Assembly: GCF_001969365.1 (NCBI RefSeq)
Contig: NZ_CP019312.1
Location: 3,695,001-3,759,000, forward strand
Length of the DNA: 64,000 nucleotides
Direction of reading: 5' to 3'
Source: Tateyamaria omphalii
GTDB taxonomy: Bacteria; Pseudomonadota; Alphaproteobacteria; Rhodobacterales; Rhodobacteraceae
Shown: positions 1 to 64,000 of the stretch, piece after piece
Layout of the letters: every line of letters starts with the position of its first letter
How positions within the stretch are numbered: the stretch's first letter is position 1
Made by a program: the position numbers and the translations under genes
Notes under the pieces: generated by a model
Told to the model about the DNA's origin: nothing
What the model saw: the letters and a program-made list of their open reading frames with translations, nothing else
Database searches by the model: none

Positions 1-2793
<2,793 letters not shown>

Positions 2794-2900
2794 GATCCAG
2801 TAGAAGCAAGACTTCGAAAGATACATCAAGAGCATACACACACTTCAATTGCCTACCGCTTCGCTACTTGAGGCGGCTGGCACAGTCGTACATGACTTGG

Positions 2901-3052
2901 ACTTAAAGGGCTTTTTCGGTTTGGTGGTCATAGCGCAAGCAAAACACCCGGTCCCATCCCGAACCCGGCCGTTAAGTGCTGTAGCGCCGATGGTACTGCG
3001 TCTTAAGGCGTGGGAGAGTAGGTCACTGCCAAACCTAAAAAGCCCTTTAAGT
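2901..3052 (+). repeat. Perfect 16-bp inverted repeat bracketing 5S rRNA (processing stem)
   Basis: Bases 2901-2916 (acttaaagggcttttt) are the exact reverse complement of 3037-3052. In the transcript the two arms would extend the terminal helix of 5S rRNA into one long duplex. Such a stem is a plausible precursor-processing (RNase III/RNase E type) structure. Its role as a terminator is less likely because no U-run follows the right arm. Confidence 0.75.
2920..3035 (+). rRNA. rrf: 5S ribosomal RNA
   Basis: The gene is about 116 bases long. It starts with tttggtggtcatagcgc and ends with the complementary tgccaaacc. Internally it has the conserved acccggtcccatcccgaac loop and the tggtactgcg and gggagagtaggtc segments typical of alphaproteobacterial 5S rRNA. 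It lies 126 bp after the 23S 3' end on the same strand, as expected for an rrn operon. The initiator tRNA that usually follows 5S in Rhodobacterales is not here but about 3 kb downstream. Confidence 0.95.
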
Positions 3053-3157
3053 GTATCTCTCTGACGATGACATTTACCCCACAATCCAGCCTTTAACAGC
3101 CAACGCTTTGCGTTACGTCGCTGTGTCTAAGCAAGACTGTTTTGTGAGTATCATCCC

Positions 3158-3937
3158 ATGCCCGAAGGCCACACGATACACCGCGCTGCACAAGACCAGC
3201 GCCCAATGCTGGTGGGCAAACGCATCGCTGCGACATCGCCGCAGGGTCGCTTTGCCGAAGGTGCGCTGCGCATTGACGGGCAGGTTTGCACCGCCATTGA
3301 GGCGTTGGGCAAGCATCTGCTGTATCAGTTTGAAGGTGGAGATCACCTTCATATCCATCTGGGGCTTGCCGGTCGCATTTATCGCAATGTACAACCTGCC
3401 GATCCGCCGCGCGATGTCGTCCGTATCCGCATGGAATCCGTGTCGCACGTCATCGACATCACCGGACCTGCGGTTTGTGAGATCTTGACGGCCGATGATC
3501 TGACGGCATTTCGGATGAAGTATGGGCCCGACCTGTTGGCGGAGCCGGACGAGCCCGACCGTGCCATCGCCCGTATCCGCAAAAGCCGCGCGCCCATCGC
3601 AACATTGCTGATGAACCAGCAGGTGATATCCGGCATCGGCAACATCTACCGGACTGAAATCCTTTGGCTGATGGGCTTGAACCCGTTCGCCCGCGGATGT
3701 GATGTGCCCGAAGACACATTGCAGCGGCTTTGGACGGAGATGCGTTCGCTGATGCAGATTGGTGTAACCTACAATTCCATCATCACGAATGGCGAACTGC
3801 CCGCTGCAGGTCAGGACATCCAGGAGCGCGTCAACATCTATGCAGAAGAGGCGTGCCCAACTTGCGAATCCGCCGTTGAAGTGACCAAAATCTCGGCCCG
3901 CACATTGTACTACTGTGCCCGCTGCCAGGGCGTCTGA
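3158..3937 (+). CDS. Fpg/Nei-family DNA glycosylase / AP lyase (endonuclease VIII-like)
   Basis: This 259-residue protein has the full Fpg/Nei layout. The N-terminus is MPEGH, with Pro2 as the Schiff-base nucleophile and Glu3 as the general acid. Lys52 occupies the conserved strand position. A helix-two-turn-helix segment (about 150-175, with SGIGNIYRTE) binds DNA. A C-terminal zinc ribbon uses Cys233, Cys236, Cys253 and Cys256. The enzyme would excise oxidised bases and nick the abasic site. The histidine after MPEG and overall length fit Nei-like rather than MutM-type members, but substrate preference cannot be read from sequence. It starts about 120 bp after 5S rRNA on the same strand, so it may be reached by readthrough from the rrn operon. 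Confidence 0.9.
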   Translation: MPEGHTIHRAAQDQRPMLVGKRIAATSPQGRFAEGALRIDGQVCTAIEALGKHLLYQFEGGDHLHIHLGLAGRIYRNVQPADPPRDVVRIRMESVSHVIDITGPAVCEILTADDLTAFRMKYGPDLLAEPDEPDRAIARIRKSRAPIATLLMNQQVISGIGNIYRTEILWLMGLNPFARGCDVPEDTLQRLWTEMRSLMQIGVTYNSIITNGELPAAGQDIQERVNIYAEEACPTCESAVEVTKISARTLYYCARCQGV

Positions 3938-4060
3938 CCGCCCGTATCGGCAGACCGCCGCCTGTCACAGATCTGTCGTTCAAAATTCACGGTATGCTTG
4001 AATGGGCGTCACCGACTCGCCTGACTATGCCTGTTGCACGTTCCAGCGAAAGGCTTTCCC

Positions 4061-5995
4061 ATGCATCGAATTTTGACACTGACCGCTCTGTGTACCCTTG
4101 CGGGTGCCGTATTGGCGAAGGATCCCACCTATATCGGCGGCGTTCATGTCGTGCGTGGTGCTGGTGACGGCGCCGACATGGCGCGCGGCACAGTTTTTCT
4201 GGATGAAAATCGCAACGCGCAACTTGACCCGGGTGAGGCGGGTTTGCCCAATGTGCAGGTGTCCAACGGGCGCGAGGTCGTTCTGACGGCCGAAGATGGC
4301 ACGTATGAGCTGCCCGCCTATGACGACATGAACCTGATGGTCACAAAGCCTGCCGGGTACGCGACCCCGGTGAGCGCTGATATGGTTCCGCAATTCGCCT
4401 ATATTCACAAGGTTGATGGGTCGCCCGACCTGCGTTTTGGTGGGATTGATCCAACTGGGCCGCTGCCCGAGGCCGTCAACTTCCCCCTGATCGAGGACGC
4501 GGTGGGAGCCGAGTTCAACTGTCTGATCTTTGGTGATGCACAGGCCTATACCAATCGCGAGATTGGCTATGTGCGCGACACCGCAGGCCAGATGTTGGCC
4601 ACTGCCGATCTGTCCGACACCGAATGCCTGATCTTTGCAGGTGACGTGATGGGCGATGATCTGTCGCTTTATCCCCGGTTCAAGTCCATCATCGCCGTGG
4701 GCCAGACCCCGCAATACTTTGTCGGCGGCAACCATGACATTGATTTTGATGCCGAGGATGACAAGGACAGCTTTGACACGTTCCGACGTGAGTGGGGCCC
4801 GGAATACTACTCCTTTGACATCGGCGATGTGCATTTCGTCGGTCTGGACAACGTGCGTTACCCTTGCAACGGCGTCGATCCGCACCCGTTTTGTGCAACG
4901 GACGCCAACCACACCTATAACGGTGTGATCACGGGCCGACAGCTGGAATGGCTGGAGAATGATCTGGCCAACGTGCCCGAGGACAAGTTGATTGTTCTGA
5001 CAGCGCATATTCCGTTTCAGACCTTTACCGACAACACGGCTGCCAAACACCAGACCGACAACCTGGATGAACTGGTTGCCGTGCTGGGCGATCGCCCGGT
5101 TCTGGGTTTGGCGGGTCACACGCATACCACTGAAAACATTGAAAAAGGCGAGCATTTCCACGGGTGGGAAGAGAACACCAATGTGGGTCCCGCGCCCTTT
5201 CACCAGATCATCGCAGGCGGCCTGTCGGGCAGCTGGTGGGCGGGTGATCTGAACGCCCAAGGGGTACCGCATGGCACGCAGCGCCTGGGCAGCCCGCGTG
5301 GGTTTTATGAGTTGGCGTTCAACGGGCCGGAGTTTGTCGACACCTACCGCACCTTCCACACCCATGAGGATGAACAGTTTCACGCGTCTTTCAACACGCC
5401 GCGTTTTCGCGAGTGGGCTGAGCGGTTGCTGACGTATCGCGCGCTCTATGAGCGTGAGTTTGACCAGACGCCCCCTGTGGTGCGCCGTGATCTGGGCGAC
5501 ATGCTGATGTTGACCACGGATGATCTGGCCGAGGGCACGTGGTTGACTGTCAATGTCTGGAACGGCTCGGCCTCGTCCGTCGTGTTTGCAAGCCTGAATG
5601 GCGGTGACGCGATGCCGGCCGAGCGGACCCAGTCCGGCACGGGCGAGGAGAAGCTGGAAGGTGTGGACTATGCCGACCCGCTGGCGCTTGCGATGCAGTC
5701 GACCCAAGGGTCTATCGCCGCGCGGTCGGTCGATGGTGGCGATGAGACCGCCGGTTTCACCACCTGGCAGGGCACGTCGTGGAGCGGCAAGGCCAACCCG
5801 TTTCAGGGTTGGATGTTGACCGATAACAGCAGCCACCTGTGGCGTCTGGACATGCCAAACGACCTGCCTGTCGGCTTGCACACGGTTGAGATCACCGTGA
5901 CCGACCGCCACGACCGGGTATATCGCGACACGATTGCCTTCGAGGTGGTCGAAGAACTGCCGAACCTGGAATGGCAGGCCGAGTTCTGGGAATAG
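4061..5995 (+). CDS. Exported calcineurin-like metallophosphoesterase
   Basis: From the ATG at 4061 (preceded by gaaagg about 8 bases upstream) the protein has 644 residues and a Sec signal peptide (1-19, ending AVLA). A longer TTG start at 4034 would bury the signal and is disfavoured. A small beta-sandwich, carboxypeptidase-regulatory-like region (about 40-110) comes first. The metallophosphoesterase core follows, with GDA near 158, GDV at 194, GNHD at 223-226, His316 (TAHIPF) and GHTHT at 352-356, which together build a two-metal site. The last ~200 residues form a family-specific C-terminal beta domain. The likely role is periplasmic phosphomonoester or phosphodiester hydrolysis; the substrate is unknown. 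No partner gene is adjacent. Confidence 0.9.
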   Translation: MHRILTLTALCTLAGAVLAKDPTYIGGVHVVRGAGDGADMARGTVFLDENRNAQLDPGEAGLPNVQVSNGREVVLTAEDGTYELPAYDDMNLMVTKPAGYATPVSADMVPQFAYIHKVDGSPDLRFGGIDPTGPLPEAVNFPLIEDAVGAEFNCLIFGDAQAYTNREIGYVRDTAGQMLATADLSDTECLIFAGDVMGDDLSLYPRFKSIIAVGQTPQYFVGGNHDIDFDAEDDKDSFDTFRREWGPEYYSFDIGDVHFVGLDNVRYPCNGVDPHPFCATDANHTYNGVITGRQLEWLENDLANVPEDKLIVLTAHIPFQTFTDNTAAKHQTDNLDELVAVLGDRPVLGLAGHTHTTENIEKGEHFHGWEENTNVGPAPFHQIIAGGLSGSWWAGDLNAQGVPHGTQRLGSPRGFYELAFNGPEFVDTYRTFHTHEDEQFHASFNTPRFREWAERLLTYRALYEREFDQTPPVVRRDLGDMLMLTTDDLAEGTWLTVNVWNGSASSVVFASLNGGDAMPAERTQSGTGEEKLEGVDYADPLALAMQSTQGSIAARSVDGGDETAGFTTWQGTSWSGKANPFQGWMLTDNSSHLWRLDMPNDLPVGLHTVEITVTDRHDRVYRDTIAFEVVEELPNLEWQAEFWE

Positions 5996-6087
5996 GTGCG
6001 CGAATTTATGACGGTTTTCTGACAGCAAATGTGGGGGACGGTCTTGCGGTCCCCCGCGACTCGGCGTACATCACCCGAACCAAATGG

Positions 6088-6433
<346 letters not shown>

Positions 6434-6450
<17 letters not shown>

Positions 6451-6915
6451 GTCGCCTTTCCAGCGTAAGAACGTCTCGCCACCGGCCTTCTAAGGGGCCG
6501 TAGCTCATCTTTCCCGGTTTTTCCCTCGTGCCGATGGCCTCGAATCCCAAGGTTGCATGGAGTGACAGGCTGGTTTCGTTCTCCGGGAAGATCTGGGCGA
6601 CCAGCGTCCTGTTTCCGGCGTTCCCGGACGCCAATACTAAATCGTCCATCAAAAGGCGGCCGAGCCCACATCCTTACCGCAGGCGGCACGTTGACCGAGG
6701 CATCACCCACGCCTTGGCAGACCGGGCGGGTGGAGATTGAGCTGACACCAGCCCAGGCAGCGACAGTCCTGCCGTCTTTGCAATCAGGGGAAGTTCGCAT
6801 TTGGTCAGAAAACGCGCATTGAAGCCGCGCCAGTCGTGCGACGTATCCCGGAAGGTGACGTGACCTTTTGCCGGGCCTTCTGCATCGAAAACTGCTACTG
6901 CGGCCTCAGATCATT
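6434..6915 (-). pseudogene. Frameshifted GNAT acetyltransferase (phosphinothricin-acetyltransferase-like)
   Basis: Three pieces in different frames reconstruct a GNAT protein. The first runs from about 6907 (GHVTFRDTSHDW ... ARFLTKCELPL). The second spans about 6785-6675 (AWAGVSSISTRPV ... GDASVNVPPAVR). The third spans about 6675-6437 (GCGLGRLLMDDL ... RTLVAQIFPEN ... LHATLGFEAIGTRE ... RWRDVLTLERR). The acetyl-CoA loop (RxxGxG-like) lies right at the second frame break, and a TAA interrupts the reading just before it. The N-terminal beta strand and start codon are missing. The gene is therefore inactive. It adjoins the recombinase remnant and probably was cargo of the same element. Confidence 0.7.
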
Positions 6916-6939
6916 CCGGTCTTCGGGTTGTGATGTCTA

Positions 6940-8151
6940 TCAGGGCCATAGGGCCACCACCGCCAGAAGAACGGCCATTCCGACCAACGCCTGCAGCACT
7001 GCTCCGCCCGTCAGGATGCCGATGGCGCGCCCTTCGCTTTGCTCATCAGGCAGCGCGTCCCGCCGGACCAGCCAGTAGTAACTATCGTTGGGTAAGATCG
7101 CGATGAATGATCCGAGACAGATCGCAAAAACGGCAGCGATCTCGTTGACGCCGCTGGCCAGCACAATCGGCGCCGCGACGGGTGCGATGGCGGCAAAGGT
7201 CGCCATCGACGATCCCTGGGCCAGCTTGAACAACACAGTCAAAGCAAAGAGCGCAATCAGGGTGAGCGCCCCATCGCCCTGTGGCACCAGATTGTTCAGC
7301 GCCACCATTCCCGTCAGCACGGCCCCGAAGGCGCTTGCGGCCCCGATGACCAGGAGAAGGGACCCTGTTCGTCGAACCGCGCTGTCCAGACACGCGCGCC
7401 TCTCGTCCGATGGCGTTTGCAAAAGGGCGAGGATCGCGGCGGTGATCAGCGCACCCTTGGGCAGCAAGAGAAAGTCCAATGCTCCGATACCCGTCGGGCC
7501 GACAACACCGCCCGCGACCAGCAAGCCAGCCATCACCAAAAACGGTGCGAAGGCCCTCAGCAAGCGCCCGTTGTCCACCCCGCTTTCCGCTTCGATTTGC
7601 GCTGCATTGCCTCGGGTCGCGAAGCGCCCCCAGATCACGCCCGCCGCCCAAACCGGCAGCGTCAACAGCGCGCCGAACAAGAGCAGGATGGCGGGTTCGA
7701 CCCCGGCCGCACCCGTGACACCAAGCCCGGCCGCGACAATCAAGGGACCTGCAGGATAAAGCAGCTTGAACCCCGCATAGGCGCCGAATGCCGTATCCAT
7801 CTTGTAGCGCCCTGCCGCCGGAGAAAGAGCGGCATAGGCGGTGTCGGGACAGATCATGCCTGCGCCCGCAAACGGTGAGGCCAGCGCGACCGTCCGGCCC
7901 GCCGCATTTGACGCGATGTTCTGCCGCGACAGTGCCGCCGCCAGCGTAAACGAGGGCAAGAGGATCAAGGCAAACTCGCCGAGGGCGCGTCCGAAGCCGC
8001 TGTTGAACACCCCGACAACCTCGTCTGCACCCATACCGGCGGACAACCCAAGCATCAGTGTCAGGAGCACCATCCAGATCACAAGCGGCAAATCCGGCGC
8101 ATAGCTTTTTAGACTGGAGGATGTGGGCTGTGTCGAAGACGCATCTGCCAT
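6940..8151 (-). CDS. GntP-family permease
   Basis: This 403-residue protein is almost entirely hydrophobic, with about 11-12 predicted membrane helices. Glycine-rich stretches and the ILPNDSYYWLVRRD segment near the C-terminus match the gluconate:H+ symporter (GntP) superfamily, which imports sugar acids and other organic acids across the inner membrane. No sugar-acid kinase or dehydrogenase is adjacent, so the substrate stays open. A LysR regulator is transcribed divergently from a 71-bp gap that carries an inverted repeat, suggesting that this regulator controls the permease. The 3' end abuts the decayed element, with about 25 bp to the acetyltransferase remnant. Confidence 0.8.
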   Translation of the reverse strand: MADASSTQPTSSSLKSYAPDLPLVIWMVLLTLMLGLSAGMGADEVVGVFNSGFGRALGEFALILLPSFTLAAALSRQNIASNAAGRTVALASPFAGAGMICPDTAYAALSPAAGRYKMDTAFGAYAGFKLLYPAGPLIVAAGLGVTGAAGVEPAILLLFGALLTLPVWAAGVIWGRFATRGNAAQIEAESGVDNGRLLRAFAPFLVMAGLLVAGGVVGPTGIGALDFLLLPKGALITAAILALLQTPSDERRACLDSAVRRTGSLLLVIGAASAFGAVLTGMVALNNLVPQGDGALTLIALFALTVLFKLAQGSSMATFAAIAPVAAPIVLASGVNEIAAVFAICLGSFIAILPNDSYYWLVRRDALPDEQSEGRAIGILTGGAVLQALVGMAVLLAVVALWP

Positions 8152-8180
8152 GGTGGGTCCGATCTGTTATCTGAGTAAAA

Positions 8181-8227
8181 CTCATGTTAAACGCAAGCTG
8201 AACTCCGGCTAAATGAGAAAACATGAG
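8181..8227. promoter_or_regulatory. Inverted repeat between GntP permease and LysR genes
   Basis: ctcatgtt (8181-8188) is repeated as its exact reverse complement aacatgag (8220-8227). The pair spans the divergent promoter gap and the right arm overlaps the first possible LysR start codon. This is a candidate LysR operator. The overlap favours the second ATG (8235) as the LysR start. Confidence 0.4.
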
Positions 8228-9113
8228 AGCCAGCATGCGCCAGACTCATGCAAAGCCACCGCTTCGATCCCTTCAGGTCTTCGAGGCTGCAGCTCGGTGT
8301 GGCAGCTTTACCGCTGCTGGTGAGGAGCTTGGCATCACTCAAAGCGGTGTGTCGCGTCAGGTGTCGGATCTGGAGGCAACGCTCGGTGTTGCGCTGTTTC
8401 GACGGAAGGGCGCAAGGCTAAGCGTGACCCCGGCGGGCGAGCGGCTGGCGCGCCAGCTTGGGGATGCTTTCGCGCGCACGTGGTCTGCCGTGGCCGATGC
8501 GCGGGCGTCCGATCAGGTTGTCACGCTGTCGATGCTGCCATCGGTCGCGGCGCGTTGGTTTGCACCGCGTTTAGGCGCGTTCATGGCGGCGCACCCGAAC
8601 ATTGATCTGCGCATCACGGCCTCCCGGCATCTCGTGGATTTTACGGCGGAAGGCGTTGACGCCGCCATTCGGTACAGCCCGGCGCCCTTACGCGATCTGG
8701 ACGCACTCAAACTGGGCACGGAAACAGTGACGCCCGTGTGCTCTGCACTCTATGCCGAAGAACACGCGTTGCGCGCGCCAGCCGACATGTACCGCGCCAC
8801 GCTTTTGTGTGGGGACATTCCTGAAGACTGGCCCGCGTGGTTCGACGCCGCCGGGTGTTCGCACCCTCCACCCACGGGTCCGCGCCTGGGGGACGATGGC
8901 GCGATCCTGCAGGCGGCGGTCGAGGGGCAAGGGGTCGCCCTCGGGCGTTCGTTGCTTGTTGCGGATGACATCTCAACCGGACGGCTCGTGACCCCTTTCA
9001 CTATCTCGCTGGATGCTAGCCACGCCTATTGGTTTGTACGACCCAAAGGCATGGCACCCACACCGGCGATCAATGCAGTGAAAAATTGGCTTATCGGCCA
9101 GTTCGAAGAGTAA
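8223..9113 (+). CDS. LysR-family transcriptional regulator (GcvA-like)
   Basis: The 296-residue protein starts with a LysR winged helix-turn-helix. The PPLRSLQVFEAAARCGSFTAAG segment, with helix AGEELGITQSGVSRQVSDLE at about 32-51, is typical of the GcvA/AmpR branch. A periplasmic-binding-protein-like effector domain covers about 95-290. Two in-frame ATGs exist (8223 and 8235); neither has a strong ribosome site, and the later one avoids the inverted repeat. It is divergent from the GntP permease, which is its likely target. The effector is unknown but may be the transported acid. Confidence 0.88.
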   Translation: MRASMRQTHAKPPLRSLQVFEAAARCGSFTAAGEELGITQSGVSRQVSDLEATLGVALFRRKGARLSVTPAGERLARQLGDAFARTWSAVADARASDQVVTLSMLPSVAARWFAPRLGAFMAAHPNIDLRITASRHLVDFTAEGVDAAIRYSPAPLRDLDALKLGTETVTPVCSALYAEEHALRAPADMYRATLLCGDIPEDWPAWFDAAGCSHPPPTGPRLGDDGAILQAAVEGQGVALGRSLLVADDISTGRLVTPFTISLDASHAYWFVRPKGMAPTPAINAVKNWLIGQFEE

Positions 9114-9375
9114 AGTTTGAAAGCGGTCCTTGGGCTGTTCGCAGCAGGGTCACCCCTTGTCCCGTGGTCGTTTGTTGATGCGGATTTCAGTCAGGGTCCA
9201 AACAGAGCCCAAAGGAGATTTTTTAGTTTTTTGCTGCGCGTGTGAGTGGCGAAGAAAAAACGCAAATGTGTGACAGGGCCTCTGCTGCTGGACAGCGAAG
9301 GGAACGGTCATCCATTGAGGAAGCAGTGCATATCGGGTGGTGAACTCGTAGCCCGCGGCACAAAACGGCCGGTTT

Positions 9376-9810
9376 TCAAAGTTCCGCACCGACAGCAGCC
9401 CATGCTGCCATCTCGTCATCGGCGATGGTCAATGACACCCGCCAGCGTTCGCCCGTTTTCCGAAGGATATAGACATGTTCCCATGCGACGATGATCGTGC
9501 CGTTCGCGCCGAGCATCCGGTACGCCATCCGGGCCTGCGCCACCCCGGGGAACAGTTCTTGTGCCGACAGCAGGTCGCCACTGGGTGTGACGACGCCTTG
9601 CTTGCGGTAAAAGCCCATCAACATTTCGCAATGGGTTCGGAACGCCACGCGATCCATTGAAAAATTGCCGGTCGGGGAGGGAAACAGGCCGACGTCGTCC
9701 CATAGTTCACTCAGGGCGGCGGCATCTTCGCGTGCGAAGGCGTCGATGTAACTGGCGAAAAAGGCCGTGATTTCGTCCTGGAACATAGGCCTTGGGCGGG
9801 TCATAGGCAT
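9376..9810 (-). CDS. NTF2-like (SnoaL/DUF4440-type) protein
   Basis: The 144-residue protein has the alpha+beta cone pattern of the NTF2-like superfamily: an N-terminal helix (FFASYIDAFAREDAAALSELW), then a curved sheet ending in WEHVYILRKTGERWRVSLTI. There is no signal peptide. The fold is used by ketosteroid isomerase, cyclases and many binding proteins, so no reaction can be assigned. It lies 6 bp after the ParD-like gene on the same strand, so the two probably share a transcript. It is one of four NTF2-like genes in the window. Confidence 0.7.
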   Translation of the reverse strand: MPMTRPRPMFQDEITAFFASYIDAFAREDAAALSELWDDVGLFPSPTGNFSMDRVAFRTHCEMLMGFYRKQGVVTPSGDLLSAQELFPGVAQARMAYRMLGANGTIIVAWEHVYILRKTGERWRVSLTIADDEMAAWAAVGAEL

Positions 9811-9816
9811 GATCGC

Positions 9817-10020
9817 TCAGGCGACATCGGTTTCGGCTGCGGCTGTGGCTGATTGAAGCTGCATTTGGACAATGTCGGTGAACGCGAGGGTTGGGTTGGC
9901 CTCTGCCAGCATTCCTATCTTCATCCAGAATTCGGCCTGCGCGTTGATGGATCGACACATCACTGTGCTGGCACGCCGAACATCTTCGTGCAGGCTTTCG
10001 TCGATTTTGACCAGTCCCAT
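9817..10020 (-). CDS. ParD-like antitoxin-family protein
   Basis: From the ATG at 10020 the product has 67 residues. The sequence MGLVKIDESLHEDVRRAS, followed by VMCRSINAQAEFWMKIGMLAE, matches the ParD-like family of predicted type II antitoxins (ribbon-helix-helix-like DNA-binding proteins). A longer frame from 10134 adds an unrelated leader and is disfavoured. No RelE/ParE toxin is next to it: the following gene is NTF2-like. It is therefore an orphan antitoxin or a stand-alone DNA-binding regulator. An 8-bp inverted repeat 18 bp upstream could be its autoregulatory operator. Confidence 0.7.
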   Translation of the reverse strand: MGLVKIDESLHEDVRRASTVMCRSINAQAEFWMKIGMLAEANPTLAFTDIVQMQLQSATAAAETDVA

Positions 10021-10037
10021 GGCTGCCCCTGTAAGAG

Positions 10038-10065
10038 ATATACGATATGTAAATGCTTCGTATAT
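10038..10065. promoter_or_regulatory. Inverted repeat upstream of the ParD-like gene
   Basis: atatacga (10038-10045) and tcgtatat (10058-10065) are exact reverse complements separated by 12 bp, in an AT-rich patch just upstream of the ParD-like start at 10020. This fits an autoregulatory operator for a small DNA-binding antitoxin. It is inferred from position only. Confidence 0.4.
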
Positions 10066-10149
10066 ACTGCAATCAAAGGTGCAGGGAAAGAACCACAAAA
10101 GCGATTGGGCCACATTTGGGCACCGTATCGCCACATCCGGCCCGTTTCG

Positions 10150-11085
10150 TCAGCTGCTATCGCCCGATTTCGAGTGCATGACGTCGCTGATCATGCGGCG
10201 CAGCCAAACATGTCCGGGATCGTTCTGCACGCGTTCGTGCCAAACGACGCGATACCCGAAGTCGCCAAGTTCGACCGGCGGTTCAAGCAGCGTCAGGTTC
10301 ATCGTATCGGCAAAGGTTTTGGCAGCACGGTACGGCATCGTCAGAAGCAGATCAGAGCTTGCTGCGGCCAGCGCGGCCACGGCAAAATATGGCAGGACCA
10401 GCGCGATGTGCCGCTCTTTTCCCAAGTTAGCCAATTCTCGATCAACGGGACCGGTGCGCCCACCCGTGACTGTCACCAGGATGTGCGCATAGGACAAGTA
10501 ATCGTCCAGACCGATGGCCCTGTCAGCCGTGCGCGCAAGCGGATGGCCCGGCCGCACGATGCATGCAAATCGTTCGCGGTACATTTCCTTGGCGCGCAGG
10601 GCCTCGGGTACCGGATTGTCACTGTAGAACATCAGGTCCAGATCGTTGCTGCCCAACTCGTCGAATGACGTGGGTGTCAGAGGTTTGATATCCAGCTCTG
10701 CCTTGGGTGCCTGCCGAAAGAAACGCGCCGCAAGGCGCGGCAAGACGACCGTTGCGCCATAATCCGTGGTCGCGATCCGAAACCTGCGTTGGGAGTGCGC
10801 CGGTTCAAACACCGCAGCGGGTTCAAGAACACGCAGAACGTTTGCCAGCGCGTCCTCGAGCGGGGCGCGCAATTCCAGCGCGCGGGGTGTCGCCGTCATC
10901 TTGGATCCGCTTTTCACCAGCAGGCGGTCATCGAACAACTCGCGCAGCGATGCGAGCGCGCGGCTGATGGCCGGCTGGCTCATCCCAAGCAGCTTGGCGG
11001 TTTGGCCCACGCTCAAGGTCGTCAAAAGGCTGCGCAGAACGACAAGCAGGTTGAGGTCGATCTTCCGAAAGTCCTGTTCAAGCAT
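10150..11085 (-). CDS. LysR-family transcriptional regulator (NodD/NahR-like)
   Basis: The 311-residue protein begins with DFRKIDLNLLVVLRSLL and the helix-turn-helix QTAKLLGMSQPAISRALASLR (about 28-48), the signature of the NodD/NahR/LeuO branch. An effector domain (about 95-300) follows. It is transcribed away from the aldehyde oxidoreductase operon. The gap between them carries a perfect 9-bp inverted repeat containing a T-N11-A LysR box, so control of that operon is likely. The inducer may be an aldehyde or aromatic compound, which is inference. Confidence 0.9.
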   Translation of the reverse strand: MLEQDFRKIDLNLLVVLRSLLTTLSVGQTAKLLGMSQPAISRALASLRELFDDRLLVKSGSKMTATPRALELRAPLEDALANVLRVLEPAAVFEPAHSQRRFRIATTDYGATVVLPRLAARFFRQAPKAELDIKPLTPTSFDELGSNDLDLMFYSDNPVPEALRAKEMYRERFACIVRPGHPLARTADRAIGLDDYLSYAHILVTVTGGRTGPVDRELANLGKERHIALVLPYFAVAALAAASSDLLLTMPYRAAKTFADTMNLTLLEPPVELGDFGYRVVWHERVQNDPGHVWLRRMISDVMHSKSGDSS

Positions 11086-11124
11086 GCGGCCCGGCCCTCT
11101 GGTTCTGGTGTGCTTTGGTCCTCA

Positions 11125-11147
11125 CGTTATCCGCAAACCGGATAACG
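11125..11147. promoter_or_regulatory. Perfect 9-bp inverted repeat, candidate LysR box for paoA
   Basis: cgttatccg (11125-11133) and cggataacg (11139-11147) are exact reverse complements around a 5-bp spacer. The site contains T-N11-A (T11130 to A11142), the LysR recognition core. It lies 40 bp before the LysR start and about 120 bp before paoA, a normal place for a site that autoregulates the regulator and activates the operon. Confidence 0.6.
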
Positions 11148-11268
11148 GATTTTCATATGCCGATGTTGAGGAATAATCGCGCATCCACAAGTCCTTCAGC
11201 ACAGACACGCAACGCGTCGCCGACCCGCCCAAGGCAGGCCCGGCACGCACCGGAGACTGGAGGTCTTT

Positions 11269-11892
11269 ATGAGCGACGATGATCGAATATCTTGTGTTCG
11301 ACTGACCCGGCGGGGCGCGTTGGGCGCCGGAACCGCGGCAGCGACTGGCGCGCTTTTGCCTCGGAAGGCCCTGACCCAGGGCGCCGCGCCGGACCCCGTA
11401 CCCGTTACCGAGCCGGGTTGGACAGTGCCCGTTACGACGATGATCAACGGAACGGCACATGCGCTTGAGATTGACGCGCGCGCCTCGCTGCTTGATCTGC
11501 TGCGCGAGCGCCTGGGTCTGAGCGGCGCCAAGAAAGGGTGCGACCACGGCCAGTGCGGTGCTTGCACCGTTCACATAGACGGGCGCCGGGTCGCGTCGTG
11601 CCTGACGCTGGCGGCCAAGATCGACGGTCGCGTGGTCACGACGATCGAGGGGCTGTCGGACGGCGACAGCCTGCATCCGATGCAGCAGGCTTTTATCGAC
11701 CATGACGCGCTGCAATGCGGCTACTGCACACCCGGTCAGATCATGGCGGCGGTCGCCTGCGTGCGCGAAGGCAATGCCACCAGCCCCGACCGGATCCGCG
11801 AGTACATGAGCGGCAATATCTGTCGGTGCGGCGCCTATGTCGGGATCATCGCAGCGGTCGAGGACGCCGCCGCGCGGATGGGAGACAGCTGA
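11269..11892 (+). CDS. paoA: Aldehyde oxidoreductase [2Fe-2S] subunit with Tat signal
   Basis: The 207-residue protein starts with a Tat-type signal (LTRRGALGAG, residues 12-21, then a hydrophobic stretch). Two [2Fe-2S] domains follow. A plant-ferredoxin-type cluster uses Cys91, Cys96, Cys99 and Cys111. A helical-domain cluster uses Cys150, Cys153, Cys185 and Cys187 (CGYCTPGQ and CRCGAY). This is the small subunit of the xanthine-dehydrogenase family, closest in layout to E. coli PaoA, which carries the folded PaoABC complex into the periplasm. Its stop overlaps the paoB start (ATGA), implying translational coupling. Confidence 0.9.
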   Translation: MSDDDRISCVRLTRRGALGAGTAAATGALLPRKALTQGAAPDPVPVTEPGWTVPVTTMINGTAHALEIDARASLLDLLRERLGLSGAKKGCDHGQCGACTVHIDGRRVASCLTLAAKIDGRVVTTIEGLSDGDSLHPMQQAFIDHDALQCGYCTPGQIMAAVACVREGNATSPDRIREYMSGNICRCGAYVGIIAAVEDAAARMGDS

Positions 11893-12893
11893 TGCAGGCG
11901 CTGAGGTATACACGTGTCACAACGCCCGAAGCTGCGATCGAGGCGCTCAGGACCGCCGGTGCCGGTGCACGGTACATTGCCGGAGGCACGTCGCTTTACG
12001 ATCTGATGAAGCTGGGCATCGAGCACCACGACCACCTTGTCGACGTGAGCGGGATCGAGAGCCTGACCGGGATCGACACGGACGGCGACAGCCTGCACTT
12101 TGGAGGGATGGCGTTGATGGCTGATGTTGCGGCGCATCCCGTTGTCCGGGACGACTATCCGGTTCTGGCTGAATCTCTGACCACGGCGGCGTCGCAACAG
12201 TTGCGGAACATGGCCACGGTGGGCGGCAATCTGCTGCAACGCACCCGCTGCATGTATTTTCGCAATGGAGCCGACGGAACGTATCCGTGCAACAAGCGGG
12301 CGCCGGGATCGGGATGCGCGGCTCTTGGTGGGCGGGATCGTGGGCAGGCGGTGCTGGGCACATCGGATGCCTGCACAGCCGTGTCGCCCGGCGATTGGCC
12401 TGTCGCGCTGCTGGCCCTTGATGCGTCCATCGACCTCCTGGGGCCTGACGGTATCCGGACGGTGCCCATCGCAGATCTCTACCATCTGCCGGGGGCGACG
12501 CCTGATTTCGAGTTCAACCTCGTTCCGGGTGAGATCATCACAGCCATCACGGTGCCCAAGACGGCCGCGCGTGGATCAACCTATCACAAGATTCGTGACC
12601 GCGCTTCTTACGCCTTTGCACTGGCGTCGGCTGCGGTCGTTCTTGAGATGGACGGCGACATCATGCGGCGCCCGCGCGTGGCCCTTGGCGGTGTGGGCAC
12701 GATCCCATGGCACGCGCCCGAGACCGAAGCAATGCTGGATGGCCAGCCGTTGACCCGCGCCCGTGCGCTTGCGGCGGGCCAAGCAGCCTTTGCCCGGGCG
12801 CGGCCCGGTCGTCAGAACGCATTCAAGCTGACCCTCGGGGCCGAAGTGATCGCCGATGCCGTGATGATCGCCGCCCACCGGGCCGCGCAATGA
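11892..12893 (+). CDS. paoB: Aldehyde oxidoreductase FAD-binding subunit
   Basis: The protein has 333 residues from the ATG that overlaps the paoA stop. The N-terminal FAD domain shows AGGTSLYDLMK (about 30-40) and TVGGNLLQRTRC (109-120), a classic flavin-binding segment. Four cysteines (120, 133, 141 and 161) in an extra loop fit the [4Fe-4S] cluster that distinguishes PaoB from other FAD subunits of the family. A C-terminal CO-dehydrogenase-flavoprotein domain follows. It passes electrons from the molybdenum site and the 2Fe-2S clusters. The next gene is not the molybdenum subunit, as expected, but a kelch protein 52 bp downstream. Confidence 0.9.
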   Translation: MQALRYTRVTTPEAAIEALRTAGAGARYIAGGTSLYDLMKLGIEHHDHLVDVSGIESLTGIDTDGDSLHFGGMALMADVAAHPVVRDDYPVLAESLTTAASQQLRNMATVGGNLLQRTRCMYFRNGADGTYPCNKRAPGSGCAALGGRDRGQAVLGTSDACTAVSPGDWPVALLALDASIDLLGPDGIRTVPIADLYHLPGATPDFEFNLVPGEIITAITVPKTAARGSTYHKIRDRASYAFALASAAVVLEMDGDIMRRPRVALGGVGTIPWHAPETEAMLDGQPLTRARALAAGQAAFARARPGRQNAFKLTLGAEVIADAVMIAAHRAAQ

Positions 12894-12945
12894 CCTGACC
12901 AGACTTTCCAAAACCAACCACCTTACAGAAAGGAAGACGGATCAT

Positions 12946-13968
12946 ATGACACGTTCATTCACCTTCCCCGTTACAATTACCTTGTGTGCCGCGGGCGCGC
13001 TGTCGCTTGGCGGCACCGGTCACGCCCAGCCCGGCTGGTCCAACGCGGCCGCCATGCCGTCCCCCCGGCAAGAGATTTACGCAACCACGCATGAGGGCCT
13101 GATCTTTACAGCGGGCGGGCTCGCCGAAGGTGCGTCTGCCGTGCGGGATGACTTTCTGGCCTATGATCCGACCAGCGACAGCTGGCGAGAGCTGCCCGAT
13201 CTTCCGGCGGCGCGCCACCATATCACGCTGTCGACGCTGGGCGATGTGATCTATGCCGTTGGCGGATTTTCGGGGGGCTTTCCGGACTGGCGGCCCGAGG
13301 CGTCCGCCTATGCGTTCGATCTGGCCCGGGGTGAATGGCGGGATCTCCCCAATCTGCCCGTCGCGCGCGGAGAGCACGTGTCTGCCGTCGCGGACGGGCG
13401 CATTTTCGTTATCGGGGGCCGCGTGGGCGGAACCGAAGGGGCGGCAAGCTTTACCGAGCACCGGGATACCGGGCGCGTCGATGTCTTTGATCCCGCGACC
13501 GGCATGTGGTCGCGTGGCATAGACGCCCCAACTGCGCGCAACAGCGCGGCAAGCGCCGTGATCGACGGACAGATCTATGTTGTGGGCGGGCGTCAGTACC
13601 TAGGCCAAGCCGATGGGTCCGGGGTCAATGTAAATGTCGCGGCACTTGAAGTCTTTGACCCCGAAACCGGATTATGGTCCGTGCGCGCGCCTATGCCCCG
13701 AGGGGCAGGCGGTCTGGCTGCCGCAGCCGTGGATGGCAAGCTGTATGTCTTTGGCGGCGAGCAATGGAGCCCCTCGCAAGAGGTGTTCGCCGATGGCTGG
13801 GTCTATGATCCAGCGACCGACGCGTGGGCGGCGATGCCGGACCTGAACGTGCCGCGCCACGGATTGGCCGCTGCGGCCATAGATACGCGCATCTTTACCA
13901 TCGGTGGTGCAACTGAAACCGGTGCCGGCGATGTCGACGCCCACGAAATGCTGACTGTCGCCCGCTGA
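12946..13968 (+). CDS. Exported kelch-repeat beta-propeller protein
   Basis: The 340-residue protein has a Sec signal peptide (1-27, ending GHAQ). About five to six kelch repeats follow, each with a GG pair and spaced Tyr/Trp, for example IYAVGGFSGG, IFVIGGRVGG, IYVVGGRQ, LYVFGGEQW and IFTIGGATE. They would close into a periplasmic beta-propeller. It starts 52 bp after paoB with a good ribosome site (aaggaag) and ends 55 bp before paoC, all on one strand. A role as an accessory or substrate-handling partner of the periplasmic aldehyde oxidoreductase follows from position only. It lacks the copper-ligand signature of galactose oxidase as far as I can see. Confidence 0.85.
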   Translation: MTRSFTFPVTITLCAAGALSLGGTGHAQPGWSNAAAMPSPRQEIYATTHEGLIFTAGGLAEGASAVRDDFLAYDPTSDSWRELPDLPAARHHITLSTLGDVIYAVGGFSGGFPDWRPEASAYAFDLARGEWRDLPNLPVARGEHVSAVADGRIFVIGGRVGGTEGAASFTEHRDTGRVDVFDPATGMWSRGIDAPTARNSAASAVIDGQIYVVGGRQYLGQADGSGVNVNVAALEVFDPETGLWSVRAPMPRGAGGLAAAAVDGKLYVFGGEQWSPSQEVFADGWVYDPATDAWAAMPDLNVPRHGLAAAAIDTRIFTIGGATETGAGDVDAHEMLTVAR

Positions 13969-14023
13969 CCCCACTCTCTCTAGCACCGGCCTGGCACCCC
14001 TGCCGGGTCGGAAGGAGCTTGCC

Positions 14024-16195
14024 ATGACTCTGACCTCGACCCCCGACCGCCCCCGGACCGATGCCCGCGACAAGGTGCTGGGCCGCGCGCTGTTTGCCGC
14101 CGATGTGCCGATCCCGGGCCTTCTGCACGCCATGACGGTGCCTGCGACCATCGCCAAGGGCCGTGTCACGCAGATTGATACGCGCGAGGCCATCGCAGAG
14201 CCCGGTGTCGTTCGGGTTTTCACGCACGAAGACTTCGGCGACATTGGCGTGACCCCTGCCACCCTTGGCGGCAACCAGCCCGGATTTCAGCCGATGACCG
14301 GGACCGACATCCTGTTTCGGGGTCAGCCCGTCGCGATGGTGGTTGCGGAGACACTGGAAGCGGCAGCAGAGGCGGCGCGGCTGGTGCATGTGAGTTATGC
14401 GCCAGCGCCCTTCACCGCTTCAATGGGCGCGCCCGGGGCAGAACCGCAGCCGTTCGAAACCACGATCGAGGCGGGCGATGCGACCGGGGCGCTGGACGCG
14501 GCTGAGATCACGATCGAGGCCGCGTATGACCATCCGCAGAACCACCACAACCCGATGGAGCTGATCTCGACCACGGCGCTGGTTGAAGAGGGGCGCATCG
14601 TCATCCGCGAAGGCACCCAGAACACGGCGGCGATCAAATTTGGCACCGCCGGGGCGCTTGGTCTGGATCCCGATTTGGTCGATGCGCTCAGTCCCTATAC
14701 GGGCGGCGGTTTTGGCCAAAAGAATGTGCTGCAACTACAGTCGGTGCTGGTGACACGGGCGGCCATCGCACTTGGCCGTCCGGTCAAGCTGGTGATGCCG
14801 CGTGCGCAGCTGTTTCACACGGCCTCTCATCGGCCTGCGAGCCACCACCGCATTCAGCTGGGCGCGGCGCGAGACGGTCAGATCACCGGAGCCATCTATG
14901 AAAGCGATCAGCAAAACGGACGCTATGACCAATTTCTAGGCTCGGCGCATAACGAGACGGTGAGCCGCGTGTATGGGATCCCCAACTGGACAGGGCGCGA
15001 ACGGCTGGTGAGGGTTGACAGCTCACCGCCCGGCCACATGCGGTCGCCACACGAACATCCCGCGAGCTACGCGTTTGAGAGCGCGATGGATGAACTGGCC
15101 TATGCGCTGGAGATCGACCCCGTCGCGCTGCGCCTGGCAAATGACGCGGGCAGCGACCCGATCACGGGAAAGCCCTATTCCAGCCGGACGTTGAACGAAT
15201 GCCTTGAGCGTGGCGCCGCGCGCTTTGGCTGGGATAGGCGCGTGCCTGCGCCGGGCTCGATGCGGGCCGAGGACGGGTCGCAAATCGGCTGGGGCGTCGC
15301 TGCCGGTGCGTATAAGGGATCCATGTGCCCGGCGATTGCGCGGCTGCGCATCCGGGCGGATGGTGTGACGCAACTGGCCATCACCGGGCACGAGATGGGT
15401 CAGGGCATTCGGAGTGCGGTGGCGTCCGAGTTGATGGAGGTCCTGGCCGTCAATCCGGACCGGATGGAGATCCGGATGGGTGATACGCGCGCGGCACCGC
15501 AACACCTGACCGCAGGATCATGGGGCACGGGCAGTGCGGTTCCGGCGACCCGTGCGGTGGCGGAGCGTATGCACGCCGCACTGACGGAACTGCTAGGCCC
15601 TCTTGAGCCGGGCGACGACGTCCATGCCAGGTTGATGGCGGTGCGGCGCCCCTATCTGGAGGTGTCGGTCACGCAATTGGGTCTGGATCAGACGCAGGCG
15701 CATCTTGACCGGATGCTGCGCGGCGCGCCCGCTGCCATCGGACCGGAATACAACGATTTGGTCGCCTTCAGCTGGATTGCGCATTTCATCGAGGTGCGCG
15801 TGCATCCGACGCTGCGGCAGATCCGGGTGCCCCGTGTCGTGTCCGTGGCCGATTGCGGGCGCGTGATGAACCACCGGACAGCGACCAGTCAGATTCATGG
15901 CGGTGTGGTCTGGGGGATCGGCGCGGCGCTGCACGAGGTTGCAGAGATCGACCCGCGATATGGGTTTGTGTTGAACAACGACATTGCCGATTACGTCATG
16001 CCGGTCAACGCGGATATCGGCGACATCTCGGTCGAGCTTTTGGACCAGCCGGATCTTGCGCTGAACGCATCTGGCGTCAAAGGCATCGGTGAGGTTGCAA
16101 TGGTTGGTGTCAGCGCGGCGGTTGCAAACGCGGTGTTCCATGCGACAGGGCGACGGGTGCGGCACTTGCCGATCCGGGTTGAAGATTTGATGTGA
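14024..16195 (+). CDS. paoC: Aldehyde oxidoreductase molybdenum-cofactor-binding subunit
   Basis: The 723-residue protein is the large subunit of the xanthine-dehydrogenase family. It shows the aldehyde oxidase/xanthine dehydrogenase a/b hammerhead domain (about 12-120), then the molybdopterin-binding domains. Motifs include GGGFGQKN (about 227-234) and GHEMGQGIRSAV (about 457-468). The catalytic-glutamate segment GVKGIGEVAMVGVS lies near the C-terminus. The reaction is oxidation of aldehydes to acids with water as oxygen donor. A strong ribosome site (ggaaggagcttgcc) precedes the ATG. No PaoD/XdhC-type cofactor-insertion chaperone is adjacent, so one must be encoded elsewhere. Confidence 0.9.
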   Translation: MTLTSTPDRPRTDARDKVLGRALFAADVPIPGLLHAMTVPATIAKGRVTQIDTREAIAEPGVVRVFTHEDFGDIGVTPATLGGNQPGFQPMTGTDILFRGQPVAMVVAETLEAAAEAARLVHVSYAPAPFTASMGAPGAEPQPFETTIEAGDATGALDAAEITIEAAYDHPQNHHNPMELISTTALVEEGRIVIREGTQNTAAIKFGTAGALGLDPDLVDALSPYTGGGFGQKNVLQLQSVLVTRAAIALGRPVKLVMPRAQLFHTASHRPASHHRIQLGAARDGQITGAIYESDQQNGRYDQFLGSAHNETVSRVYGIPNWTGRERLVRVDSSPPGHMRSPHEHPASYAFESAMDELAYALEIDPVALRLANDAGSDPITGKPYSSRTLNECLERGAARFGWDRRVPAPGSMRAEDGSQIGWGVAAGAYKGSMCPAIARLRIRADGVTQLAITGHEMGQGIRSAVASELMEVLAVNPDRMEIRMGDTRAAPQHLTAGSWGTGSAVPATRAVAERMHAALTELLGPLEPGDDVHARLMAVRRPYLEVSVTQLGLDQTQAHLDRMLRGAPAAIGPEYNDLVAFSWIAHFIEVRVHPTLRQIRVPRVVSVADCGRVMNHRTATSQIHGGVVWGIGAALHEVAEIDPRYGFVLNNDIADYVMPVNADIGDISVELLDQPDLALNASGVKGIGEVAMVGVSAAVANAVFHATGRRVRHLPIRVEDLM

Positions 16196-16305
16196 CGCGT
16201 GCGCAGATCCCATAGGACTCAAGCATTCAAGATGATCGTGTGGTTGTGGGACTTGGGTCGCCAAAATCCACTCCGGGATCGCACCGGGACCGTTACGTCG
16301 CTCTC

Positions 16306-16704
16306 CTATTCGGTCTCTCGGTAAAAGACATAGCCCGCATGGTACAGGACCCCATCGCGGAACCGCCCATCGGCATAAAAGCCCGTGTCGTCCCAATACT
16401 GGATGATATCGCCTGTGACACGATAGCGGCCACGGTAGGCGCTTTGTCTTGTGCCGCGAGCTTCGTCGTAGCGGCCATTGGGTAGCAATTCGTGGCGGAT
16501 ATGGCCGTCTTCGGTGATCCACATGCCGATGAAGGCGTGATCTTGTGGGCTCGTTTCCTCGGCCGGGCGCGGCGAGCGGGGAAAGTCTGTCGTCACAAAC
16601 TGTGCGTGGGAGTTTGACGTCGCCATTAGCGTGGCCACGATTGCGAGAAAAAAGGTGCGCAAGGCATGGTTTAGTCTCCGTTTGGAATGGCGGTGGATGT
16701 GCAT
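16306..16704 (-). CDS. Exported Atu4866-like small protein
   Basis: From the ATG at 16704 (ribosome site aaaggcgg) the product has 132 residues, with a Sec signal peptide (about 1-35, ending SHAQ). The mature part (WITEDGHIRHELLPNGRY, then YRGRYRVTGDIIQYWDD and FRDGVLYHAGYVFYR) resembles the Agrobacterium Atu4866 family, small lipocalin-like beta-barrel proteins of unknown function. It is the last gene of a three-gene operon after the SDR and NTF2-like genes, 52 bp downstream of the latter. It converges with paoC, with about 110 bp between them. Confidence 0.75.
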   Translation of the reverse strand: MHIHRHSKRRLNHALRTFFLAIVATLMATSNSHAQFVTTDFPRSPRPAEETSPQDHAFIGMWITEDGHIRHELLPNGRYDEARGTRQSAYRGRYRVTGDIIQYWDDTGFYADGRFRDGVLYHAGYVFYRETE

Positions 16705-16756
16705 GGTGCCGCCTTTGCAACAAAGGTGAACGAGGCGGGATGCGCCCCTGTCCGGA

Positions 16757-17248
16757 TCATTCGGAACGCGGTTCATTGTTGTCGACCAGCGCGTCATAGG
16801 CGCGAAGATCAAGGAAGGCTTCGGCGTGCGTGACCAGCCCATCTTGCATCGTCATGATCCAGAGAAACTGGTTTTCATAGATGCCTCCGCCCGTTGTCGG
16901 TGCGCTGCCGTCCCAGCGAACGATCACTTGGTCGCCGTCGGCCCAGATATGGTGCACCTCGGGCAACAGGGGTGCGGTCAGGCGGCTTGTGACCGGTCGG
17001 GAGGCTTCTTCGATGAAAGCATCGAAATCCGTGTAAACGCCTGCGACGGGTCCGGTGCCGTGTATCGTCCAGACGATATTGTCGGACAGGATATCGCCGA
17101 AGACATAGGTGCCCTGCTGCCAGGTCTCGAACGCCTCGGTGATGATACGCTCGTTCTCAGCGGTGGTTGCGGGTGTCTGCGCGAGGCTCGCTGTCGGGGT
17201 CATCGCCAAGGCACCGCCAAAGAAAAGGACGATTTGTCTGAGTGTCAT
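16757..17248 (-). CDS. Exported NTF2-like (SnoaL) protein
   Basis: The ATG at 17248 follows aggag at a 9-base spacing and is preferred over an upstream start at 17266. The 163-residue product carries a signal peptide (about 1-24, ending SLAQ). The NTF2-like domain has an N-terminal helix, ILSDNIVWTIHGTGP, and VIVRWDG ... WIMTMQDGLVTHAEAFLD. Trp and acidic residues at these sites are common in SnoaL-like proteins, which act as cyclases, isomerases or binding proteins. It sits 28 bp after the SDR gene in the same operon. An exported member paired with a cytosolic reductase is unusual. Confidence 0.75.
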   Translation of the reverse strand: MTLRQIVLFFGGALAMTPTASLAQTPATTAENERIITEAFETWQQGTYVFGDILSDNIVWTIHGTGPVAGVYTDFDAFIEEASRPVTSRLTAPLLPEVHHIWADGDQVIVRWDGSAPTTGGGIYENQFLWIMTMQDGLVTHAEAFLDLRAYDALVDNNEPRSE

Positions 17249-17276
17249 CGTGTTGTTCTCCTGCATGGCATCCGGA

Positions 17277-17999
17277 TCACGCGGCGGATGTCGTGGGGCG
17301 GATGGTGATTTCGGTCGTGTCGACGTCGGCTGGTGCCTCGATCACCTGTCGGACGGCGCGGGCTATGTCGGCGGGCTGCAAGGCGATGGACCGGAACGCA
17401 TCCATTGCCCCCTTGGTTTCTTCGTGGGTGATGGTCGACGCCAAATCGCTTTCCACCACGCCGGGATTGACGCAGGTGGTGCGGATATGCGGGCTTTCCT
17501 GCCGCAATCCGTCGGTGATCGCGCGCACCGCAAACTTCGTTGCGCAATAGACCGCGCCGGTCGGCACGACGTAAAGCGCGCCGATGGAGCCGATGTTGAT
17601 GATCTGGCCGGATTGCTGCTTGTCCATCTGCGGTAGGACCGCCCCAATGCCCCAAAAGACGCCTTTGACGTTTACGTCTACCATCTGGTCCCACTCATCG
17701 AGTTTCACGGCGGACAGCGGGGACAGCGGCATGACACCGGCGTTGTTCACTAGAACGTCAATGCGGCCCCAATTTGTGATGGCCTGTGAGGCAAACGCCT
17801 GCATTGCATCCCGGTCGGTCACGTCGAGCGTCATCGACCTGGCCGTGCCACCATTGTTGGCGATCTCTTGGGCAAGTGCCTCGATCCGGTTGCCGCGCCG
17901 CGCGCCCAGCAGGACCTTGGCACCCGCCGCGCCCAATTCGCGTGCAATGCCCTCACCGATGCCGCTGGATGCGCCGGTGATAAGGATGACTTTGTCCAT
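17277..17999 (-). CDS. Short-chain dehydrogenase/reductase
   Basis: The 240-residue protein is a classical SDR. The NAD(P) motif TGASSGIG is at 8-15, and an arginine pair in GARRGN suggests NADP preference. The NNAG motif is near 87-90. The catalytic Ser (IGSIGALY) and the YCATK active-site motif lie near 138-155. It would reduce a carbonyl or oxidise an alcohol. It heads the operon with the NTF2-like and Atu4866-like genes and is divergent from an AraC regulator of the YqhC type, which in E. coli controls aldehyde reductase genes. A role in aldehyde or ketone handling is therefore plausible. Confidence 0.88.
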   Translation of the reverse strand: MDKVILITGASSGIGEGIARELGAAGAKVLLGARRGNRIEALAQEIANNGGTARSMTLDVTDRDAMQAFASQAITNWGRIDVLVNNAGVMPLSPLSAVKLDEWDQMVDVNVKGVFWGIGAVLPQMDKQQSGQIINIGSIGALYVVPTGAVYCATKFAVRAITDGLRQESPHIRTTCVNPGVVESDLASTITHEETKGAMDAFRSIALQPADIARAVRQVIEAPADVDTTEITIRPTTSAA

Positions 18000-18179
18000 G
18001 GTGTTCTCCTGATGTCATGCGTGCGTACAAGGTCACCCTTGCCGCAACCGCAGAGGTATGCGGCCGCTCGGGGTGCTGATAGACCGATCAAACGGGATTG
18101 TTGCCTGATCCTCCGGCGCGCGGCATGATGGCGCGACACCTGGTCGACAAAGCGCCCGCGCCCCATATTGATCGGGCCC

Positions 18180-19112
18180 ATGATGGATGACGCAACCACC
18201 GCTGTGTCGCTTGACACCCTGGCGCGGCGTATTGCTCGATACGCCATGTGCGATGGCGTGCACCAAACGGATGTACCGGGTCTGCACCTGATACGCAGCG
18301 CGCATCCAACCCAGGAAATTCACACAGTCCATGCGCCCGCCCTTTGCATCGTTGTTCAGGGGGCGAAGCGGGTCGTTTTGGCGGATCAGGTCATCCAGTA
18401 CGATCCCGCGCACCATCTGCTGGTGTCCTTCGATCTGCCCATTGTCGGGCAAGTGATCGAGGCCATGCCATCCCGCCCCTATCTGTGCCTGCGGCTTGAC
18501 GTGTCTACGGATCGGCTTGCGCAGCTGGCGACCGAGTGTCTGGCAAGCACGGACAAGACCGTTCAGCGGCCGGCTTCCTGTCCAGGTCTGTGTTTGGGCG
18601 AGACGACCGCCAAGGTTTTGGGTGCCGCCGATCGCCTTTCACGTCTTGTCGAGACCCCTGACGACATCGCTGTTCTGGCCCCGCTTTACGAGCGCGAGCT
18701 GCTTTACCGGGTGATGCGGACCCAACAGGGGCAACTGGCTGTGTACAACGTGCTCGGCCTTGGCCGTGGGGCGCAGGTCGCGCGGGCCATCACTTGGCTG
18801 CGCCAGAATTATCGCGCGCCGTTCGAGATGAAAAAACTGACCGAGTTCTCAGGTCTGCAACACTCGGCGCTGCATCAACATTTCAAGGATATCACCCGGA
18901 TGACCCCGCTCCAGTACCACAAGCAATTGCGGCTGCATGAGGCGCGGCGGTTGATGCTGTTTCAGAACCGGACCGCTGCCGAAGCCGCATTCTCGGTCGG
19001 ATACGAAAGCCCATCCCAATTCAGCCGGGAATATCATCGCCTGTTTGGCCAACCCCCGATCCGCGATGTTGAAACGCTCTCGCGGACATTCTTTTCTCCT
19101 GACATGCCGTAA
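18180..19112 (+). CDS. AraC-family transcriptional regulator (YqhC-like)
   Basis: The protein has about 310 residues from the paired ATGs at 18180/18183; the frame also opens at a TTG (18168). The N-terminal AraC_N-type domain (about 25-190) contains HAPALCIVVQGAKRV and YLLVSFDLPIVG-like motifs of the YqhC group. The C-terminal pair of helix-turn-helices (about 205-305) includes the second-helix consensus VGYESPSQFSREYHRLFGQPP. In E. coli YqhC activates aldehyde reductase genes in response to reactive aldehydes. Here the divergent SDR operon is the obvious target. Confidence 0.88.
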   Translation: MMDDATTAVSLDTLARRIARYAMCDGVHQTDVPGLHLIRSAHPTQEIHTVHAPALCIVVQGAKRVVLADQVIQYDPAHHLLVSFDLPIVGQVIEAMPSRPYLCLRLDVSTDRLAQLATECLASTDKTVQRPASCPGLCLGETTAKVLGAADRLSRLVETPDDIAVLAPLYERELLYRVMRTQQGQLAVYNVLGLGRGAQVARAITWLRQNYRAPFEMKKLTEFSGLQHSALHQHFKDITRMTPLQYHKQLRLHEARRLMLFQNRTAAEAAFSVGYESPSQFSREYHRLFGQPPIRDVETLSRTFFSPDMP

Positions 19113-19669
19113 TGGTGGGGCTGCGTGCTGGCACATGTTGAACAGACCGCGGTGGCCCAGTGGCGCCTTGTTCTTTTTTTGACAAAAGTCGTCTGAGCCC
19201 GGTGTGAGCATGTATTTTGTTAAAAGCATTCTGCGCAGTCTGGCACAGAACGTCGTTCTCGTTCCGTTTGAGCTCAATAAGAATAGCGTTCATAGACGTT
19301 TAGCCACCTTTTACGCTATGCTGGTGACCGATGTGCCTAGGGCACTCAACATCGGTCTGCCCGGCAACAGACGCGAGATATTGGATCGACCAACAAAATG
19401 CCTCGAAAGTGCGATCTTGATCATGCGTTCGAAACCTACAGTCAAAAACCGCTTCCGCGACATGGGGCGCAATGCAGCAAGAAATGCGTCACAATTGCAG
19501 TGCGATGCTGCGTTAGCAAAGGCTGAAAACCTCAGGTCGGTTTTGTCCCGCTTGGTGACCATTCAAGTACGACAAAAGAAGGCCTGGTCTTTTTGTGAGG
19601 AAATACCAACCTAAGTCAGGCTCAGCTTTTATGTGCCGACTCTATTTACGGCACCAAGCCCTGGAACTC
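19113..19669. other. 557-bp stretch without a convincing gene
   Basis: The stretch is less GC-rich than its surroundings. A plus-strand frame at 19204-19614 (136 residues, GTG start, basic C-terminal half) and a minus-strand frame at 19311-19562 are open, but neither resembles a family I know and neither has a clear ribosome site. No tRNA, repeat array or strong terminator is seen. It may be foreign or decayed DNA. Confidence 0.4.
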
Positions 19670-20419
19670 CTAAAACTGATAGGTCAGTCCCAGGAACGTG
19701 CTCACACCGATGTCTTCGTCGACGATCGGGCTGTCGGTGACCTCGTCTGGGAGGAATTCTGCACGCACCGAGCCGACCAGATTGACGCGATCATTGATCG
19801 GAAAGACCGATGTCAGTGCAATATGGGGGATGATGACATCGCCAGGATCGTATTCGGGTCGGCCCGCTAAGGCTTCGCTTGCAAGAACACCGTAGGAGTA
19901 CCGCGCGAGGTCATCGCTGAGCCATGTGAGGCCCGCAGAGACAAGCAGCGGCGTTCGACCGAGCGGGATCGCCTGGCTTAGCTCTGCCGAGATTTCCTGG
20001 CCGCCGTGCTCATCGGTAAGTTCGGTGACAGCGCGAAGCTGCAACTGCGTTCCGCGGGCAAAGCTGTAGCGCAACTGGGCCCCGCCATCGACAGTGATGT
20101 CTCGGTCGATCCCATCCAGAAACGCGCTGTCCGGGTCATCCAGGGCCGAAAAGCGTGGGGAGATGACGCCGCTCAGGCGGACCTGTGGGTTGGAGAATAC
20201 TGTTACCCGGAGGCCTTCGGGGATGCCGACGCCAAACCGTTCAGACTCGTAGCGCAACAGCGGCAGGGCTTGGACGTCGCTGCCTTCGCCTGTGAAGATC
20301 GAGTTTGAATAGGCCATCCCGACGCCGAGGGAAAACCCTTCCGGGGTTTGCTGCGCGAGAGCCGGGGAAAGGCCACACGCCAAAATGAGCAGAGCGATGA
20401 CCGAGTGTTGGAGTTTCAT
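19670..20419 (-). CDS. MipA/OmpV-family outer-membrane protein
   Basis: From the ATG at 20419 the product has 249 residues, with a signal peptide (1-22, ending ALAQ). The mature protein shows alternating amphipathic beta strands with the family pattern: GVGMAYSNSIFTGEGSDVQ, LPLLRYESERFGVGIPEG, and a C-terminal strand ending LGLTYQF with the terminal Phe required for outer-membrane insertion. MipA/OmpV proteins are 10-12-stranded barrels; E. coli MipA scaffolds peptidoglycan enzymes. A longer open frame to 20857 is an artefact. It lies 29 bp after a small exported protein and divergent from an RND efflux operon, suggesting shared envelope-stress regulation. Confidence 0.85.
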   Translation of the reverse strand: MKLQHSVIALLILACGLSPALAQQTPEGFSLGVGMAYSNSIFTGEGSDVQALPLLRYESERFGVGIPEGLRVTVFSNPQVRLSGVISPRFSALDDPDSAFLDGIDRDITVDGGAQLRYSFARGTQLQLRAVTELTDEHGGQEISAELSQAIPLGRTPLLVSAGLTWLSDDLARYSYGVLASEALAGRPEYDPGDVIIPHIALTSVFPINDRVNLVGSVRAEFLPDEVTDSPIVDEDIGVSTFLGLTYQF

Positions 20420-20448
20420 ACTGCGTAGGCCTTTGTTCGTAGACGTGT

Positions 20449-20778
20449 TCAGTTTGCGGGATTCAGGGTCTGGCCGTTGCCCATCGTGAGGCCACCATTG
20501 GCCGCCACCGACACAGTGCCGCATTGATCGCCGCGGGGTGTGGTCAGGCAAAGCTCCGTCCCCGAAAGGGACCAGCTCCCGCTTCGCTCGCCCATCGGCC
20601 CTTGCATGCTTAACGTGCCACCTTCGAGAAACGTCATCTGCATTCGCATACCCATGCGCCGCATCTCGAAGGAGTTGCCCGTGATGTGTTCCGCGATGGC
20701 GGCGTCGCCTTCTGCGGCCACACCGGTCGGCGTAGCGAGGGCGATGGCGCAGAGGACCGGCAGGATCTTGAAGGACAT
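20449..20778 (-). CDS. Small exported protein of unknown function
   Basis: The ATG at 20778 follows caggag at a 6-base spacing. The 109-residue product has a signal peptide (about 1-22, ending GVAAEG). The mature part has a lipocalin-like look: FEMRRMGMRMQMTFLEGGTL, a WSLSGTELC strand, and a Cys pair (LCLTTPRGDQCG) likely to form a disulfide. The promoter overlaps a TetR-type operator (20793-20808), so it is probably co-regulated with the divergent efflux operon and leads the MipA-like gene. Confidence 0.7.
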   Translation of the reverse strand: MSFKILPVLCAIALATPTGVAAEGDAAIAEHITGNSFEMRRMGMRMQMTFLEGGTLSMQGPMGERSGSWSLSGTELCLTTPRGDQCGTVSVAANGGLTMGNGQTLNPAN

Positions 20779-20792
20779 GTGCATCTCCTGAT

Positions 20793-20808
20793 TCAAACAC
20801 TTGTTTGA
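20793..20808. promoter_or_regulatory. TetR operator 1 (7-2-7 palindrome)
   Basis: tcaaacacttgtttga is a perfect palindrome (tcaaaca-ct-tgtttga) 15 bp upstream of the small exported protein gene. It shares TCAAAC-N4-GTTTGA with a second site centred exactly 40 bp away, next to the TetR gene. Confidence 0.7.
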
Positions 20809-20832
20809 GGTATATTCGCCCGCTAGAACGAG

Positions 20833-20848
20833 TCAAACGAATGTTTGA
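20833..20848. promoter_or_regulatory. TetR operator 2 (TCAAAC-N4-GTTTGA)
   Basis: tcaaacgaatgtttga lies 14 bp before the ATG of the TetR gene and has the same 6-bp arms and 4-bp spacing as operator 1. Binding here would block the TetR-MFP-RND transcript. The two sites together cover both divergent promoters. Confidence 0.7.
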
Positions 20849-20862
20849 AGGGAGCATCGCGG

Positions 20863-21525
20863 ATGGGCGAAACTCAGCCAGCGAAGAGCGCGCCTGACGA
20901 GGGGACGACCAAGGCCGACTTGGTCCGTGCGGCCTTGGCGCATTTCGGGGAGCACGGGTTCGAGGCGACCTCGGTGCGGGCCGTTGTGCGAGACGCGGGG
21001 CACAATATCTCCTCCATCAAGTATCACTTCGGATCCAAGGAAGGGCTGTACGACGCCTGCGTCGTTGCTGTCGCGCAGCGCATGAACGTCGAAGGCCCGG
21101 GAGAGATGCTCGACCTGCTTGCCGATGATCCCGCTCTGCTGACGCCGGAGAAGGCGCGCAGCGCGATCCGAGTGATTGTCGGGGCGGTCCTTCGCGATGC
21201 TCAAAAACAATCGTCCCGCTCGGAAGGTCGGTTCATGCGCCGTGAGATCCTGATGAACGGTCGTGGCGCGGACCTGTTTTTGAAGGAGGTGTTGGGGGGT
21301 CACATCGATCTGATGTCCGCGCTTGTCGCCTGCGCTGAAGACCTTCCGGCTGACAGCCCTATCGCACGTCTGCGGGCGCTCGCGATCATTGGCCAGACGA
21401 CGTTCTTCCTGACGGCCGAGGCTATTACACGCAAGGCCATGGGATGGGACACCCTGAAAAACCACGTCCCTGAATTGATCGATGCCATCTACCCGATGGA
21501 TCGCAACCTGAAGGCACTTCTATGA
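20863..21525 (+). CDS. TetR-family repressor (CecR-like)
   Basis: The ATG at 20863 follows aaggga. The 220-residue protein has an N-terminal TetR helix-turn-helix (about 20-65: FEATSVRAVVRDAGHNISSIKYHFG) and a C-terminal all-helical domain of the CecR/DUF1956 type. It is the first gene of an operon: its stop overlaps the start of the membrane-fusion gene (ATGA), which in turn overlaps the RND permease. It very likely represses its own operon and the divergent genes through the paired palindromes at 20793 and 20833. The ligand is unknown. Confidence 0.9.
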   Translation: MGETQPAKSAPDEGTTKADLVRAALAHFGEHGFEATSVRAVVRDAGHNISSIKYHFGSKEGLYDACVVAVAQRMNVEGPGEMLDLLADDPALLTPEKARSAIRVIVGAVLRDAQKQSSRSEGRFMRREILMNGRGADLFLKEVLGGHIDLMSALVACAEDLPADSPIARLRALAIIGQTTFFLTAEAITRKAMGWDTLKNHVPELIDAIYPMDRNLKALL

Positions 21526-22889
21526 ATTGGCGTATCCTCTTGTTCATCCCTGCAATCGCCGTGGGGATCGGGGCCTTTATGATCATCAACAATCGGGGTC
21601 CTGAGCCCGCGACAAGCAATGGGGTACGGCCACTGGTTCCGGTGCGGGTCGCAGAGGTTGTCCTTGAACCTGTCGAAGTCTCTGTGACGGGATATGGCCG
21701 GGTCGAGCCCGTCCGTACTTGGGAGGCGATCAGCCAGGTCGACGGGCAAATCATCTCGACGACCGAGGACCTAGCCGTGGGCGGATTTGTGTCCGAAGGC
21801 CAGGTGATAATCGAGGTTGATCCACGGGACTACGAGATCGCGCTTGCGCGCGCCGAGGCCAACTTGGCTATCGCCGAAACCCAGTTGTCAGAACTGAACG
21901 CCCAAGAAGAAAACACTGCCGAACAGCTGGCGCTGGAGCAACAGATCGAGGCCGTTGTTCAGGCGGATGTGGATCGCAGGGCAGCCCTCGTGGAAAGCGG
22001 GTCAACTTCGATCGCATCGCTGGAACAAGTGCAGCGAGACCTGATTTCGCAGCAGCGGCGGGTGTTGGACCTTGAAAACGCCCTTGCGCTTTTTCCTGTG
22101 CAGCGCGAAAGCGCCGAGGCGACACTCGCATCGCGTCGCGTTGACGTGGAAGAGGCCGAACGCAACCTTTCGGACACGCGCATCATCGCGCCGTTCGATG
22201 GGCGGATTCTGGAGGAGAACGCAGCCGAAGGCGTCTACATCCGGCCCGGAGACAGGTTGCTGACGATTGCGGGCGGCGACACGGTCGAGATCGTGGCCGA
22301 GGTGCAACCGGCAGCGATGTCGTCTGCCCTTGCGCTGCTGATCCCCGACGCGGCTGACGTCATCGAGCGGTTCAACCCGTTCGAGACGGATGCGGCGATC
22401 AACGCTCTGAACGCCGCTGGCATCTCGGCGACGGTCGTTCTGTCGCAGGGGACCGACTACCGCTACCCGGCCCGGATCGTCCGGCTGGATGGATCCGTCG
22501 ACAACACGACCGGCACAATCGGCATCGTTGCCGAAGTAGACGGTGCCGGCATACCGGACCCCGCAACAAGGCGCCCACCACTCACGAACGGAGCCTTTGT
22601 CGCCGTCCTCTTCCAGGGATCAACGCAAGAGCCGCAGGCCGTCGTGCCCCGGTCCGCGCTTATCGAGGAAGAGGACGGTGCTTACGTCTATGTCGTCGAC
22701 GACGACACGCGCCTCGCGCGGCGAGACGTGACCGTTGCGGGGCGCAGCGCAGGCGACATGGTGATTTCGTCCGGTCTTGCGGCTGGCGATACGCTGGTCC
22801 TGACCCCACCGGAGCCCGCCATTCTGGGCACCTTTCTCGCCCCCGTCCGGGACAGCGTTCAGACGGCCGCGCAGGATATCTCGCAATGA
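21522..22889 (+). CDS. RND efflux periplasmic adaptor (membrane-fusion protein)
   Basis: The 455-residue protein has an N-terminal membrane anchor (about 5-23). It then shows a split lipoyl domain (VDGQIISTTEDLAVGGFVSEGQ and TRIIAPFDGRI ... GVYIRPGDRLLTI) around an alpha-helical hairpin (about 105-210, rich in Glu, Gln and Ala heptads). Beta-barrel and membrane-proximal domains follow. It bridges the RND pump to an outer-membrane channel; no TolC gene is adjacent. Start and stop both overlap neighbours by 4 bp (ATGA), implying coupled translation. Confidence 0.92.
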   Translation: MNWRILLFIPAIAVGIGAFMIINNRGPEPATSNGVRPLVPVRVAEVVLEPVEVSVTGYGRVEPVRTWEAISQVDGQIISTTEDLAVGGFVSEGQVIIEVDPRDYEIALARAEANLAIAETQLSELNAQEENTAEQLALEQQIEAVVQADVDRRAALVESGSTSIASLEQVQRDLISQQRRVLDLENALALFPVQRESAEATLASRRVDVEEAERNLSDTRIIAPFDGRILEENAAEGVYIRPGDRLLTIAGGDTVEIVAEVQPAAMSSALALLIPDAADVIERFNPFETDAAINALNAAGISATVVLSQGTDYRYPARIVRLDGSVDNTTGTIGIVAEVDGAGIPDPATRRPPLTNGAFVAVLFQGSTQEPQAVVPRSALIEEEDGAYVYVVDDDTRLARRDVTVAGRSAGDMVISSGLAAGDTLVLTPPEPAILGTFLAPVRDSVQTAAQDISQ

Positions 22890-25800
22890 TCCGCTATTTC
22901 GTGCTGCATCCGGTTGCGGCGAACATCCTGATGCTTGCTGCGGTCATTCTGGGTCTGAGCGTCTTAACCGGGATCGAGCGGGAAAGCTTCCCCGAGTTCA
23001 CGCCCTCGCGGGTGACGGTCACTGTCCTCTATCCTGGCGCGTCCGCCATTGATGTGGATGAACAGGTTTGCGCCGAACTCGATGCGTCGCTCAATGGTCT
23101 CTCGCAGTTAGACGATATCGAATGCGAATCTACCGAAGGGCGGGCCACGTTGACCCTGACGATGGTAGAAGACGGCGATATCTCGCAGTTCTTCAACGAT
23201 GCGCTTTCGGACGTGCAGGCGATACAGGGACTACCGGCTGATGCCGAAGAGCCGACTGTCGCCATCGCGGGCCAAGAGGAGCAGATCCTCTTGCTCGCTA
23301 TCTCCGGAATCGACGGGCAAGGCGGGCTGTTGCGCTATGCCGACGAACTGGCCGTACGCCTGTCCGCGCTGCCTCTGGTCGCCGACGCGGAGGTGGGCGG
23401 GATCAGCCAGCAGGAGTTCCGTGTCGCCCTCGATCAGTCGGCGTTGCGACGCTATGGCATGTCCGCACGCGACGTGATTGATGCGATCAATGCTAGGTCG
23501 TTCAACCAACCGCTGGGCACCGCGCAGACCGATACGCTCGACGTCACGCTGCGCTATGAGGGTGTCCGGCGGTCGGCGGTGAGTATTGAAGACATCGTCA
23601 TCCGCGAAACCAGCGTCGGCGGCTTCGTCCGGGTTTCGGACGTTGCGAACGTCCGGCTGATCGACGCCCAGCCAGAGCTGCAATCCATCATCGACGGACA
23701 GACCGCCGCAACGATCCGCGTGCTGAAAACCGGACCTGCCGATGCCATCGATGCCTTTGCGCAAGTGCAGGAAATCATCGACGTGGAGGAGGAACGCCTC
23801 CCGGACCCGTTCGAGATCACAATCGTCAACAACGAGACCGAGAATATTCAGGACCGCATTCGCGTCATCGCGACAAATACCGGTGTCGGGCTTGTGCTGG
23901 TGCTGCTCGTGATGTCGCTGGTCTTCAGCTTCAAGGAAGCTTTCTGGATTTCGGCGACCCTGCCCATCAGCTTCCTCGGCGCGTTCTTCATCATGAATGC
24001 GATGGGGATCACCATCAACATGATCTCGCTCATCGCGATGCTCATGGCTGTGGGTTTGATCATGGACGACAGCATCGTCATCGCCGACAACATCGATAAA
24101 TGGCGGGGACGGGGCAGCGACAAGCAGGCCGCTTACAAGGGCTCTGCCGAAGTTGCACCTGGCGTGTTTTCGTCCTTCCTGACAACTGCCTGCGTATTCA
24201 CGCCGCTGATGTTTCTGTCGGGGGAGCTTGGCTCGATCCTTGAAGTCGTGCCCATCGTCCTGCTGGTCGTACTGGCCGTCAGCTTGGTCGAGGCATTTCT
24301 GGTGCTGCCCAACCACCTGAGCCACGTGCATGCAAACCGAGAGAAGCAGAACCGGCGCTTTGTGCCCCGCATGATCGAAGCGCTCGTGGAAAAGGCCGTC
24401 CTACCTATCACCCGTTTCTGCGTGGAATGGCGCTATGCGACTTTGGGTCTGACATTCGGTGTTTTGATCGCAAGCGTCGGGCTGATCACGTCCGGCACGA
24501 TCAAGGTGGTCGGATTTCCGACGACCGAAGGCGACACGATTGAAGCCCGAATTGCATTGACCGCCGGCTCCCCGCTGGAGCGAACCGAGATGACAGTGGC
24601 GCGGATCCTCGACGGTATCGAGGCTGTTGATGCGGAACTCTCCCCACTGACGGACGGCAGCCAGCCCCTCGTGGAACGGGTGCTCGTGCGCTATGCCACC
24701 AACTCAGACGTCCGAAGCAATGGTCCGCATACGGCGACTGTGACTGTGGACCTGCTGGAAAGCGCGCAGCGCAACGTCACGGCGGACGAGGTCGCGGCCC
24801 TCTGGGAGCACAAGACCGGGCCCTTGGCCGACATCGCTCAGTCCAGCTTCATCCAGACATCCGGCACGCCGGGTGGGTCGGACCTGGACGTTCAGCTGTC
24901 CTCCCGCGATCTGACGCAGCTGGAATTGGCCACGGCTGATCTCTATGCCCGCCTCATCGCGCGCCCGGATGTGACGGGGGCCTACAACGACTTCTCCGGC
25001 GGTCAGGCGCAGATAGAGCTGAACCTGAACGATTTCGGTGCGGCGGCTGGTCTGACACCCCAGAACCTGACAGGCCAGCTGCGCGCCGCATTCTCTGGTT
25101 CTGAAACCGATGAGTTCAGCCAGGGGTTTTCCGATATCGCAGTGCGGGTCGAGATAGCGGATACCGTGCCTACCATTGCGGAGCTAGAGCAGTTCCCCAT
25201 CGTGCTGCCATCGGGCGGCAGCACGCCGCTGGCGCAGGTGGCAGACATCCTTTCCGTGGAAGGCTACACCCAGATCACCCGCCAGAACGGCGAGGCAATT
25301 GCGCGGATCATCGGCCAGATTGATCGCGGGGCGACCACGTCCACCGCGATCTCAAACGTGGTCCTGACGGAATACGCCCCGGTGATTATGGAACTTTACC
25401 CGGATGTCAGCGTCGGCATCGGCGGGGCCACGGAGGCACAGCAGGAAACGCAAAGCTCGATTGTAACGGCGCTTCTGGTAGGTCTGATCGGCGTCTACCT
25501 GATCCTTGCCTACCAGTTCCATTCCTACACGATGCCCTTTGTGGTGATGCTGTCGATCCCATTTGCGATCATTGGGGTGGTGTTGGGCCACATGGTCGTG
25601 GGGATCGACCTTGCGATGCCCAGCTTTGTCGGCTTTGCTTCTCTCGCCGGGATCGTGGTCAACAACGCGATCCTGTTTCTGACGTTCTTTGAGATGGAGA
25701 GCGAGGACAGTGCGGCCAAAGGCGCCATCGAGGCAGTGCGTCACAGGTTCCGCCCGGTCCTGCTCAGCTTTAGCACCACATTTGTGGGTCTTCTGCCGAT

Positions 25801-25999
25801 CATCTTTGAGACCTCGCCCCAGGCACAGACCATGGTGCCGCTTGTGACGGCTGTGGCATTCGGCCTGCTGTCGTCGACGTTCCTGACGATCTTTGTGCTG
25901 CCATCGGCGCTGACGATCTATTTCGACTGGGCCAACCTGCAGAAATGGCGCGACAGTCGCGCCTATGCAGATGAGCCGGAGGCAACGCCAGCGGAATGA
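22886..25999 (+). CDS. RND-family efflux transporter permease
   Basis: The 1037-residue protein has the duplicated RND layout: TM1 at the N-terminus, a large periplasmic pore domain (about 35-330), TM2-6, a second pore domain (about 560-860) and TM8-12. The proton-relay aspartates appear in TM4 (VGLIMDDSIVIADNID). The family hallmark EGPPR-like and SIVIA segments are recognisable. It exports drugs, detergents or other amphiphiles by proton antiport as a trimer with the adaptor. It is the third gene of the TetR-controlled operon. Its stop overlaps a small truncated lipoprotein-like frame. Confidence 0.93.
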   Translation: MIRYFVLHPVAANILMLAAVILGLSVLTGIERESFPEFTPSRVTVTVLYPGASAIDVDEQVCAELDASLNGLSQLDDIECESTEGRATLTLTMVEDGDISQFFNDALSDVQAIQGLPADAEEPTVAIAGQEEQILLLAISGIDGQGGLLRYADELAVRLSALPLVADAEVGGISQQEFRVALDQSALRRYGMSARDVIDAINARSFNQPLGTAQTDTLDVTLRYEGVRRSAVSIEDIVIRETSVGGFVRVSDVANVRLIDAQPELQSIIDGQTAATIRVLKTGPADAIDAFAQVQEIIDVEEERLPDPFEITIVNNETENIQDRIRVIATNTGVGLVLVLLVMSLVFSFKEAFWISATLPISFLGAFFIMNAMGITINMISLIAMLMAVGLIMDDSIVIADNIDKWRGRGSDKQAAYKGSAEVAPGVFSSFLTTACVFTPLMFLSGELGSILEVVPIVLLVVLAVSLVEAFLVLPNHLSHVHANREKQNRRFVPRMIEALVEKAVLPITRFCVEWRYATLGLTFGVLIASVGLITSGTIKVVGFPTTEGDTIEARIALTAGSPLERTEMTVARILDGIEAVDAELSPLTDGSQPLVERVLVRYATNSDVRSNGPHTATVTVDLLESAQRNVTADEVAALWEHKTGPLADIAQSSFIQTSGTPGGSDLDVQLSSRDLTQLELATADLYARLIARPDVTGAYNDFSGGQAQIELNLNDFGAAAGLTPQNLTGQLRAAFSGSETDEFSQGFSDIAVRVEIADTVPTIAELEQFPIVLPSGGSTPLAQVADILSVEGYTQITRQNGEAIARIIGQIDRGATTSTAISNVVLTEYAPVIMELYPDVSVGIGGATEAQQETQSSIVTALLVGLIGVYLILAYQFHSYTMPFVVMLSIPFAIIGVVLGHMVVGIDLAMPSFVGFASLAGIVVNNAILFLTFFEMESEDSAAKGAIEAVRHRFRPVLLSFSTTFVGLLPIIFETSPQAQTMVPLVTAVAFGLLSSTFLTIFVLPSALTIYFDWANLQKWRDSRAYADEPEATPAE

Positions 26000-26172
26000 C
26001 GCTGAACCGCCGAAGCGTGCTGATTGGAAGTTCCGCCGACGTGTTGACCGGTTGCTCATGGCGGGGCCCGTTGTCGGCGTTTGACGGTACTTGCGGCATC
26101 GGGGAACAACCAATCATCGCCGCAACGAACCGGGCGAGCTGTCCACCGAGAACGGCGAAGAGAAGACCGTGA
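25996..26172 (+). pseudogene. Truncated lipoprotein-like frame after the RND pump
   Basis: An ATG overlaps the RND stop (ATGA), as do the other junctions of this operon. The frame encodes 58 residues: MTLNRRSVLIGSS, then a hydrophobic run to the lipobox VLTGC with Cys20. The sequence then loses character and stops. It looks like the 5' end of a lipoprotein gene cut by the transposase-like debris that begins near 26136. The parent family cannot be named with confidence. Confidence 0.4.
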
Positions 26173-26236
26173 TGATCGATGCGACGGCTGCACTCGTAAT
26201 CTACTGGCTGTGAAACTCAATGAGTCCAGAGCCTAA
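26136..26236 (+). mobile_element. Possible relic of an IS5-type insertion sequence
   Basis: In one frame 26136-26208 reads ELSTENGEEKTVMIDAT, resembling the IS5-family transposase segment before its first catalytic aspartate (MIDAT). It is followed at 26218-26236 by caatgagtccagagcctaa, which matches 16 of 19 bases of another site at 29293-29311. That second site may be the end of a related element. The fragment is short, so the assignment is tentative. Confidence 0.35.
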
Positions 26237-26480
26237 GGCGCAGTTCGTCCAAACCCGTAAACGCTGCAAGCACTCTCCTTCGATCATGTGGACGGATAGG
26301 TTGCGTGCAGTCCGATGGTTTGATCTCTGAGTTCTTGGGTCAGTCCAGCGCGTGTCTCTACCGCAGCGAATTGCGCTAATGGTAGAAAGCCATGTTCAGG
26401 CTGCTGTTCACCCGCACTTGCTCCTCATTGCGGTACATGTCCACCCCAGTAACCGGAGGTCTTTTGTTACGCACACTTTC
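26237..26480. other. Gene-free stretch before the RTX-Hint gene
   Basis: No frame, RNA gene or strong repeat is seen here. Together with the relic at 26136-26236 it makes a ~480-bp gap between the efflux operon and the convergent RTX-Hint gene. Confidence 0.4.
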
Positions 26481-28388
26481 TTATTTGAATGATAGCAAAT
26501 ACTTGCGATTTTTCTGATGCCTTTTTACCAGGTTTTGCATCCGTTTGCCTTGCTCGGGGATAAAGCGGGCGCTCGTCGCGACATAATGAGGGTCCAAGAT
26601 TTCGGGGAACAAGTTTGCAATCTCCCTTTGTGCATCACCGGACACAGATTTTAGTGCTTCGGGGCCGGTAAACAGGCTTTCCGTCGGCGCGCCATTTGAA
26701 AACACAATCTCGTGGCGATCAAAGAGCATGTGAAAATATGTGACATCTTGCAGATCGTCGACAATATCGATGCCTTCGATATCCAATAGCTTGATTGCCG
26801 GGATGAGGACCTCATCGGCATCAAACATTCGTATCGCAATCGCTGATCGCACCAGGACGCGGTGCTGTCGCGAAACCATCAGATCACTATTCGGAAGACC
26901 GCTCCCGAGTGCCCCTGCACGAATGCGGATTGGTCTCAGTTTCGGATTTTCGGAAAGTGTTTCAGAGGAGACCTGTGTGCCGCCCATCCATCGGATGTCC
27001 TGGTATCCGTTGTCCATCGTCAAGACACGGTCACCAATCCGCAGTTCCTCGATGTGCCGCTCCCCCCTTACGGTTTTGATCCATGTCCCTTTGGCGAAAC
27101 AAACGACATTGGTGTTGTCGAAGGTCAGGTCGTCGCCAGTCACCGTGCCGCCAGCACCGTCTTGCAAAGTGAGATCAACATCTCCGATTTGCGCCGTGTA
27201 GTTGACCCCACCGATGATGCCATCCAATTGGCCATCCGCGGCGTCTGCTCGCATCATGGCCAGAGCATTTCCAAAGTTGCCACCGACCCCATTCACACCG
27301 GTCAGCGTTGTTGTGTTATAGAAACCGCTTAGGTCTACGAAGTCGTTGTTTGATTGGTCTCCGTCATTGATCGAGCCGGTGTTGCCGACATTGAAATCGG
27401 TAATGATGTCTGCGCCTTCACCGGCACCTTCATTGAAGACATCGTTGCCGAGGCCACCGGTTATCGTGTCGTCTCCTGTGAACAGATTGAACGTGTCATC
27501 ACCGGAACCACCATCCAGCAGATCGTTTCCAGCGCCAGAGCTGATGACATCAGCACCTTCATCGCCGGTGACCGTGTCGGCGGCGTCACCCCCGGTAAAC
27601 GTGTCATTCCCGTCACCCAGATTGATTGTGTTCGACGATCCGACTGCGTTAAAGACTGTGACTGCGTCATCATCTGCTCCGGCATCAATGTCGACAGTGA
27701 CGACATTGCCAGTAACCGTTATCGTGTCGTTTCCAGCGCCTCCACTAAAGCTGCCGCCATCCCCGTCATCCGTGATGACATCTGCGCCGTCACCTGCGGA
27801 GACGTTGTCGAACCCTTCGCCGGTGGAAATCGTATCATCCCCGGCGTTGGCGGAGATATTGGCGTCTTCCAGATCCGTCGGTCCCGCATAGTCCGGTCCG
27901 TCAATCGTGGAAAACAGGCCAACTTGTCCGGCAGCTTCGTAATAGATGATGACGATCTCGTGTTGGCCGGGCCCGAGCGTCACACTGCCTGTTTCGATTG
28001 TTCCGACGGGCCGCGCCTGATCGCTTTCAACGACTTCCTGGCCGTTCACATATAGCCGCGAACCGTCGTCGGAATTGAGCGTAAATGTGTATTCGCCACC
28101 GTTCTCGACCTCGAGGGTCGTGGAGATGCGAAGCCCAAAGAAATTGTTGTCGTTTCCCAGTGTGCCGGACTGGGTGGGCAAGTTCAGGGTGTCCGACGTA
28201 CCTGCGTTATAGACCGTTTGGCCGGGACCCAATGAGCCGTCAGAGATGTTGAAGCCCGCTGCTGCCAGGCTGTTGTTGGACAAGCTTGGGAATTCAATCC
28301 ATTCAAACCAAAAGTTACCCGCTTCAAACGTGTTGTCGGGGTCTTGGTTAACACCGCCAGTGTTGTTACTGCCTGTCACGTTTGCCAC
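26481..28388 (-). CDS. Secreted PA14 - RTX repeat - Hint domain protein
   Basis: The 635-residue acidic protein has no Sec signal. Residues 25-165 form a PA14-like carbohydrate-binding domain (FFGLRISTTLEV, YTFTLNSDDGSRLYVNGQ). Residues 175-335 carry RTX calcium-binding nonapeptides (GGAGNDTI, GDGNDTFTGGD, GAGNDLLDGGSGDDTF). A Hint domain follows at about 428-575, starting at Cys430 (CFAKGTWIKT) and containing SRQHRVLV. RTX repeats point to type I secretion. The Hint domain probably self-cleaves next to Cys430 to release the RTX part. Many Roseobacters carry such proteins, often of unknown target. No secretion ATPase lies nearby. Confidence 0.88.
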   Translation of the reverse strand: MANVTGSNNTGGVNQDPDNTFEAGNFWFEWIEFPSLSNNSLAAAGFNISDGSLGPGQTVYNAGTSDTLNLPTQSGTLGNDNNFFGLRISTTLEVENGGEYTFTLNSDDGSRLYVNGQEVVESDQARPVGTIETGSVTLGPGQHEIVIIYYEAAGQVGLFSTIDGPDYAGPTDLEDANISANAGDDTISTGEGFDNVSAGDGADVITDDGDGGSFSGGAGNDTITVTGNVVTVDIDAGADDDAVTVFNAVGSSNTINLGDGNDTFTGGDAADTVTGDEGADVISSGAGNDLLDGGSGDDTFNLFTGDDTITGGLGNDVFNEGAGEGADIITDFNVGNTGSINDGDQSNNDFVDLSGFYNTTTLTGVNGVGGNFGNALAMMRADAADGQLDGIIGGVNYTAQIGDVDLTLQDGAGGTVTGDDLTFDNTNVVCFAKGTWIKTVRGERHIEELRIGDRVLTMDNGYQDIRWMGGTQVSSETLSENPKLRPIRIRAGALGSGLPNSDLMVSRQHRVLVRSAIAIRMFDADEVLIPAIKLLDIEGIDIVDDLQDVTYFHMLFDRHEIVFSNGAPTESLFTGPEALKSVSGDAQREIANLFPEILDPHYVATSARFIPEQGKRMQNLVKRHQKNRKYLLSFK

Positions 28389-29386
28389 GGTCGGTGTCCT
28401 TCAATCTCTTAATCAGATTTGCTTGAAAAACTCACCTTGCTGGAAACGGAAGCGAAGTAAGGTTTCTCCGGCGACGTTCTGAATTCATCGATAGCGCAAC
28501 CTGATGAACCGCATTCAGATCATAGCTTCATCGCGCTGAGCTAATGTTTTCAAGCGCGACCAACGACCAGCATTCACAATAGAATCTCGTCACGGCGACG
28601 CAACTTGCAAGTAACATACACGCATCACGGGTATAGTGCGATGCTGCAAAAAGCCCAGCAAGCACACGACAGACGCGAGCAATCGGGTGGCATTTTTTCG
28701 CGTAGAGTCGAATTTCTGTGCAAGTCTGCAGTGCTGAATCGATGAAGCCGGCGGAGGTGGGGCCGATCTCCCAGTAGCGGCTAAGTGAGCGAAAACAGAG
28801 GCGTAGACTTGATTTGCACAGGTCGACATTCAGGCTGCAACCGAACACGCCACTTGGGGGCTCTGTCGATGCGCCATCTCAAAGCGGCCTTGACCACAAA
28901 GGTTTTGTAATCTGTCCGCAGTTGTACAAATTAGTGGTTTTTAGCAGGGGCTGGCTGCATGCTGAAAGCTCTGGAAAATCCTGGAGCACAAACCCTGGGC
29001 AAAAACCAGCTTTGGTTCTGTCGTGTTTTTAACCGCTACTTGAAGAGCGGACATTGGCACGCAGTGCAGCATTCGATCGTTTGGGCGCTCAGCCGACTTC
29101 GGCGCCAGTGCAACATCGCGCTGCCGACCTGGCCACACTCTGATGAGAGCGGCCCATTGCGGACCTCCACCACATGGTCAACATGCTGCGTCGCGGCCCG
29201 TCATTCCGGACTTTCGCTGCGGGTGCAAAGCCTGAAGTGCAGCGAACTCACAGTTCTCAGGACAAAGCGCGCTCACGCTGCAAAGCGGAAATCAATGGGT
29301 CCTGACCCTAAATCAAACATGTGATCAATCTAGACCAGACATTTCAGCGGGGGTAGGCTGCCGCGGTTGCGCCCTCCCGCAACCAA
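28389..29386. other. Gene-poor kilobase with short motif debris
   Basis: No convincing coding region is found. Open frames at 28528-28848 (minus) and 28814-29032 (plus) have no family resemblance or ribosome site. Between 29050 and 29215 three similar islands recur: gagcggacattggc, agcggcccattgcgga and ttccggactttcgctgcg. Intergenic debris of this type is common in Roseobacter genomes. The site at 29293-29311 (caatgggtcctgaccctaa) resembles the end of the relic near 26220. This is probably decayed mobile DNA. Confidence 0.45.
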
Positions 29387-29412
29387 AAACGCCGTCCTTC
29401 GGGGCGGCGTTT
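29387..29412 (-). terminator. Rho-independent terminator of oxyR
   Basis: Read on the minus strand, AAACGCCGCCC and GGACGGCGTTT pair around a CGAA loop, followed by TTGGTT. The stem is 11 bp with one G-T pair and begins just after the oxyR stop codon. Confidence 0.75.
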
Positions 29413-29418
29413 CCCGTT

Positions 29419-30312
29419 TCAGCCCTCATGCCCGGCAGCCTGTCGCACCAGTGGAACCAGATCCTGCAATGCTGGCCCCATCGGGTTGGTGGCGCGCCAT
29501 ACGACACCTATGGACCGACCGGGGGCCGCGCCGGAGAAGCGGTTGATGCAGACCGGTGCCGACCGGGTTTCGACGTCGATGGCCATGTCCGGGATCAGCG
29601 TCACCCCGATCCCTGCGCCGACCATTTGCACCAGCGTGCCGAGCGAACTGCCATCGAGGCCCCCGCGTGGCCGGTTGGGGTTGATGTTGCAGAACGACAT
29701 GGCCTGGTCGCGGAAACAGTGCCCTTCTTCCAGCAGCAGCAGGCGCATCTTGGCCAGTTCATCAAGCGCCACGGGGCGCGCATCGGCATCGGTGTCGGGC
29801 CTGACCAGTACCATTTCTTCGGAAAAAACAGGCGTTTCGACCAGCGTGGGTTCGTCCAATGGCAAGGCGACGATGGCAGCATCAAGCTGGCCATCTGTCA
29901 GTTCGTCGATCAGGCGGGGGGTGACGGTCTCGCGCACATGCAGGTCAATCTGCGGGTATGTTTGGGTCAGTTGGCTGATGAGATTGGGCAACAGGTAGGG
30001 CGCGACGGTCGGTATCACGCCCAGACGCAGGCGGCCCAATGCGCTGTCCCGTGCCGATGCGGCCCAGTCGCCCAACTCGTCCACCCCTTGCAGGATGGCG
30101 TTGGCCTGCCCCGCAAACTCTTCGCCCCGTGGGGTGAGGCGGAGGGCCCGGGGCTGACGTTCAAAAAGCTCAAGGCCAAGAGCGTCTTCCAATTCGCGGA
30201 TCTGGACAGACAGGGCGGGTTGGGAAATGGCGCATCTTTCGGCGGCACGGCCAAAGTGCAGTTCTTGCGTGAGCGCTTTGAAGTATCGCAATTGTCGGAG
30301 CGTAATATTCAT
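29419..30312 (-). CDS. oxyR: Hydrogen-peroxide sensor/activator OxyR
   Basis: The 297-residue LysR-type protein opens with MNITLRQLRYFKAL and the helix-turn-helix RAAERCAISQPALSVQIREL. The two redox-sensing cysteines fall exactly at the E. coli positions, Cys199 (EEGHCFRDQ) and Cys208 (MSFC), which identifies OxyR rather than a generic LysR protein. Oxidation forms a disulfide that converts it to an activator. It is divergent from katG, its classic target. A four-tetrad OxyR-like motif overlaps its start codon (30311-30347), implying autoregulation. Confidence 0.95.
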   Translation of the reverse strand: MNITLRQLRYFKALTQELHFGRAAERCAISQPALSVQIRELEDALGLELFERQPRALRLTPRGEEFAGQANAILQGVDELGDWAASARDSALGRLRLGVIPTVAPYLLPNLISQLTQTYPQIDLHVRETVTPRLIDELTDGQLDAAIVALPLDEPTLVETPVFSEEMVLVRPDTDADARPVALDELAKMRLLLLEEGHCFRDQAMSFCNINPNRPRGGLDGSSLGTLVQMVGAGIGVTLIPDMAIDVETRSAPVCINRFSGAAPGRSIGVVWRATNPMGPALQDLVPLVRQAAGHEG

Positions 30313-30347
30313 AGGATTTAGTTATTACAGCGATTGAAAAATGCAAC
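30311..30347. promoter_or_regulatory. Candidate OxyR binding site
   Basis: ATAG-N7-TTAT-N7-ATTG-N7-CAAC occurs with exactly the 4-7-4-7-4-7-4 spacing of the OxyR motif (ATAG-N7-CTAT-N7-ATAG-N7-CTAT). By eye 12 of 16 motif bases match. It overlaps the oxyR start and faces katG. Confidence 0.5.
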
Positions 30348-30472
30348 TTCTCATAATCAATGATGGGCTTTATCGTGCGACGTACACACTGCCGGTTCAC
30401 TGATACTTCAACCGAATCGGAGGCATCCAGACGCGCGGCAGCGGGGCGGCAAATGAATCTGAAGACAAGTCT

Positions 30473-32717
<2,245 letters not shown>

Positions 32718-32737
32718 GCGGTTATGAATAACGTGAG

Positions 32738-32764
32738 ACGCGGGCCCTTTGTGGCCCGCGTTTT
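32738..32764. terminator. Bidirectional terminator between katG and pcaG
   Basis: acgcgggcc (32738-32746) and ggcccgcgt (32753-32761) form a perfect 9-bp GC stem around a 6-base loop. T-run follows on the plus strand, and the minus strand also leads into an A/T-containing tail, so it can serve both convergent genes. Confidence 0.85.
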
Positions 32765-32769
32765 GCGTT

Positions 32770-33342
32770 TCAGGCGTCGAAAAAGACGGTTTCGTTCCGC
32801 CCCTGCAGGTGAATGTCGAAGTGGAATTGCCCGTCGGCAGACCCTTTGGCGATCAGGGTGTCGCGGCGTACGTCCTCGACAATTGACAGCCATGGATCAC
32901 TGGCCAGCAGGGGGTCATCGGGGAAATACATGCGCGTGTGCAGGCCCACATTGATGCCGCGCGCGACGATCCAGAAGGTGATATGCGCGGCACCGGCGCC
33001 TGTTGGGCCTGGCCGGATGGTATCGAACCGCCATTGCCCGGTGCTTTGGTCTGCTGGGCATCGGCCCCAACCGGTAAAGCCGCTGTTTGTCGCGCCGAAC
33101 CGGCCGGTTGCGTCCGCCTGCCAGATCTCGACCAGCGCATCGGTGAGCGGCGCGCCTTGTCCGTCGAACACGGTGCCGGTGATGGTGACCCGCTGACCTT
33201 CGACCGTGTCCGTTATCATCGTGGCGCCCGGGTCGTTAGCATACACGCCTGTCACACCAGCAAAATTTGGGGTGCAGCCGATGTGCACGTAAGGCCCCGC
33301 TGTTTGCGACGGGCTTTCCTTCAGCTGTTGTGCGGGCATCAA
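32770..33342 (-). CDS. pcaG: Protocatechuate 3,4-dioxygenase alpha subunit
   Basis: The 190-residue protein has the intradiol dioxygenase fold ([11 protein letters not shown] near 11-22, [35 protein letters not shown]). It lacks the full Tyr-Tyr-His-His iron set found in the beta subunit, as is normal for PcaG. Alpha and beta form the (alpha-beta-Fe) protomers that cleave protocatechuate to 3-carboxy-cis,cis-muconate. Its start overlaps the end of pcaH by 4 bp. It is the last gene of the pcaC-pcaH-pcaG transcript; pcaB does not follow, unlike in most Roseobacters. Confidence 0.93.
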
Positions 33343-34061
33343 TTCCCCTCCATCCGGTTTTCGAACAGGGTCGATCCGCGCCCCCGCAGAATGATGTCAA
33401 ATCGGTAGGCGAGCGCGTCCATTGGTGCTGCGCCCGCCATATCGAGGCGGGCCGTCAGTTGGTCGATGGCCGCAGGGTCCGAGATGGCGCGCACGATGGG
33501 GCACAGCGGGATGAGCGGGTCGCCTTCGAAATACATCTGTGTGATCAGGCGTTGCGCAAAGCTGTGACCGAAGACCGAGAAATGGATATGCGGGGGCCGC
33601 CAGGAATTAGGGCCGTTTGCCCATGGGTAGGGGCCGGGTTGGACCGTCATGAAGCGGTAGGTTCCTTCGTCATCGGTGATCATGCGCCCGCAGCCGCCGA
33701 AGTTCGGATCGAGCGGGGCAAGGTAGCCTTCCTTCGCGTGACGGTAGCGCCCGCCTGCATTGGCCTGCCAGACCTCGACCAGCGTACCGGGCACGGGCCG
33801 TGCGTTTTCGTCCATGACGCGCCCATGCACGATCAGTCGCGGGCCAATGGCCATCTGCTCGGGAGCGGCAAAGTTGCGGATCAGGTCGTTGTCGAGGGGA
33901 CCGAGTATATCGTGCCCAAATACGGGTCCGTGATCCTCGGTGGGGGATTGCGGCACCTTGACCAGCGGTTTTTGCGGGGACCGGTGGATGCTGGATTTGT
34001 AGTCGGGGAAATAGGCGGCCGGGTGCCAAGTGCGGTCGCGGGGGTTGAGCGGGTCAGTCAC
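33339..34061 (-). CDS. pcaH: Protocatechuate 3,4-dioxygenase beta subunit
   Basis: The 240-residue protein has the intradiol dioxygenase domain with the iron-site segments: [41 protein letters not shown] and [11 protein letters not shown]. They include the two Tyr and two His ligands of the ferric centre. The GTG at 34061 overlaps the pcaC stop by 8 bp and gives the usual [14 protein letters not shown] start; an ATG at 34082 with a better ribosome site (aaggag) would add 7 residues. The pathway role is ring cleavage of protocatechuate in the beta-ketoadipate route. Confidence 0.94.
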
Positions 34062-34437
34062 CCTCGGCCTCCATCTCGGCATAGGTCTCCTTGGCGATCT
34101 TCAGGGCGCGGTTGGCGCGTGGGACACCCGCATAGACGGCAACATGCTGCAGCGCTTCGGCCACGTCGCTTGGCGTGGCGCCGGTGCGTGCGGTGGCGCG
34201 GATGTGCATTGGGATTTCGTCGAAATTGCCGGTCGCGGCCAGCACGGCAAGGGTGAGCATCGACCGTTCCCGCAGGGGGATGGCGTCGCTGGCCCACACC
34301 GTGCCCCAGGCCCCTTCGGTGATCAACTCCTGGAACGGCGCATCGAAGGGGGTTTTAACAGCCTCTGCCTGGTCCACATGGGCGTCGCCCAGCACCGTGC
34401 GGCGCACCCTCATACCCTTGGCCCATTTGTCGTCCAT
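34054..34437 (-). CDS. pcaC: 4-carboxymuconolactone decarboxylase
   Basis: From the ATG at 34437 (preceded by gggaggg) the product has 127 residues, the usual length. It matches the carboxymuconolactone decarboxylase/AhpD-like fold: [33 protein letters not shown] motif, and [23 protein letters not shown]. It converts 4-carboxymuconolactone to beta-ketoadipate enol-lactone. It leads the pcaC-H-G operon. pcaD, pcaB and the pcaQ regulator, which normally border these genes, are absent from the window. Confidence 0.93.
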
Positions 34438-34554
34438 CTGACCCTCCCTTTTGTCCGTGATAGCATGGCCCAAACCGCGTTGTCGCCTTGACTTTCCACC
34501 CCGCCCCCGGTGTATCTGCGCCGATCAAAACCGTAGCCCCGAAGGGACACCGCC

Positions 34555-36336
34555 ATGCATGCCTACCGTTCTCACTCCTGCGCCGCTCTGACCTCGGCCA
34601 ATGTGGGTGATACCGTGCGCTTGTCGGGCTGGGTCCACCGGGTCCGCGACCATGGTGGCGTGCTGTTCATCGACCTGCGCGACCATTACGGCGTGACGCA
34701 GGTGTTGTGTGATCCTGACAGCCCGGTGTTTGCAGAGGTCGAGAAGGTGCGCAGCGAATGGTGCATCCGCATCGACGGCAACGTGAAGGCGCGGGACGAA
34801 AGCCTGATCAACCCCAAGCTGCCCACGGGCGAGATTGAGGTCTATATCCGCGATCTGGAGGTTCTGGGCCAATCGGCGGAACTGCCGCTGATGGTGTTCG
34901 GTGATCAGGAATACCCGGAAGAGACGCGCCTGACCTATCGCTATTTGGACCTGCGGCGCGAGAAGATGCAGGAGAACATGAAGCTGCGCAGCGACGTTGT
35001 CGCGTCGATCCGCAAGCGCATGTGGGATAAGGCATTCCGCGAGTACCAGACGCCGATCATCACGGCGTCCTCACCCGAAGGTGCGCGCGATTTCCTTGTG
35101 CCCTCGCGTCTGCATCCCGGCAAGTTCTATGCCCTGCCGCAGGCGCCGCAGCAGTTCAAGCAGCTGCTGATGGTGTCGGGCTTTGACAAGTATTTCCAGA
35201 TCGCGCCCTGTTTCCGCGACGAGGACCCGCGCGCCGACCGCTCGCCCACCGACTTTTACCAGCTGGACATGGAGATGTCCTTTGTTGAGCAACAGGACGT
35301 GTTCGACACCGTTGCGCCTGTGCTGGCCGGTGTGTTCGAAGAGTTCGGTGGCGGCAAGAAGGTGGATGCGCCCGAGACATGGGCGCAGATCAGCTACCGT
35401 GATGCGGCACTGTGGTATGGCAGCGACAAACCCGACCTGCGCAACCCGATCAAGATGCAGGTCGTGTCGGAGCATTTCCGCGGCTCCGGCTTTGCCATCT
35501 TTGCCAAGCTGCTTGAGCAGGACGGCACCGAAATCCGCGCCATCCCCGCGCCCACGGGCGGCAGCCGCAAGTTTTGCGACCGCATGAACGCCTATGCGCA
35601 AAAGGAAGGGTTGCCCGGAATGGGCTACATCTTCTGGCGCGATCAGGGCGAGGGAATGGAAGCGGCTGGCCCGCTGGCCAAGAACATCGGCCCCGAACGC
35701 ACCGAAGCCATCCGGCAGCAATTGGGTCTGGGCGTCGGTGACGCGGCTTTCTTTCTGGGCGGCAAACCCAAGGCATTCGAGGCCATCGCGGGCCGCGCCC
35801 GCAACGTCATCGGCGAAGAGCTGAACCTCATCGACCAGGATCGCTTTGCGTTTGCCTGGATCGTGGACTTCCCGATCTACGAGGCGGACGAGGAAACCGG
35901 CAAGATCGACTTTGAACACAACCCGTTCTCCATGCCTCAAGGCGGGATGGAGGCGCTGCAGGGCGATCCGCTGAAGGTGCTGGGCTACCAGTATGACCTT
36001 GCCTGTAACGGCTATGAGCTGGTGTCGGGCGCTATCCGGAACCACCGTCCCGAGATCATGTTCAAGGCGTTTGAAATCGCAGGCTACGACGAGGCCGAAG
36101 TGCGCAAGCGGTTCGGCGGTATGGTCAACGCGTTCCAATACGGCGCGCCGCCCCACGGTGGCTGTGCAGCCGGTATCGACCGGATCGTGATGCTGCTGGC
36201 GGGCGAACAGAATATCCGCGAGGTGATCCTGTTCCCGATGAACCAGCGGGCCGAGGACCTGATGATGGACGCGCCCAACGATCCCACCAGCGATCAGCTG
36301 ATGGAACTGGGCCTGCGGGTCATTCCGCAGGACTAG
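34555..36336 (+). CDS. aspS: Aspartyl-tRNA synthetase (probably non-discriminating)
   Basis: The 593-residue protein is a bacterial class IIb synthetase. It has an OB-fold anticodon-binding domain (1-110), motif 2 ([19 protein letters not shown]), a bacterial GAD insertion (about 290-420) and motif 3 ([17 protein letters not shown]). His33 in RVRDHGG replaces the Leu of E. coli at the position linked to relaxed tRNA specificity. This suggests that the enzyme also charges tRNA-Asn for GatCAB amidation, as is usual in alphaproteobacteria. The start codon follows cgaagggacaccgcc. It is divergent from pcaC. Confidence 0.96.
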
Positions 36337-36403
36337 GCAAAGAAACGCACATGTTATCGCGGTCCCCGGTGCAAAAGAGGGGCTGCGATGCTATCTTTGC
36401 GTC

Positions 36404-37822
36404 GTGAGTCCACAGCACCGGGTGACTGTCGTGCGTTCTTTCGACCCTCAACTTGCTGAAATCCGTTTTGGCTATGGTGTGTCGCCGGAATATGCGGCGC
36501 CACAGGACGTGTCGGCCATGCTGTCCGGGCTGACCGGTCCGGACGTGATGGCGCAAAGATTTCCGATCCAGAGCTTTCACGACTTTCGATCGCGCATGGT
36601 CGAGGTGAGTGAGCAGGTCGCCATTCGCCGAAAAAACCGTGGCACGCCGCTGGCAGCGGAAGCGCGCAAGCGCCGCAATGTGCTGAACAAGGAAGCGCGC
36701 GAGGATCTGGCCGTTTGGCTTGGTCATACAATGCTGCGGCGGGCTCATACCGAAACCGCCTTTCGCGAGCGGATCGTGGCCTTTTGGGCCGATCATTTCA
36801 CGGCCATGGGCAAGCGGGGTGTCATCCGGCGCGGCACGTCCCCTTACATCGAGGATGCCATTCGCCCTTTCATTGCAGGCAATTTCGAAGAATTGCTGAT
36901 CGAGGCGGTGACGCATCCGCTGATGGTCGATTACCTGGACCAACGGGTGTCCATCGGGCCAAACAGCCAGCGTGCAGAGCGTATCGGCCAGAACCGCAAG
37001 GTCGGGCTGAACGAAAACCTCGCCCGTGAACTGCTTGAGCTGCACACTCTGGGCGTGGATGGGCCTTATACCCAGACGGACGTGACCGAACTTGCAGAGT
37101 TGCTGACCGGGCTTACGTTTGACGCGCGCAACGGGATGAAATTTCAAAAGCGGCTCGCGGAACCGGGCGCAGAGACTGTTTTGGGCGTCACGTATAGCGA
37201 GACTGCAAACCTGAACACAGTTCGTACGGTTTTGACGGACCTTGCGCTCCATCCTGCAACGGCCCGCCACATTGCGACCAAGCTGGCGATACATTTTGGC
37301 AGCGACGCGCCGGATCCCGCGTTGATTGATGCGATGGAGACAGCGTTTTTGGAACATAATGGCGCTTTGATGCCTGTTTACGAGGCGCTGTTGTCGCATC
37401 CGTCCGTGTGGACACGCGAGCTGTCCAATATCAAGCCGCCCATTGATTTCATGTCCTCTGCGCTGCGCGCACTTGCGGTGCCGCCTGCGTCCTTTGCCGA
37501 TCAAGAGCAACGGTGGATCAGACGCATTTTCATGCAGCCCTTGTTCAACATGGGCCAGCGGTGGGAAACACCGAGCGGGCCAGATGGGTGGGCCGAGGAA
37601 GACCCGGAATGGATTACGCCGCAGGGGCTTGCCCTGCGCGTGTCCTGGGCGATGGCCTTTCCGGGCGAGTTGGTCGATCCGTTGCCGGATCCGCGCGACT
37701 TTGTGGACCATGCGCTTGGCGATTTTGCCACTGAGCCGGTGCGCTTTGCTGCCGGGGCCGCCGAAACGCGGTCAGAAGCCATTGGCCTCGTCCTGATGTC
37801 CCCCGCGTTTCAGCGCAGATAG
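36404..37822 (+). CDS. DUF1800 domain protein
   Basis: The 472-residue protein belongs to the DUF1800 family, recognisable by RFGYGVSPE near the start, FWADHFTAMGK (about 127-137), NENLARELLELHTLGVDGPYTQ (about 205-226) and a C-terminal WPTPDGW-like segment (WETPSGPDGW). DUF1800 genes are almost always followed by a DUF1501 gene, as here with 9 bp between them. The pair is thought to act outside the cytoplasm, but no reaction is established. The GTG start at 36404 is uncertain; another GTG at 36431 is possible. Confidence 0.85.
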   Translation: MSPQHRVTVVRSFDPQLAEIRFGYGVSPEYAAPQDVSAMLSGLTGPDVMAQRFPIQSFHDFRSRMVEVSEQVAIRRKNRGTPLAAEARKRRNVLNKEAREDLAVWLGHTMLRRAHTETAFRERIVAFWADHFTAMGKRGVIRRGTSPYIEDAIRPFIAGNFEELLIEAVTHPLMVDYLDQRVSIGPNSQRAERIGQNRKVGLNENLARELLELHTLGVDGPYTQTDVTELAELLTGLTFDARNGMKFQKRLAEPGAETVLGVTYSETANLNTVRTVLTDLALHPATARHIATKLAIHFGSDAPDPALIDAMETAFLEHNGALMPVYEALLSHPSVWTRELSNIKPPIDFMSSALRALAVPPASFADQEQRWIRRIFMQPLFNMGQRWETPSGPDGWAEEDPEWITPQGLALRVSWAMAFPGELVDPLPDPRDFVDHALGDFATEPVRFAAGAAETRSEAIGLVLMSPAFQRR

Positions 37823-37831
37823 GAGAACGTG

Positions 37832-39004
37832 ATGCCCTCTTCCGTCTCTCGCCGCGACTTTCTGGCCCGCACCGGGTTGATCGGCTGTTCGTTGGCGGCC
37901 AGTCCGCTTTTGACGCCCGTCACATTTGCCGCAGCCCCTTGGGACACGCGGTTCGTGGTGATCATCCTGCGCGGCGGGATGGACGGGTTGGACGTCGTGC
38001 GGCCCTATGGCGATCCTGCTTTCCGGGCATTGCGAGGCGAAATGTCCCCAGGCCCCGAGGGCGGTGCGCTGGACCTGGATGGCTATTTTGCGCTGCACCC
38101 CAGCCTCGCGCCATTGATGCCGATGTGGGATGCGGGCCAGCTGTCCTTCGTGCATGCAGTGTCGACCCCCTATCGCGACAAGCGCAGTCATTTCGACGGT
38201 CAGGATCTGCTTGAGGCGGGAACGACGACCATGGCCGGGGTGCGGGACGGATGGCTGAACCGCATGTTGCAGGCCGTTCCGGGGGTGACGTCGCAGACGG
38301 CCTTTGCCCTTGGTCACAGCGACATGCGCCTTGTCCAGGGCCGTGCGGAGGTGGCGAATTGGTCGCCGGAGGCCGAGTTGGACATCAGCCCGCAGGCGGT
38401 TCGGTTGCTTGAGCTTGTCACCGAAAGCGATCCGGCGCTGCATGCAGCACTGGCAGAGGCGCAGGTGTTGTCGCAGGTCAGCGATAGCGACAATGAGCAG
38501 TTGAAGGGCGAGCATCTGGAGATTGCACAGTTCGCCGCGGCCCGCTTGTCCGAAGATGCGCGCATCGCGGCATTCTCGCTCAACGGGTGGGACACGCATG
38601 CGGGTCAGGAACGGCACCTGGACAAGGCTTTGACACGGCTGGCAGAAACGCTTGTGACCCTGCGTGGCAAGATGCGCGGCAACACGTGGAGCAAGACGGC
38701 AGTCGTGGCGATGACGGAATTTGGCCGCACGGCCCGACAGAACGGCACCCGTGGAACGGATCACGGCACCGGTGGTCTGATGCTCCTGGCCGGTGGCGCG
38801 ATCAAGGGCGGTCATGTCTTTGGTCAATGGCCAGGCCTTGGCGATGGGGACCTCTACCAGCAGCGCGATCTGATGCCGACGGGCGATGTTCGGGCCCATG
38901 CGGCGTGGGTCATGCGCGGATTGACCGGTTTGGATCGGGGCGTGTTGGAAGGTGCGGTGTTCCCGGGCCTTGATATGGGGGGCGATCCCGGCCTTCTGCT
39001 GTGA
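37832..39004 (+). CDS. DUF1501 protein with Tat signal
   Basis: The ATG at 37832 follows aggag with 6-base spacing. The 390-residue product begins with a twin-arginine signal (SRRDFLARTGLIGCSLAAS). The body belongs to DUF1501, related to sulfatase/alkaline-phosphatase-like folds: FVVIILRGGMDGLDVV near 48-63, NGWDTHAGQE (about 252-261), TEFGRTARQNGTRGTDHGTG (about 296-315). The GTDHGTG segment is the family signature and may bind metal. It is the partner of the preceding DUF1800 gene and is exported folded. Function is unknown. Confidence 0.87.
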   Translation: MPSSVSRRDFLARTGLIGCSLAASPLLTPVTFAAAPWDTRFVVIILRGGMDGLDVVRPYGDPAFRALRGEMSPGPEGGALDLDGYFALHPSLAPLMPMWDAGQLSFVHAVSTPYRDKRSHFDGQDLLEAGTTTMAGVRDGWLNRMLQAVPGVTSQTAFALGHSDMRLVQGRAEVANWSPEAELDISPQAVRLLELVTESDPALHAALAEAQVLSQVSDSDNEQLKGEHLEIAQFAAARLSEDARIAAFSLNGWDTHAGQERHLDKALTRLAETLVTLRGKMRGNTWSKTAVVAMTEFGRTARQNGTRGTDHGTGGLMLLAGGAIKGGHVFGQWPGLGDGDLYQQRDLMPTGDVRAHAAWVMRGLTGLDRGVLEGAVFPGLDMGGDPGLLL

Positions 39005-39054
39005 GCGGCGACAATCCTCTTGGCCTTGGGCAGAACCTTGCCTAACGTCCCGGC

Positions 39055-39795
39055 ATGACTGCGATTTATTCCGTGAATGCCGCGCCGGTTCGAAACTGGA
39101 CGCCGCCACCTGTGCCCGACGAAACGCTGGTTCTGACAGGCAGCCATGCGCGGCTTGAGCCGTTGCGCGCTGACACCCACGCGGCATTGCTGTACCGCGC
39201 CTATGTTGGCCACGATGGGGTTTGGGACTTTCTCCCTTACGGCCCCTTTTCGTCATCATCGCAATACCACCGCTGGGTGCGCGACATGGAGCAGGATCCG
39301 TCCCTGCAATTCTACGCGGTCTTTAACATCGCGACCGGATGCTACGAGGGCGTCGCGAGTTTCCTGCGCATCGCGCCAGAGGCGGGAAGCATTGAGGTGG
39401 GGCACATCAATTTCAGCCCAGCCTTGCAAAAAACGCGCGCCGCGACCGAGGCGTTGTACTTGATGATGGGGTGGGCGTTCGAGGCGGGCTATCGCAGGTT
39501 CGAATGGAAATGCGACGCGTTGAACGGTGGATCGCGCCGCGCGGCCCAGCGGCTGGGCCTCAGTTACGAAGGAATTTTCCGGCAGGCCACGGTCGTCAAG
39601 GGCCGCAACCGGGACACCGCGTGGTTTGCCGCCATCGACGCGGAATGGCCCGCGCTCAAGGAAGCCTTTGGTGCCTGGCTGGCGGACAGCAATTTTGACG
39701 CTGACGGAGTGCAGCAAGAACGCCTGTCCGACCTGACCCGGTTGGTGCGGGTGACCGATGATCCGATGGGCGCGGCGGAGTTAAGCCGCGGCTAG
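39055..39795 (+). CDS. GNAT acetyltransferase (RimJ/RimL type)
   Basis: The 246-residue protein has the GNAT domain of the RimJ/RimL/SpeG type (about 20-210). It shows LEPLRADTHAALLYRAY, IEVGHINFSPALQKTRAATEALYLMM (acetyl-CoA loop region) and KCDALNGGSRRAAQRLGLSYEGIFRQ, the last being a common C-terminal signature. It would acetylate a protein N-terminus or a small amine. It starts 50 bp after the DUF1501 gene and overlaps the end of the convergent response-regulator gene by 4 bp. Confidence 0.85.
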   Translation: MTAIYSVNAAPVRNWTPPPVPDETLVLTGSHARLEPLRADTHAALLYRAYVGHDGVWDFLPYGPFSSSSQYHRWVRDMEQDPSLQFYAVFNIATGCYEGVASFLRIAPEAGSIEVGHINFSPALQKTRAATEALYLMMGWAFEAGYRRFEWKCDALNGGSRRAAQRLGLSYEGIFRQATVVKGRNRDTAWFAAIDAEWPALKEAFGAWLADSNFDADGVQQERLSDLTRLVRVTDDPMGAAELSRG

Positions 39796-40511
39796 ATCGC
39801 GATCTTTTCGGCCAAACGCTCCTGCACCAATCCCGCAATCACCGCGGTCTCGGATGCGGCTGCATCGCCGCGCGCCCGCTTTGCCGCCAGCGCATCAGTT
39901 GCGCGTAACAGCTCGGTATCTTGCGCGCTGCGCGCAACGCCGCCCAGGAATTGCACCACGTAGTCCAGTGCGCGCGTATCCTGCGCATCCTCAAGGACGT
40001 CGGCGACGTGAACCATGTCATCGCGGTAGGCGATAGGATCGGGTTCAACCTCTCCCTCCGGCAGGGCGCGCGGGCCCAGGGGTTGGCGGTCGTCCGGCAG
40101 GTGGGTCAGGATCGATTCCTGAAATTGCGCCAGTGACACGACGGGCTTCTCCATGAATCCGTCTGCACCGACATCAAGGGCGCGACGCTCGCTGTCGGCA
40201 TCGCCTGAAATCCCAAGGATCACATCGGGACGTTGCGCGGCACCCACAAGTTCGTGGATCAAATCGGCCCCGTTGCCATCGGGCAGGCCCAGATCAACGA
40301 TTACTACCGAAGGTCGATAGACCTGCAAATGTCGCCGGGCGGCGCGCATTGTGTCGGCCCGCCGGATGCGCGCTCCGCTGCGCAGGCACAACAAGCGCAT
40401 CGCCTCGCAGGCATAGCGGCTGTCTTCGATCACAAGAACGGTCAGGCCCAGCAAGGGGCGCAAGGGCGTGGGGGCAGGGTAGGTTGGCTTGAACGGGTCC
40501 GTCGTGTCCAT
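39792..40511 (-). CDS. Response regulator with a single receiver domain
   Basis: The ATG at 40511 follows ggagg. The 239-residue protein has a receiver domain (about 22-135): acidic pair EDS near 29-31, phospho-acceptor Asp73 (VIVDLGLPDG), and Lys of GFMEKPV near 122. The C-terminal 100 residues are helical and match no output domain that I recognise, so it may act by protein contact. No histidine kinase is adjacent. It converges with the GNAT gene. Confidence 0.8.
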   Translation of the reverse strand: MDTTDPFKPTYPAPTPLRPLLGLTVLVIEDSRYACEAMRLLCLRSGARIRRADTMRAARRHLQVYRPSVVIVDLGLPDGNGADLIHELVGAAQRPDVILGISGDADSERRALDVGADGFMEKPVVSLAQFQESILTHLPDDRQPLGPRALPEGEVEPDPIAYRDDMVHVADVLEDAQDTRALDYVVQFLGGVARSAQDTELLRATDALAAKRARGDAAASETAVIAGLVQERLAEKIAI

Positions 40512-40633
40512 CAGATCCTCCAAAATCTCTTGCGACTCATCGTTACGTGCCCATGCCTAACAGCGCGTTAACGTCACATTGCACCTCGCCCGATGCTTGG
40601 TGATAAGGGCGCAAACGCAAGCCAAAGGAGCCC

Positions 40634-41044
40634 ATGAACATGATCGGTCGCCTGAACCACGTCGCCATCGCCGTCCCCGACCTTGACGCCGCCGCCGCGC
40701 AATACAGCAGCGCGCTGGGCGCCAATGTGGGTGCGCCGCAGGATGAACCCGATCACGGTGTGACCGTCATTTTCATCGAGTTGCCGAACACCAAGATCGA
40801 GTTGCTTTACCCGCTCGGGGACAACTCTCCAATCCAGGGCTTTCTGGACAAGAATCCCTCGGGCGGCATCCACCACGTCTGCTACGAGGTCGAAGACATC
40901 ATCGCTGCCCGCGACCACCTGAAGGCCAGCGGCCTGCGTGTGCTGGGGGATGGAGAGCCCAAGATCGGTGCCCATGGCAAGCCGGTTTTGTTCCTGCATC
41001 CCAAGGACATGAACGGCACCCTGACCGAGCTTGAGCAGGTCTGA
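40634..41044 (+). CDS. mce: Methylmalonyl-CoA epimerase
   Basis: The 136-residue protein has two beta-alpha-beta-beta-beta (VOC) modules. The metal ligands are in RLNHVAIAVPDLD (His), a central Glu/Gln region, HHVCYEVEDI and the C-terminal GTLTELEQV (Glu). It interconverts the (S) and (R) forms of methylmalonyl-CoA in propionyl-CoA use. A strong aaaggag precedes the start; the ATG two codons later is equally possible. Its stop overlaps the start of the DUF1467 gene by one base, a conserved pairing in Rhodobacterales. Confidence 0.92.
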   Translation: MNMIGRLNHVAIAVPDLDAAAAQYSSALGANVGAPQDEPDHGVTVIFIELPNTKIELLYPLGDNSPIQGFLDKNPSGGIHHVCYEVEDIIAARDHLKASGLRVLGDGEPKIGAHGKPVLFLHPKDMNGTLTELEQV

Positions 41045-41319
41045 TGGGCATCACCTCGGCCCTTGTTCTGTATGCCGTGATCTGGTGGCTGTGTTTCCTG
41101 ATCGCCCTGCCCATCAAGGTGCAGACCCAAGGTGATCTGGGCGAGATCGAGCCGGGCACCCATGCAGGCGCGCCCGAACATCACCACACACGCCGCAAGG
41201 CGTGGATCGTGACGTGGGTGTCGCTGGTTTTGTGGATCATCATCGCCGGCATCATCTTTTCCGGGTGGATCAGTCTGGACGATATGAACTTCTTTGACCG
41301 GGCGCTGGAGCCGCTGTAA
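41044..41319 (+). CDS. DUF1467 small membrane protein
   Basis: The 91-residue protein has two membrane helices (about 4-26 and 52-75). A polar loop between them contains PGTHAGAPEHHHTRRKAW, a short histidine-rich stretch. This matches DUF1467, small proteins coded just after methylmalonyl-CoA epimerase in many alphaproteobacteria. The function is unknown. Translation is probably coupled to mce through the one-base overlap. It runs 50 bp into the convergent EI24 gene. Confidence 0.85.
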   Translation: MGITSALVLYAVIWWLCFLIALPIKVQTQGDLGEIEPGTHAGAPEHHHTRRKAWIVTWVSLVLWIIIAGIIFSGWISLDDMNFFDRALEPL

Positions 41320-41995
41320 CCGCATGAAAGATATGGGTAAACGTGGCGGCCCCGATGATCGGGATCAGCAGGTTCACCAGCGGAATTGACAGCGGGATCG
41401 CCATGAGCGTGCCCGCCAGCCAGATGGTGCCATTGTGAGCGCTGCGCAACTCCTTGGCCCGTGCGCGCCCCACGCGGCGCATGGCGGCGAGGGTGAAGTA
41501 TTCCCGCCCCAGCAGGAACCCGTTCAGCCCCCAGAAGATGAACGGGGCCGCGGGGGCAAAGATCACGTAGAGGATCAGCGCCAGAATGTTGGCCCCGATC
41601 AGCACGCCGAGGAAGTTGATCGTGTCCACAAGCGCGTCACCGAAGGGGACGTTTTGCGCCGGTGGCAGATGGCTATAATGTTTGTCTTCAACGGCTTGCG
41701 CGACCTCGTCCAGAAACATCGAGGTGATCGCTGACGCTACGGGCATCATCAGGAAGATGGACAGGACCAGGAACAGGAAGAACGAACTCCAGGTGATGAT
41801 GTCGCCCAACCATGTGATTGTGCCGATCCATGGCAGTGACACCCCGTCAGCCGTGAGCCAGCCGATGAACCAGACAAAGCCGGTGGTGGCGGCGACCAGC
41901 AGCGCGATGGTCAGGGCGATGCCCAAGAGCAGGACCCGGCGGAAGCGCGGGTCGCTGATCTGGCCGAGGGCCGAGAAGAAGGCGGTGAGGATCAT
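41270..41995 (-). CDS. EI24-domain (CysZ-like) membrane protein
   Basis: The ATG at 41995 overlaps the nitroreductase stop (ATGA). The 241-residue protein has about four to five membrane helices and the family segments FLVLSIFLMMPVASAITSMFLDEVA and FWGLNGFLLGREYFTLAAMRRV. EI24/CysZ proteins include the E. coli sulfate channel CysZ, but the substrate of alphaproteobacterial members is untested. It is cotranscribed with the upstream nitroreductase. Confidence 0.85.
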   Translation of the reverse strand: MILTAFFSALGQISDPRFRRVLLLGIALTIALLVAATTGFVWFIGWLTADGVSLPWIGTITWLGDIITWSSFFLFLVLSIFLMMPVASAITSMFLDEVAQAVEDKHYSHLPPAQNVPFGDALVDTINFLGVLIGANILALILYVIFAPAAPFIFWGLNGFLLGREYFTLAAMRRVGRARAKELRSAHNGTIWLAGTLMAIPLSIPLVNLLIPIIGAATFTHIFHAVTAAPAPGQRSSYRPD

Positions 41996-42570
41996 CTGTC
42001 GACCCATGTTGTGATGGCGGGCACGTCGGGGCGGGGGCGTTCTGGCGGAGTGGAGGTTTCGGTGCCGATGTGGATGAAACCGGCGATGCGTTCGTTGTCA
42101 GCGAGGTCGAGTGCGTCGGTCATAAACCCCCGGTCGTGGCTGGGCCAGCCGCTGAGCCAATTGGCGCCCCAGCCTGCGGCGAGGGCCGCGTTCAGGAGCG
42201 ACAGGCAGACGGCGCCCGCCGAGTAAGTCATTTCAAGTGTTGGAATTTTTTCGACTTTCCGGTCGATTTCGATGACCGCAACGGCAAGGTGCCCTTGGTC
42301 GAATTGGCTGCGACCTTTGGCGATTTGATCGGGGTCGAGGCCGAGGGATTGCCCGCGTTTTTCGGCCGCCTCGGCCAGGCGCGGCATGGCGGTTTTGCCC
42401 AGTACGATAAAGCGCCAGGGTTCCAGCTTTCCGTGGTCTGGCGTGCGGGCGGCGGCGGTCAGGAGCTGTTCGAGTGTCGCGCGGTCGGGGACGGGTTCGG
42501 TGAGCGTCTTGGCCGGGCGGGAGCGGCGGGTGAGGAGGAAATCGAGGGCGGCTTGGTTTTTCGCGGGCAT
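41992..42570 (-). CDS. Nitroreductase-family flavoprotein (YdjA-like)
   Basis: The 192-residue protein has the single-domain nitroreductase fold that binds FMN as a dimer. RRSRPAKTLTEPVPDR near 15-30 contacts the flavin phosphate; AARTPDHGKLEPWRFIVLG and GAVCLSLLNAALAAGWGANWLSGWP complete the site. The size and motifs fit the YdjA/TdsD-like subgroup, which reduces nitro compounds with NAD(P)H. The physiological substrate is unknown. It heads a two-gene operon with the EI24 gene. Confidence 0.88.
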   Translation of the reverse strand: MPAKNQAALDFLLTRRSRPAKTLTEPVPDRATLEQLLTAAARTPDHGKLEPWRFIVLGKTAMPRLAEAAEKRGQSLGLDPDQIAKGRSQFDQGHLAVAVIEIDRKVEKIPTLEMTYSAGAVCLSLLNAALAAGWGANWLSGWPSHDRGFMTDALDLADNERIAGFIHIGTETSTPPERPRPDVPAITTWVDR

Positions 42571-42631
42571 ATGTTACGCCTTTTTACATGTTGGGTTGCA
42601 TGTCGTGGCGAAGGGCTGCGACGTCAAGGGG

Positions 42632-43738
42632 TTAGAGGTTAAGTTGTTGCGCCATATGGTCAATTTCGCCACGCAGGAAGGCGTCGAACCTTGGTCCCGG
42701 TTGGCGGTTGGTCAGGGCGCGGGCCATGGGGTCGGGGGCGGTGATCTTGCTGCCAGAGAGCGCTTGGAGCGTGGCGTGGCCGCAGAAGGGGACGTAGATT
42801 TCGGAGTACCCGCCCTCGTGGCTGAGGACGAGTTTGCCGTCACACAGGCGTTCCGCTAGTGTTTTGATTTTCAATGTCATTTCGCGGAAAGTTTCTGCGG
42901 TGGCGAGCATCCGGGCAAGGGGGTCGACGGCGGCGGCGTCAAAGCCGCAGGCCACGATGATCAGGTCGGGATTGAAGGCTTCGATGGCTGGGGTGACGAC
43001 GCGGTCGATGGCGTGAAGATAGGCGGTGTGACCGGTGCCCGCGGGGAGCGGCAGGTTGAGGTTCGCGCCCTCTCCGGCGCCTGTGCCGCGGTCGGCTAAG
43101 TGACCGGTATCTAAAGGGTAATTTCCCTCTTGGTGGAGGGAGATGGTGAGGATGTCTGGGCGGTTATAGAAGAGGGACTCCGTGCCATTGCCGTGGTGGA
43201 CGTCCCAGTCGAGAACGGCGACGCGCAGGTCGGGCCGGATGGCTTTGGCCGCCTCGATCGCGATGGCGATGTTGGCCATGAGACAGAAGCCCATGGGGGT
43301 GTCCGCCTCGCAGTGATGGCCCGGCGGGCGGGCGAGGGCGTAGGCGTTTTCGTGGTCGCCTTTCAGCACCGCTTTGACGGCAGCTGTGGTGAGGCCAGCG
43401 GCGAGGGCTGCGATCTCGTATCCACCTTTGGCGAAGGGGGCGTGGTGGCCGATTTCGCCGCCTTGATCATCAGACAGGGCCTTGAATTTGCTGAGGTATT
43501 CCTGCGGATGCACACGCAGGAGTTGGTCGTGCGTTGCTGCCTCGGCAGAGGTGACATGGAGGTCGTTCGTGAGGCCGGTGACGTCCATCAGGTTCTTCAT
43601 CCGGCGCTTGGTTTCGGGGCTTTCGGGCAGGCCCCCGGCGGCCAGAGGTTGCACCAGACCGCCCAAGGGAACGGTGAAGGCATAGTTGCCGCCGCCATGC
43701 CACATGGTGCGCTCGTCCCAGAATAATGCGGTGCTCAT
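42632..43738 (-). CDS. Histone-deacetylase-family hydrolase (acetylpolyamine amidohydrolase-like)
   Basis: The ATG at 43738 follows ggagggg. The longer frame to 44038 is noncoding and includes the phased repeats. The 368-residue product has the arginase/deacetylase fold. The active-site His141-His142 pair is in ARPPGHHCE, the zinc ligands Asp179 and His181 are in LDWDVHHGNGTE, and a further Asp is in ACGFDAAAVDPL. Bacterial members deacetylate acetylpolyamines or other small amides. A string of five 11-bp-spaced hexamers lies 122-176 bp upstream. Confidence 0.9.
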   Translation of the reverse strand: MSTALFWDERTMWHGGGNYAFTVPLGGLVQPLAAGGLPESPETKRRMKNLMDVTGLTNDLHVTSAEAATHDQLLRVHPQEYLSKFKALSDDQGGEIGHHAPFAKGGYEIAALAAGLTTAAVKAVLKGDHENAYALARPPGHHCEADTPMGFCLMANIAIAIEAAKAIRPDLRVAVLDWDVHHGNGTESLFYNRPDILTISLHQEGNYPLDTGHLADRGTGAGEGANLNLPLPAGTGHTAYLHAIDRVVTPAIEAFNPDLIIVACGFDAAAVDPLARMLATAETFREMTLKIKTLAERLCDGKLVLSHEGGYSEIYVPFCGHATLQALSGSKITAPDPMARALTNRQPGPRFDAFLRGEIDHMAQQLNL

Positions 43739-43859
43739 GTCCCCTCCGGTTTTGGGGTTGAACGTGGCGGAAAACGTGCGGCCGCGCAACGTTCGGTGGA
43801 GTGTTCGATCATTTCGACGCGAATCACGGTTAACGCCAAGCAAAACAGGGGTTTTGACG

Positions 43860-43914
43860 ATGCACGGCGCGTGCACACCCTGTGCACAGCCCGTACACCG
43901 CATATGCACTGGAA
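43860..43914. repeat. Five tandem 11-bp repeats (RTGCAC/GTACAC hexamers)
   Basis: Starting at 43860, 43871, 43882, 43893 and 43904, the hexamers read ATGCAC, GTGCAC, GTGCAC, GTACAC and ATGCAC, each followed by 5 variable bases. The 11-bp period is one helical turn and is not a multiple of three, so it is not a coding repeat. The array lies in the gap between the deacetylase-like gene (start 43738) and the VOC gene (end 43957). It could be a multimeric protein-binding site. Confidence 0.6.
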
Positions 43915-43956
43915 CCGGGATTAACGGGGCGTACGGTGCGAAACATGACCAGAGGG

Positions 43957-44442
43957 TTAACGCCCCTCGGCCAAGAGCGCCGCGACATCGAGCGGGTCGT
44001 TGACCATGACCAGTTGGCCCTGCGCATCGCGCGGCCAATCGGCCTCTGGCCGGTCGCGGTAGAGTTCGATGCCGTTGTCATCGGGATCGCGGATATAGAC
44101 CGCTTCGGACACGCCGTGATCGGCGGCACCATCGAGCGGGGTGCCGTGATCCAGCACGCGGGCGAGGGCGGCACCAAGCGACGCGCGATCCGGGAACAGG
44201 AAGGCGACATGGTAAAGACCGGCCGCGCGCTTGGGCGCCGGGCCTGCCCCGCGCGTGTGCCAGGTGTTGAGACCGATGTGGTGGTGATATCCGCCCGCCG
44301 ACAAAAAAGCCGCCTGATCCCCGTAGCGCTGGGTGAGCGCAAAGCCGAGCACGTCGCTGTAGAAGGCGATGGACCGGTTGAGGTCGGTTACCTTGAGGTG
44401 GATGTGGCCGACGCGCGTTTCTGCGGGGACTTGGGCGGTCAT
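43957..44442 (-). CDS. VOC-family (glyoxalase/extradiol-dioxygenase-like) protein
   Basis: The 161-residue protein shows paired VOC modules. VGHIHLKVTDLNRSIAFYSDVLGF carries the first metal His, GGYHHHIGLNTWHTRGAG is a common catechol-2,3-dioxygenase-like segment, GLYHVAFLFPDR has the second His and GIELYRDRP the Glu. Metal-dependent cleavage or isomerisation is likely, but the substrate is unknown; single-unit members of this type are often annotated CatE-like. It is preceded by aaggtaaaggagaca (strong ribosome site) and stands alone. Confidence 0.85.
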   Translation of the reverse strand: MTAQVPAETRVGHIHLKVTDLNRSIAFYSDVLGFALTQRYGDQAAFLSAGGYHHHIGLNTWHTRGAGPAPKRAAGLYHVAFLFPDRASLGAALARVLDHGTPLDGAADHGVSEAVYIRDPDDNGIELYRDRPEADWPRDAQGQLVMVNDPLDVAALLAEGR

Positions 44443-44761
44443 GCGGTGTCTCCTTTACCTTGAAAGCTAGAGAGCGTGTGCGCCAGTGACCACAAGCAGT
44501 TTCGCACAGCATCGGTGCGGGGTGGTTGACACGCCGATGGCGTGCCCGCAGGCCGCGCGCCGCCAATCGGGGCCGCGACGTGTTTTGCGGAGACCAGCGA
44601 TGTGGCGCGGATTGTGATGAGAGCGTGGGTTGCGCGAATGGGCGTGCAAATGCGCGTGTTTTGCCGTTTGGGGGCGGACATCCGTGCACCGAGCCAAGGG
44701 GTGTGCCAAGTCTGCCAATGACTGCTTGGAGCCCATACCCACCCACTGAAGACGCTGTGAT
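44443..44761. other. 319-bp gene-free stretch
   Basis: Open frames on the minus strand here (for example 44439-44681 and 44467-44742) run without ribosome sites or recognisable domains and overlap one another in different frames. No RNA gene or strong repeat is seen. Confidence 0.4.
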
Positions 44762-45055
44762 TTACTTAGGAATGAACTCTAGCCAACCCGCAGAACCTGC
44801 AGCACCGAGGAACCCCAAGAATAGACCTAGCGCGATAAACCAATGAATGATGGTTTTGTGGCGCTTGCCTTCTTTTGGGAACCAACGAAACTTGCGAAGC
44901 CAACCAAGAATAAGGTCCATTAACATTAGGGTGAAAAGCATGTGCCTGAAAAACAGGTAGAAAAATAGCAATGCGAGAATTATTGCCGCGACAGTATTGG
45001 CAGGCACAATCTCCCAAGTATTCCCATTCGATGAGGTCGTGATTGTGCTTTCCAT
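44762..45055 (-). CDS. Small two-helix membrane protein of unknown family
   Basis: The 97-residue frame encodes two strongly hydrophobic segments (about 22-45 and 72-92) separated by a basic loop (WLRKFRWFPKEGKRHKTI). It begins with ATG and ends in LEFIPK. The DNA is visibly less GC-rich than its neighbours, a sign of recent acquisition or an orphan gene. Sequence pattern and hydrophobicity support a real membrane protein; no family is recognised. No ribosome site is strong. Confidence 0.55.
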   Translation of the reverse strand: MESTITTSSNGNTWEIVPANTVAAIILALLFFYLFFRHMLFTLMLMDLILGWLRKFRWFPKEGKRHKTIIHWFIALGLFLGFLGAAGSAGWLEFIPK

Positions 45056-45358
45056 TTGCTCTACGTTCTATGGGGCCGCCCGCTAGTGGGTGCCCCAAGC
45101 CGTCAACTATTTGGCGAGAATTTCCCAACCATCCCGTTAAACGAGCGCTTTGTGGAATACAATCAATGGTAAGAAAGTCTCGCAAGGCCGCCGTAGAAGA
45201 TGTAAAATCGAGGACCGCGAGGCGGAACGAAGCCGCCGCACAATTTCTGCGCTTTATGATCGCTGTGAAAAACGGCACGGGCTGGAACCGGTCATGTGCT
45301 GCGTTTGTGGAGGCATCCGGACCTCTGGACCGAAGCCGAGATTGAGATCCATGCACGC
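45056..45358. other. 303-bp stretch with only a doubtful small frame
   Basis: A plus-strand frame from the ATG at 45169 to 45345 would give a 58-residue basic peptide (MVRKSRKAAVEDV...). It has no recognised domain and ends only 14 bases before the convergent response-regulator gene. A second frame overlaps it. I see no firm gene. Confidence 0.35.
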
Positions 45359-46258
45359 TCAGCCGCGGCTGCTCAGTTGCCGGTCGGCCAGCACTGCGGC
45401 GGATGTACGGTTGTCGACGCCCATTTTCTGGAACACCTGTTCGAGATGTTTGTTCACTGTCCGTGCGCTCAGGCTCAGGATTGCGCTGATGTCCCGGTTG
45501 GTTTTGCCCAGTGTCAGCCAGTAGAGCACTTCGGCTTCGCGTGCCGTCAGGTTAAAGGCAGTTTGCAGCCTGTCTTCCCTGCGTGCGTCGTTCTGCATGG
45601 CCAGCTTGACCAGAATTTCACGTGTGGCCGACAGGCCCATGAAATGAGCGGCAATGCTTTCGCTTACATGTGGGTTGATATCAGAAACCGGGCGGACAAC
45701 GCAGCCAAGCAGCCAAGTCTGGAACGCGGGTTCGTCCAGTGCAAATTCGGTCTCTTTCAATAGATCCAGAGCGCTTTTGGAGCCCCATGCGAACTGGGCA
45801 TTCTCATCGAACGCCAGCACGGGGCGTTCAAACGCATCAATCGCCTCTCGGGCGCTTTGCAACATGCGGGAGTTGACGACATGGGTGCTAAGGCGCGCGA
45901 TCATCTCTTCGATCACTACCGGTTTCGTGATGTAGTCGACGCCGCCAGCTTGCAAGCCTTTGACGACATGTTCCTGATCGCAGAGGCCGGTCATGAAGAT
46001 GATCGGCGCAAGGGTCGGATTGGGCCCGGTTTTGAGTACACGGCACGTTTCAAACCCGTCAATGTCCGGCATGATGGCATCCATCAGGATGACGTCAGGT
46101 TGCACCCTGTGGGTCAACTTGATGGCTGAATATCCGTCGCGCGCGACAAGGACGGTCATGCCTTGCGCTTCAAGGGCGCTTGACACCATGCCCAGCGAGT
46201 CCGGGTTGTCATCGACAACAAGCGCGATGCTTTTGTCACCTGTCTCAAGCGTTTTCAT
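45359..46258 (-). CDS. LuxR-type DNA-binding response regulator
   Basis: From the ATG at 46258 the product has 299 residues. The receiver domain (about 10-128) has the acidic pair DDN at 16-18, Asp60 (ILMDAIMPDIDG) and Lys in DYITKPV. A linker of about 100 residues (about 140-230) follows; it resembles a degenerate PAS domain (PVLAFDENAQFAWGSKSAL). The C-terminal LuxR helix-turn-helix is at about 235-297 (LTAREAEVLYWLTLGKTNRDI). The gene overlaps the end of the transporter-kinase gene by 14 bp, so the two form a coupled two-component pair. The likely target is the divergent amide-uptake operon. Confidence 0.92.
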   Translation of the reverse strand: MKTLETGDKSIALVVDDNPDSLGMVSSALEAQGMTVLVARDGYSAIKLTHRVQPDVILMDAIMPDIDGFETCRVLKTGPNPTLAPIIFMTGLCDQEHVVKGLQAGGVDYITKPVVIEEMIARLSTHVVNSRMLQSAREAIDAFERPVLAFDENAQFAWGSKSALDLLKETEFALDEPAFQTWLLGCVVRPVSDINPHVSESIAAHFMGLSATREILVKLAMQNDARREDRLQTAFNLTAREAEVLYWLTLGKTNRDISAILSLSARTVNKHLEQVFQKMGVDNRTSAAVLADRQLSSRG

Positions 46259-49200
46259 GATCGTCCTCAAGCAGGCGGGCGAGGCCCTCCATATCAAATT
46301 GTTCCAAGCACGCATCAAGCGCGCGCATCAGTGATACTGGTCCAACGCCCGCGGTTCGAAGGTCATCGAGCGCGGTGCGCAGCGCGCGCGCGTGACCGAT
46401 CTGTGCTGCATCCAGCAGGGTCTTGCGTTCCTTGTCGGTCATGGTGCGCAGAACGGGGGCAGACCGCTCTTGCCCCATGATCAGCTTGACCTTGAGCAAT
46501 TCGGCGATCTGCAGCAGCAACTCATCAAGGTTGTAGGGTTTGGCGAAAAACGCGTCATGCAGACCAATCTCTGCCCGGTGCAGCCCTTCCTCATTGGCAT
46601 GGCCCGAGATCATCACGATGGGCGTGTTTTGATGGTGGCCGGTCCGCAATGCGCGCGCAAAGCTCCAGCCGTCGTGACCGGGCATGTCAATATCGAGCAG
46701 GATGATGTCGGGACGCGCATCCGCAAGCATCGTCTTGGCCACGTCCACAGAGGACGCGCAGAGGACAACAAACCCGAACCTTGTCAGGAAGCTTTCAGCA
46801 AGCGCCAGGTGGTTGAAGTCGTCATCCACCACCAGGATCGTCTTGCGCGGTCCTTCGTAGCCGTCAACGGGCAGGGCGTCGCTTTCCGGGTTCATGGTTC
46901 TGTGGTCAAACACGTTCTGCGTGACCGAAGGCAACATAAGCCGGACACGGAAGCGACTGCCTTCGCCGACGGCGCTTTCGACGTCGATCTCGCCGCCAAG
47001 GATCTCGACCAGCAATTTGGTGATCGTCAGCCCCAGCCCCGATCCATGGATGTCACGCTGCTCCCCCCGCTCGAACGGGCGCCATATGCGGTCGAGATGT
47101 TCGGGGGCGATGCCAATGCCGCTGTCGGTAACCTCGATGATGGCCACCTCATTGCGATAGGTGAGTTTGAACACCACTGACCCTTCTTCGGTGTAGCGAA
47201 TGGCGTTGGACAGCAGGTTGATAATGATCTGGCGCAGGCGTTTTTCATCAGACCGTACGAAGGCTGGAAGCAATCCTTCGGTCCGCAGCTCGAACGCGAT
47301 ATTCTTGATGCGCGCCTCTTCCTCAAAGATCGAGGTCACCTGGGTCAGCAACACCCGCAGGTTGATCTGGTCACGCATGATTTCAAGGCGCCCTGCCTCG
47401 ATCCGCGCGATGTCGAGAAGCCCGTCAATGAGACCCGCGAGATGCTCGCTGGAGCGGCGGATGCTGGTCAGGGAAGGTCGCCAGTTTTCAAGGCGCGCAT
47501 CCTTTTCAAGTAGCTGTGCAAATCCGTAGATCGCGTTGAGTGGTGTGCGCAACTCATGGCTTAGCCCCGACATATAGCGTGTCTTGGCCAGGTTTGCGGC
47601 CTCTGCCTTTTCCTTGGCCTTTTGCAAGGCGCGGTCAGTGCGCTCGTGGGCGCGGATTTCCTTGAGCAGACGTTCGGTTTGGCGCTCCGCCTCGGCGGTT
47701 GCGCTGCGCCTGCTTTCGCCGCTGAGCAGGAACATCCAGACCGAAATGCCAATGACAATGCTGACGGTGCCGAAGATCACGGTAAGCACGCCGTCGAAAT
47801 TGGGGGCCGAGGCGAAGCTGCTGACAAGGTTGAGCACCCCGCCGAATGCCAGTGAAATGACAATTGTGGCGATGACGAAATGGGCATGCCGGGTCATCAA
47901 CGCACGGGCGATCTGGTCGGGCAGGTATGTAAAGAGCCAATGCCTTATGACGTGGTCGACACGGCCGTGGGGCTTGCAGACATCGTGGCAGGCGGTCTCC
48001 AGCGTGCAGCAGAGCGAGCAGATGGGACCGGCATGGAACGGGCAGTTGGTCATATCCTCGGGATCGAACCGGAATTCGCACACCGAACAGGAATGCAAAG
48101 CCTCTGGAAACTCTTGGCTTGGGCGGGCGATGTAGTATTTGCCTTTGGTCGCCCATGCGAGGATGGGGGCCAGCGCAAAGGCCGACCCGAGCGCGACGAA
48201 CGATGAAAACGCCTGGAACAAAGGCCCGAACAGACCGCCATAGGACAGGAACGCCAGAAGGCAGGCAATCAACATCGACCCGATGCCGACCGGGTTGATG
48301 TCGTAGAGATGCGCGCGACGGAACTCGATGCCTTTTGGGCTGAGGCCGAGGGGTTTGTTGACAATCAGATCAGAGACAAGCGCGCCGATCCAGGCCACGG
48401 CCACGTGGGAGTATACGCCCAATACATGCTCCAGCCCGGTGAACACGCCCAGTTCCATCAGCAGCAATGCGATACAGACGTTAAACACAAGCCAGACAAC
48501 GCGCCCGGGATGGGTATGCGTCAGGCGGGAGAAGAAATTCGACCACGCGATGGAGCCTGCATAGGCATTGGTGACGTTGATCTTGAGCTGCGACAGGATC
48601 ACGAACAGACCTGTCAGTGCCAGGACGAGGAACGGCGAATTGATGAGCTGGTCAAAGGCCACGTAGTACATGCGCGTCGGGTCAGAGGCATCCTCGCCTG
48701 ACACGCCTTCGCGGATGGCCAATGTGACGAGATAGGACCCAGCCAGCATTTTCAGCACACCCAGAATCGACCAGCCGGGCCCGGCGGCCAGAAGTGCCAG
48801 CCACCATTTGCGCCTGTCCTGCTTTGTCTTGGGTTCTGGCAAGAACCTTAGGAAATCAACCTGCTCGCCGATTTGTGCCACCAAGGAAAACACCACGCCG
48901 GAGGCGGCGCCAAACATCAAGAGACGGGAGGTGTCAGAGGCTTCCTCTGGTCCGGCGAAGGACGTCCAGTTGTCGATGTCGTAGCCCACAAAGGCGAGAA
49001 AGACGAAGGGCAACATATGCAGAAGGACCCAAAGCGGCTGGGTCCATGTCTGAAACGTTGATATCTTGGAAAAGCCATGGATGACCAATGGGATCACCAC
49101 AAGTGAGCTTGCGACATAGCCCAGAAACAGCGGCACCCCGAGTGTGAATTCCAACGCCAATGCCAGGATCGCGGCCTCCAGCGCGAAGAAAATAAAGGTG

Positions 49201-49574
49201 AATGAGGCATAGATGAGCGAGGTGACGGTCGAGCCGATGTAACCAAAGCCTGCCCCGCGCGTCATAAGGTCGATGTCGAGCCCGTAGCGTGCCGCGTAGT
49301 AGGAAATGGGCAGCCCCGTCAAAAACAGGATCACCCCCACGACCATGATCGCCACGATTGCGATGTCAAAGCCGTACGTGAGGGTGATGGCCCCGCCGAT
49401 GGCTTCCAGTGCCAGAAATGAAATCGAGCCGATCGCCGTGTTCGCCACGCGACCATAGCTCCACCGTCGCGCACGCCGCGCTGTGAAGCGCAGGGCAAAA
49501 TCCTCCATCGTTTCGTTGGCGACCCAACGGTTGTAGGTGCGCTTTTCGCGCGTTGCCCCAAGCGCCCTAGCCAT
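46245..49574 (-). CDS. NCS1 transporter - Cys-rich linker - hybrid histidine kinase fusion
   Basis: From the ATG at 49574 (aagga 8 bases upstream) the product has 1109 residues. Residues 1-480 form a complete NCS1-type (nucleobase:cation symporter-1) domain with about 12 membrane helices. A cysteine-rich module follows (Cys496, 499, 511, 519, 522, 523, 529, 533), likely binding zinc or an iron-sulfur cluster. Two more helices lie at about 567-587 and 595-617, then a coiled coil. The kinase core has His673 (SHELRTPLN), the N-box near 787-795 and G-boxes DSGIGIA and GSGLGL. The receiver domain has Asp961 and Lys1012. A C-terminal helical tail of about 70 residues ends the protein. It probably senses, and perhaps transports, a nitrogen compound. 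Confidence 0.9.
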   Translation of the reverse strand: MARALGATREKRTYNRWVANETMEDFALRFTARRARRWSYGRVANTAIGSISFLALEAIGGAITLTYGFDIAIVAIMVVGVILFLTGLPISYYAARYGLDIDLMTRGAGFGYIGSTVTSLIYASFTFIFFALEAAILALALEFTLGVPLFLGYVASSLVVIPLVIHGFSKISTFQTWTQPLWVLLHMLPFVFLAFVGYDIDNWTSFAGPEEASDTSRLLMFGAASGVVFSLVAQIGEQVDFLRFLPEPKTKQDRRKWWLALLAAGPGWSILGVLKMLAGSYLVTLAIREGVSGEDASDPTRMYYVAFDQLINSPFLVLALTGLFVILSQLKINVTNAYAGSIAWSNFFSRLTHTHPGRVVWLVFNVCIALLLMELGVFTGLEHVLGVYSHVAVAWIGALVSDLIVNKPLGLSPKGIEFRRAHLYDINPVGIGSMLIACLLAFLSYGGLFGPLFQAFSSFVALGSAFALAPILAWATKGKYYIARPSQEFPEALHSCSVCEFRFDPEDMTNCPFHAGPICSLCCTLETACHDVCKPHGRVDHVIRHWLFTYLPDQIARALMTRHAHFVIATIVISLAFGGVLNLVSSFASAPNFDGVLTVIFGTVSIVIGISVWMFLLSGESRRSATAEAERQTERLLKEIRAHERTDRALQKAKEKAEAANLAKTRYMSGLSHELRTPLNAIYGFAQLLEKDARLENWRPSLTSIRRSSEHLAGLIDGLLDIARIEAGRLEIMRDQINLRVLLTQVTSIFEEEARIKNIAFELRTEGLLPAFVRSDEKRLRQIIINLLSNAIRYTEEGSVVFKLTYRNEVAIIEVTDSGIGIAPEHLDRIWRPFERGEQRDIHGSGLGLTITKLLVEILGGEIDVESAVGEGSRFRVRLMLPSVTQNVFDHRTMNPESDALPVDGYEGPRKTILVVDDDFNHLALAESFLTRFGFVVLCASSVDVAKTMLADARPDIILLDIDMPGHDGWSFARALRTGHHQNTPIVMISGHANEEGLHRAEIGLHDAFFAKPYNLDELLLQIAELLKVKLIMGQERSAPVLRTMTDKERKTLLDAAQIGHARALRTALDDLRTAGVGPVSLMRALDACLEQFDMEGLARLLEDDHENA

Positions 49575-49668
49575 TCTGGTGTCCTTGTAAGCGGGCGCAT
49601 TTTGCAATCACGGATCATACCGCTTCTCGCGCCCCCAGTGTCTCCAAGCAGAGTGACAACTACCCTAC

Positions 49669-49683
49669 TGCGCAAAACGCGCA
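49669..49683. promoter_or_regulatory. Short palindrome upstream of urtA
   Basis: tgcgc-aaaac-gcgca is a 5-5-5 inverted repeat five bases before the larger palindrome at 49688. It lies in the 219-bp gap between the transporter-kinase gene and urtA and could be a second regulator half-site or part of a promoter. Confidence 0.35.
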
Positions 49684-49687
49684 GGCA

Positions 49688-49707
49688 TATACGTCAATTA
49701 ACGTATA
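49688..49707. promoter_or_regulatory. Perfect 7-bp inverted repeat, candidate site for the LuxR-type regulator
   Basis: tatacgt (49688-49694) and acgtata (49701-49707) are exact reverse complements around caatta. The 20-bp AT-rich palindrome lies 86 bp before the urtA start, a fitting position for activation by the response regulator encoded just beyond the kinase gene. Confidence 0.5.
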
Positions 49708-49793
49708 CTGCGCCGCAGCAATCACTCTGATGCTCATTTGCGGAGGGCGAACAAGAATCGTCCATTCTTTTACCGCTTTGCGAAGGAGGCGAT

Positions 49794-51065
49794 ATGCCAG
49801 ACGAGACACCCAAGACGAATGCCGCAGGTCTATCCCGGCGCCAGATCCTTGCCGGGGGCACGGCACTCGGCGCTGCCTTGTTCCTGCCGAAAGATCTGAG
49901 AGCCGCCGATTTTCCGACCGCCGAGATCAACACCACCGGCCTGGCCGTCACGGACGACACCGTGACCATCGGCATCCTGCACTCGGTCACTGGAACGATG
50001 GCGATTTCCGAGACAGGCTCCGTTCAGGCCGAAAAGCTGGCGATTGAGCAGATCAACGCGCAGGGCGGCATCCTGGGTCGCAAGATCGAGTACATCCAGG
50101 AAGACGGCGCTTCTGATTGGCCGACCTTTGCCGAGAAGGCGCGCAAGCTGCTTGTTAACGACAAGGTGGCGTCGGTCATGGGCTGCTGGACGTCGGCCAG
50201 CCGCAAAGCGGTTCTGCCGGTGTTCGAGCAGCATAACGGGTTTCTCTACTATCCGACCTTCTATGAGGGCCTCGAGCAGAGCCCCAACGTCATCTACACC
50301 GGCCAGGAGGCCACGCAACAGATCATTGCGGGCCTTGATTGGGTCAACCAGACCAAGGATGCCAAGACATTCTATCTGCTTGGGTCGGACTACATCTGGC
50401 CGCGCACGTCGAACAAGATCGCGCGCAAGCACATCGAAAACTTCATGGAAGGCTGCAAGGTCGTGGGTGAGGAATACTACCCGCTTGGCCACACGCAGTT
50501 CAACTCGGTCATCAACAAGATCCGCCTGCGCAAGCCGGATGTGATCTATGCCATCGTCGTGGGTGGCTCGAATGTGGCGTTCTACAAGCAATTGAAGGCG
50601 GCGGGCATTGATCCGACGGAGGAAAGCCCGATCGTGCTGACCATTTCGGTGACCGAGGATGAGATCCGCGGCATCGGCGGCGAGAACATCGAAGGCGCCT
50701 ATGCCTGCATGAAGTACTTCCAGTCGCTTGAAAACGAGAACAACGTCAAGTTCGTGGAAGAATTCAAGAAGATGTGGGGCGATGACATCGTGATCGGCGA
50801 TGTGACCCAGGCCGCCTATCTTGGTCCATGGCTTTGGAAAGCGGCAGTCGAGAAGGCCGGCAGCTTTGACGTGGACAAGGTGCGCGCGGCCTCACCGGGT
50901 ATCGAGCTCACCACTGCACCCGAAGGCTACGTCAAGGTGCATGAAAACCACCACCTCTGGTCCAAGACCCGCGTCGGCAAGGCGCAGGCGGACGGACAAT
51001 ACGAGGTCGTATTCGAGACCGCAGAGCTTGTTGAGCCGGACCCGTTCCCGGAAGGCTACCAATAA
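49794..51065 (+). CDS. urtA: Urea/short-chain amide ABC transporter substrate-binding protein
   Basis: The 423-residue protein begins with a Tat-type signal (LSRRQILAGGTALGAALF). The mature part is a type I periplasmic binding protein of the UrtA/FmdD/AmiC group: IGILHSVTGTMAISE (about 59-73), GGILGRKIEYIQEDGASDWPT, GCWTSASRKAVLPV and the YPTFYEGLEQSPNVIYTG segment characteristic of UrtA. It is preceded by gaaggaggcgat. UrtA-like proteins bind urea or formamide-type amides. With formamidase encoded in the same operon, a short-chain amide is as likely a ligand as urea. Confidence 0.92.
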   Translation: MPDETPKTNAAGLSRRQILAGGTALGAALFLPKDLRAADFPTAEINTTGLAVTDDTVTIGILHSVTGTMAISETGSVQAEKLAIEQINAQGGILGRKIEYIQEDGASDWPTFAEKARKLLVNDKVASVMGCWTSASRKAVLPVFEQHNGFLYYPTFYEGLEQSPNVIYTGQEATQQIIAGLDWVNQTKDAKTFYLLGSDYIWPRTSNKIARKHIENFMEGCKVVGEEYYPLGHTQFNSVINKIRLRKPDVIYAIVVGGSNVAFYKQLKAAGIDPTEESPIVLTISVTEDEIRGIGGENIEGAYACMKYFQSLENENNVKFVEEFKKMWGDDIVIGDVTQAAYLGPWLWKAAVEKAGSFDVDKVRAASPGIELTTAPEGYVKVHENHHLWSKTRVGKAQADGQYEVVFETAELVEPDPFPEGYQ

Positions 51066-51077
51066 GCATCTGCTGAT

Positions 51078-51107
51078 GGGCGACCTGGTTCCTACGCCGG
51101 GTCGCCC
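51078..51107 (+). promoter_or_regulatory. Hairpin between urtA and urtB
   Basis: gggcgacc (51078-51085) pairs perfectly with ggtcgccc (51100-51107) right after the urtA stop. No U-run follows. Such hairpins commonly protect the binding-protein message or dampen readthrough so that urtA is made in excess over the permeases. Confidence 0.6.
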
Positions 51108-51152
51108 TAGCCGCCCCTCTCCCTGTCTTATTCGTCTCGTTGGAGCTGCAAC

Positions 51153-52079
51153 ATGTTTGCCGACTATTCCTGGCCCGAACTTGGCGCGATCTTTGCCATG
51201 CAAGGCTTTGCTGGCCTGATCCTTTTCTCTGTGTTCGTGTTGATGGCGCTTGGTCTGGCGATCATCTTTGGTCAGATGGGCGTCATCAACATGGCGCACG
51301 GGGAGTTCATGATCCTTGGCGCCTATGTCACCTACCTGATGTCGAACCTGTTTGCCGACCATGTGCCGGCGCTGTTCGGCATGTACTTCTTTGTCGCTAT
51401 GTTTCTGGCGTTCATCGCGTCCGGCGCGCTGGGGTTACTGGTCGAATGGGCCATGATCCGGCACCTCTACAAACGGCCACTTGATACGCTTTTGGCGACC
51501 TGGGGGCTGAGCCTTATTCTGCAGCAGGTCTATCGCAGTGTTTTTGGTGCGCGCGAGGTGGGCGTGTCCATTCCGGATTGGATGATGGGGTCCATGCCCG
51601 TGACGGACCTTATTGAAATACCCATCAATGGCATATTCGTGATGGTTTTGGCGGTCAGCATCTCGGTTGGCGTTTACATCATGATGTTCCGTTCGAACTG
51701 GGGCAAGCAGGTGCGCGCGATCAACCAGAACCGGGTGATGGCGGGCGCCGTTGGCATCAACACCGAATGGACCGACCGTTTGACGTTCGGCATCGGCTGC
51801 GGGGTCGCGGGTGTTGCGGGCTCGGCCTTTACAATGATCGGCTCGACCGGCCCCACGGCAGGGCAGCTGTACATTGTCGACACGTTCCTGGTGGTGGTCT
51901 TCGGTGGCGCCGCGTCGCTGCTGGGCACAATTGCCTCGGCATTCTCAATCTCTCAGGCGCAATCCATCATGGAGTTCTTCCTCTCCGGCTCGATGGCCAA
52001 GGTTCTGACGCTTCTGGTGGTCGTCGGCATCCTGATGATCCGCCCACAGGGTCTCTTTGCCATGAAACTGCGTAAGTAA
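51153..52079 (+). CDS. urtB: Urea/amide ABC transporter permease (LivH-type)
   Basis: The 308-residue membrane protein has about eight helices and LivH/UrtB motifs: ALGLAIIFGQMGVINMAHGEFMILGAY (about 33-59), the RPLDTLLATWGLSLILQQ segment, and the cytoplasmic coupling loop with GKQVRAINQNRVMAGAVGIN. It forms the translocation channel with UrtC. It lies 87 bp after urtA, across the hairpin, and 12 bp before urtC. Confidence 0.92.
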   Translation: MFADYSWPELGAIFAMQGFAGLILFSVFVLMALGLAIIFGQMGVINMAHGEFMILGAYVTYLMSNLFADHVPALFGMYFFVAMFLAFIASGALGLLVEWAMIRHLYKRPLDTLLATWGLSLILQQVYRSVFGAREVGVSIPDWMMGSMPVTDLIEIPINGIFVMVLAVSISVGVYIMMFRSNWGKQVRAINQNRVMAGAVGINTEWTDRLTFGIGCGVAGVAGSAFTMIGSTGPTAGQLYIVDTFLVVVFGGAASLLGTIASAFSISQAQSIMEFFLSGSMAKVLTLLVVVGILMIRPQGLFAMKLRK

Positions 52080-52091
52080 GGGGCCGCTCTG

Positions 52092-53231
52092 ATGACACGT
52101 ACTTCCTTCATGACCCGCAAAGAGCTGATCGGTTTCCTGATCCTCGCGGCGGTGATCTTCGTGCTTTTGCCAGCGGTACTGGACAGTTTCCGCCTCAACC
52201 TCTTTGGCAAATACCTCACCTACGCCTTTGTCGCGGTTGGCCTTGCGCTGTGCTGGGGCGCGGGCGGCATCCTGAGCCTGGGGCAGGGCGTCTTTTTCGG
52301 CTTGGGCGGCTACTGCATGGCGATGTTTCTCAAGCTCGAAGCGTCGACGCCCGAGAATACGTCGATCCAGTCCACCCCCGGCATTCCCGACTTCATGGAC
52401 TGGAACCAGCTGACGGAACTGCCTGTCTGGTGGCAGCCCTTCTATAGCCTGCCTCTGGCCCTGCTGGCGGTGGTTGCTGTGCCGGTGGCCTTCGCCTTCA
52501 TCATCGGCTTTGCCATGTTCACCCGGCGTGTGGGTGGGGTGTACTTCGCGATCATCACCCAGGCCTTTGCCGCGATCCTTACAATCCTGATCATCGGGCA
52601 ACAGGGCTATACCGGCGGCGTCAACGGCATCACGGACCTGCGCACGCTTCTGGGGTGGGATATCCGCACGGATGAAGCGAAGACGACGCTTTATTTCGTC
52701 AACGGCGTGCTGCTGTTCGCCGTTCTCTTGATCGCGCAATATGTACGAAAATCCAAACTTGGGCGGCTATTGATTGCTATGCGCGATCAAGAAGATCGCG
52801 TGCGCTTTTCGGGCTACAACGTCGCCAATTTCAAGATCTTCATCTTCTGTCTCGGGGCTGCCTTTGCCGGTATCGGCGGGGCGATGTTCACGCTGCAGGT
52901 GGGTTTCATGTCGCCCACACTGGTCGGCATCGTTCCTTCGATCGAGATGGTTATCTTTTGCGCCGTTGGCGGCAGGCTTTCGATCCTTGGAGCGGTTTAT
53001 GGCGCGCTGTTGGTGAACTGGGCCAAAACTTCATTTTCGGAAGCGTTTCCAGAGCTTTGGCTGCTGGGTCTGGGCGGGTTGTTCATCGCGGTCGTGATGT
53101 TTTTTCCCAACGGGTTGGCCGGGCTGTGGTCCGAAAAGATCGAACCGCAGCTTGAGGGGCTTTTCCGCAAATCCAAACCGGTTGAACCCGCTGAAAGCGC
53201 TGCCCCGTCGTCCCGCGCCGCGGCAGAATAA
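52092..53231 (+). CDS. urtC: Urea/amide ABC transporter permease (LivM-type)
   Basis: The 379-residue membrane protein has about ten helices and LivM/UrtC motifs: ALCWGAGGILSLGQGVFFGLGGY (about 53-75), GVYFAIITQAFAAILTIL and the coupling loop RLLIAMRDQEDRVRFSGYNVANFKIF. The YTGGVNGITDL segment is typical of UrtC. It pairs with UrtB. The C-terminal 35 residues are polar and Pro/Ala-rich. Confidence 0.92.
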   Translation: MTRTSFMTRKELIGFLILAAVIFVLLPAVLDSFRLNLFGKYLTYAFVAVGLALCWGAGGILSLGQGVFFGLGGYCMAMFLKLEASTPENTSIQSTPGIPDFMDWNQLTELPVWWQPFYSLPLALLAVVAVPVAFAFIIGFAMFTRRVGGVYFAIITQAFAAILTILIIGQQGYTGGVNGITDLRTLLGWDIRTDEAKTTLYFVNGVLLFAVLLIAQYVRKSKLGRLLIAMRDQEDRVRFSGYNVANFKIFIFCLGAAFAGIGGAMFTLQVGFMSPTLVGIVPSIEMVIFCAVGGRLSILGAVYGALLVNWAKTSFSEAFPELWLLGLGGLFIAVVMFFPNGLAGLWSEKIEPQLEGLFRKSKPVEPAESAAPSSRAAAE

Positions 53232-53243
53232 GGAGATTTGTCG

Positions 53244-53984
53244 ATGTCAGACCGTTTCATTCTGAGCGTTGAGGAACTCACGGTGTCCTTCGATGGGTTC
53301 AAGGCCGTTGATGCACTCAGTTTCTATGTTGAACCAAACGAATGCCGGGTGATCATCGGGCCCAACGGGGCGGGCAAGACCACGGTGCTGGACCTCATTT
53401 GCGGGCGCACCAAGGCCACCGGCGGCACGGTCAAATTCAAGGACAAAGAGCTGCTGTCAATGCGCGAGGACCAGATCGTGAATGCGGGCGTTGGGCGCAA
53501 GTTTCAGACACCCAGCGTGTATGAAGACCTTACCGTCTCGGAAAATCTGGAACTTAGTTATCCCAAGGGCCACAGCGTTTTTGGTGCACTGATGTTCCGG
53601 CGCGACGATCTGATCCAGACCCGTATCATCGAAATCGCCAAGACGATCTTTCTCGACAACCAGCTTGATGAAAAGGCGGCGTTCCTGAGCCATGGGCAAA
53701 AGCAATGGTTGGAGATCGGGATGCTGCTGATCCAGGACCCGGAGCTGTTGATGCTGGACGAGCCGGTGGCGGGCATGTCGGTGGCCGAACGCAAGAAAAC
53801 CGCAGAACTGCTGAACCGCATCATTCAGGATCGTTCGGTCATCGTGATCGAGCACGACATGGGGTTCGTCGCCGACATCGCGACCCGGGTTACGGTGCTG
53901 CACCAGGGCAAAACGCTCAGCGAAGGGTCAATGGAGCGTGTGCAGAACGATCCCAAAGTTGTCGAAGTCTATCTGGGTCATTGA
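53244..53984 (+). CDS. urtD: Urea/amide ABC transporter ATPase (LivG-type)
   Basis: The ATG at 53244 follows aaggag at 8 bases. The 246-residue ATPase has Walker A (GPNGAGKTT), a Q-loop in GVGRKFQTPSVYEDLTV, the signature region (LSHGQKQWLEIGMLL, with LSHGQ instead of LSGGQ, as usual in UrtD), Walker B (LLMLDEPVAGMS) and the H-loop in IVIEHDMGF. It energises the UrtB/UrtC channel together with UrtE. Confidence 0.93.
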   Translation: MSDRFILSVEELTVSFDGFKAVDALSFYVEPNECRVIIGPNGAGKTTVLDLICGRTKATGGTVKFKDKELLSMREDQIVNAGVGRKFQTPSVYEDLTVSENLELSYPKGHSVFGALMFRRDDLIQTRIIEIAKTIFLDNQLDEKAAFLSHGQKQWLEIGMLLIQDPELLMLDEPVAGMSVAERKKTAELLNRIIQDRSVIVIEHDMGFVADIATRVTVLHQGKTLSEGSMERVQNDPKVVEVYLGH

Positions 53985-53995
53985 GGAGAGCCGCC

Positions 53996-54685
53996 ATGCT
54001 GAATGTCAAATCCCTGCGTGCCTCCTATGGCGAGAGCGAGGTGCTTCATAGCCTCGACCTTGATGTGAAACCGGGCGAAATTGTTGCCATCATGGGCCGC
54101 AACGGCATGGGCAAAACCACGCTGATGAAAACGCTGATGGGCATCATGCCCGAACGTGGCGGAGAGGTTCAAGTTGGTGACACGGCTCTCACCGGGCTCA
54201 AGTCACACCAACGCGTCGCCAGGGGCATCGCATATGTGCCGCAAGGCCGCATGATTTTTTCGGCCATGACGGTGAAGGAAAACGTGGAAACCGGGCTTAC
54301 TGTCACGGGACAGAAAACCGTACCGGACGACATTTACGAACTGTTCCCGGTTCTGCTCGAGATGAAGAACCGGCGCGGCGGCAACCTGTCTGGTGGACAG
54401 CAGCAACAGCTCGCCATAGCACGGGCTCTGGCTTCAAACCCCAAAGTCCTTCTGCTTGATGAGCCGACCGAAGGCATCCAGCCCTCAATCATCCGCGAAA
54501 TGGCCCGCACGCTGCGTAAAATCCGCGACCAAAAGGGCCTGAGCATCGTCGTTTCAGAACAGGTGCTAAGCTTTGCGCTCGATGTCGCCGACCGCGTCAT
54601 GGTGATCGAGAATGGCCGCTTTGTTCATGACAGTCCGCGCGACAGCCTCGACGAGGCCAAGGTCACAAAATTCCTGTCCGTGTAG
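53996..54685 (+). CDS. urtE: Urea/amide ABC transporter ATPase (LivF-type)
   Basis: The ATG at 53996 follows gaggag. The 229-residue ATPase has Walker A (GRNGMGKTTLMK), the YVPQGRMIFSAMTVKENV region typical of LivF/UrtE, signature NLSGGQQQQLAIARAL, Walker B (VLLLDEPTEGIQPS) and the switch region VVSEQVLSFAL, where SEQ replaces the usual EH(Q)N. It is 11 bp after urtD and 24 bp before the formamidase gene. Confidence 0.93.
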   Translation: MLNVKSLRASYGESEVLHSLDLDVKPGEIVAIMGRNGMGKTTLMKTLMGIMPERGGEVQVGDTALTGLKSHQRVARGIAYVPQGRMIFSAMTVKENVETGLTVTGQKTVPDDIYELFPVLLEMKNRRGGNLSGGQQQQLAIARALASNPKVLLLDEPTEGIQPSIIREMARTLRKIRDQKGLSIVVSEQVLSFALDVADRVMVIENGRFVHDSPRDSLDEAKVTKFLSV

Positions 54686-54709
54686 TCAAACCCAACTTGG
54701 AGGATACCA

Positions 54710-55975
54710 ATGCCTGACACTTATCAAACACCTATGGCGTCTTATTCAGCGGACACGCTGATCCGGGTCGATCTGGATGAGAGCCCGCACACCAACGAGA
54801 AAATTCACAACCGTTGGCACCCGGATATCCCGATTGTCGAATGGGTTGATGCCGGTGACGATTTCATTGTCGAGGCCTATGACTGGACCGGCAGCCAAAT
54901 TGCCAACAACGATGACGCCGCGGATGTGCGCGACGTGGAATTGCCGCAGGTGCACTACCTGTCCGGACCAATCGGCGTGCGCGGTGCGCAACCCGGCGAT
55001 CTGCTGGTCGTCGAGCTGTTGGATGTTGGCCCACTGGACCGCAGCCAGTGGGGTTTCAACGGCGTCTTTTCCAAAAACAACGGCGGAGGTTTCCTGCAGG
55101 AGCAATTCCCGACCGCGCAGAAATCCATCTGGGATTTCAAGGGTATGTTCACCTCGTCGCGCCACGTTCCAGGCGTACGCTACGCGGGCCTCATTCATCC
55201 GGGTCTGATCGGCACATTGCCGGATCGCAAGATGCTGGACGCGTGGAACACCCGCGAAAAAGCGTTGTTCGACACGAACCCCACCCGCGTGCCAGCGTTG
55301 GCAGAACTGCCCAACACCCAAGCGGCCCATATGGGGAAAATGACCGGCGAGGCCCGTGATGCCGCCGCCGCCGAAGCGGCGCGCACATTGCCGCCCCGCG
55401 AGAACGGGGGGAATTGCGATATCAAGGACCTCAGCCGCGGCTCGGTCTGTTACTTCCCTTGCTATGTGGAGGGCGGCGGTCTTTCGATGGGCGACACCCA
55501 CTTCAGTCAGGGCGACGGTGAGATTACCTTCTGCGGCGGTATCGAGATGGCCAGCTGGCTGCACGTCAAAGTCAGCATTATCAAGGACGGGATTGCGAAA
55601 TACGGCGTCAAAAACCCGATGTTCAAACCATCGCCGATCACGCCGAAATATGACGATTATCTGATCTTCGAAGGCATCTCGGTCGATGAGGATGACAACC
55701 AACATTATGTCGATATGACCGAGGCGTACCGCCAGGCCTGCCTGAACGCGATTAACTACATGACCAAGTTCGGTTACTCGCGTGAACAGGGCCTCGCCAT
55801 CCTTGGAACCGCGCCCGTGCAGGGACATGTGTCTGGCATCGTCGACTATCCAAATGCCTGCGCAACCCTCTGGCTGCCCACGGATATTTTCGAGGGCGAC
55901 TTGATGCCGGGGCCGGACGGGCCAACGAAGTATCTCGACGGCTCAATCGACATCCCCACCGCGCCGGACCTCTAG
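54710..55975 (+). CDS. fmdA: Formamidase
   Basis: The 421-residue protein is a full-length member of the acetamidase/formamidase family (FmdA). It shows HNRWHPDIPIVEWVDAGDDF (about 33-52), VHYLSGPIGVRGAQPGDLLVVELLDVG, GNCDIKDLSRGSVCYFPCYVEGGGLSMGDTH-type core segments (GGGLSMGDTH carries conserved acid and His), and QGDGEITFCGGIEM. It hydrolyses formamide to formate and ammonia in the cytoplasm. It is the sixth gene of the operon, so the imported substrate is converted directly to an ammonium source. Confidence 0.93.
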   Translation: MPDTYQTPMASYSADTLIRVDLDESPHTNEKIHNRWHPDIPIVEWVDAGDDFIVEAYDWTGSQIANNDDAADVRDVELPQVHYLSGPIGVRGAQPGDLLVVELLDVGPLDRSQWGFNGVFSKNNGGGFLQEQFPTAQKSIWDFKGMFTSSRHVPGVRYAGLIHPGLIGTLPDRKMLDAWNTREKALFDTNPTRVPALAELPNTQAAHMGKMTGEARDAAAAEAARTLPPRENGGNCDIKDLSRGSVCYFPCYVEGGGLSMGDTHFSQGDGEITFCGGIEMASWLHVKVSIIKDGIAKYGVKNPMFKPSPITPKYDDYLIFEGISVDEDDNQHYVDMTEAYRQACLNAINYMTKFGYSREQGLAILGTAPVQGHVSGIVDYPNACATLWLPTDIFEGDLMPGPDGPTKYLDGSIDIPTAPDL

Positions 55976-55983
55976 AACACATG

Positions 55984-56010
55984 CCCTGCGGTCTCACGCA
56001 GGCCGCAGGG
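55984..56010 (+). promoter_or_regulatory. Hairpin after fmdA (attenuator or weak terminator)
   Basis: ccctgcgg (55984-55991) pairs with ccgcaggg (56003-56010) around an 11-base loop, between fmdA and fmdB. Only ctcttt follows, so it probably reduces rather than ends transcription. Confidence 0.5.
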
Positions 56011-56031
56011 CTCTTTGCACACGGAGTTGAA

Positions 56032-56349
56032 ATGCCCCTTTATGACTACATCTGTGCCGAACATGGCGTGTTTCAGGAAATGGCGCCTGTCAGCCGCTTT
56101 GACGCGCCGTGCGCCTGTCCCGTCTGCGGTGCAAGTTCCGTGCGCGCCCTGACCGTACCGCAGCTTTCAACGCTCGCTCCGCTTGCCCGTAAAGCGCACG
56201 GCGTCAACGAGCGTTCATCGGACAGCCCAAGGCGAGCCAAGGCGAATGGACTGACACCCTCGGGTCCCAGGATCCGCAGCAAATCTCACCGTGCGGCCGA
56301 TGGGACGAAAAGCACGCAGTCGTCGCGTCCTTGGATGCTGTCTCATTGA
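56032..56349 (+). CDS. fmdB: FmdB-family zinc-ribbon protein
   Basis: The ATG at 56032 follows cggagttgaa. The 105-residue protein opens with MPLYDYICAEHGVFQEM and a zinc ribbon (Cys8, then CACPVCG near 28-34), the hallmark of FmdB proteins. In Methylophilus the fmd cluster includes fmdB, which is considered a regulatory protein. The C-terminal tail ends in SSRPWMLSH, the usual end in Rhodobacterales members. It closes the amide operon. The longer frame from 55981 is spurious. Confidence 0.88.
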   Translation: MPLYDYICAEHGVFQEMAPVSRFDAPCACPVCGASSVRALTVPQLSTLAPLARKAHGVNERSSDSPRRAKANGLTPSGPRIRSKSHRAADGTKSTQSSRPWMLSH

Positions 56350-56590
56350 TGCGAAGGTCAATACCGGCCGCTCTGGCAGTGTGCGCGGAATGACGTGTTG
56401 TCCTGACAGGCCCATCGTTCTGCGTGAGGCGCCGACGCAACCCCGGTTCGTTCTCGGCCACTGCACGCCAGGCCAGCCGCGAAAGATCAACACCAATGGG
56501 CATGTGAGCATCGCTATGGTCATAAAGCCGCCAGAAAGCGGCCTGTATCACTGGTGCATCCGAGACGGGAAGCTCCAGGAAAAGACGGCG

Positions 56591-57409
56591 TCAGGCATTT
56601 CCATCGCGCTTGGCCTTTTGATGCTCATCTTCGACCAGACCGATTTTCCAATAGCCTGAAATGTACATGTCCTCCTTTGGCAATTTGCGTTCGTTCATCA
56701 GAAATGCGCGCAGCGATTTGATGACGCCAGATTCACCGGCAATACAGGTTTTGACCCGGCCCTTGGGCCAGTCCATCGACCGAATGAGGTCTTCCTGAGC
56801 ACGCGACGGCGTATGCGGATCAGGGTGGATCAGCCAATGCACATCGAAGCCGGCAGGTATGGCGATCTTTTGTTTGTCCTCGGGTGCGGTCACTTCGAAG
56901 ATTGCCACACCTTTGGCGTCGCGTGGCATCGCCTCAAGTGTTGCCGCCGCGACCGGGATGGCTGAAGGGTCCGCCGCCACAAGATACCAATCCGCGTCAA
57001 ACTGAGTGACTTTGGGCGTGCTCGGCCCGGCAAAGCCGAGAAAGTCACCGGGTTTTGCGCGGCTCGCCCATCGTGACGCTGGACCCTCGTCGCCATGGGC
57101 CACGAAGTCGATCGTCAACTCTTGGCGGCCAGCATCGAATGTCCGAACAGTATAGGTGCGGCGGACCGGGGCTGGACCGTCACGAAGGCGTGCGGCGAAA
57201 TCTGTTTTCGACTCATCCTGATCGGGGATCATCAGTTTGCAGTTCCCGCCCTCGCGCCCCGTTGGGAATCCGTCGAGTTCCGGCCCGGCAAATACAACCC
57301 GGATCATGTTCGGCGTCAGGCACCACGCTTGTGCAACCGTCAGCACGCGGGGGGCCGGGCGTCGGGCGACGTTACGTATGGTTTGAGCCATCCTTGATAT
57401 CAGTGCCAT
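56591..57409 (-). CDS. Siderophore-interacting protein (ferric-siderophore reductase family)
   Basis: The 272-residue protein has an FAD-binding 9 domain (about 15-125, with the RTYTVR flavin motif near 83-88) and a C-terminal SIP domain (about 130-250, including WYLVAADPSAIPV and AGESGVIKSLR). Family members such as YqjH and ViuB reduce ferric siderophores in the cytoplasm to free iron. The start may instead be the ATG at 57391. It is the last gene of a four-gene transcript led by an NTF2-like protein; no siderophore receptor or transporter is adjacent. Confidence 0.87.
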   Translation of the reverse strand: MALISRMAQTIRNVARRPAPRVLTVAQAWCLTPNMIRVVFAGPELDGFPTGREGGNCKLMIPDQDESKTDFAARLRDGPAPVRRTYTVRTFDAGRQELTIDFVAHGDEGPASRWASRAKPGDFLGFAGPSTPKVTQFDADWYLVAADPSAIPVAAATLEAMPRDAKGVAIFEVTAPEDKQKIAIPAGFDVHWLIHPDPHTPSRAQEDLIRSMDWPKGRVKTCIAGESGVIKSLRAFLMNERKLPKEDMYISGYWKIGLVEDEHQKAKRDGNA

Positions 57410-57447
57410 GTGACTGTCTTTCGGTGACCAGGATACCTGGAGCGATG

Positions 57448-58215
57448 TCAGAATTTACCGGAATTGCCCCAATCTGCACGCGGGCTGATGTCTTCGGCAT
57501 TCATCCAATGTTCAACGATCTTACCGCCTGCAACGCGGTAGAGGTCGAAGACGGCGATGTCTTTGCCCTGCGCACGGCGCTTTCCGTAGGTCACGACGAA
57601 ATCACCTTGGCCGATCAACTGGAACAGCATTTCGTAACACCCGGCGTCGTTTGATGCGAGCCATGCGGCAAGCCCATCGCGCCCCGCGCCGATGGTGGGG
57701 GCATGTTGCACGACATCTGGCGCAACAAAATCGGCGATCTTGTTGTGGCGGCCCTCTTGGCAAACTTGTTTCGTGAATTCCAACACAAGCGCTTTGTTCG
57801 CCACAGTGTCTGCGCCTGCATCAACATCGCGTACGCCGCCCACCATGTCTTTGCCGGACCTCGTGTCTTTGACGTAAGGTGCGATGGTGTCCCAATGTTC
57901 AAGGATCAACCCATCCGCATCCGTATAGAACATGTCCATCGTGACCCACTCCGCGGCCCCATCGTTGAGCGATTGATAGGCGCTGCAAAAGACCCATGGG
58001 CCGTCTTCAAAGATCCGAAGGATCTCAATGTCTCGCTTTGGATTGCGCGCGACGAAGGGCTCAAAGAACGCCAGAAACCCATCGGCCCCATCGGCAACGC
58101 CCGTTGAATGCTGGGTATAACGATGGCCGGTGTACTTATGCACAGCCTCGCGCGCATTTCCGCCTGCAATCCCTTCCAGGTAAATCGCGCGCACATTGTC
58201 GAGTGCTTGTCCCAT
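57448..58215 (-). CDS. Tandem NTF2-like (SnoaL) protein
   Basis: The 255-residue protein contains two NTF2-like domains in a row (about 1-120 and 130-250). Each starts with a helix and ends in a strand with conserved His/Trp: DADGLILEHWDTIAPY in the first and RVAGGKIVEHWMNAEDIS in the second. This is the pattern of SnoaL-like polyketide-cyclase homologues. There is no signal peptide. It lies 38 bp upstream of the siderophore-interacting gene and 55 bp after the MBL-fold gene in one operon. The reaction is unknown. Confidence 0.8.
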   Translation of the reverse strand: MGQALDNVRAIYLEGIAGGNAREAVHKYTGHRYTQHSTGVADGADGFLAFFEPFVARNPKRDIEILRIFEDGPWVFCSAYQSLNDGAAEWVTMDMFYTDADGLILEHWDTIAPYVKDTRSGKDMVGGVRDVDAGADTVANKALVLEFTKQVCQEGRHNKIADFVAPDVVQHAPTIGAGRDGLAAWLASNDAGCYEMLFQLIGQGDFVVTYGKRRAQGKDIAVFDLYRVAGGKIVEHWMNAEDISPRADWGNSGKF

Positions 58216-58270
58216 CGCCGGCTCCTGTTGTGTAAAGGCGGGCAGCGTCGCTGCTCCGCGGCGTGCTGCG

Positions 58271-59152
58271 TTACTTGTCCCAATAGGCGGCGGTCAGGCC
58301 CAAGAGGAATGCGCCGCCATATCCGGGGTACGCGGCCTTCATCGCGCCGACGACATCATCCGGTGTGGCCGCCGCTTCCCATGCCGCATCAAGTGTTTTG
58401 AGGTATCCGATGGCCGTGTCCAGTTCACCGCGCGTTGTAGGCAGTCCGTGGCCAACCAGAAGGGTGTCAAAGGCGGGGTCATCCCGCAACGCTTCAAGTG
58501 TGGCGATCCAATTCTTGCGGTCCACCCCGGGGGCAAAGTAGATGCCGTTATAGACGAGATCTTGCACGACGGCGACGCGCTGTTCGGGCAAGACGGCGAC
58601 GATGGCTTTGGGGGCTTCGGCGTTCTCGTAGGCGCGGAATTCAATCGGAACCCCGCCAATGTCAGTCATGCCAAGTGCGAGATCGCCGCCATTGAGCAGC
58701 GCGGTGGGCTCAGGCTGCTCTCCGCTGGTCGCCTCAACGCGCAGACCTTCGCGGATGTCCGGCAAGGTCACAAATTCCACGCCCTCAAACGTGCTGACCC
58801 CGCCCCAGTGGTCAGGATGTTCGTGGCTGACATACGCCGTGTGAATTGGCTTTCCCGTCGATGCCACAAGCTGTGCCACTTCGGCGGCGGTCGGTGGCAG
58901 GAATGTGGCATCGACCAGCAAGATCTGATCCCCAAGTTCGATCACATGCGACGTCACGCTGACGGCCTGCGGGGGTGACACGTAGGTATGGAAGGTCACG
59001 CCTGAACTCACAAACGCATGCACGGTCCCGGCAGGCAGCGCGCCCTGTGCACGCGCGGGTGTTGGTGCAAAGCTGCCCCGTATCAGGCCCGCAGCCCCTG
59101 CTGTTATGGTAGCCCCTTGCAAAAGTGCGCGGCGGTTCAAAGCATACGTCAT
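58271..59152 (-). CDS. Exported MBL-fold metallo-hydrolase
   Basis: The ATG at 59152 follows aggagag; an ATG at 59182 overlaps the upstream stop (ATGA) and is possible. The 293-residue protein has a Tat-like signal (NRRALLQGATITAGAAGLI). The metallo-beta-lactamase fold has SHEHPDHWGG (HxHxDH) near 120-129 and a late LLVGHGLPTT segment giving a further ligand. It resembles the AttM/QuiP-like exported hydrolases; the substrate is unknown. It sits between two NTF2-like genes, and the operon is divergent from a LysR regulator. Confidence 0.85.
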   Translation of the reverse strand: MTYALNRRALLQGATITAGAAGLIRGSFAPTPARAQGALPAGTVHAFVSSGVTFHTYVSPPQAVSVTSHVIELGDQILLVDATFLPPTAAEVAQLVASTGKPIHTAYVSHEHPDHWGGVSTFEGVEFVTLPDIREGLRVEATSGEQPEPTALLNGGDLALGMTDIGGVPIEFRAYENAEAPKAIVAVLPEQRVAVVQDLVYNGIYFAPGVDRKNWIATLEALRDDPAFDTLLVGHGLPTTRGELDTAIGYLKTLDAAWEAAATPDDVVGAMKAAYPGYGGAFLLGLTAAYWDK

Positions 59153-59178
59153 CGGTCTCTCCTGTGCCGGCGCTTTGG

Positions 59179-59673
59179 TCATTCAGCGTGATAGGCTTTG
59201 GAGATGGCAAAGCTGTCCTCGTGCCAGTGCCACAGCACAACCTGTCCGTCGCGCACCTTGGCCCGCAGTGCAAAGCTAAACTCGCCGGTTTCTGCGCCCG
59301 AATGGGTGGTGATCCCGTTCATCCGCCCAAAGACGGCAACGGTGTCACCGGACGCAAAGGCATCTGTATTTTCCCAGAGCGTTGTGCGCAAATTGGCTGA
59401 GAACACGCCGAGAAAGTCAAAGATCTTCTCTTTCCCGACGGTTTCGCCGATCCATGGCAAGCTGGTATCACCTTCATTGTGCCACACCATGTCGTCAGCC
59501 ATCAGTGCGCTCATTTGCTCCATGTCACCGGATCCCATAGCGCCCATGAAGGCCATGACGGTGTCGAAAGACGCTTGGCTTGTTGCGTCCATGTCTTGCG
59601 CGCTTGCGCGGGTTGCGAGGCTCGCGGCAAGCGCACCCGCAAGGGTGGTTTTGATGACGGTTCTGCGATCCAT
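59179..59673 (-). CDS. Exported NTF2-like (SnoaL) protein with Tat signal
   Basis: The ATG at 59673 follows ggagg. The 164-residue protein begins MDRRTVIKTTLAGALAASLA, a Tat-type signal. It is then an NTF2-like domain: FDTVMAFMGAMGSGDMEQMSALMADDMVWHNEG, FLGVFSANLRTTLWENTDAFASGDTVAVFGRM and VVLWHWHEDSFAI (motif pieces only). The HNEGD and WHWHEDS segments point to a catalytic or binding pocket. It heads the operon; its stop overlaps the possible upstream start of the MBL-fold gene. Both first products are exported folded, which suggests that they work together in the periplasm. Confidence 0.8.
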   Translation of the reverse strand: MDRRTVIKTTLAGALAASLATRASAQDMDATSQASFDTVMAFMGAMGSGDMEQMSALMADDMVWHNEGDTSLPWIGETVGKEKIFDFLGVFSANLRTTLWENTDAFASGDTVAVFGRMNGITTHSGAETGEFSFALRAKVRDGQVVLWHWHEDSFAISKAYHAE

Positions 59674-59792
59674 TTCGGCCTCCGGGTTTGGTGGTGGTCC
59701 GCCCATCGCGACGGATTGAAGCCAAGGTATTGACGGTCGGTCAGTCACATAAGTAGACCCATGCAGACAGGACTGTTCCGCTGGGGCGAACA

Positions 59793-60671
59793 ATGATTGA
59801 TAAGCTACGTGCTATCGCGATTTTCTCGACGGTTGTGAACCAAGGCTCTTTTCGGGGGGCCGCACAACATCTGGGCCTTGCACCCTCGCGGGTGAGCGAA
59901 ACGGTATCCAATCTGGAAAAAGACCTTGATGTCACCCTGCTGTACAGGTCAACACGGCAGCTCTCGCTCACACATGAAGGCCGCCTGCTGCATGAGCGGG
60001 CACAGGCAATGGTGGCGGCCGCCGAAAGCGGGCTGGACGCGATCAACCCAAGCTCGAAACACCCGCAAGGCACCCTACGGATCACAACGCCGGCCTTTGT
60101 GACGCAAACTGCACTCATGGACGACTTTGCGGCCTTTGGTGAACGCTATCCGAAGATCGACTTGCACTTCGATTTTTCTGATACACCACGCGATCTCATC
60201 AAGGATGGCTATGACGTGTCGATCCGAGCCGGTTGGCTGGAAGACAGCGAATTCATGGTCCGCAGCATCGGAGTTGCCGACCGGCTTTTGGTGGCAAGCG
60301 CGGATTATGTGAAACAGCGGGGAACACCTTCTGGGCCTTCTGATCTAGAAGCCTGGAACTGGATCCGGTTTTCTGTACGCCCGGATCAAACACTGTTGGC
60401 ACATCCGAGCGGACAGGAGGCCGTCATCACAGGCAAGTCGCATCTCACGGTCAACTCTGCCGATGCCCTTTACGAGTTTGCCGCGCGCGGTCTTGGTGTG
60501 ACGTCAATACCAGAACACCTCGCGTGCCGCGGCTTTGACCGTGGCGAGTTGGTACATGTCTTGCCAGACTGGTCGTTACGGCCGCTTGGTCTCTATGCGG
60601 TTTGGCCGGATCACTCCCGAAGGGAAAACTTGACCACTTTGTTTGTCAGGTTTCTCGCAGGTGATGGGTAA
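59793..60671 (+). CDS. LysR-family transcriptional regulator
   Basis: The 292-residue protein has the LysR helix-turn-helix (FSTVVNQGSFRGAAQHLGL, then PSRVSETVSNLEKDLDV) and an effector domain starting near residue 90 (GTLRITTPAFV). It resembles the CrgA/DmlR-like group. It is divergent from the NTF2/MBL/NTF2/SIP operon with a 119-bp gap and is its likely regulator. A TGAC-N5-GTCA motif at about 59733-59745 is a possible operator. Confidence 0.88.
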   Translation: MIDKLRAIAIFSTVVNQGSFRGAAQHLGLAPSRVSETVSNLEKDLDVTLLYRSTRQLSLTHEGRLLHERAQAMVAAAESGLDAINPSSKHPQGTLRITTPAFVTQTALMDDFAAFGERYPKIDLHFDFSDTPRDLIKDGYDVSIRAGWLEDSEFMVRSIGVADRLLVASADYVKQRGTPSGPSDLEAWNWIRFSVRPDQTLLAHPSGQEAVITGKSHLTVNSADALYEFAARGLGVTSIPEHLACRGFDRGELVHVLPDWSLRPLGLYAVWPDHSRRENLTTLFVRFLAGDG

Positions 60672-61251
60672 GACTCATGCGCTTGCCATGGAAACTGAGC
60701 ATTGACTGTGTCTATGCGGCTGCTTGGAACGTCCTGTTTTGCGTCAGTTTCGCTTCCGAAATGTCCGGTTTCGGCTTGTCACCTTGTCTCGCCGCTTATC
60801 GACTTGATCAGGGTTTGTTGCCACCGCCGCACGACCCGGGCCGCATCGGGGGCCAGCACGTAATCCCTGAATTCCGGTCGGTGGGCGGCGATGACGATCA
60901 AAAAAATCTGGCCGACCTTTTTCCGTCTCCGGAATTTGCTCGTTGGCCACGCTCTGGCAAATCGCGTGTTTGATCTGTTTGTCTGTCGCCTTCCTCAGCA
61001 CTTTGGCGACAGTGATGTGTTCCCGTTGGAGCCCGCTCGTTTAAGTTGGCTCTGTTCAGGTTTTGGTCCTCTTTTGACCGTTGGTGGCATTCCGGCGGGG
61101 TGAGCCCGTCGAGGCTCGAATGCGGTGCGATTGCGGTATAGGCGGTCCGCGCCTGAAAGCATCGCCCCAGTGGACCAGGGACCGACGATGCGCTGCAATC
61201 AAACTGGACCACGCAATCGGCGCGCGCACTTTGTGCGAAAAGCCAATTCGA
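60672..61251. other. Decayed stretch, no intact gene
   Basis: Several overlapping open frames exist but none has a start with a ribosome site. On the minus strand near 60815-60905 one frame reads PEFRDYVLAPDAARVVRRWQQ, which looks protein-like but is broken and not recognised. An IS3-type transposase tail lies at 61042-61155. The stretch is probably the scar of an insertion that also truncated the gene at 61252. Confidence 0.45.
61042..61155 (-). mobile_element. IS3-family transposase C-terminal remnant
   Basis: On the minus strand the frame reads YTAIAPHSSLDGLTPPE followed by HQRSKEDQNLNRANL. This is the end of IS3-group transposase OrfB, where a conserved segment like YNTVRPHSSLGGLTPAE precedes the C-terminus. 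About 38 residues remain; the DDE core and both inverted repeats are missing. The element is dead. Confidence 0.6.
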
Positions 61252-61644
61252 TCAGTGAACCCTATCTGCGGCCAGATAGTCGTAAATCTGAACACCGTTG
61301 ACAGCGACGCCGAGCGCCGCATCCCGGGTCAGGGGCGTGCCGTTCCATTCACGCGCCACAAGGATCGGCGCCCAATGGTACGCGGGCACCGGGACCTGTT
61401 CGTTGGTGGTGACGATCCCTGTCATCATCTGGTGATCGCGAAAGGTATCGAACGTGCGTGTGGCATGGGCGTCGGTGCAGGTGACCGTCACGCTGTTGGC
61501 AAGGCTCCCTCTTCGCCTGAGGCGGCGACAGCTGCGCGGTGGTTTTCATGGGCGAAGGCGGGTGCGGCGAGCAGCCAGCGGAGCGATGAAAGGGTCGTGG
61601 ATCCGAGATGCCGGGTGACGTTGATCTGTCCTGAGCTGGTCACT
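61252..61644 (-). pseudogene. Truncated, frameshifted YHYH-type exported protein
   Basis: A GTG at 61644 overlaps the previous stop and leads to a signal-like segment (WLLAAPAFAHENH) near 61570-61530. A frame change near 61500 then leads into SLANSVTVTCTDAH and TFRDHQMMTGIVTTNEQ, then TRDAALGVAVNGVQIYDY, which resembles the YHYH domain (VNGVP-F/Y). The frame stops at 61252, far short of the usual ~300 residues, next to the IS3 remnant. The IS event probably removed the 3' half. Family recognition is moderate. Confidence 0.5.
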
Positions 61645-62167
61645 CGACGGTGATACGGCACAGGACCGTGTTGCTTTGTTCCGGGTCCGGACCCCAGATC
61701 AGCTTGGCCTCTTGCGCCCAGGTGATCTGGTCGTAGCCGTCCTTTGGATCGACCTGCCGCGCAGAATAGACATTGGCTGCGGGCCAGTCCGATGTGTCAA
61801 AGCCCGCCATGTCCCAGCCTGCGTCGCTGACTGCGACCTGTGCCCCGTTGGCCGTTTTGATCTGCACGATCACGCCGCCATCGCCCATCTGCTGGCGCCG
61901 TGTGCCGATGTATTCCAGCCCGGTGTCGTTCTGTTTGAAGTCCTTGGCCACGAGACCGATCACGAATGGGCGTTCGGCCTGAAATGTGAAGCTTTCGGCA
62001 TTGAACGACCGCTCGGTTGTGATTGGAACGCTGTCTTCGGCGACCTGGATGCCGTCGATACGCATTTCGAATCAATTGTCAGCCCAGACGTCCGCCGCAA
62101 AGGTTTCGGCAGATGCTGCCCCGGCGGTGAAAGTAAACAGGGCGAGGCAAGGCAGGCATGGTGGCAT
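61640..62167 (-). pseudogene. Exported protein gene with an in-frame TGA
   Basis: The ATG at 62167 follows aaggag at 6 bases and starts a signal peptide (MPPCLPCLALFTFTAGAASAE). Codon 32 (62072-62074) is TGA, in the context DN*FEMRIDG, where a Trp (TGG) would fit. Reading through, the frame stays open to 61640 for 175 residues in all: EDSVPITTERSFNAESFTFQ, DTGLEYIGTRRQQMGDGG, QITWAQEAKLIWGPD. The body looks like a beta-rich extracellular domain. One base change has apparently inactivated it. It is adjacent to the broken YHYH-type gene and was probably its operon partner. Confidence 0.6.
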
Positions 62168-62345
62168 GGGGCGCTCCTTGCAACGGGTGTTCAGGTTCAA
62201 CGCGCTGGGGGATGGTTTCCGTCGCCGCGCTGTTTTGGTCGAAAGGGTGCTTGGTCCGTGACAGCCAGGGTCATCTGAGCGGAATAGCCGTTGCCAGCGG
62301 CATTGGCAGTGCGCCGGTATCTCTGCCGCCGCGCGATTTCACAGC

Positions 62346-63329
62346 TTATGCCCTGTTCGTGAAGCGTTTTCGGCGCTCACGGATCCTGGCATCCGCCTTG
62401 GGTGTTCCGTCGTGGAACGAGCCGAACCACTTGTCCCACGGCAATTCGAGCGAGCCGTAGTTACATTCAAAGTAGCGGTGGTGCATCTGGTGGTGGAAGG
62501 TGCCGAGCTTCAGGCGGTTCTTGTCCTTGATTACCATGCCTTCGAAGCCGGTATGCGTGGTCGCGGCTGTCAGCGCGTAATACTGCAGATGGAAGAGGAT
62601 GTGGATCGGGTGGGCCGCGATGATGAAGTGGATCAGAACCGACCCAAGAAAGATCAGGTGTTCCACAGGGTGCATCGCCATGCCGGACCAAGGTCCGACA
62701 TTGATGTTGCGGTGGTGCAGGGCGTGCACGTGCTTGTACAGGAACGGAATGTGCAAGAACCGGTGGATCCAGTAGAAGTAAAAGCTTTCCCAGATGGGGA
62801 TCAGCAGGAAAAGCGCAACAAACCAGAGAGGGTGGGCCGCCCACATCAGCATGGGTGCGTGGCCATTGGCCAGGGCCCAGAACATAAGCACCTCATAGGC
62901 GGTCCAGACGGTGACACCGCTGGCGATCGTCCAGAACATGTTATCCCGTATCTGACCACCCAGCGTGAATTGTCGCCCGTTCTTCATCAGTGGGCGCGGA
63001 TCGTATTTAAGCGTCTGCCCCTGTTTGGTGAATGTGTAGAAGTAGAGGTGCAGACCGCCTGCCACGAGCGTCATGAGTGCCACATTCCGGATGAACATCT
63101 CGGCGATCCAACCAAAGGCGAACGTTTGCGTTTCCGCAAGCGGCGGTTGGAACCAGAAAAACGAGATGCAGGCAATCGCGACGATGATGAGCCGTTCGGA
63201 TATGAAAAACCACGAACTCCAGAACCAGTGCAGGATGCGCAACGGCTGCGGCGGCCACTGGAAAACCGGTGATACTTGGAGTGGTACGTCCGGAACGTGG
63301 TTCCAGCCCTTCAGTGGTGCATCTGACAT
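62346..63329 (-). CDS. Sterol desaturase / fatty acid hydroxylase family membrane protein
   Basis: The 327-residue protein has about five membrane helices and the histidine boxes of the di-iron fatty acid hydroxylase superfamily: HRFLH (about 204-208), HALHHRN (about 216-222) and HHQMHHRYFECNYG near 284-297. It would hydroxylate or desaturate a lipid, sterol or carotenoid at the inner membrane. The NYGSLELPWDKWFGSFHDG tail is typical of bacterial members. It is divergent from a LysR regulator, with a 15-bp palindrome in between. Confidence 0.9.
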   Translation of the reverse strand: MSDAPLKGWNHVPDVPLQVSPVFQWPPQPLRILHWFWSSWFFISERLIIVAIACISFFWFQPPLAETQTFAFGWIAEMFIRNVALMTLVAGGLHLYFYTFTKQGQTLKYDPRPLMKNGRQFTLGGQIRDNMFWTIASGVTVWTAYEVLMFWALANGHAPMLMWAAHPLWFVALFLLIPIWESFYFYWIHRFLHIPFLYKHVHALHHRNINVGPWSGMAMHPVEHLIFLGSVLIHFIIAAHPIHILFHLQYYALTAATTHTGFEGMVIKDKNRLKLGTFHHQMHHRYFECNYGSLELPWDKWFGSFHDGTPKADARIRERRKRFTNRA

Positions 63330-63384
63330 CCGTTACTTCCTGCGTCTCGCGGCGACTGTCAGGGTGACACGGATGACATCCGTT
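63325..63384. promoter_or_regulatory. Palindrome and 10-bp direct repeat between desaturase and LysR genes
   Basis: acggat-gac-atccgt (63369-63383) is a perfect 6-3-6 palindrome. Its right part gacatccgtt (63375-63384) is repeated exactly at 63325-63334, 50 bp away, over the desaturase start codon. The pair could be two LysR contact sites. Confidence 0.45.
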
Positions 63385-63432
63385 GAAAAACAGTATTTAT
63401 TGATGAACATATTCTGAGTTTCAGAGGATAGA

Positions 63433-64000
63433 ATGGCGCTGTCCCTCAAAGCTATGTCCTATTTCACGACTGCGTTGCGCCATGGCAACATCGCCAGGGC
63501 GGCGGCAGAGTTGAATATCGCGGCGTCCGCCGTCGCAACAGCCATTGACCAGGTTGAGGCGGAGTTTGATCTGACGCTTGTGACACGACAACGCGCGCGG
63601 GGCATCCAAGCCAATGCCAGCGGGATCAAAGTGGCGCGCAAATGCGAACGATTGTTGGAAGACTATCACGCGCTTTTGGCGGAAGGCGCGGACCTGAAGC
63701 AGTCGCTGAACGGGACGCTGCGGATCGGCTATTACGCGCCCATCGCACCTGCGTTCCTGCCGTCGATCTTTGATGCCTGCCTGCCGCCCGGTGCCGATGT
63801 CATTCTTGAGCTGGAGGAATGCGACAATGATGCGGCGCAGGACGGTTTGATCGCTGGGACCTATGACGCGATCCTGTTTGTGACCGAGGATGTTCGTCCG
63901 GCGGTGCGTTACGATACCTTGATCACGGCGCGGCCCTATTGCCTGCTGCCTGAGGCGCATCCGCTGGCGCGTCAGTCCGCAGTGTCCATGGCTCAGATTG
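63433..64000 (+). CDS. LysR-family transcriptional regulator (3' end beyond window)
   Basis: The ATG at 63433 follows agagg. The 189 codons within the window encode a LysR winged helix-turn-helix: MSYFTTALRHGNIARAAAEL, then NIAASAVATAIDQVEAEF (about 8-48). An effector domain follows from about 90 (GTLRIGYYAPIAPAFLPSIF). The frame is open at the window end, as expected for a ~295-residue protein. It is divergent from the fatty acid hydroxylase gene, its probable target. Confidence 0.85.
   Translation, partial: MALSLKAMSYFTTALRHGNIARAAAELNIAASAVATAIDQVEAEFDLTLVTRQRARGIQANASGIKVARKCERLLEDYHALLAEGADLKQSLNGTLRIGYYAPIAPAFLPSIFDACLPPGADVILELEECDNDAAQDGLIAGTYDAILFVTEDVRPAVRYDTLITARPYCLLPEAHPLARQSAVSMAQI

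Follow-up and report, generated by a model that had tools for sequence, protein, structure and literature searches.

A hybrid histidine kinase with an NCS1-like membrane domain as a candidate receptor for urea or short-chain amides beside the urt-fmd operon of Tateyamaria omphalii

The window, a stretch of 64,000 nt from Tateyamaria omphalii contig NZ_CP019312.1, was analyzed, and all coordinates are window positions. A gene on the minus strand (46245..49574, ATG at 49574) encodes a hybrid histidine kinase of 1109 aa with an NCS1-like N-terminal domain, designated NHK. The protein consists of the NCS1-like membrane domain (residues about 22-478; 48141..49511, minus strand), an eight-cysteine module (residues 496-533; 47976..48089, minus strand), two extra hydrophobic helices between this module and the kinase (residues about 562-617; 47724..47891, minus strand), a HisKA and HATPase_c core containing His673 (residues 664-881; 46932..47585, minus strand), and a receiver domain containing Asp961 (residues 913-1023; 46506..46838, minus strand). 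The HisKA, HATPase_c, and REC matches exceeded the Pfam cut-offs, and His673 and Asp961 were found in 97/97 and 95/97 aligned NHKs, respectively, which confirmed the kinase core and receiver of the original prediction. This 97-row alignment and the trees comprise 96 loci and the window; L024, L069, L084, and L096 had no frame over 900 residues.

The gene positions, lengths, and strands were as originally described, including the 14-bp overlap (46245-46258) of NHK with the gene of its partner response regulator (RR; 45359..46258, minus strand) and the 219-bp divergent gap between NHK and urtA (49575-49793). RR is a 299-aa protein in which REC and a LuxR-type HTH were found, as had been claimed, so that a hybrid kinase and a LuxR-family partner gene stand together at this locus. 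An RR-like match was observed in 93/100 relative loci, and the remaining 7 end at most 190 bp from the NHK match. Four myxobacterial loci had partial RR-like matches on the upstream side.

On the plus strand, the operon begins with an amide-type urtA (49794..51065; TIGR03407, 550 bits with a cut-off of 492.75), whose product showed a weak Tat-signal match below its cut-off (PF10518, E 0.002). It continues with urtB (51153..52079), urtC (52092..53231), urtD (53238..53984, listed with a TTG start; an ATG at 53244 is possible), and urtE (53996..54685), which were assigned with NCBIfam. The UrtB encoded here has 308 aa, and the genome's other UrtB is 659 aa long. All five predicted UrtABCDE subunits exceeded the NCBIfam urea-transporter cut-offs; according to the available part of PMC3098086, these models leave the transporter substrate unsettled. 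The assignment of fmdA (54710..55975, plus strand) as a formamidase gene also held (NF045496, 703 bits with a cut-off of 500). The last gene, fmdB (55981..56349, plus strand), encodes an FmdB-family zinc ribbon; its assignment stood by TIGR02605, but the NF053663 cut-off was not passed. The NCBIfam and Pfam matches cover the protein only from residue 18 onward, which makes 56032, rather than 55981, the probable start of fmdB.

The membrane domain of NHK had been described as a full NCS1 permease domain. This held for the fold and the profile-profile match, but not for Pfam: no Pfam NCS1 match was obtained with whole NHK at E ≤ 1, nor any PF02133 match with residues 1-640 at E ≤ 10, although few matches weaker than about 0.1 survive the HMMER filters. 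Since a PF02133 search of the genome at E ≤ 0.001 likewise gave zero matches, an assignment to NCS1 by Pfam was dropped. When the domain was compared with eight NCS1 sequences (CodB, AllW, and L131-L136; L137 was left out as a wrong ORF, judged by eye), a profile-profile E value of 5.2e-14 over 415 columns was obtained. Ten column-shuffled controls gave E values of at least 0.1, and the reversed control gave 0.037. A set of five NCS1 sequences gave 1.7e-6, and single sequences were weak (CodB, 0.0013; AllW, 0.13), so the strong value needs the NCS1 set. With other families, a three-sequence SLC5 set gave 0.25, and single MntH, CycA, and NupC gave at least 0.099, these controls being shallower than the NCS1 set. 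A PDB sequence search returned zero matches with A1 and only matches of E at least 0.099 with A2; in the fold comparison, the domain was closest to solved NCS1 proteins. The SLC5 domain of the SLC5/STAC histidine kinases was not found in NHK. By fold and profile-profile comparison, the NHK membrane domain is NCS1-like.

Between this domain and the kinase, no Pfam match exceeded its cut-off, and the region consists of the Cys module and the two long helices. The predicted eight-cysteine module was borne out, each Cys being present in 96-97 of 97 aligned sequences. AF2 placed the helices at residues 562-587 and 593-639, and hydropathy peaks were located at 566-584 and 599-617. The Cys/two-helix region alone had no fold match at E ≤ 0.001, which does not imply a new fold, and very weak RING/ZZ-like matches at E > 1. 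A search for proteins sharing the region gave 134 matches; among the 120 listed, the named ones were kinases, ATP-binding proteins, or response regulators.

Subsequently, the gene context was compared across 100 relative loci (L001 is the window; L022, a fragment, and L023, a weak match of E 3.8e-9, are omitted). The loci include several metagenome bins, and L002 and L060, with identical NHK domains, might be a single organism entered in two collections. In 83/100 loci, urt genes lay in the retrieved stretch, 79 of the 83 being divergent from NHK. An amide-type UrtA was encoded in 70 loci, 61 of them with fmdA in the retrieved stretch; 13 loci had only the canonical urea-type UrtA, 6 encoded the amidase AmiE, and in 17 UrtA was absent from the retrieved stretch, some of these being short contigs and others not. 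Because the loci vary in length, missing fmdA or urt genes in short loci mean little. Among 289 genomes drawn across the class, 21 had full NHK; in 17 of them it lay at most about 10 kb from urt genes, and in 4 kinase and urt were apart. All 14 sampled genomes with amide-type UrtA, split from canonical UrtA by a limit chosen at E ≤ 1e-120, carried NHK (13/13 without the window's own genome). The conserved urt/fmd linkage on which the original prediction depended was thus found. The NHK family is present in alpha-, beta-, and gammaproteobacteria. The 10 neighbor proteins annotated so far, a partial annotation, include none of purine or hydantoin metabolism.

The NHK-urtA intergenic region contains the palindrome ATACGTCAATTAACGTAT (49689..49706, no strand), 87 bp before the urtA ATG, which we propose as the RR-binding site. 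With at most 2 of 12 mismatches, it was found in 75/78 intergenic regions (perfect in 48); the exceptions had 5 (L124) or 3 mismatches (L115 and L125). Only 1.1% of mononucleotide shuffles, which preserve base composition but not dinucleotides, reached this level. Furthermore, 47/47 perfect palindromes in 1.91 Mb of loci fell inside NHK-urt intergenic regions. Where the kinase was away from urt (6 loci), the palindrome was at the transporter operon in 5, either directly (L090 and L094) or upstream of a porin-like gene preceding urt (L088, L097, and L114). In one genus with unlinked urt-fmdA, the core dyad was upstream of it in 3/3 genomes, and within 1.5 kb of the other UrtA genes of these three genomes none was detected. 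The core dyad was also absent from a second amide-type urtA of G238 and from the canonical urt of G041. Twelve of 14 rechecked loci that lack UrtA or are otherwise odd had no palindrome at ≤ 2 mismatches; in L117-L119 and L095, one lies near NHK. Conserved as it is in the urt promoter region, the palindrome provides the kinase-to-urt regulatory link that had been predicted.

A consensus scan found no sigma-70-type promoter in the urt upstream region. Column information points to a possible -10 hexamer, GATGCT (49729..49734, plus strand); in relatives, the A and the T that follow the palindrome at +24 and +28, respectively, are conserved. The genome of T. omphalii has a single perfect 12-base copy of the palindrome. 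At ≤ 2 mismatches, 44 sites were counted against 45 in the reversed control, and for the 10-base core 2 against 2; hence the perfect 12-base site alone stands out, and a large regulon in this genome was dropped. An NtrC site was likewise dropped for a second repeat, CTGCGCAAAACGCGCAG, whose spacing does not match that of the NtrC consensus.

Within the NCS1-like domain, conservation was densest in TM3 (26/48 positions) and TM8 (17/39). Residue 129 (codon 49188..49190, minus strand) was Phe in 69/69 amide-linked rows, mostly related Rhodobacterales and hence non-independent, and Leu in 11/13 urea-linked rows; the urea-linked L079 and L123 keep Phe. This residue, chosen after the fact, tracks gene context in 3/4 independent pairs and never in the opposite direction, with too few switches for a sign test to reach 0.05. 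Two other columns outrank it by raw frequency difference, and eight further columns pass the same filter less cleanly. The CodB contact Gln105 aligns with Thr126, and Trp108 with Phe/Leu129 if TM3 is read ungapped, hhalign opening a gap there. In CodB, the Na2 site includes Thr278 (PMC9379551). The alignment places Lys331 (codon 48582..48584, minus strand) and Ile332 at CodB Thr278/Thr279 in 97/97 NHKs, and the threonine-based sodium site of CodB was not found in the domain. The invariant Lys331 suggests that the domain is not sodium-driven and may be proton-linked or a pure receptor. Sodium is not used by all NCS1 proteins, MetT being likely proton-coupled (PMC13390362).

Taken together, the linkage and the palindrome favor NHK as a receptor kinase for urea or short-chain amides that would switch on their uptake and hydrolysis, with a probability of roughly 0.7. 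The predicted amide/urea sensing was supported, with one refinement: 13 loci have only the urea-type transporter, so the NHK family is not bound to formamidase, and its signal is more likely of the urea/short-chain amide class than a purine, allantoin, or hydantoin. The compound would bind the transporter-type substrate site of the NCS1-like domain, and the change would be relayed via the Cys-rich module and the two extra helices to the kinase. Judging from the domain content, phosphate would pass to His673 and then to Asp961 and/or RR. Phosphorylated RR would bind the palindrome, whose position relative to the urt promoter is about -52 to -35, and turn on the uptake and hydrolysis genes, as its conservation suggests. 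With urtABCDE-fmdAB as the presumed target, formamide or an amide like it is the most likely natural ligand in T. omphalii, and urea the most likely one in relatives with a canonical urea transporter.

Other readings were considered. NHK might sense loaded UrtA or the working ABC transporter instead of the free compound; BceS and LuxQ are co-sensing kinases. About four times, a change in the kinase tree coincides with a change in the linked urt type, which UrtA contact explains as well as a shared ligand does; UrtA could dock on the outer loops. We regard this reading as unlikely, since among the helices conservation peaks in those that hold the NCS1 substrate and ions, and for some kinases urt genes are absent from the vicinity. 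It is also conceivable, but distinctly improbable, that the domain responds to one of the usual NCS1 ligands (nucleobase, allantoin, or hydantoin) or a breakdown product of organic nitrogen, with urt-fmd one target among many. Characterized NCS1 proteins carry such compounds (PMC9379551, PMC13390362), but one can also carry the ring-free guanidine compound metformin (PMC13390362). The replacement of CodB Gln105/Trp108 and the single perfect palindrome in the genome argue against it, as does, weakly, the lack of purine or hydantoin genes among the annotated neighbors.

The near-invariant cysteines and the RING/ZZ-like matches would also suit a zinc or redox sensor as the true input, with the permease domain a mere anchor. 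However, columns were on average 63% identical in the alignment of residues 1-640 (44 rows), compared with 49% for the connector (33 rows), and it is a membrane-domain residue, 129, that tracks gene context; this reading seems very improbable. Least probable of all is a historical linkage with RR controlling mainly something else. The 4/21 genomes with kinase and urt apart and the 44 palindrome-like sites against 45 in the control agree with it. Against it, in 5/6 separated loci the palindrome stays with urt and not with the kinase, the core dyad recurs at urt-fmdA in the unlinked genus, and NHK and amide-type UrtA co-occur in 14/14 genomes.

Bacteria use urea and small amides as nitrogen sources, and a formamidase operon that formamide and urea induce has been documented, with no sensor named in the accessible part of the review. 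The NHK locus offers a concrete candidate receptor, regulator, and DNA site for such a response, and residue 129 is a natural candidate for a one-residue specificity switch. Whether NHK represents a widespread, uncharacterized receptor-kinase class, with an NCS1 fold as urea/amide sensor, its own palindrome, a Cys-rich coupler, and Phe129/Leu129 tuning, we consider an even bet.

The urt-fmd genes resemble Methylophilus methylotrophus fmdCABDEF, which combines amide/urea ABC uptake with formamidase and is induced by formamide and urea, and the urt-fmdA(-amiE) clusters of Bradyrhizobium, Pseudomonas veronii Yu15, and Ectopseudomonas guguanensis G3. In G3, a hybrid kinase and a LuxR-family regulator adjoin one urt operon. 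In the available parts of these reports, unlike here, no kinase is analyzed or given a function. The NHK domain resembles CodB and Mhp1 in fold and profile over about 400 residues, but its Na2 threonines and substrate Gln/Trp are replaced in the alignment, it is fused to a kinase, and it lies below Pfam detection. The Amt-fused sensor kinase of Kuenenia (PMC5764959) similarly bears a nitrogen-compound transporter domain on a histidine kinase, but that of an ammonium transporter, not NCS1-like. CrbS/CrbR (MxtR/ErdR) and RpuS/RpuR share with NHK a LeuT-fold transporter domain on a hybrid kinase and a LuxR-family partner, through which they govern substrate uptake (PMC5715377, PMC9100948). Also shared is an imperfect inverted repeat that directly precedes the promoter (ACTU, -52 to -36 in acs). 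NHK differs in its NCS1-like rather than SLC5 domain, in the Cys-rich module and two helices in place of STAC and PAS, in its palindrome, and in genes for urea/amide rather than acetate or pyruvate. CbrA/CbrB, with an SLC5-STAC histidine transceptor, also departs from NHK, and CbrB is a regulator of another type than RR. Nevertheless, CbrA, like NHK, has a LeuT-fold domain fused to a kinase, and a lysine occupies its Na2 site (PMC13022988). NHK would thereby widen the transporter-kinase idea of CbrA and CrbS to another transporter family.

The hybrid histidine kinase with an NCS1-like N-terminal membrane domain (NHK; 46245-49574, minus strand, 1109 residues) contains HisKA, HATPase_c and receiver domains. 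Its gene overlaps by 14 bp that of the partner response regulator (RR; 45359-46258, minus strand, 299 residues), which consists of a receiver and a LuxR-type helix-turn-helix. A gap of 219 bp separates the start codon of NHK from the divergent operon urtABCDE-fmdA-fmdB (49794-56349, plus strand). All five window Urt proteins passed the NCBIfam urea-transporter cut-offs, and FmdA passed that for formamidase. Outside the window, the genome encodes a second UrtA, which is over the urea cut-off, is 40% identical to the window UrtA and is accompanied by a 659-residue UrtB, as well as a urease alpha subunit, whose flanking open reading frames, judging from their order and sequence, were taken for the remaining urease genes. 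Because urea thus has another candidate transporter in this genome, an amide is the more likely substrate of the one in the window; this reasoning has also been published for a Bradyrhizobium urt-fmdA cluster (PMC3098086). Separately, a crude pattern applied to uncurated UrtA starts (49794-49890 in the window, and related loci) gave a twin-arginine-like motif in 56 of 70 amide-type UrtA proteins, the kind in the window, and in 2 of 13 canonical (urea-type) ones. This skew suggests that the export routes of the two types may differ.

The relatives examined for linkage came from two sources. One was a set of 116 confirmed named loci, of which the best 80 were used; the other was 289 genomes drawn class-wide, with wider stretches taken for 17 of them. 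Amide-type UrtA was present in 70 of 100 NHK loci, 61 of which also had fmdA in the retrieved stretch and one of which (L126) had canonical UrtA too; canonical UrtA alone was found in 13, and no UrtA in the retrieved stretch of 17, including one (L096) with fmdA. The arrangement was divergent in 79 of the 83 loci with UrtA. By record titles, the loci span Rhodobacterales and other alphaproteobacteria, Comamonadaceae and other betaproteobacteria, and gammaproteobacteria including Gynuella, Nitrincola and Cellvibrionaceae. Urease-subunit matches occurred in four of the 100 loci (three amide-type), and the aliphatic amidase AmiE was encoded in six (two checked, scoring 719 and 713 bits where the cut-off is 427; a ClpB-like ATPase adjoins AmiE in L068). 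A porin-like protein was encoded in five canonical-urt loci (L088, L097, L114, L121 and L122) and L126; two of three tested (L121 and L126) had a Pfam match, and NCBIfam ExtI matches fell below the cut-off. Near the myxobacterial NHKs (L074, L077, L080 and L092; Sorangium, Polyangium) no UrtA match was seen, and regulator-like matches lie upstream of NHK, not downstream. In L110, a convergent gene (13795-15267, minus strand) behind the genome's canonical urt operon encodes a 490-residue sensor-kinase-like protein that is 29% identical, over 246 residues, to the kinase core of NHK.

Among the 289 drawn genomes, 23 gave an NHK match (21 full proteins, one fragment and one weak match), and urt genes lay within about 10 kb of the full NHK in 17 of 21 (11 amide-type, 6 canonical). 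Of the four genomes in which the two are unlinked, G026, G136 and G217 have amide-type urt-fmdA elsewhere, and G041 has canonical UrtA about 60 kb away. When amide-type UrtA was searched separately at E<=1e-120, it was found in 14 genomes, the window's own included, and NHK was present in all 14 (hypergeometric P 3e-18 with 23 NHK genomes, kinship ignored).

A set of 78 NHK-urtA intergenic regions (77 loci and the window) was compared. The top dyad by count was TACGT-N6-ACGTA (59 of 78). Its extended form, ATACGT-N6-ACGTAT, at 49689-49706 in the window, was found with at most two mismatches in twelve in 75 regions (amide-type 67/69, urea-type 8/9; absent from L115, L124 and L125) and perfectly in 48, whereas 1.1% of composition-preserving shuffles reached two mismatches. 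Across 1.91 Mb of locus sequence the perfect form occurs 47 times, always inside these regions, and the window copy is the only perfect one in its genome, where weaker matches were no more numerous than in the control. The core dyad TACG-N8-CGTA occurred 87 times in the 1.91 Mb, with at least one in 68 of the 78 regions. Of the six loci in which the kinase does not adjoin urt, five have the palindrome at the transporter operon: 185 bp (L090) and 106 bp (L094) before the UrtA match, or before the porin-like gene preceding urt (L114, and L088 and L097 with two mismatches each); L116 had none at two mismatches. The genus with unlinked kinase and urt has the core dyad 5' of amide-type urtA in 3/3 genomes; these sites differ from the full palindrome at three positions, and no core dyad was found within 1.5 kb of the canonical or third UrtA genes of the same genomes. 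In this genus (L117-L119, no urt nearby), a one-mismatch palindrome about 200 bp before NHK itself suggests autoregulation. Against the palindrome-urt link count the second amide-type urtA of G238 and the canonical urt of G041, neither of which has a core dyad.

Downstream of the palindrome, an A at 24 bp and a T at 28 bp are conserved and fit a -10 hexamer, which would place the palindrome at about -52 to -35 of the urt promoter; a consensus promoter scan of the window site found none. At acs, the motif for CrbR occupies -52 to -36 (PMC5715377). A second inverted repeat, CTGCGCAAAACGCGCAG, is located just upstream (49668-49684), and a AAAACGCGCA-like stretch was found repeatedly in many related intergenic regions. 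Members of three genera in the urea-linked clade carry, ahead of the canonical UrtA match, a half-conserved site, (A/C)TACGTCAAA-n-nCCCCAT (181 bp before it in L115, about 120 bp in L116, about 130-150 bp in L196), which is possibly a variant regulator site.

In the NCS1 transporter CodB, Thr278 and Thr279 are two of the sodium ligands (PMC9379551); they align with Lys331 and Ile332 of NHK, both kept in 97/97 NHKs. The Na2 site of CbrA likewise holds a lysine, K196, and such lysines are described for proton-coupled relatives (PMC13022988). The CodB contact Gln105 aligns with Thr126, and Trp108 with position 129 only if TM3 is read ungapped (hhalign opens a gap there). Residue 129 is Phe in 69/69 amide-linked rows and Leu in 11/13 urea-linked rows. 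Nine columns are near-invariant in the amide class and different in the urea class, and this contrast is sharpest at 129; by raw frequency difference, variable columns 8 and 199 outrank it. On the kinase tree, the contexts swap about four times and Phe-Leu changes occur three times. Residue 129 differed the same way in three of four independent context-differing pairs, was unchanged in one and opposite in none, a test that cannot reach significance with so few switches; the clade of L079 and L123 retains Phe129. In 21 drawn genomes, amide-type UrtA accompanied Phe129 in 14/15 and Leu129 in 0/6 (P 1e-4, kinship uncorrected). These patterns, at a position picked post hoc, hint at a determinant of amide versus urea specificity.

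Linking the membrane domain to the kinase is a connector with two further hydrophobic helices and eight cysteines (496, 499, 511, 519, 522, 523, 529 and 533), each in 96-97 of 97 NHKs. Modelled alone, it gave pLDDT 79.0 and pTM 0.54, and a PDB fold search found no match at E<=0.001. Weaker matches include RING and ZZ domains, which makes a zinc cross-brace no more than conjecture.

Alongside the observed domain order, linkage, co-occurrence, palindrome and residue patterns, the best-supported account is that NHK is a urea/amide receptor kinase acting via RR on the palindrome. NHK would bind the ligand, couple the signal to its kinase and carry out phosphotransfer; RR would then bind the palindrome, presumably activating rather than repressing. 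No function for NHK was recognised in the open-access literature, outside which most subscription papers fall, and JGI names some members purine-cytosine permease-like plus kinase. For E. guguanensis G3, PMC13296017 lists, apparently without interpretation, a hybrid kinase (possibly an NHK) and a regulator of the LuxR family alongside a urt operon, with fmdA under an adjacent number. The nearest working analogues are the SLC5-type systems CrbS/R, RpuS/R and CbrA, and NHK is classed as a variant among transporter-fused sensor kinases.
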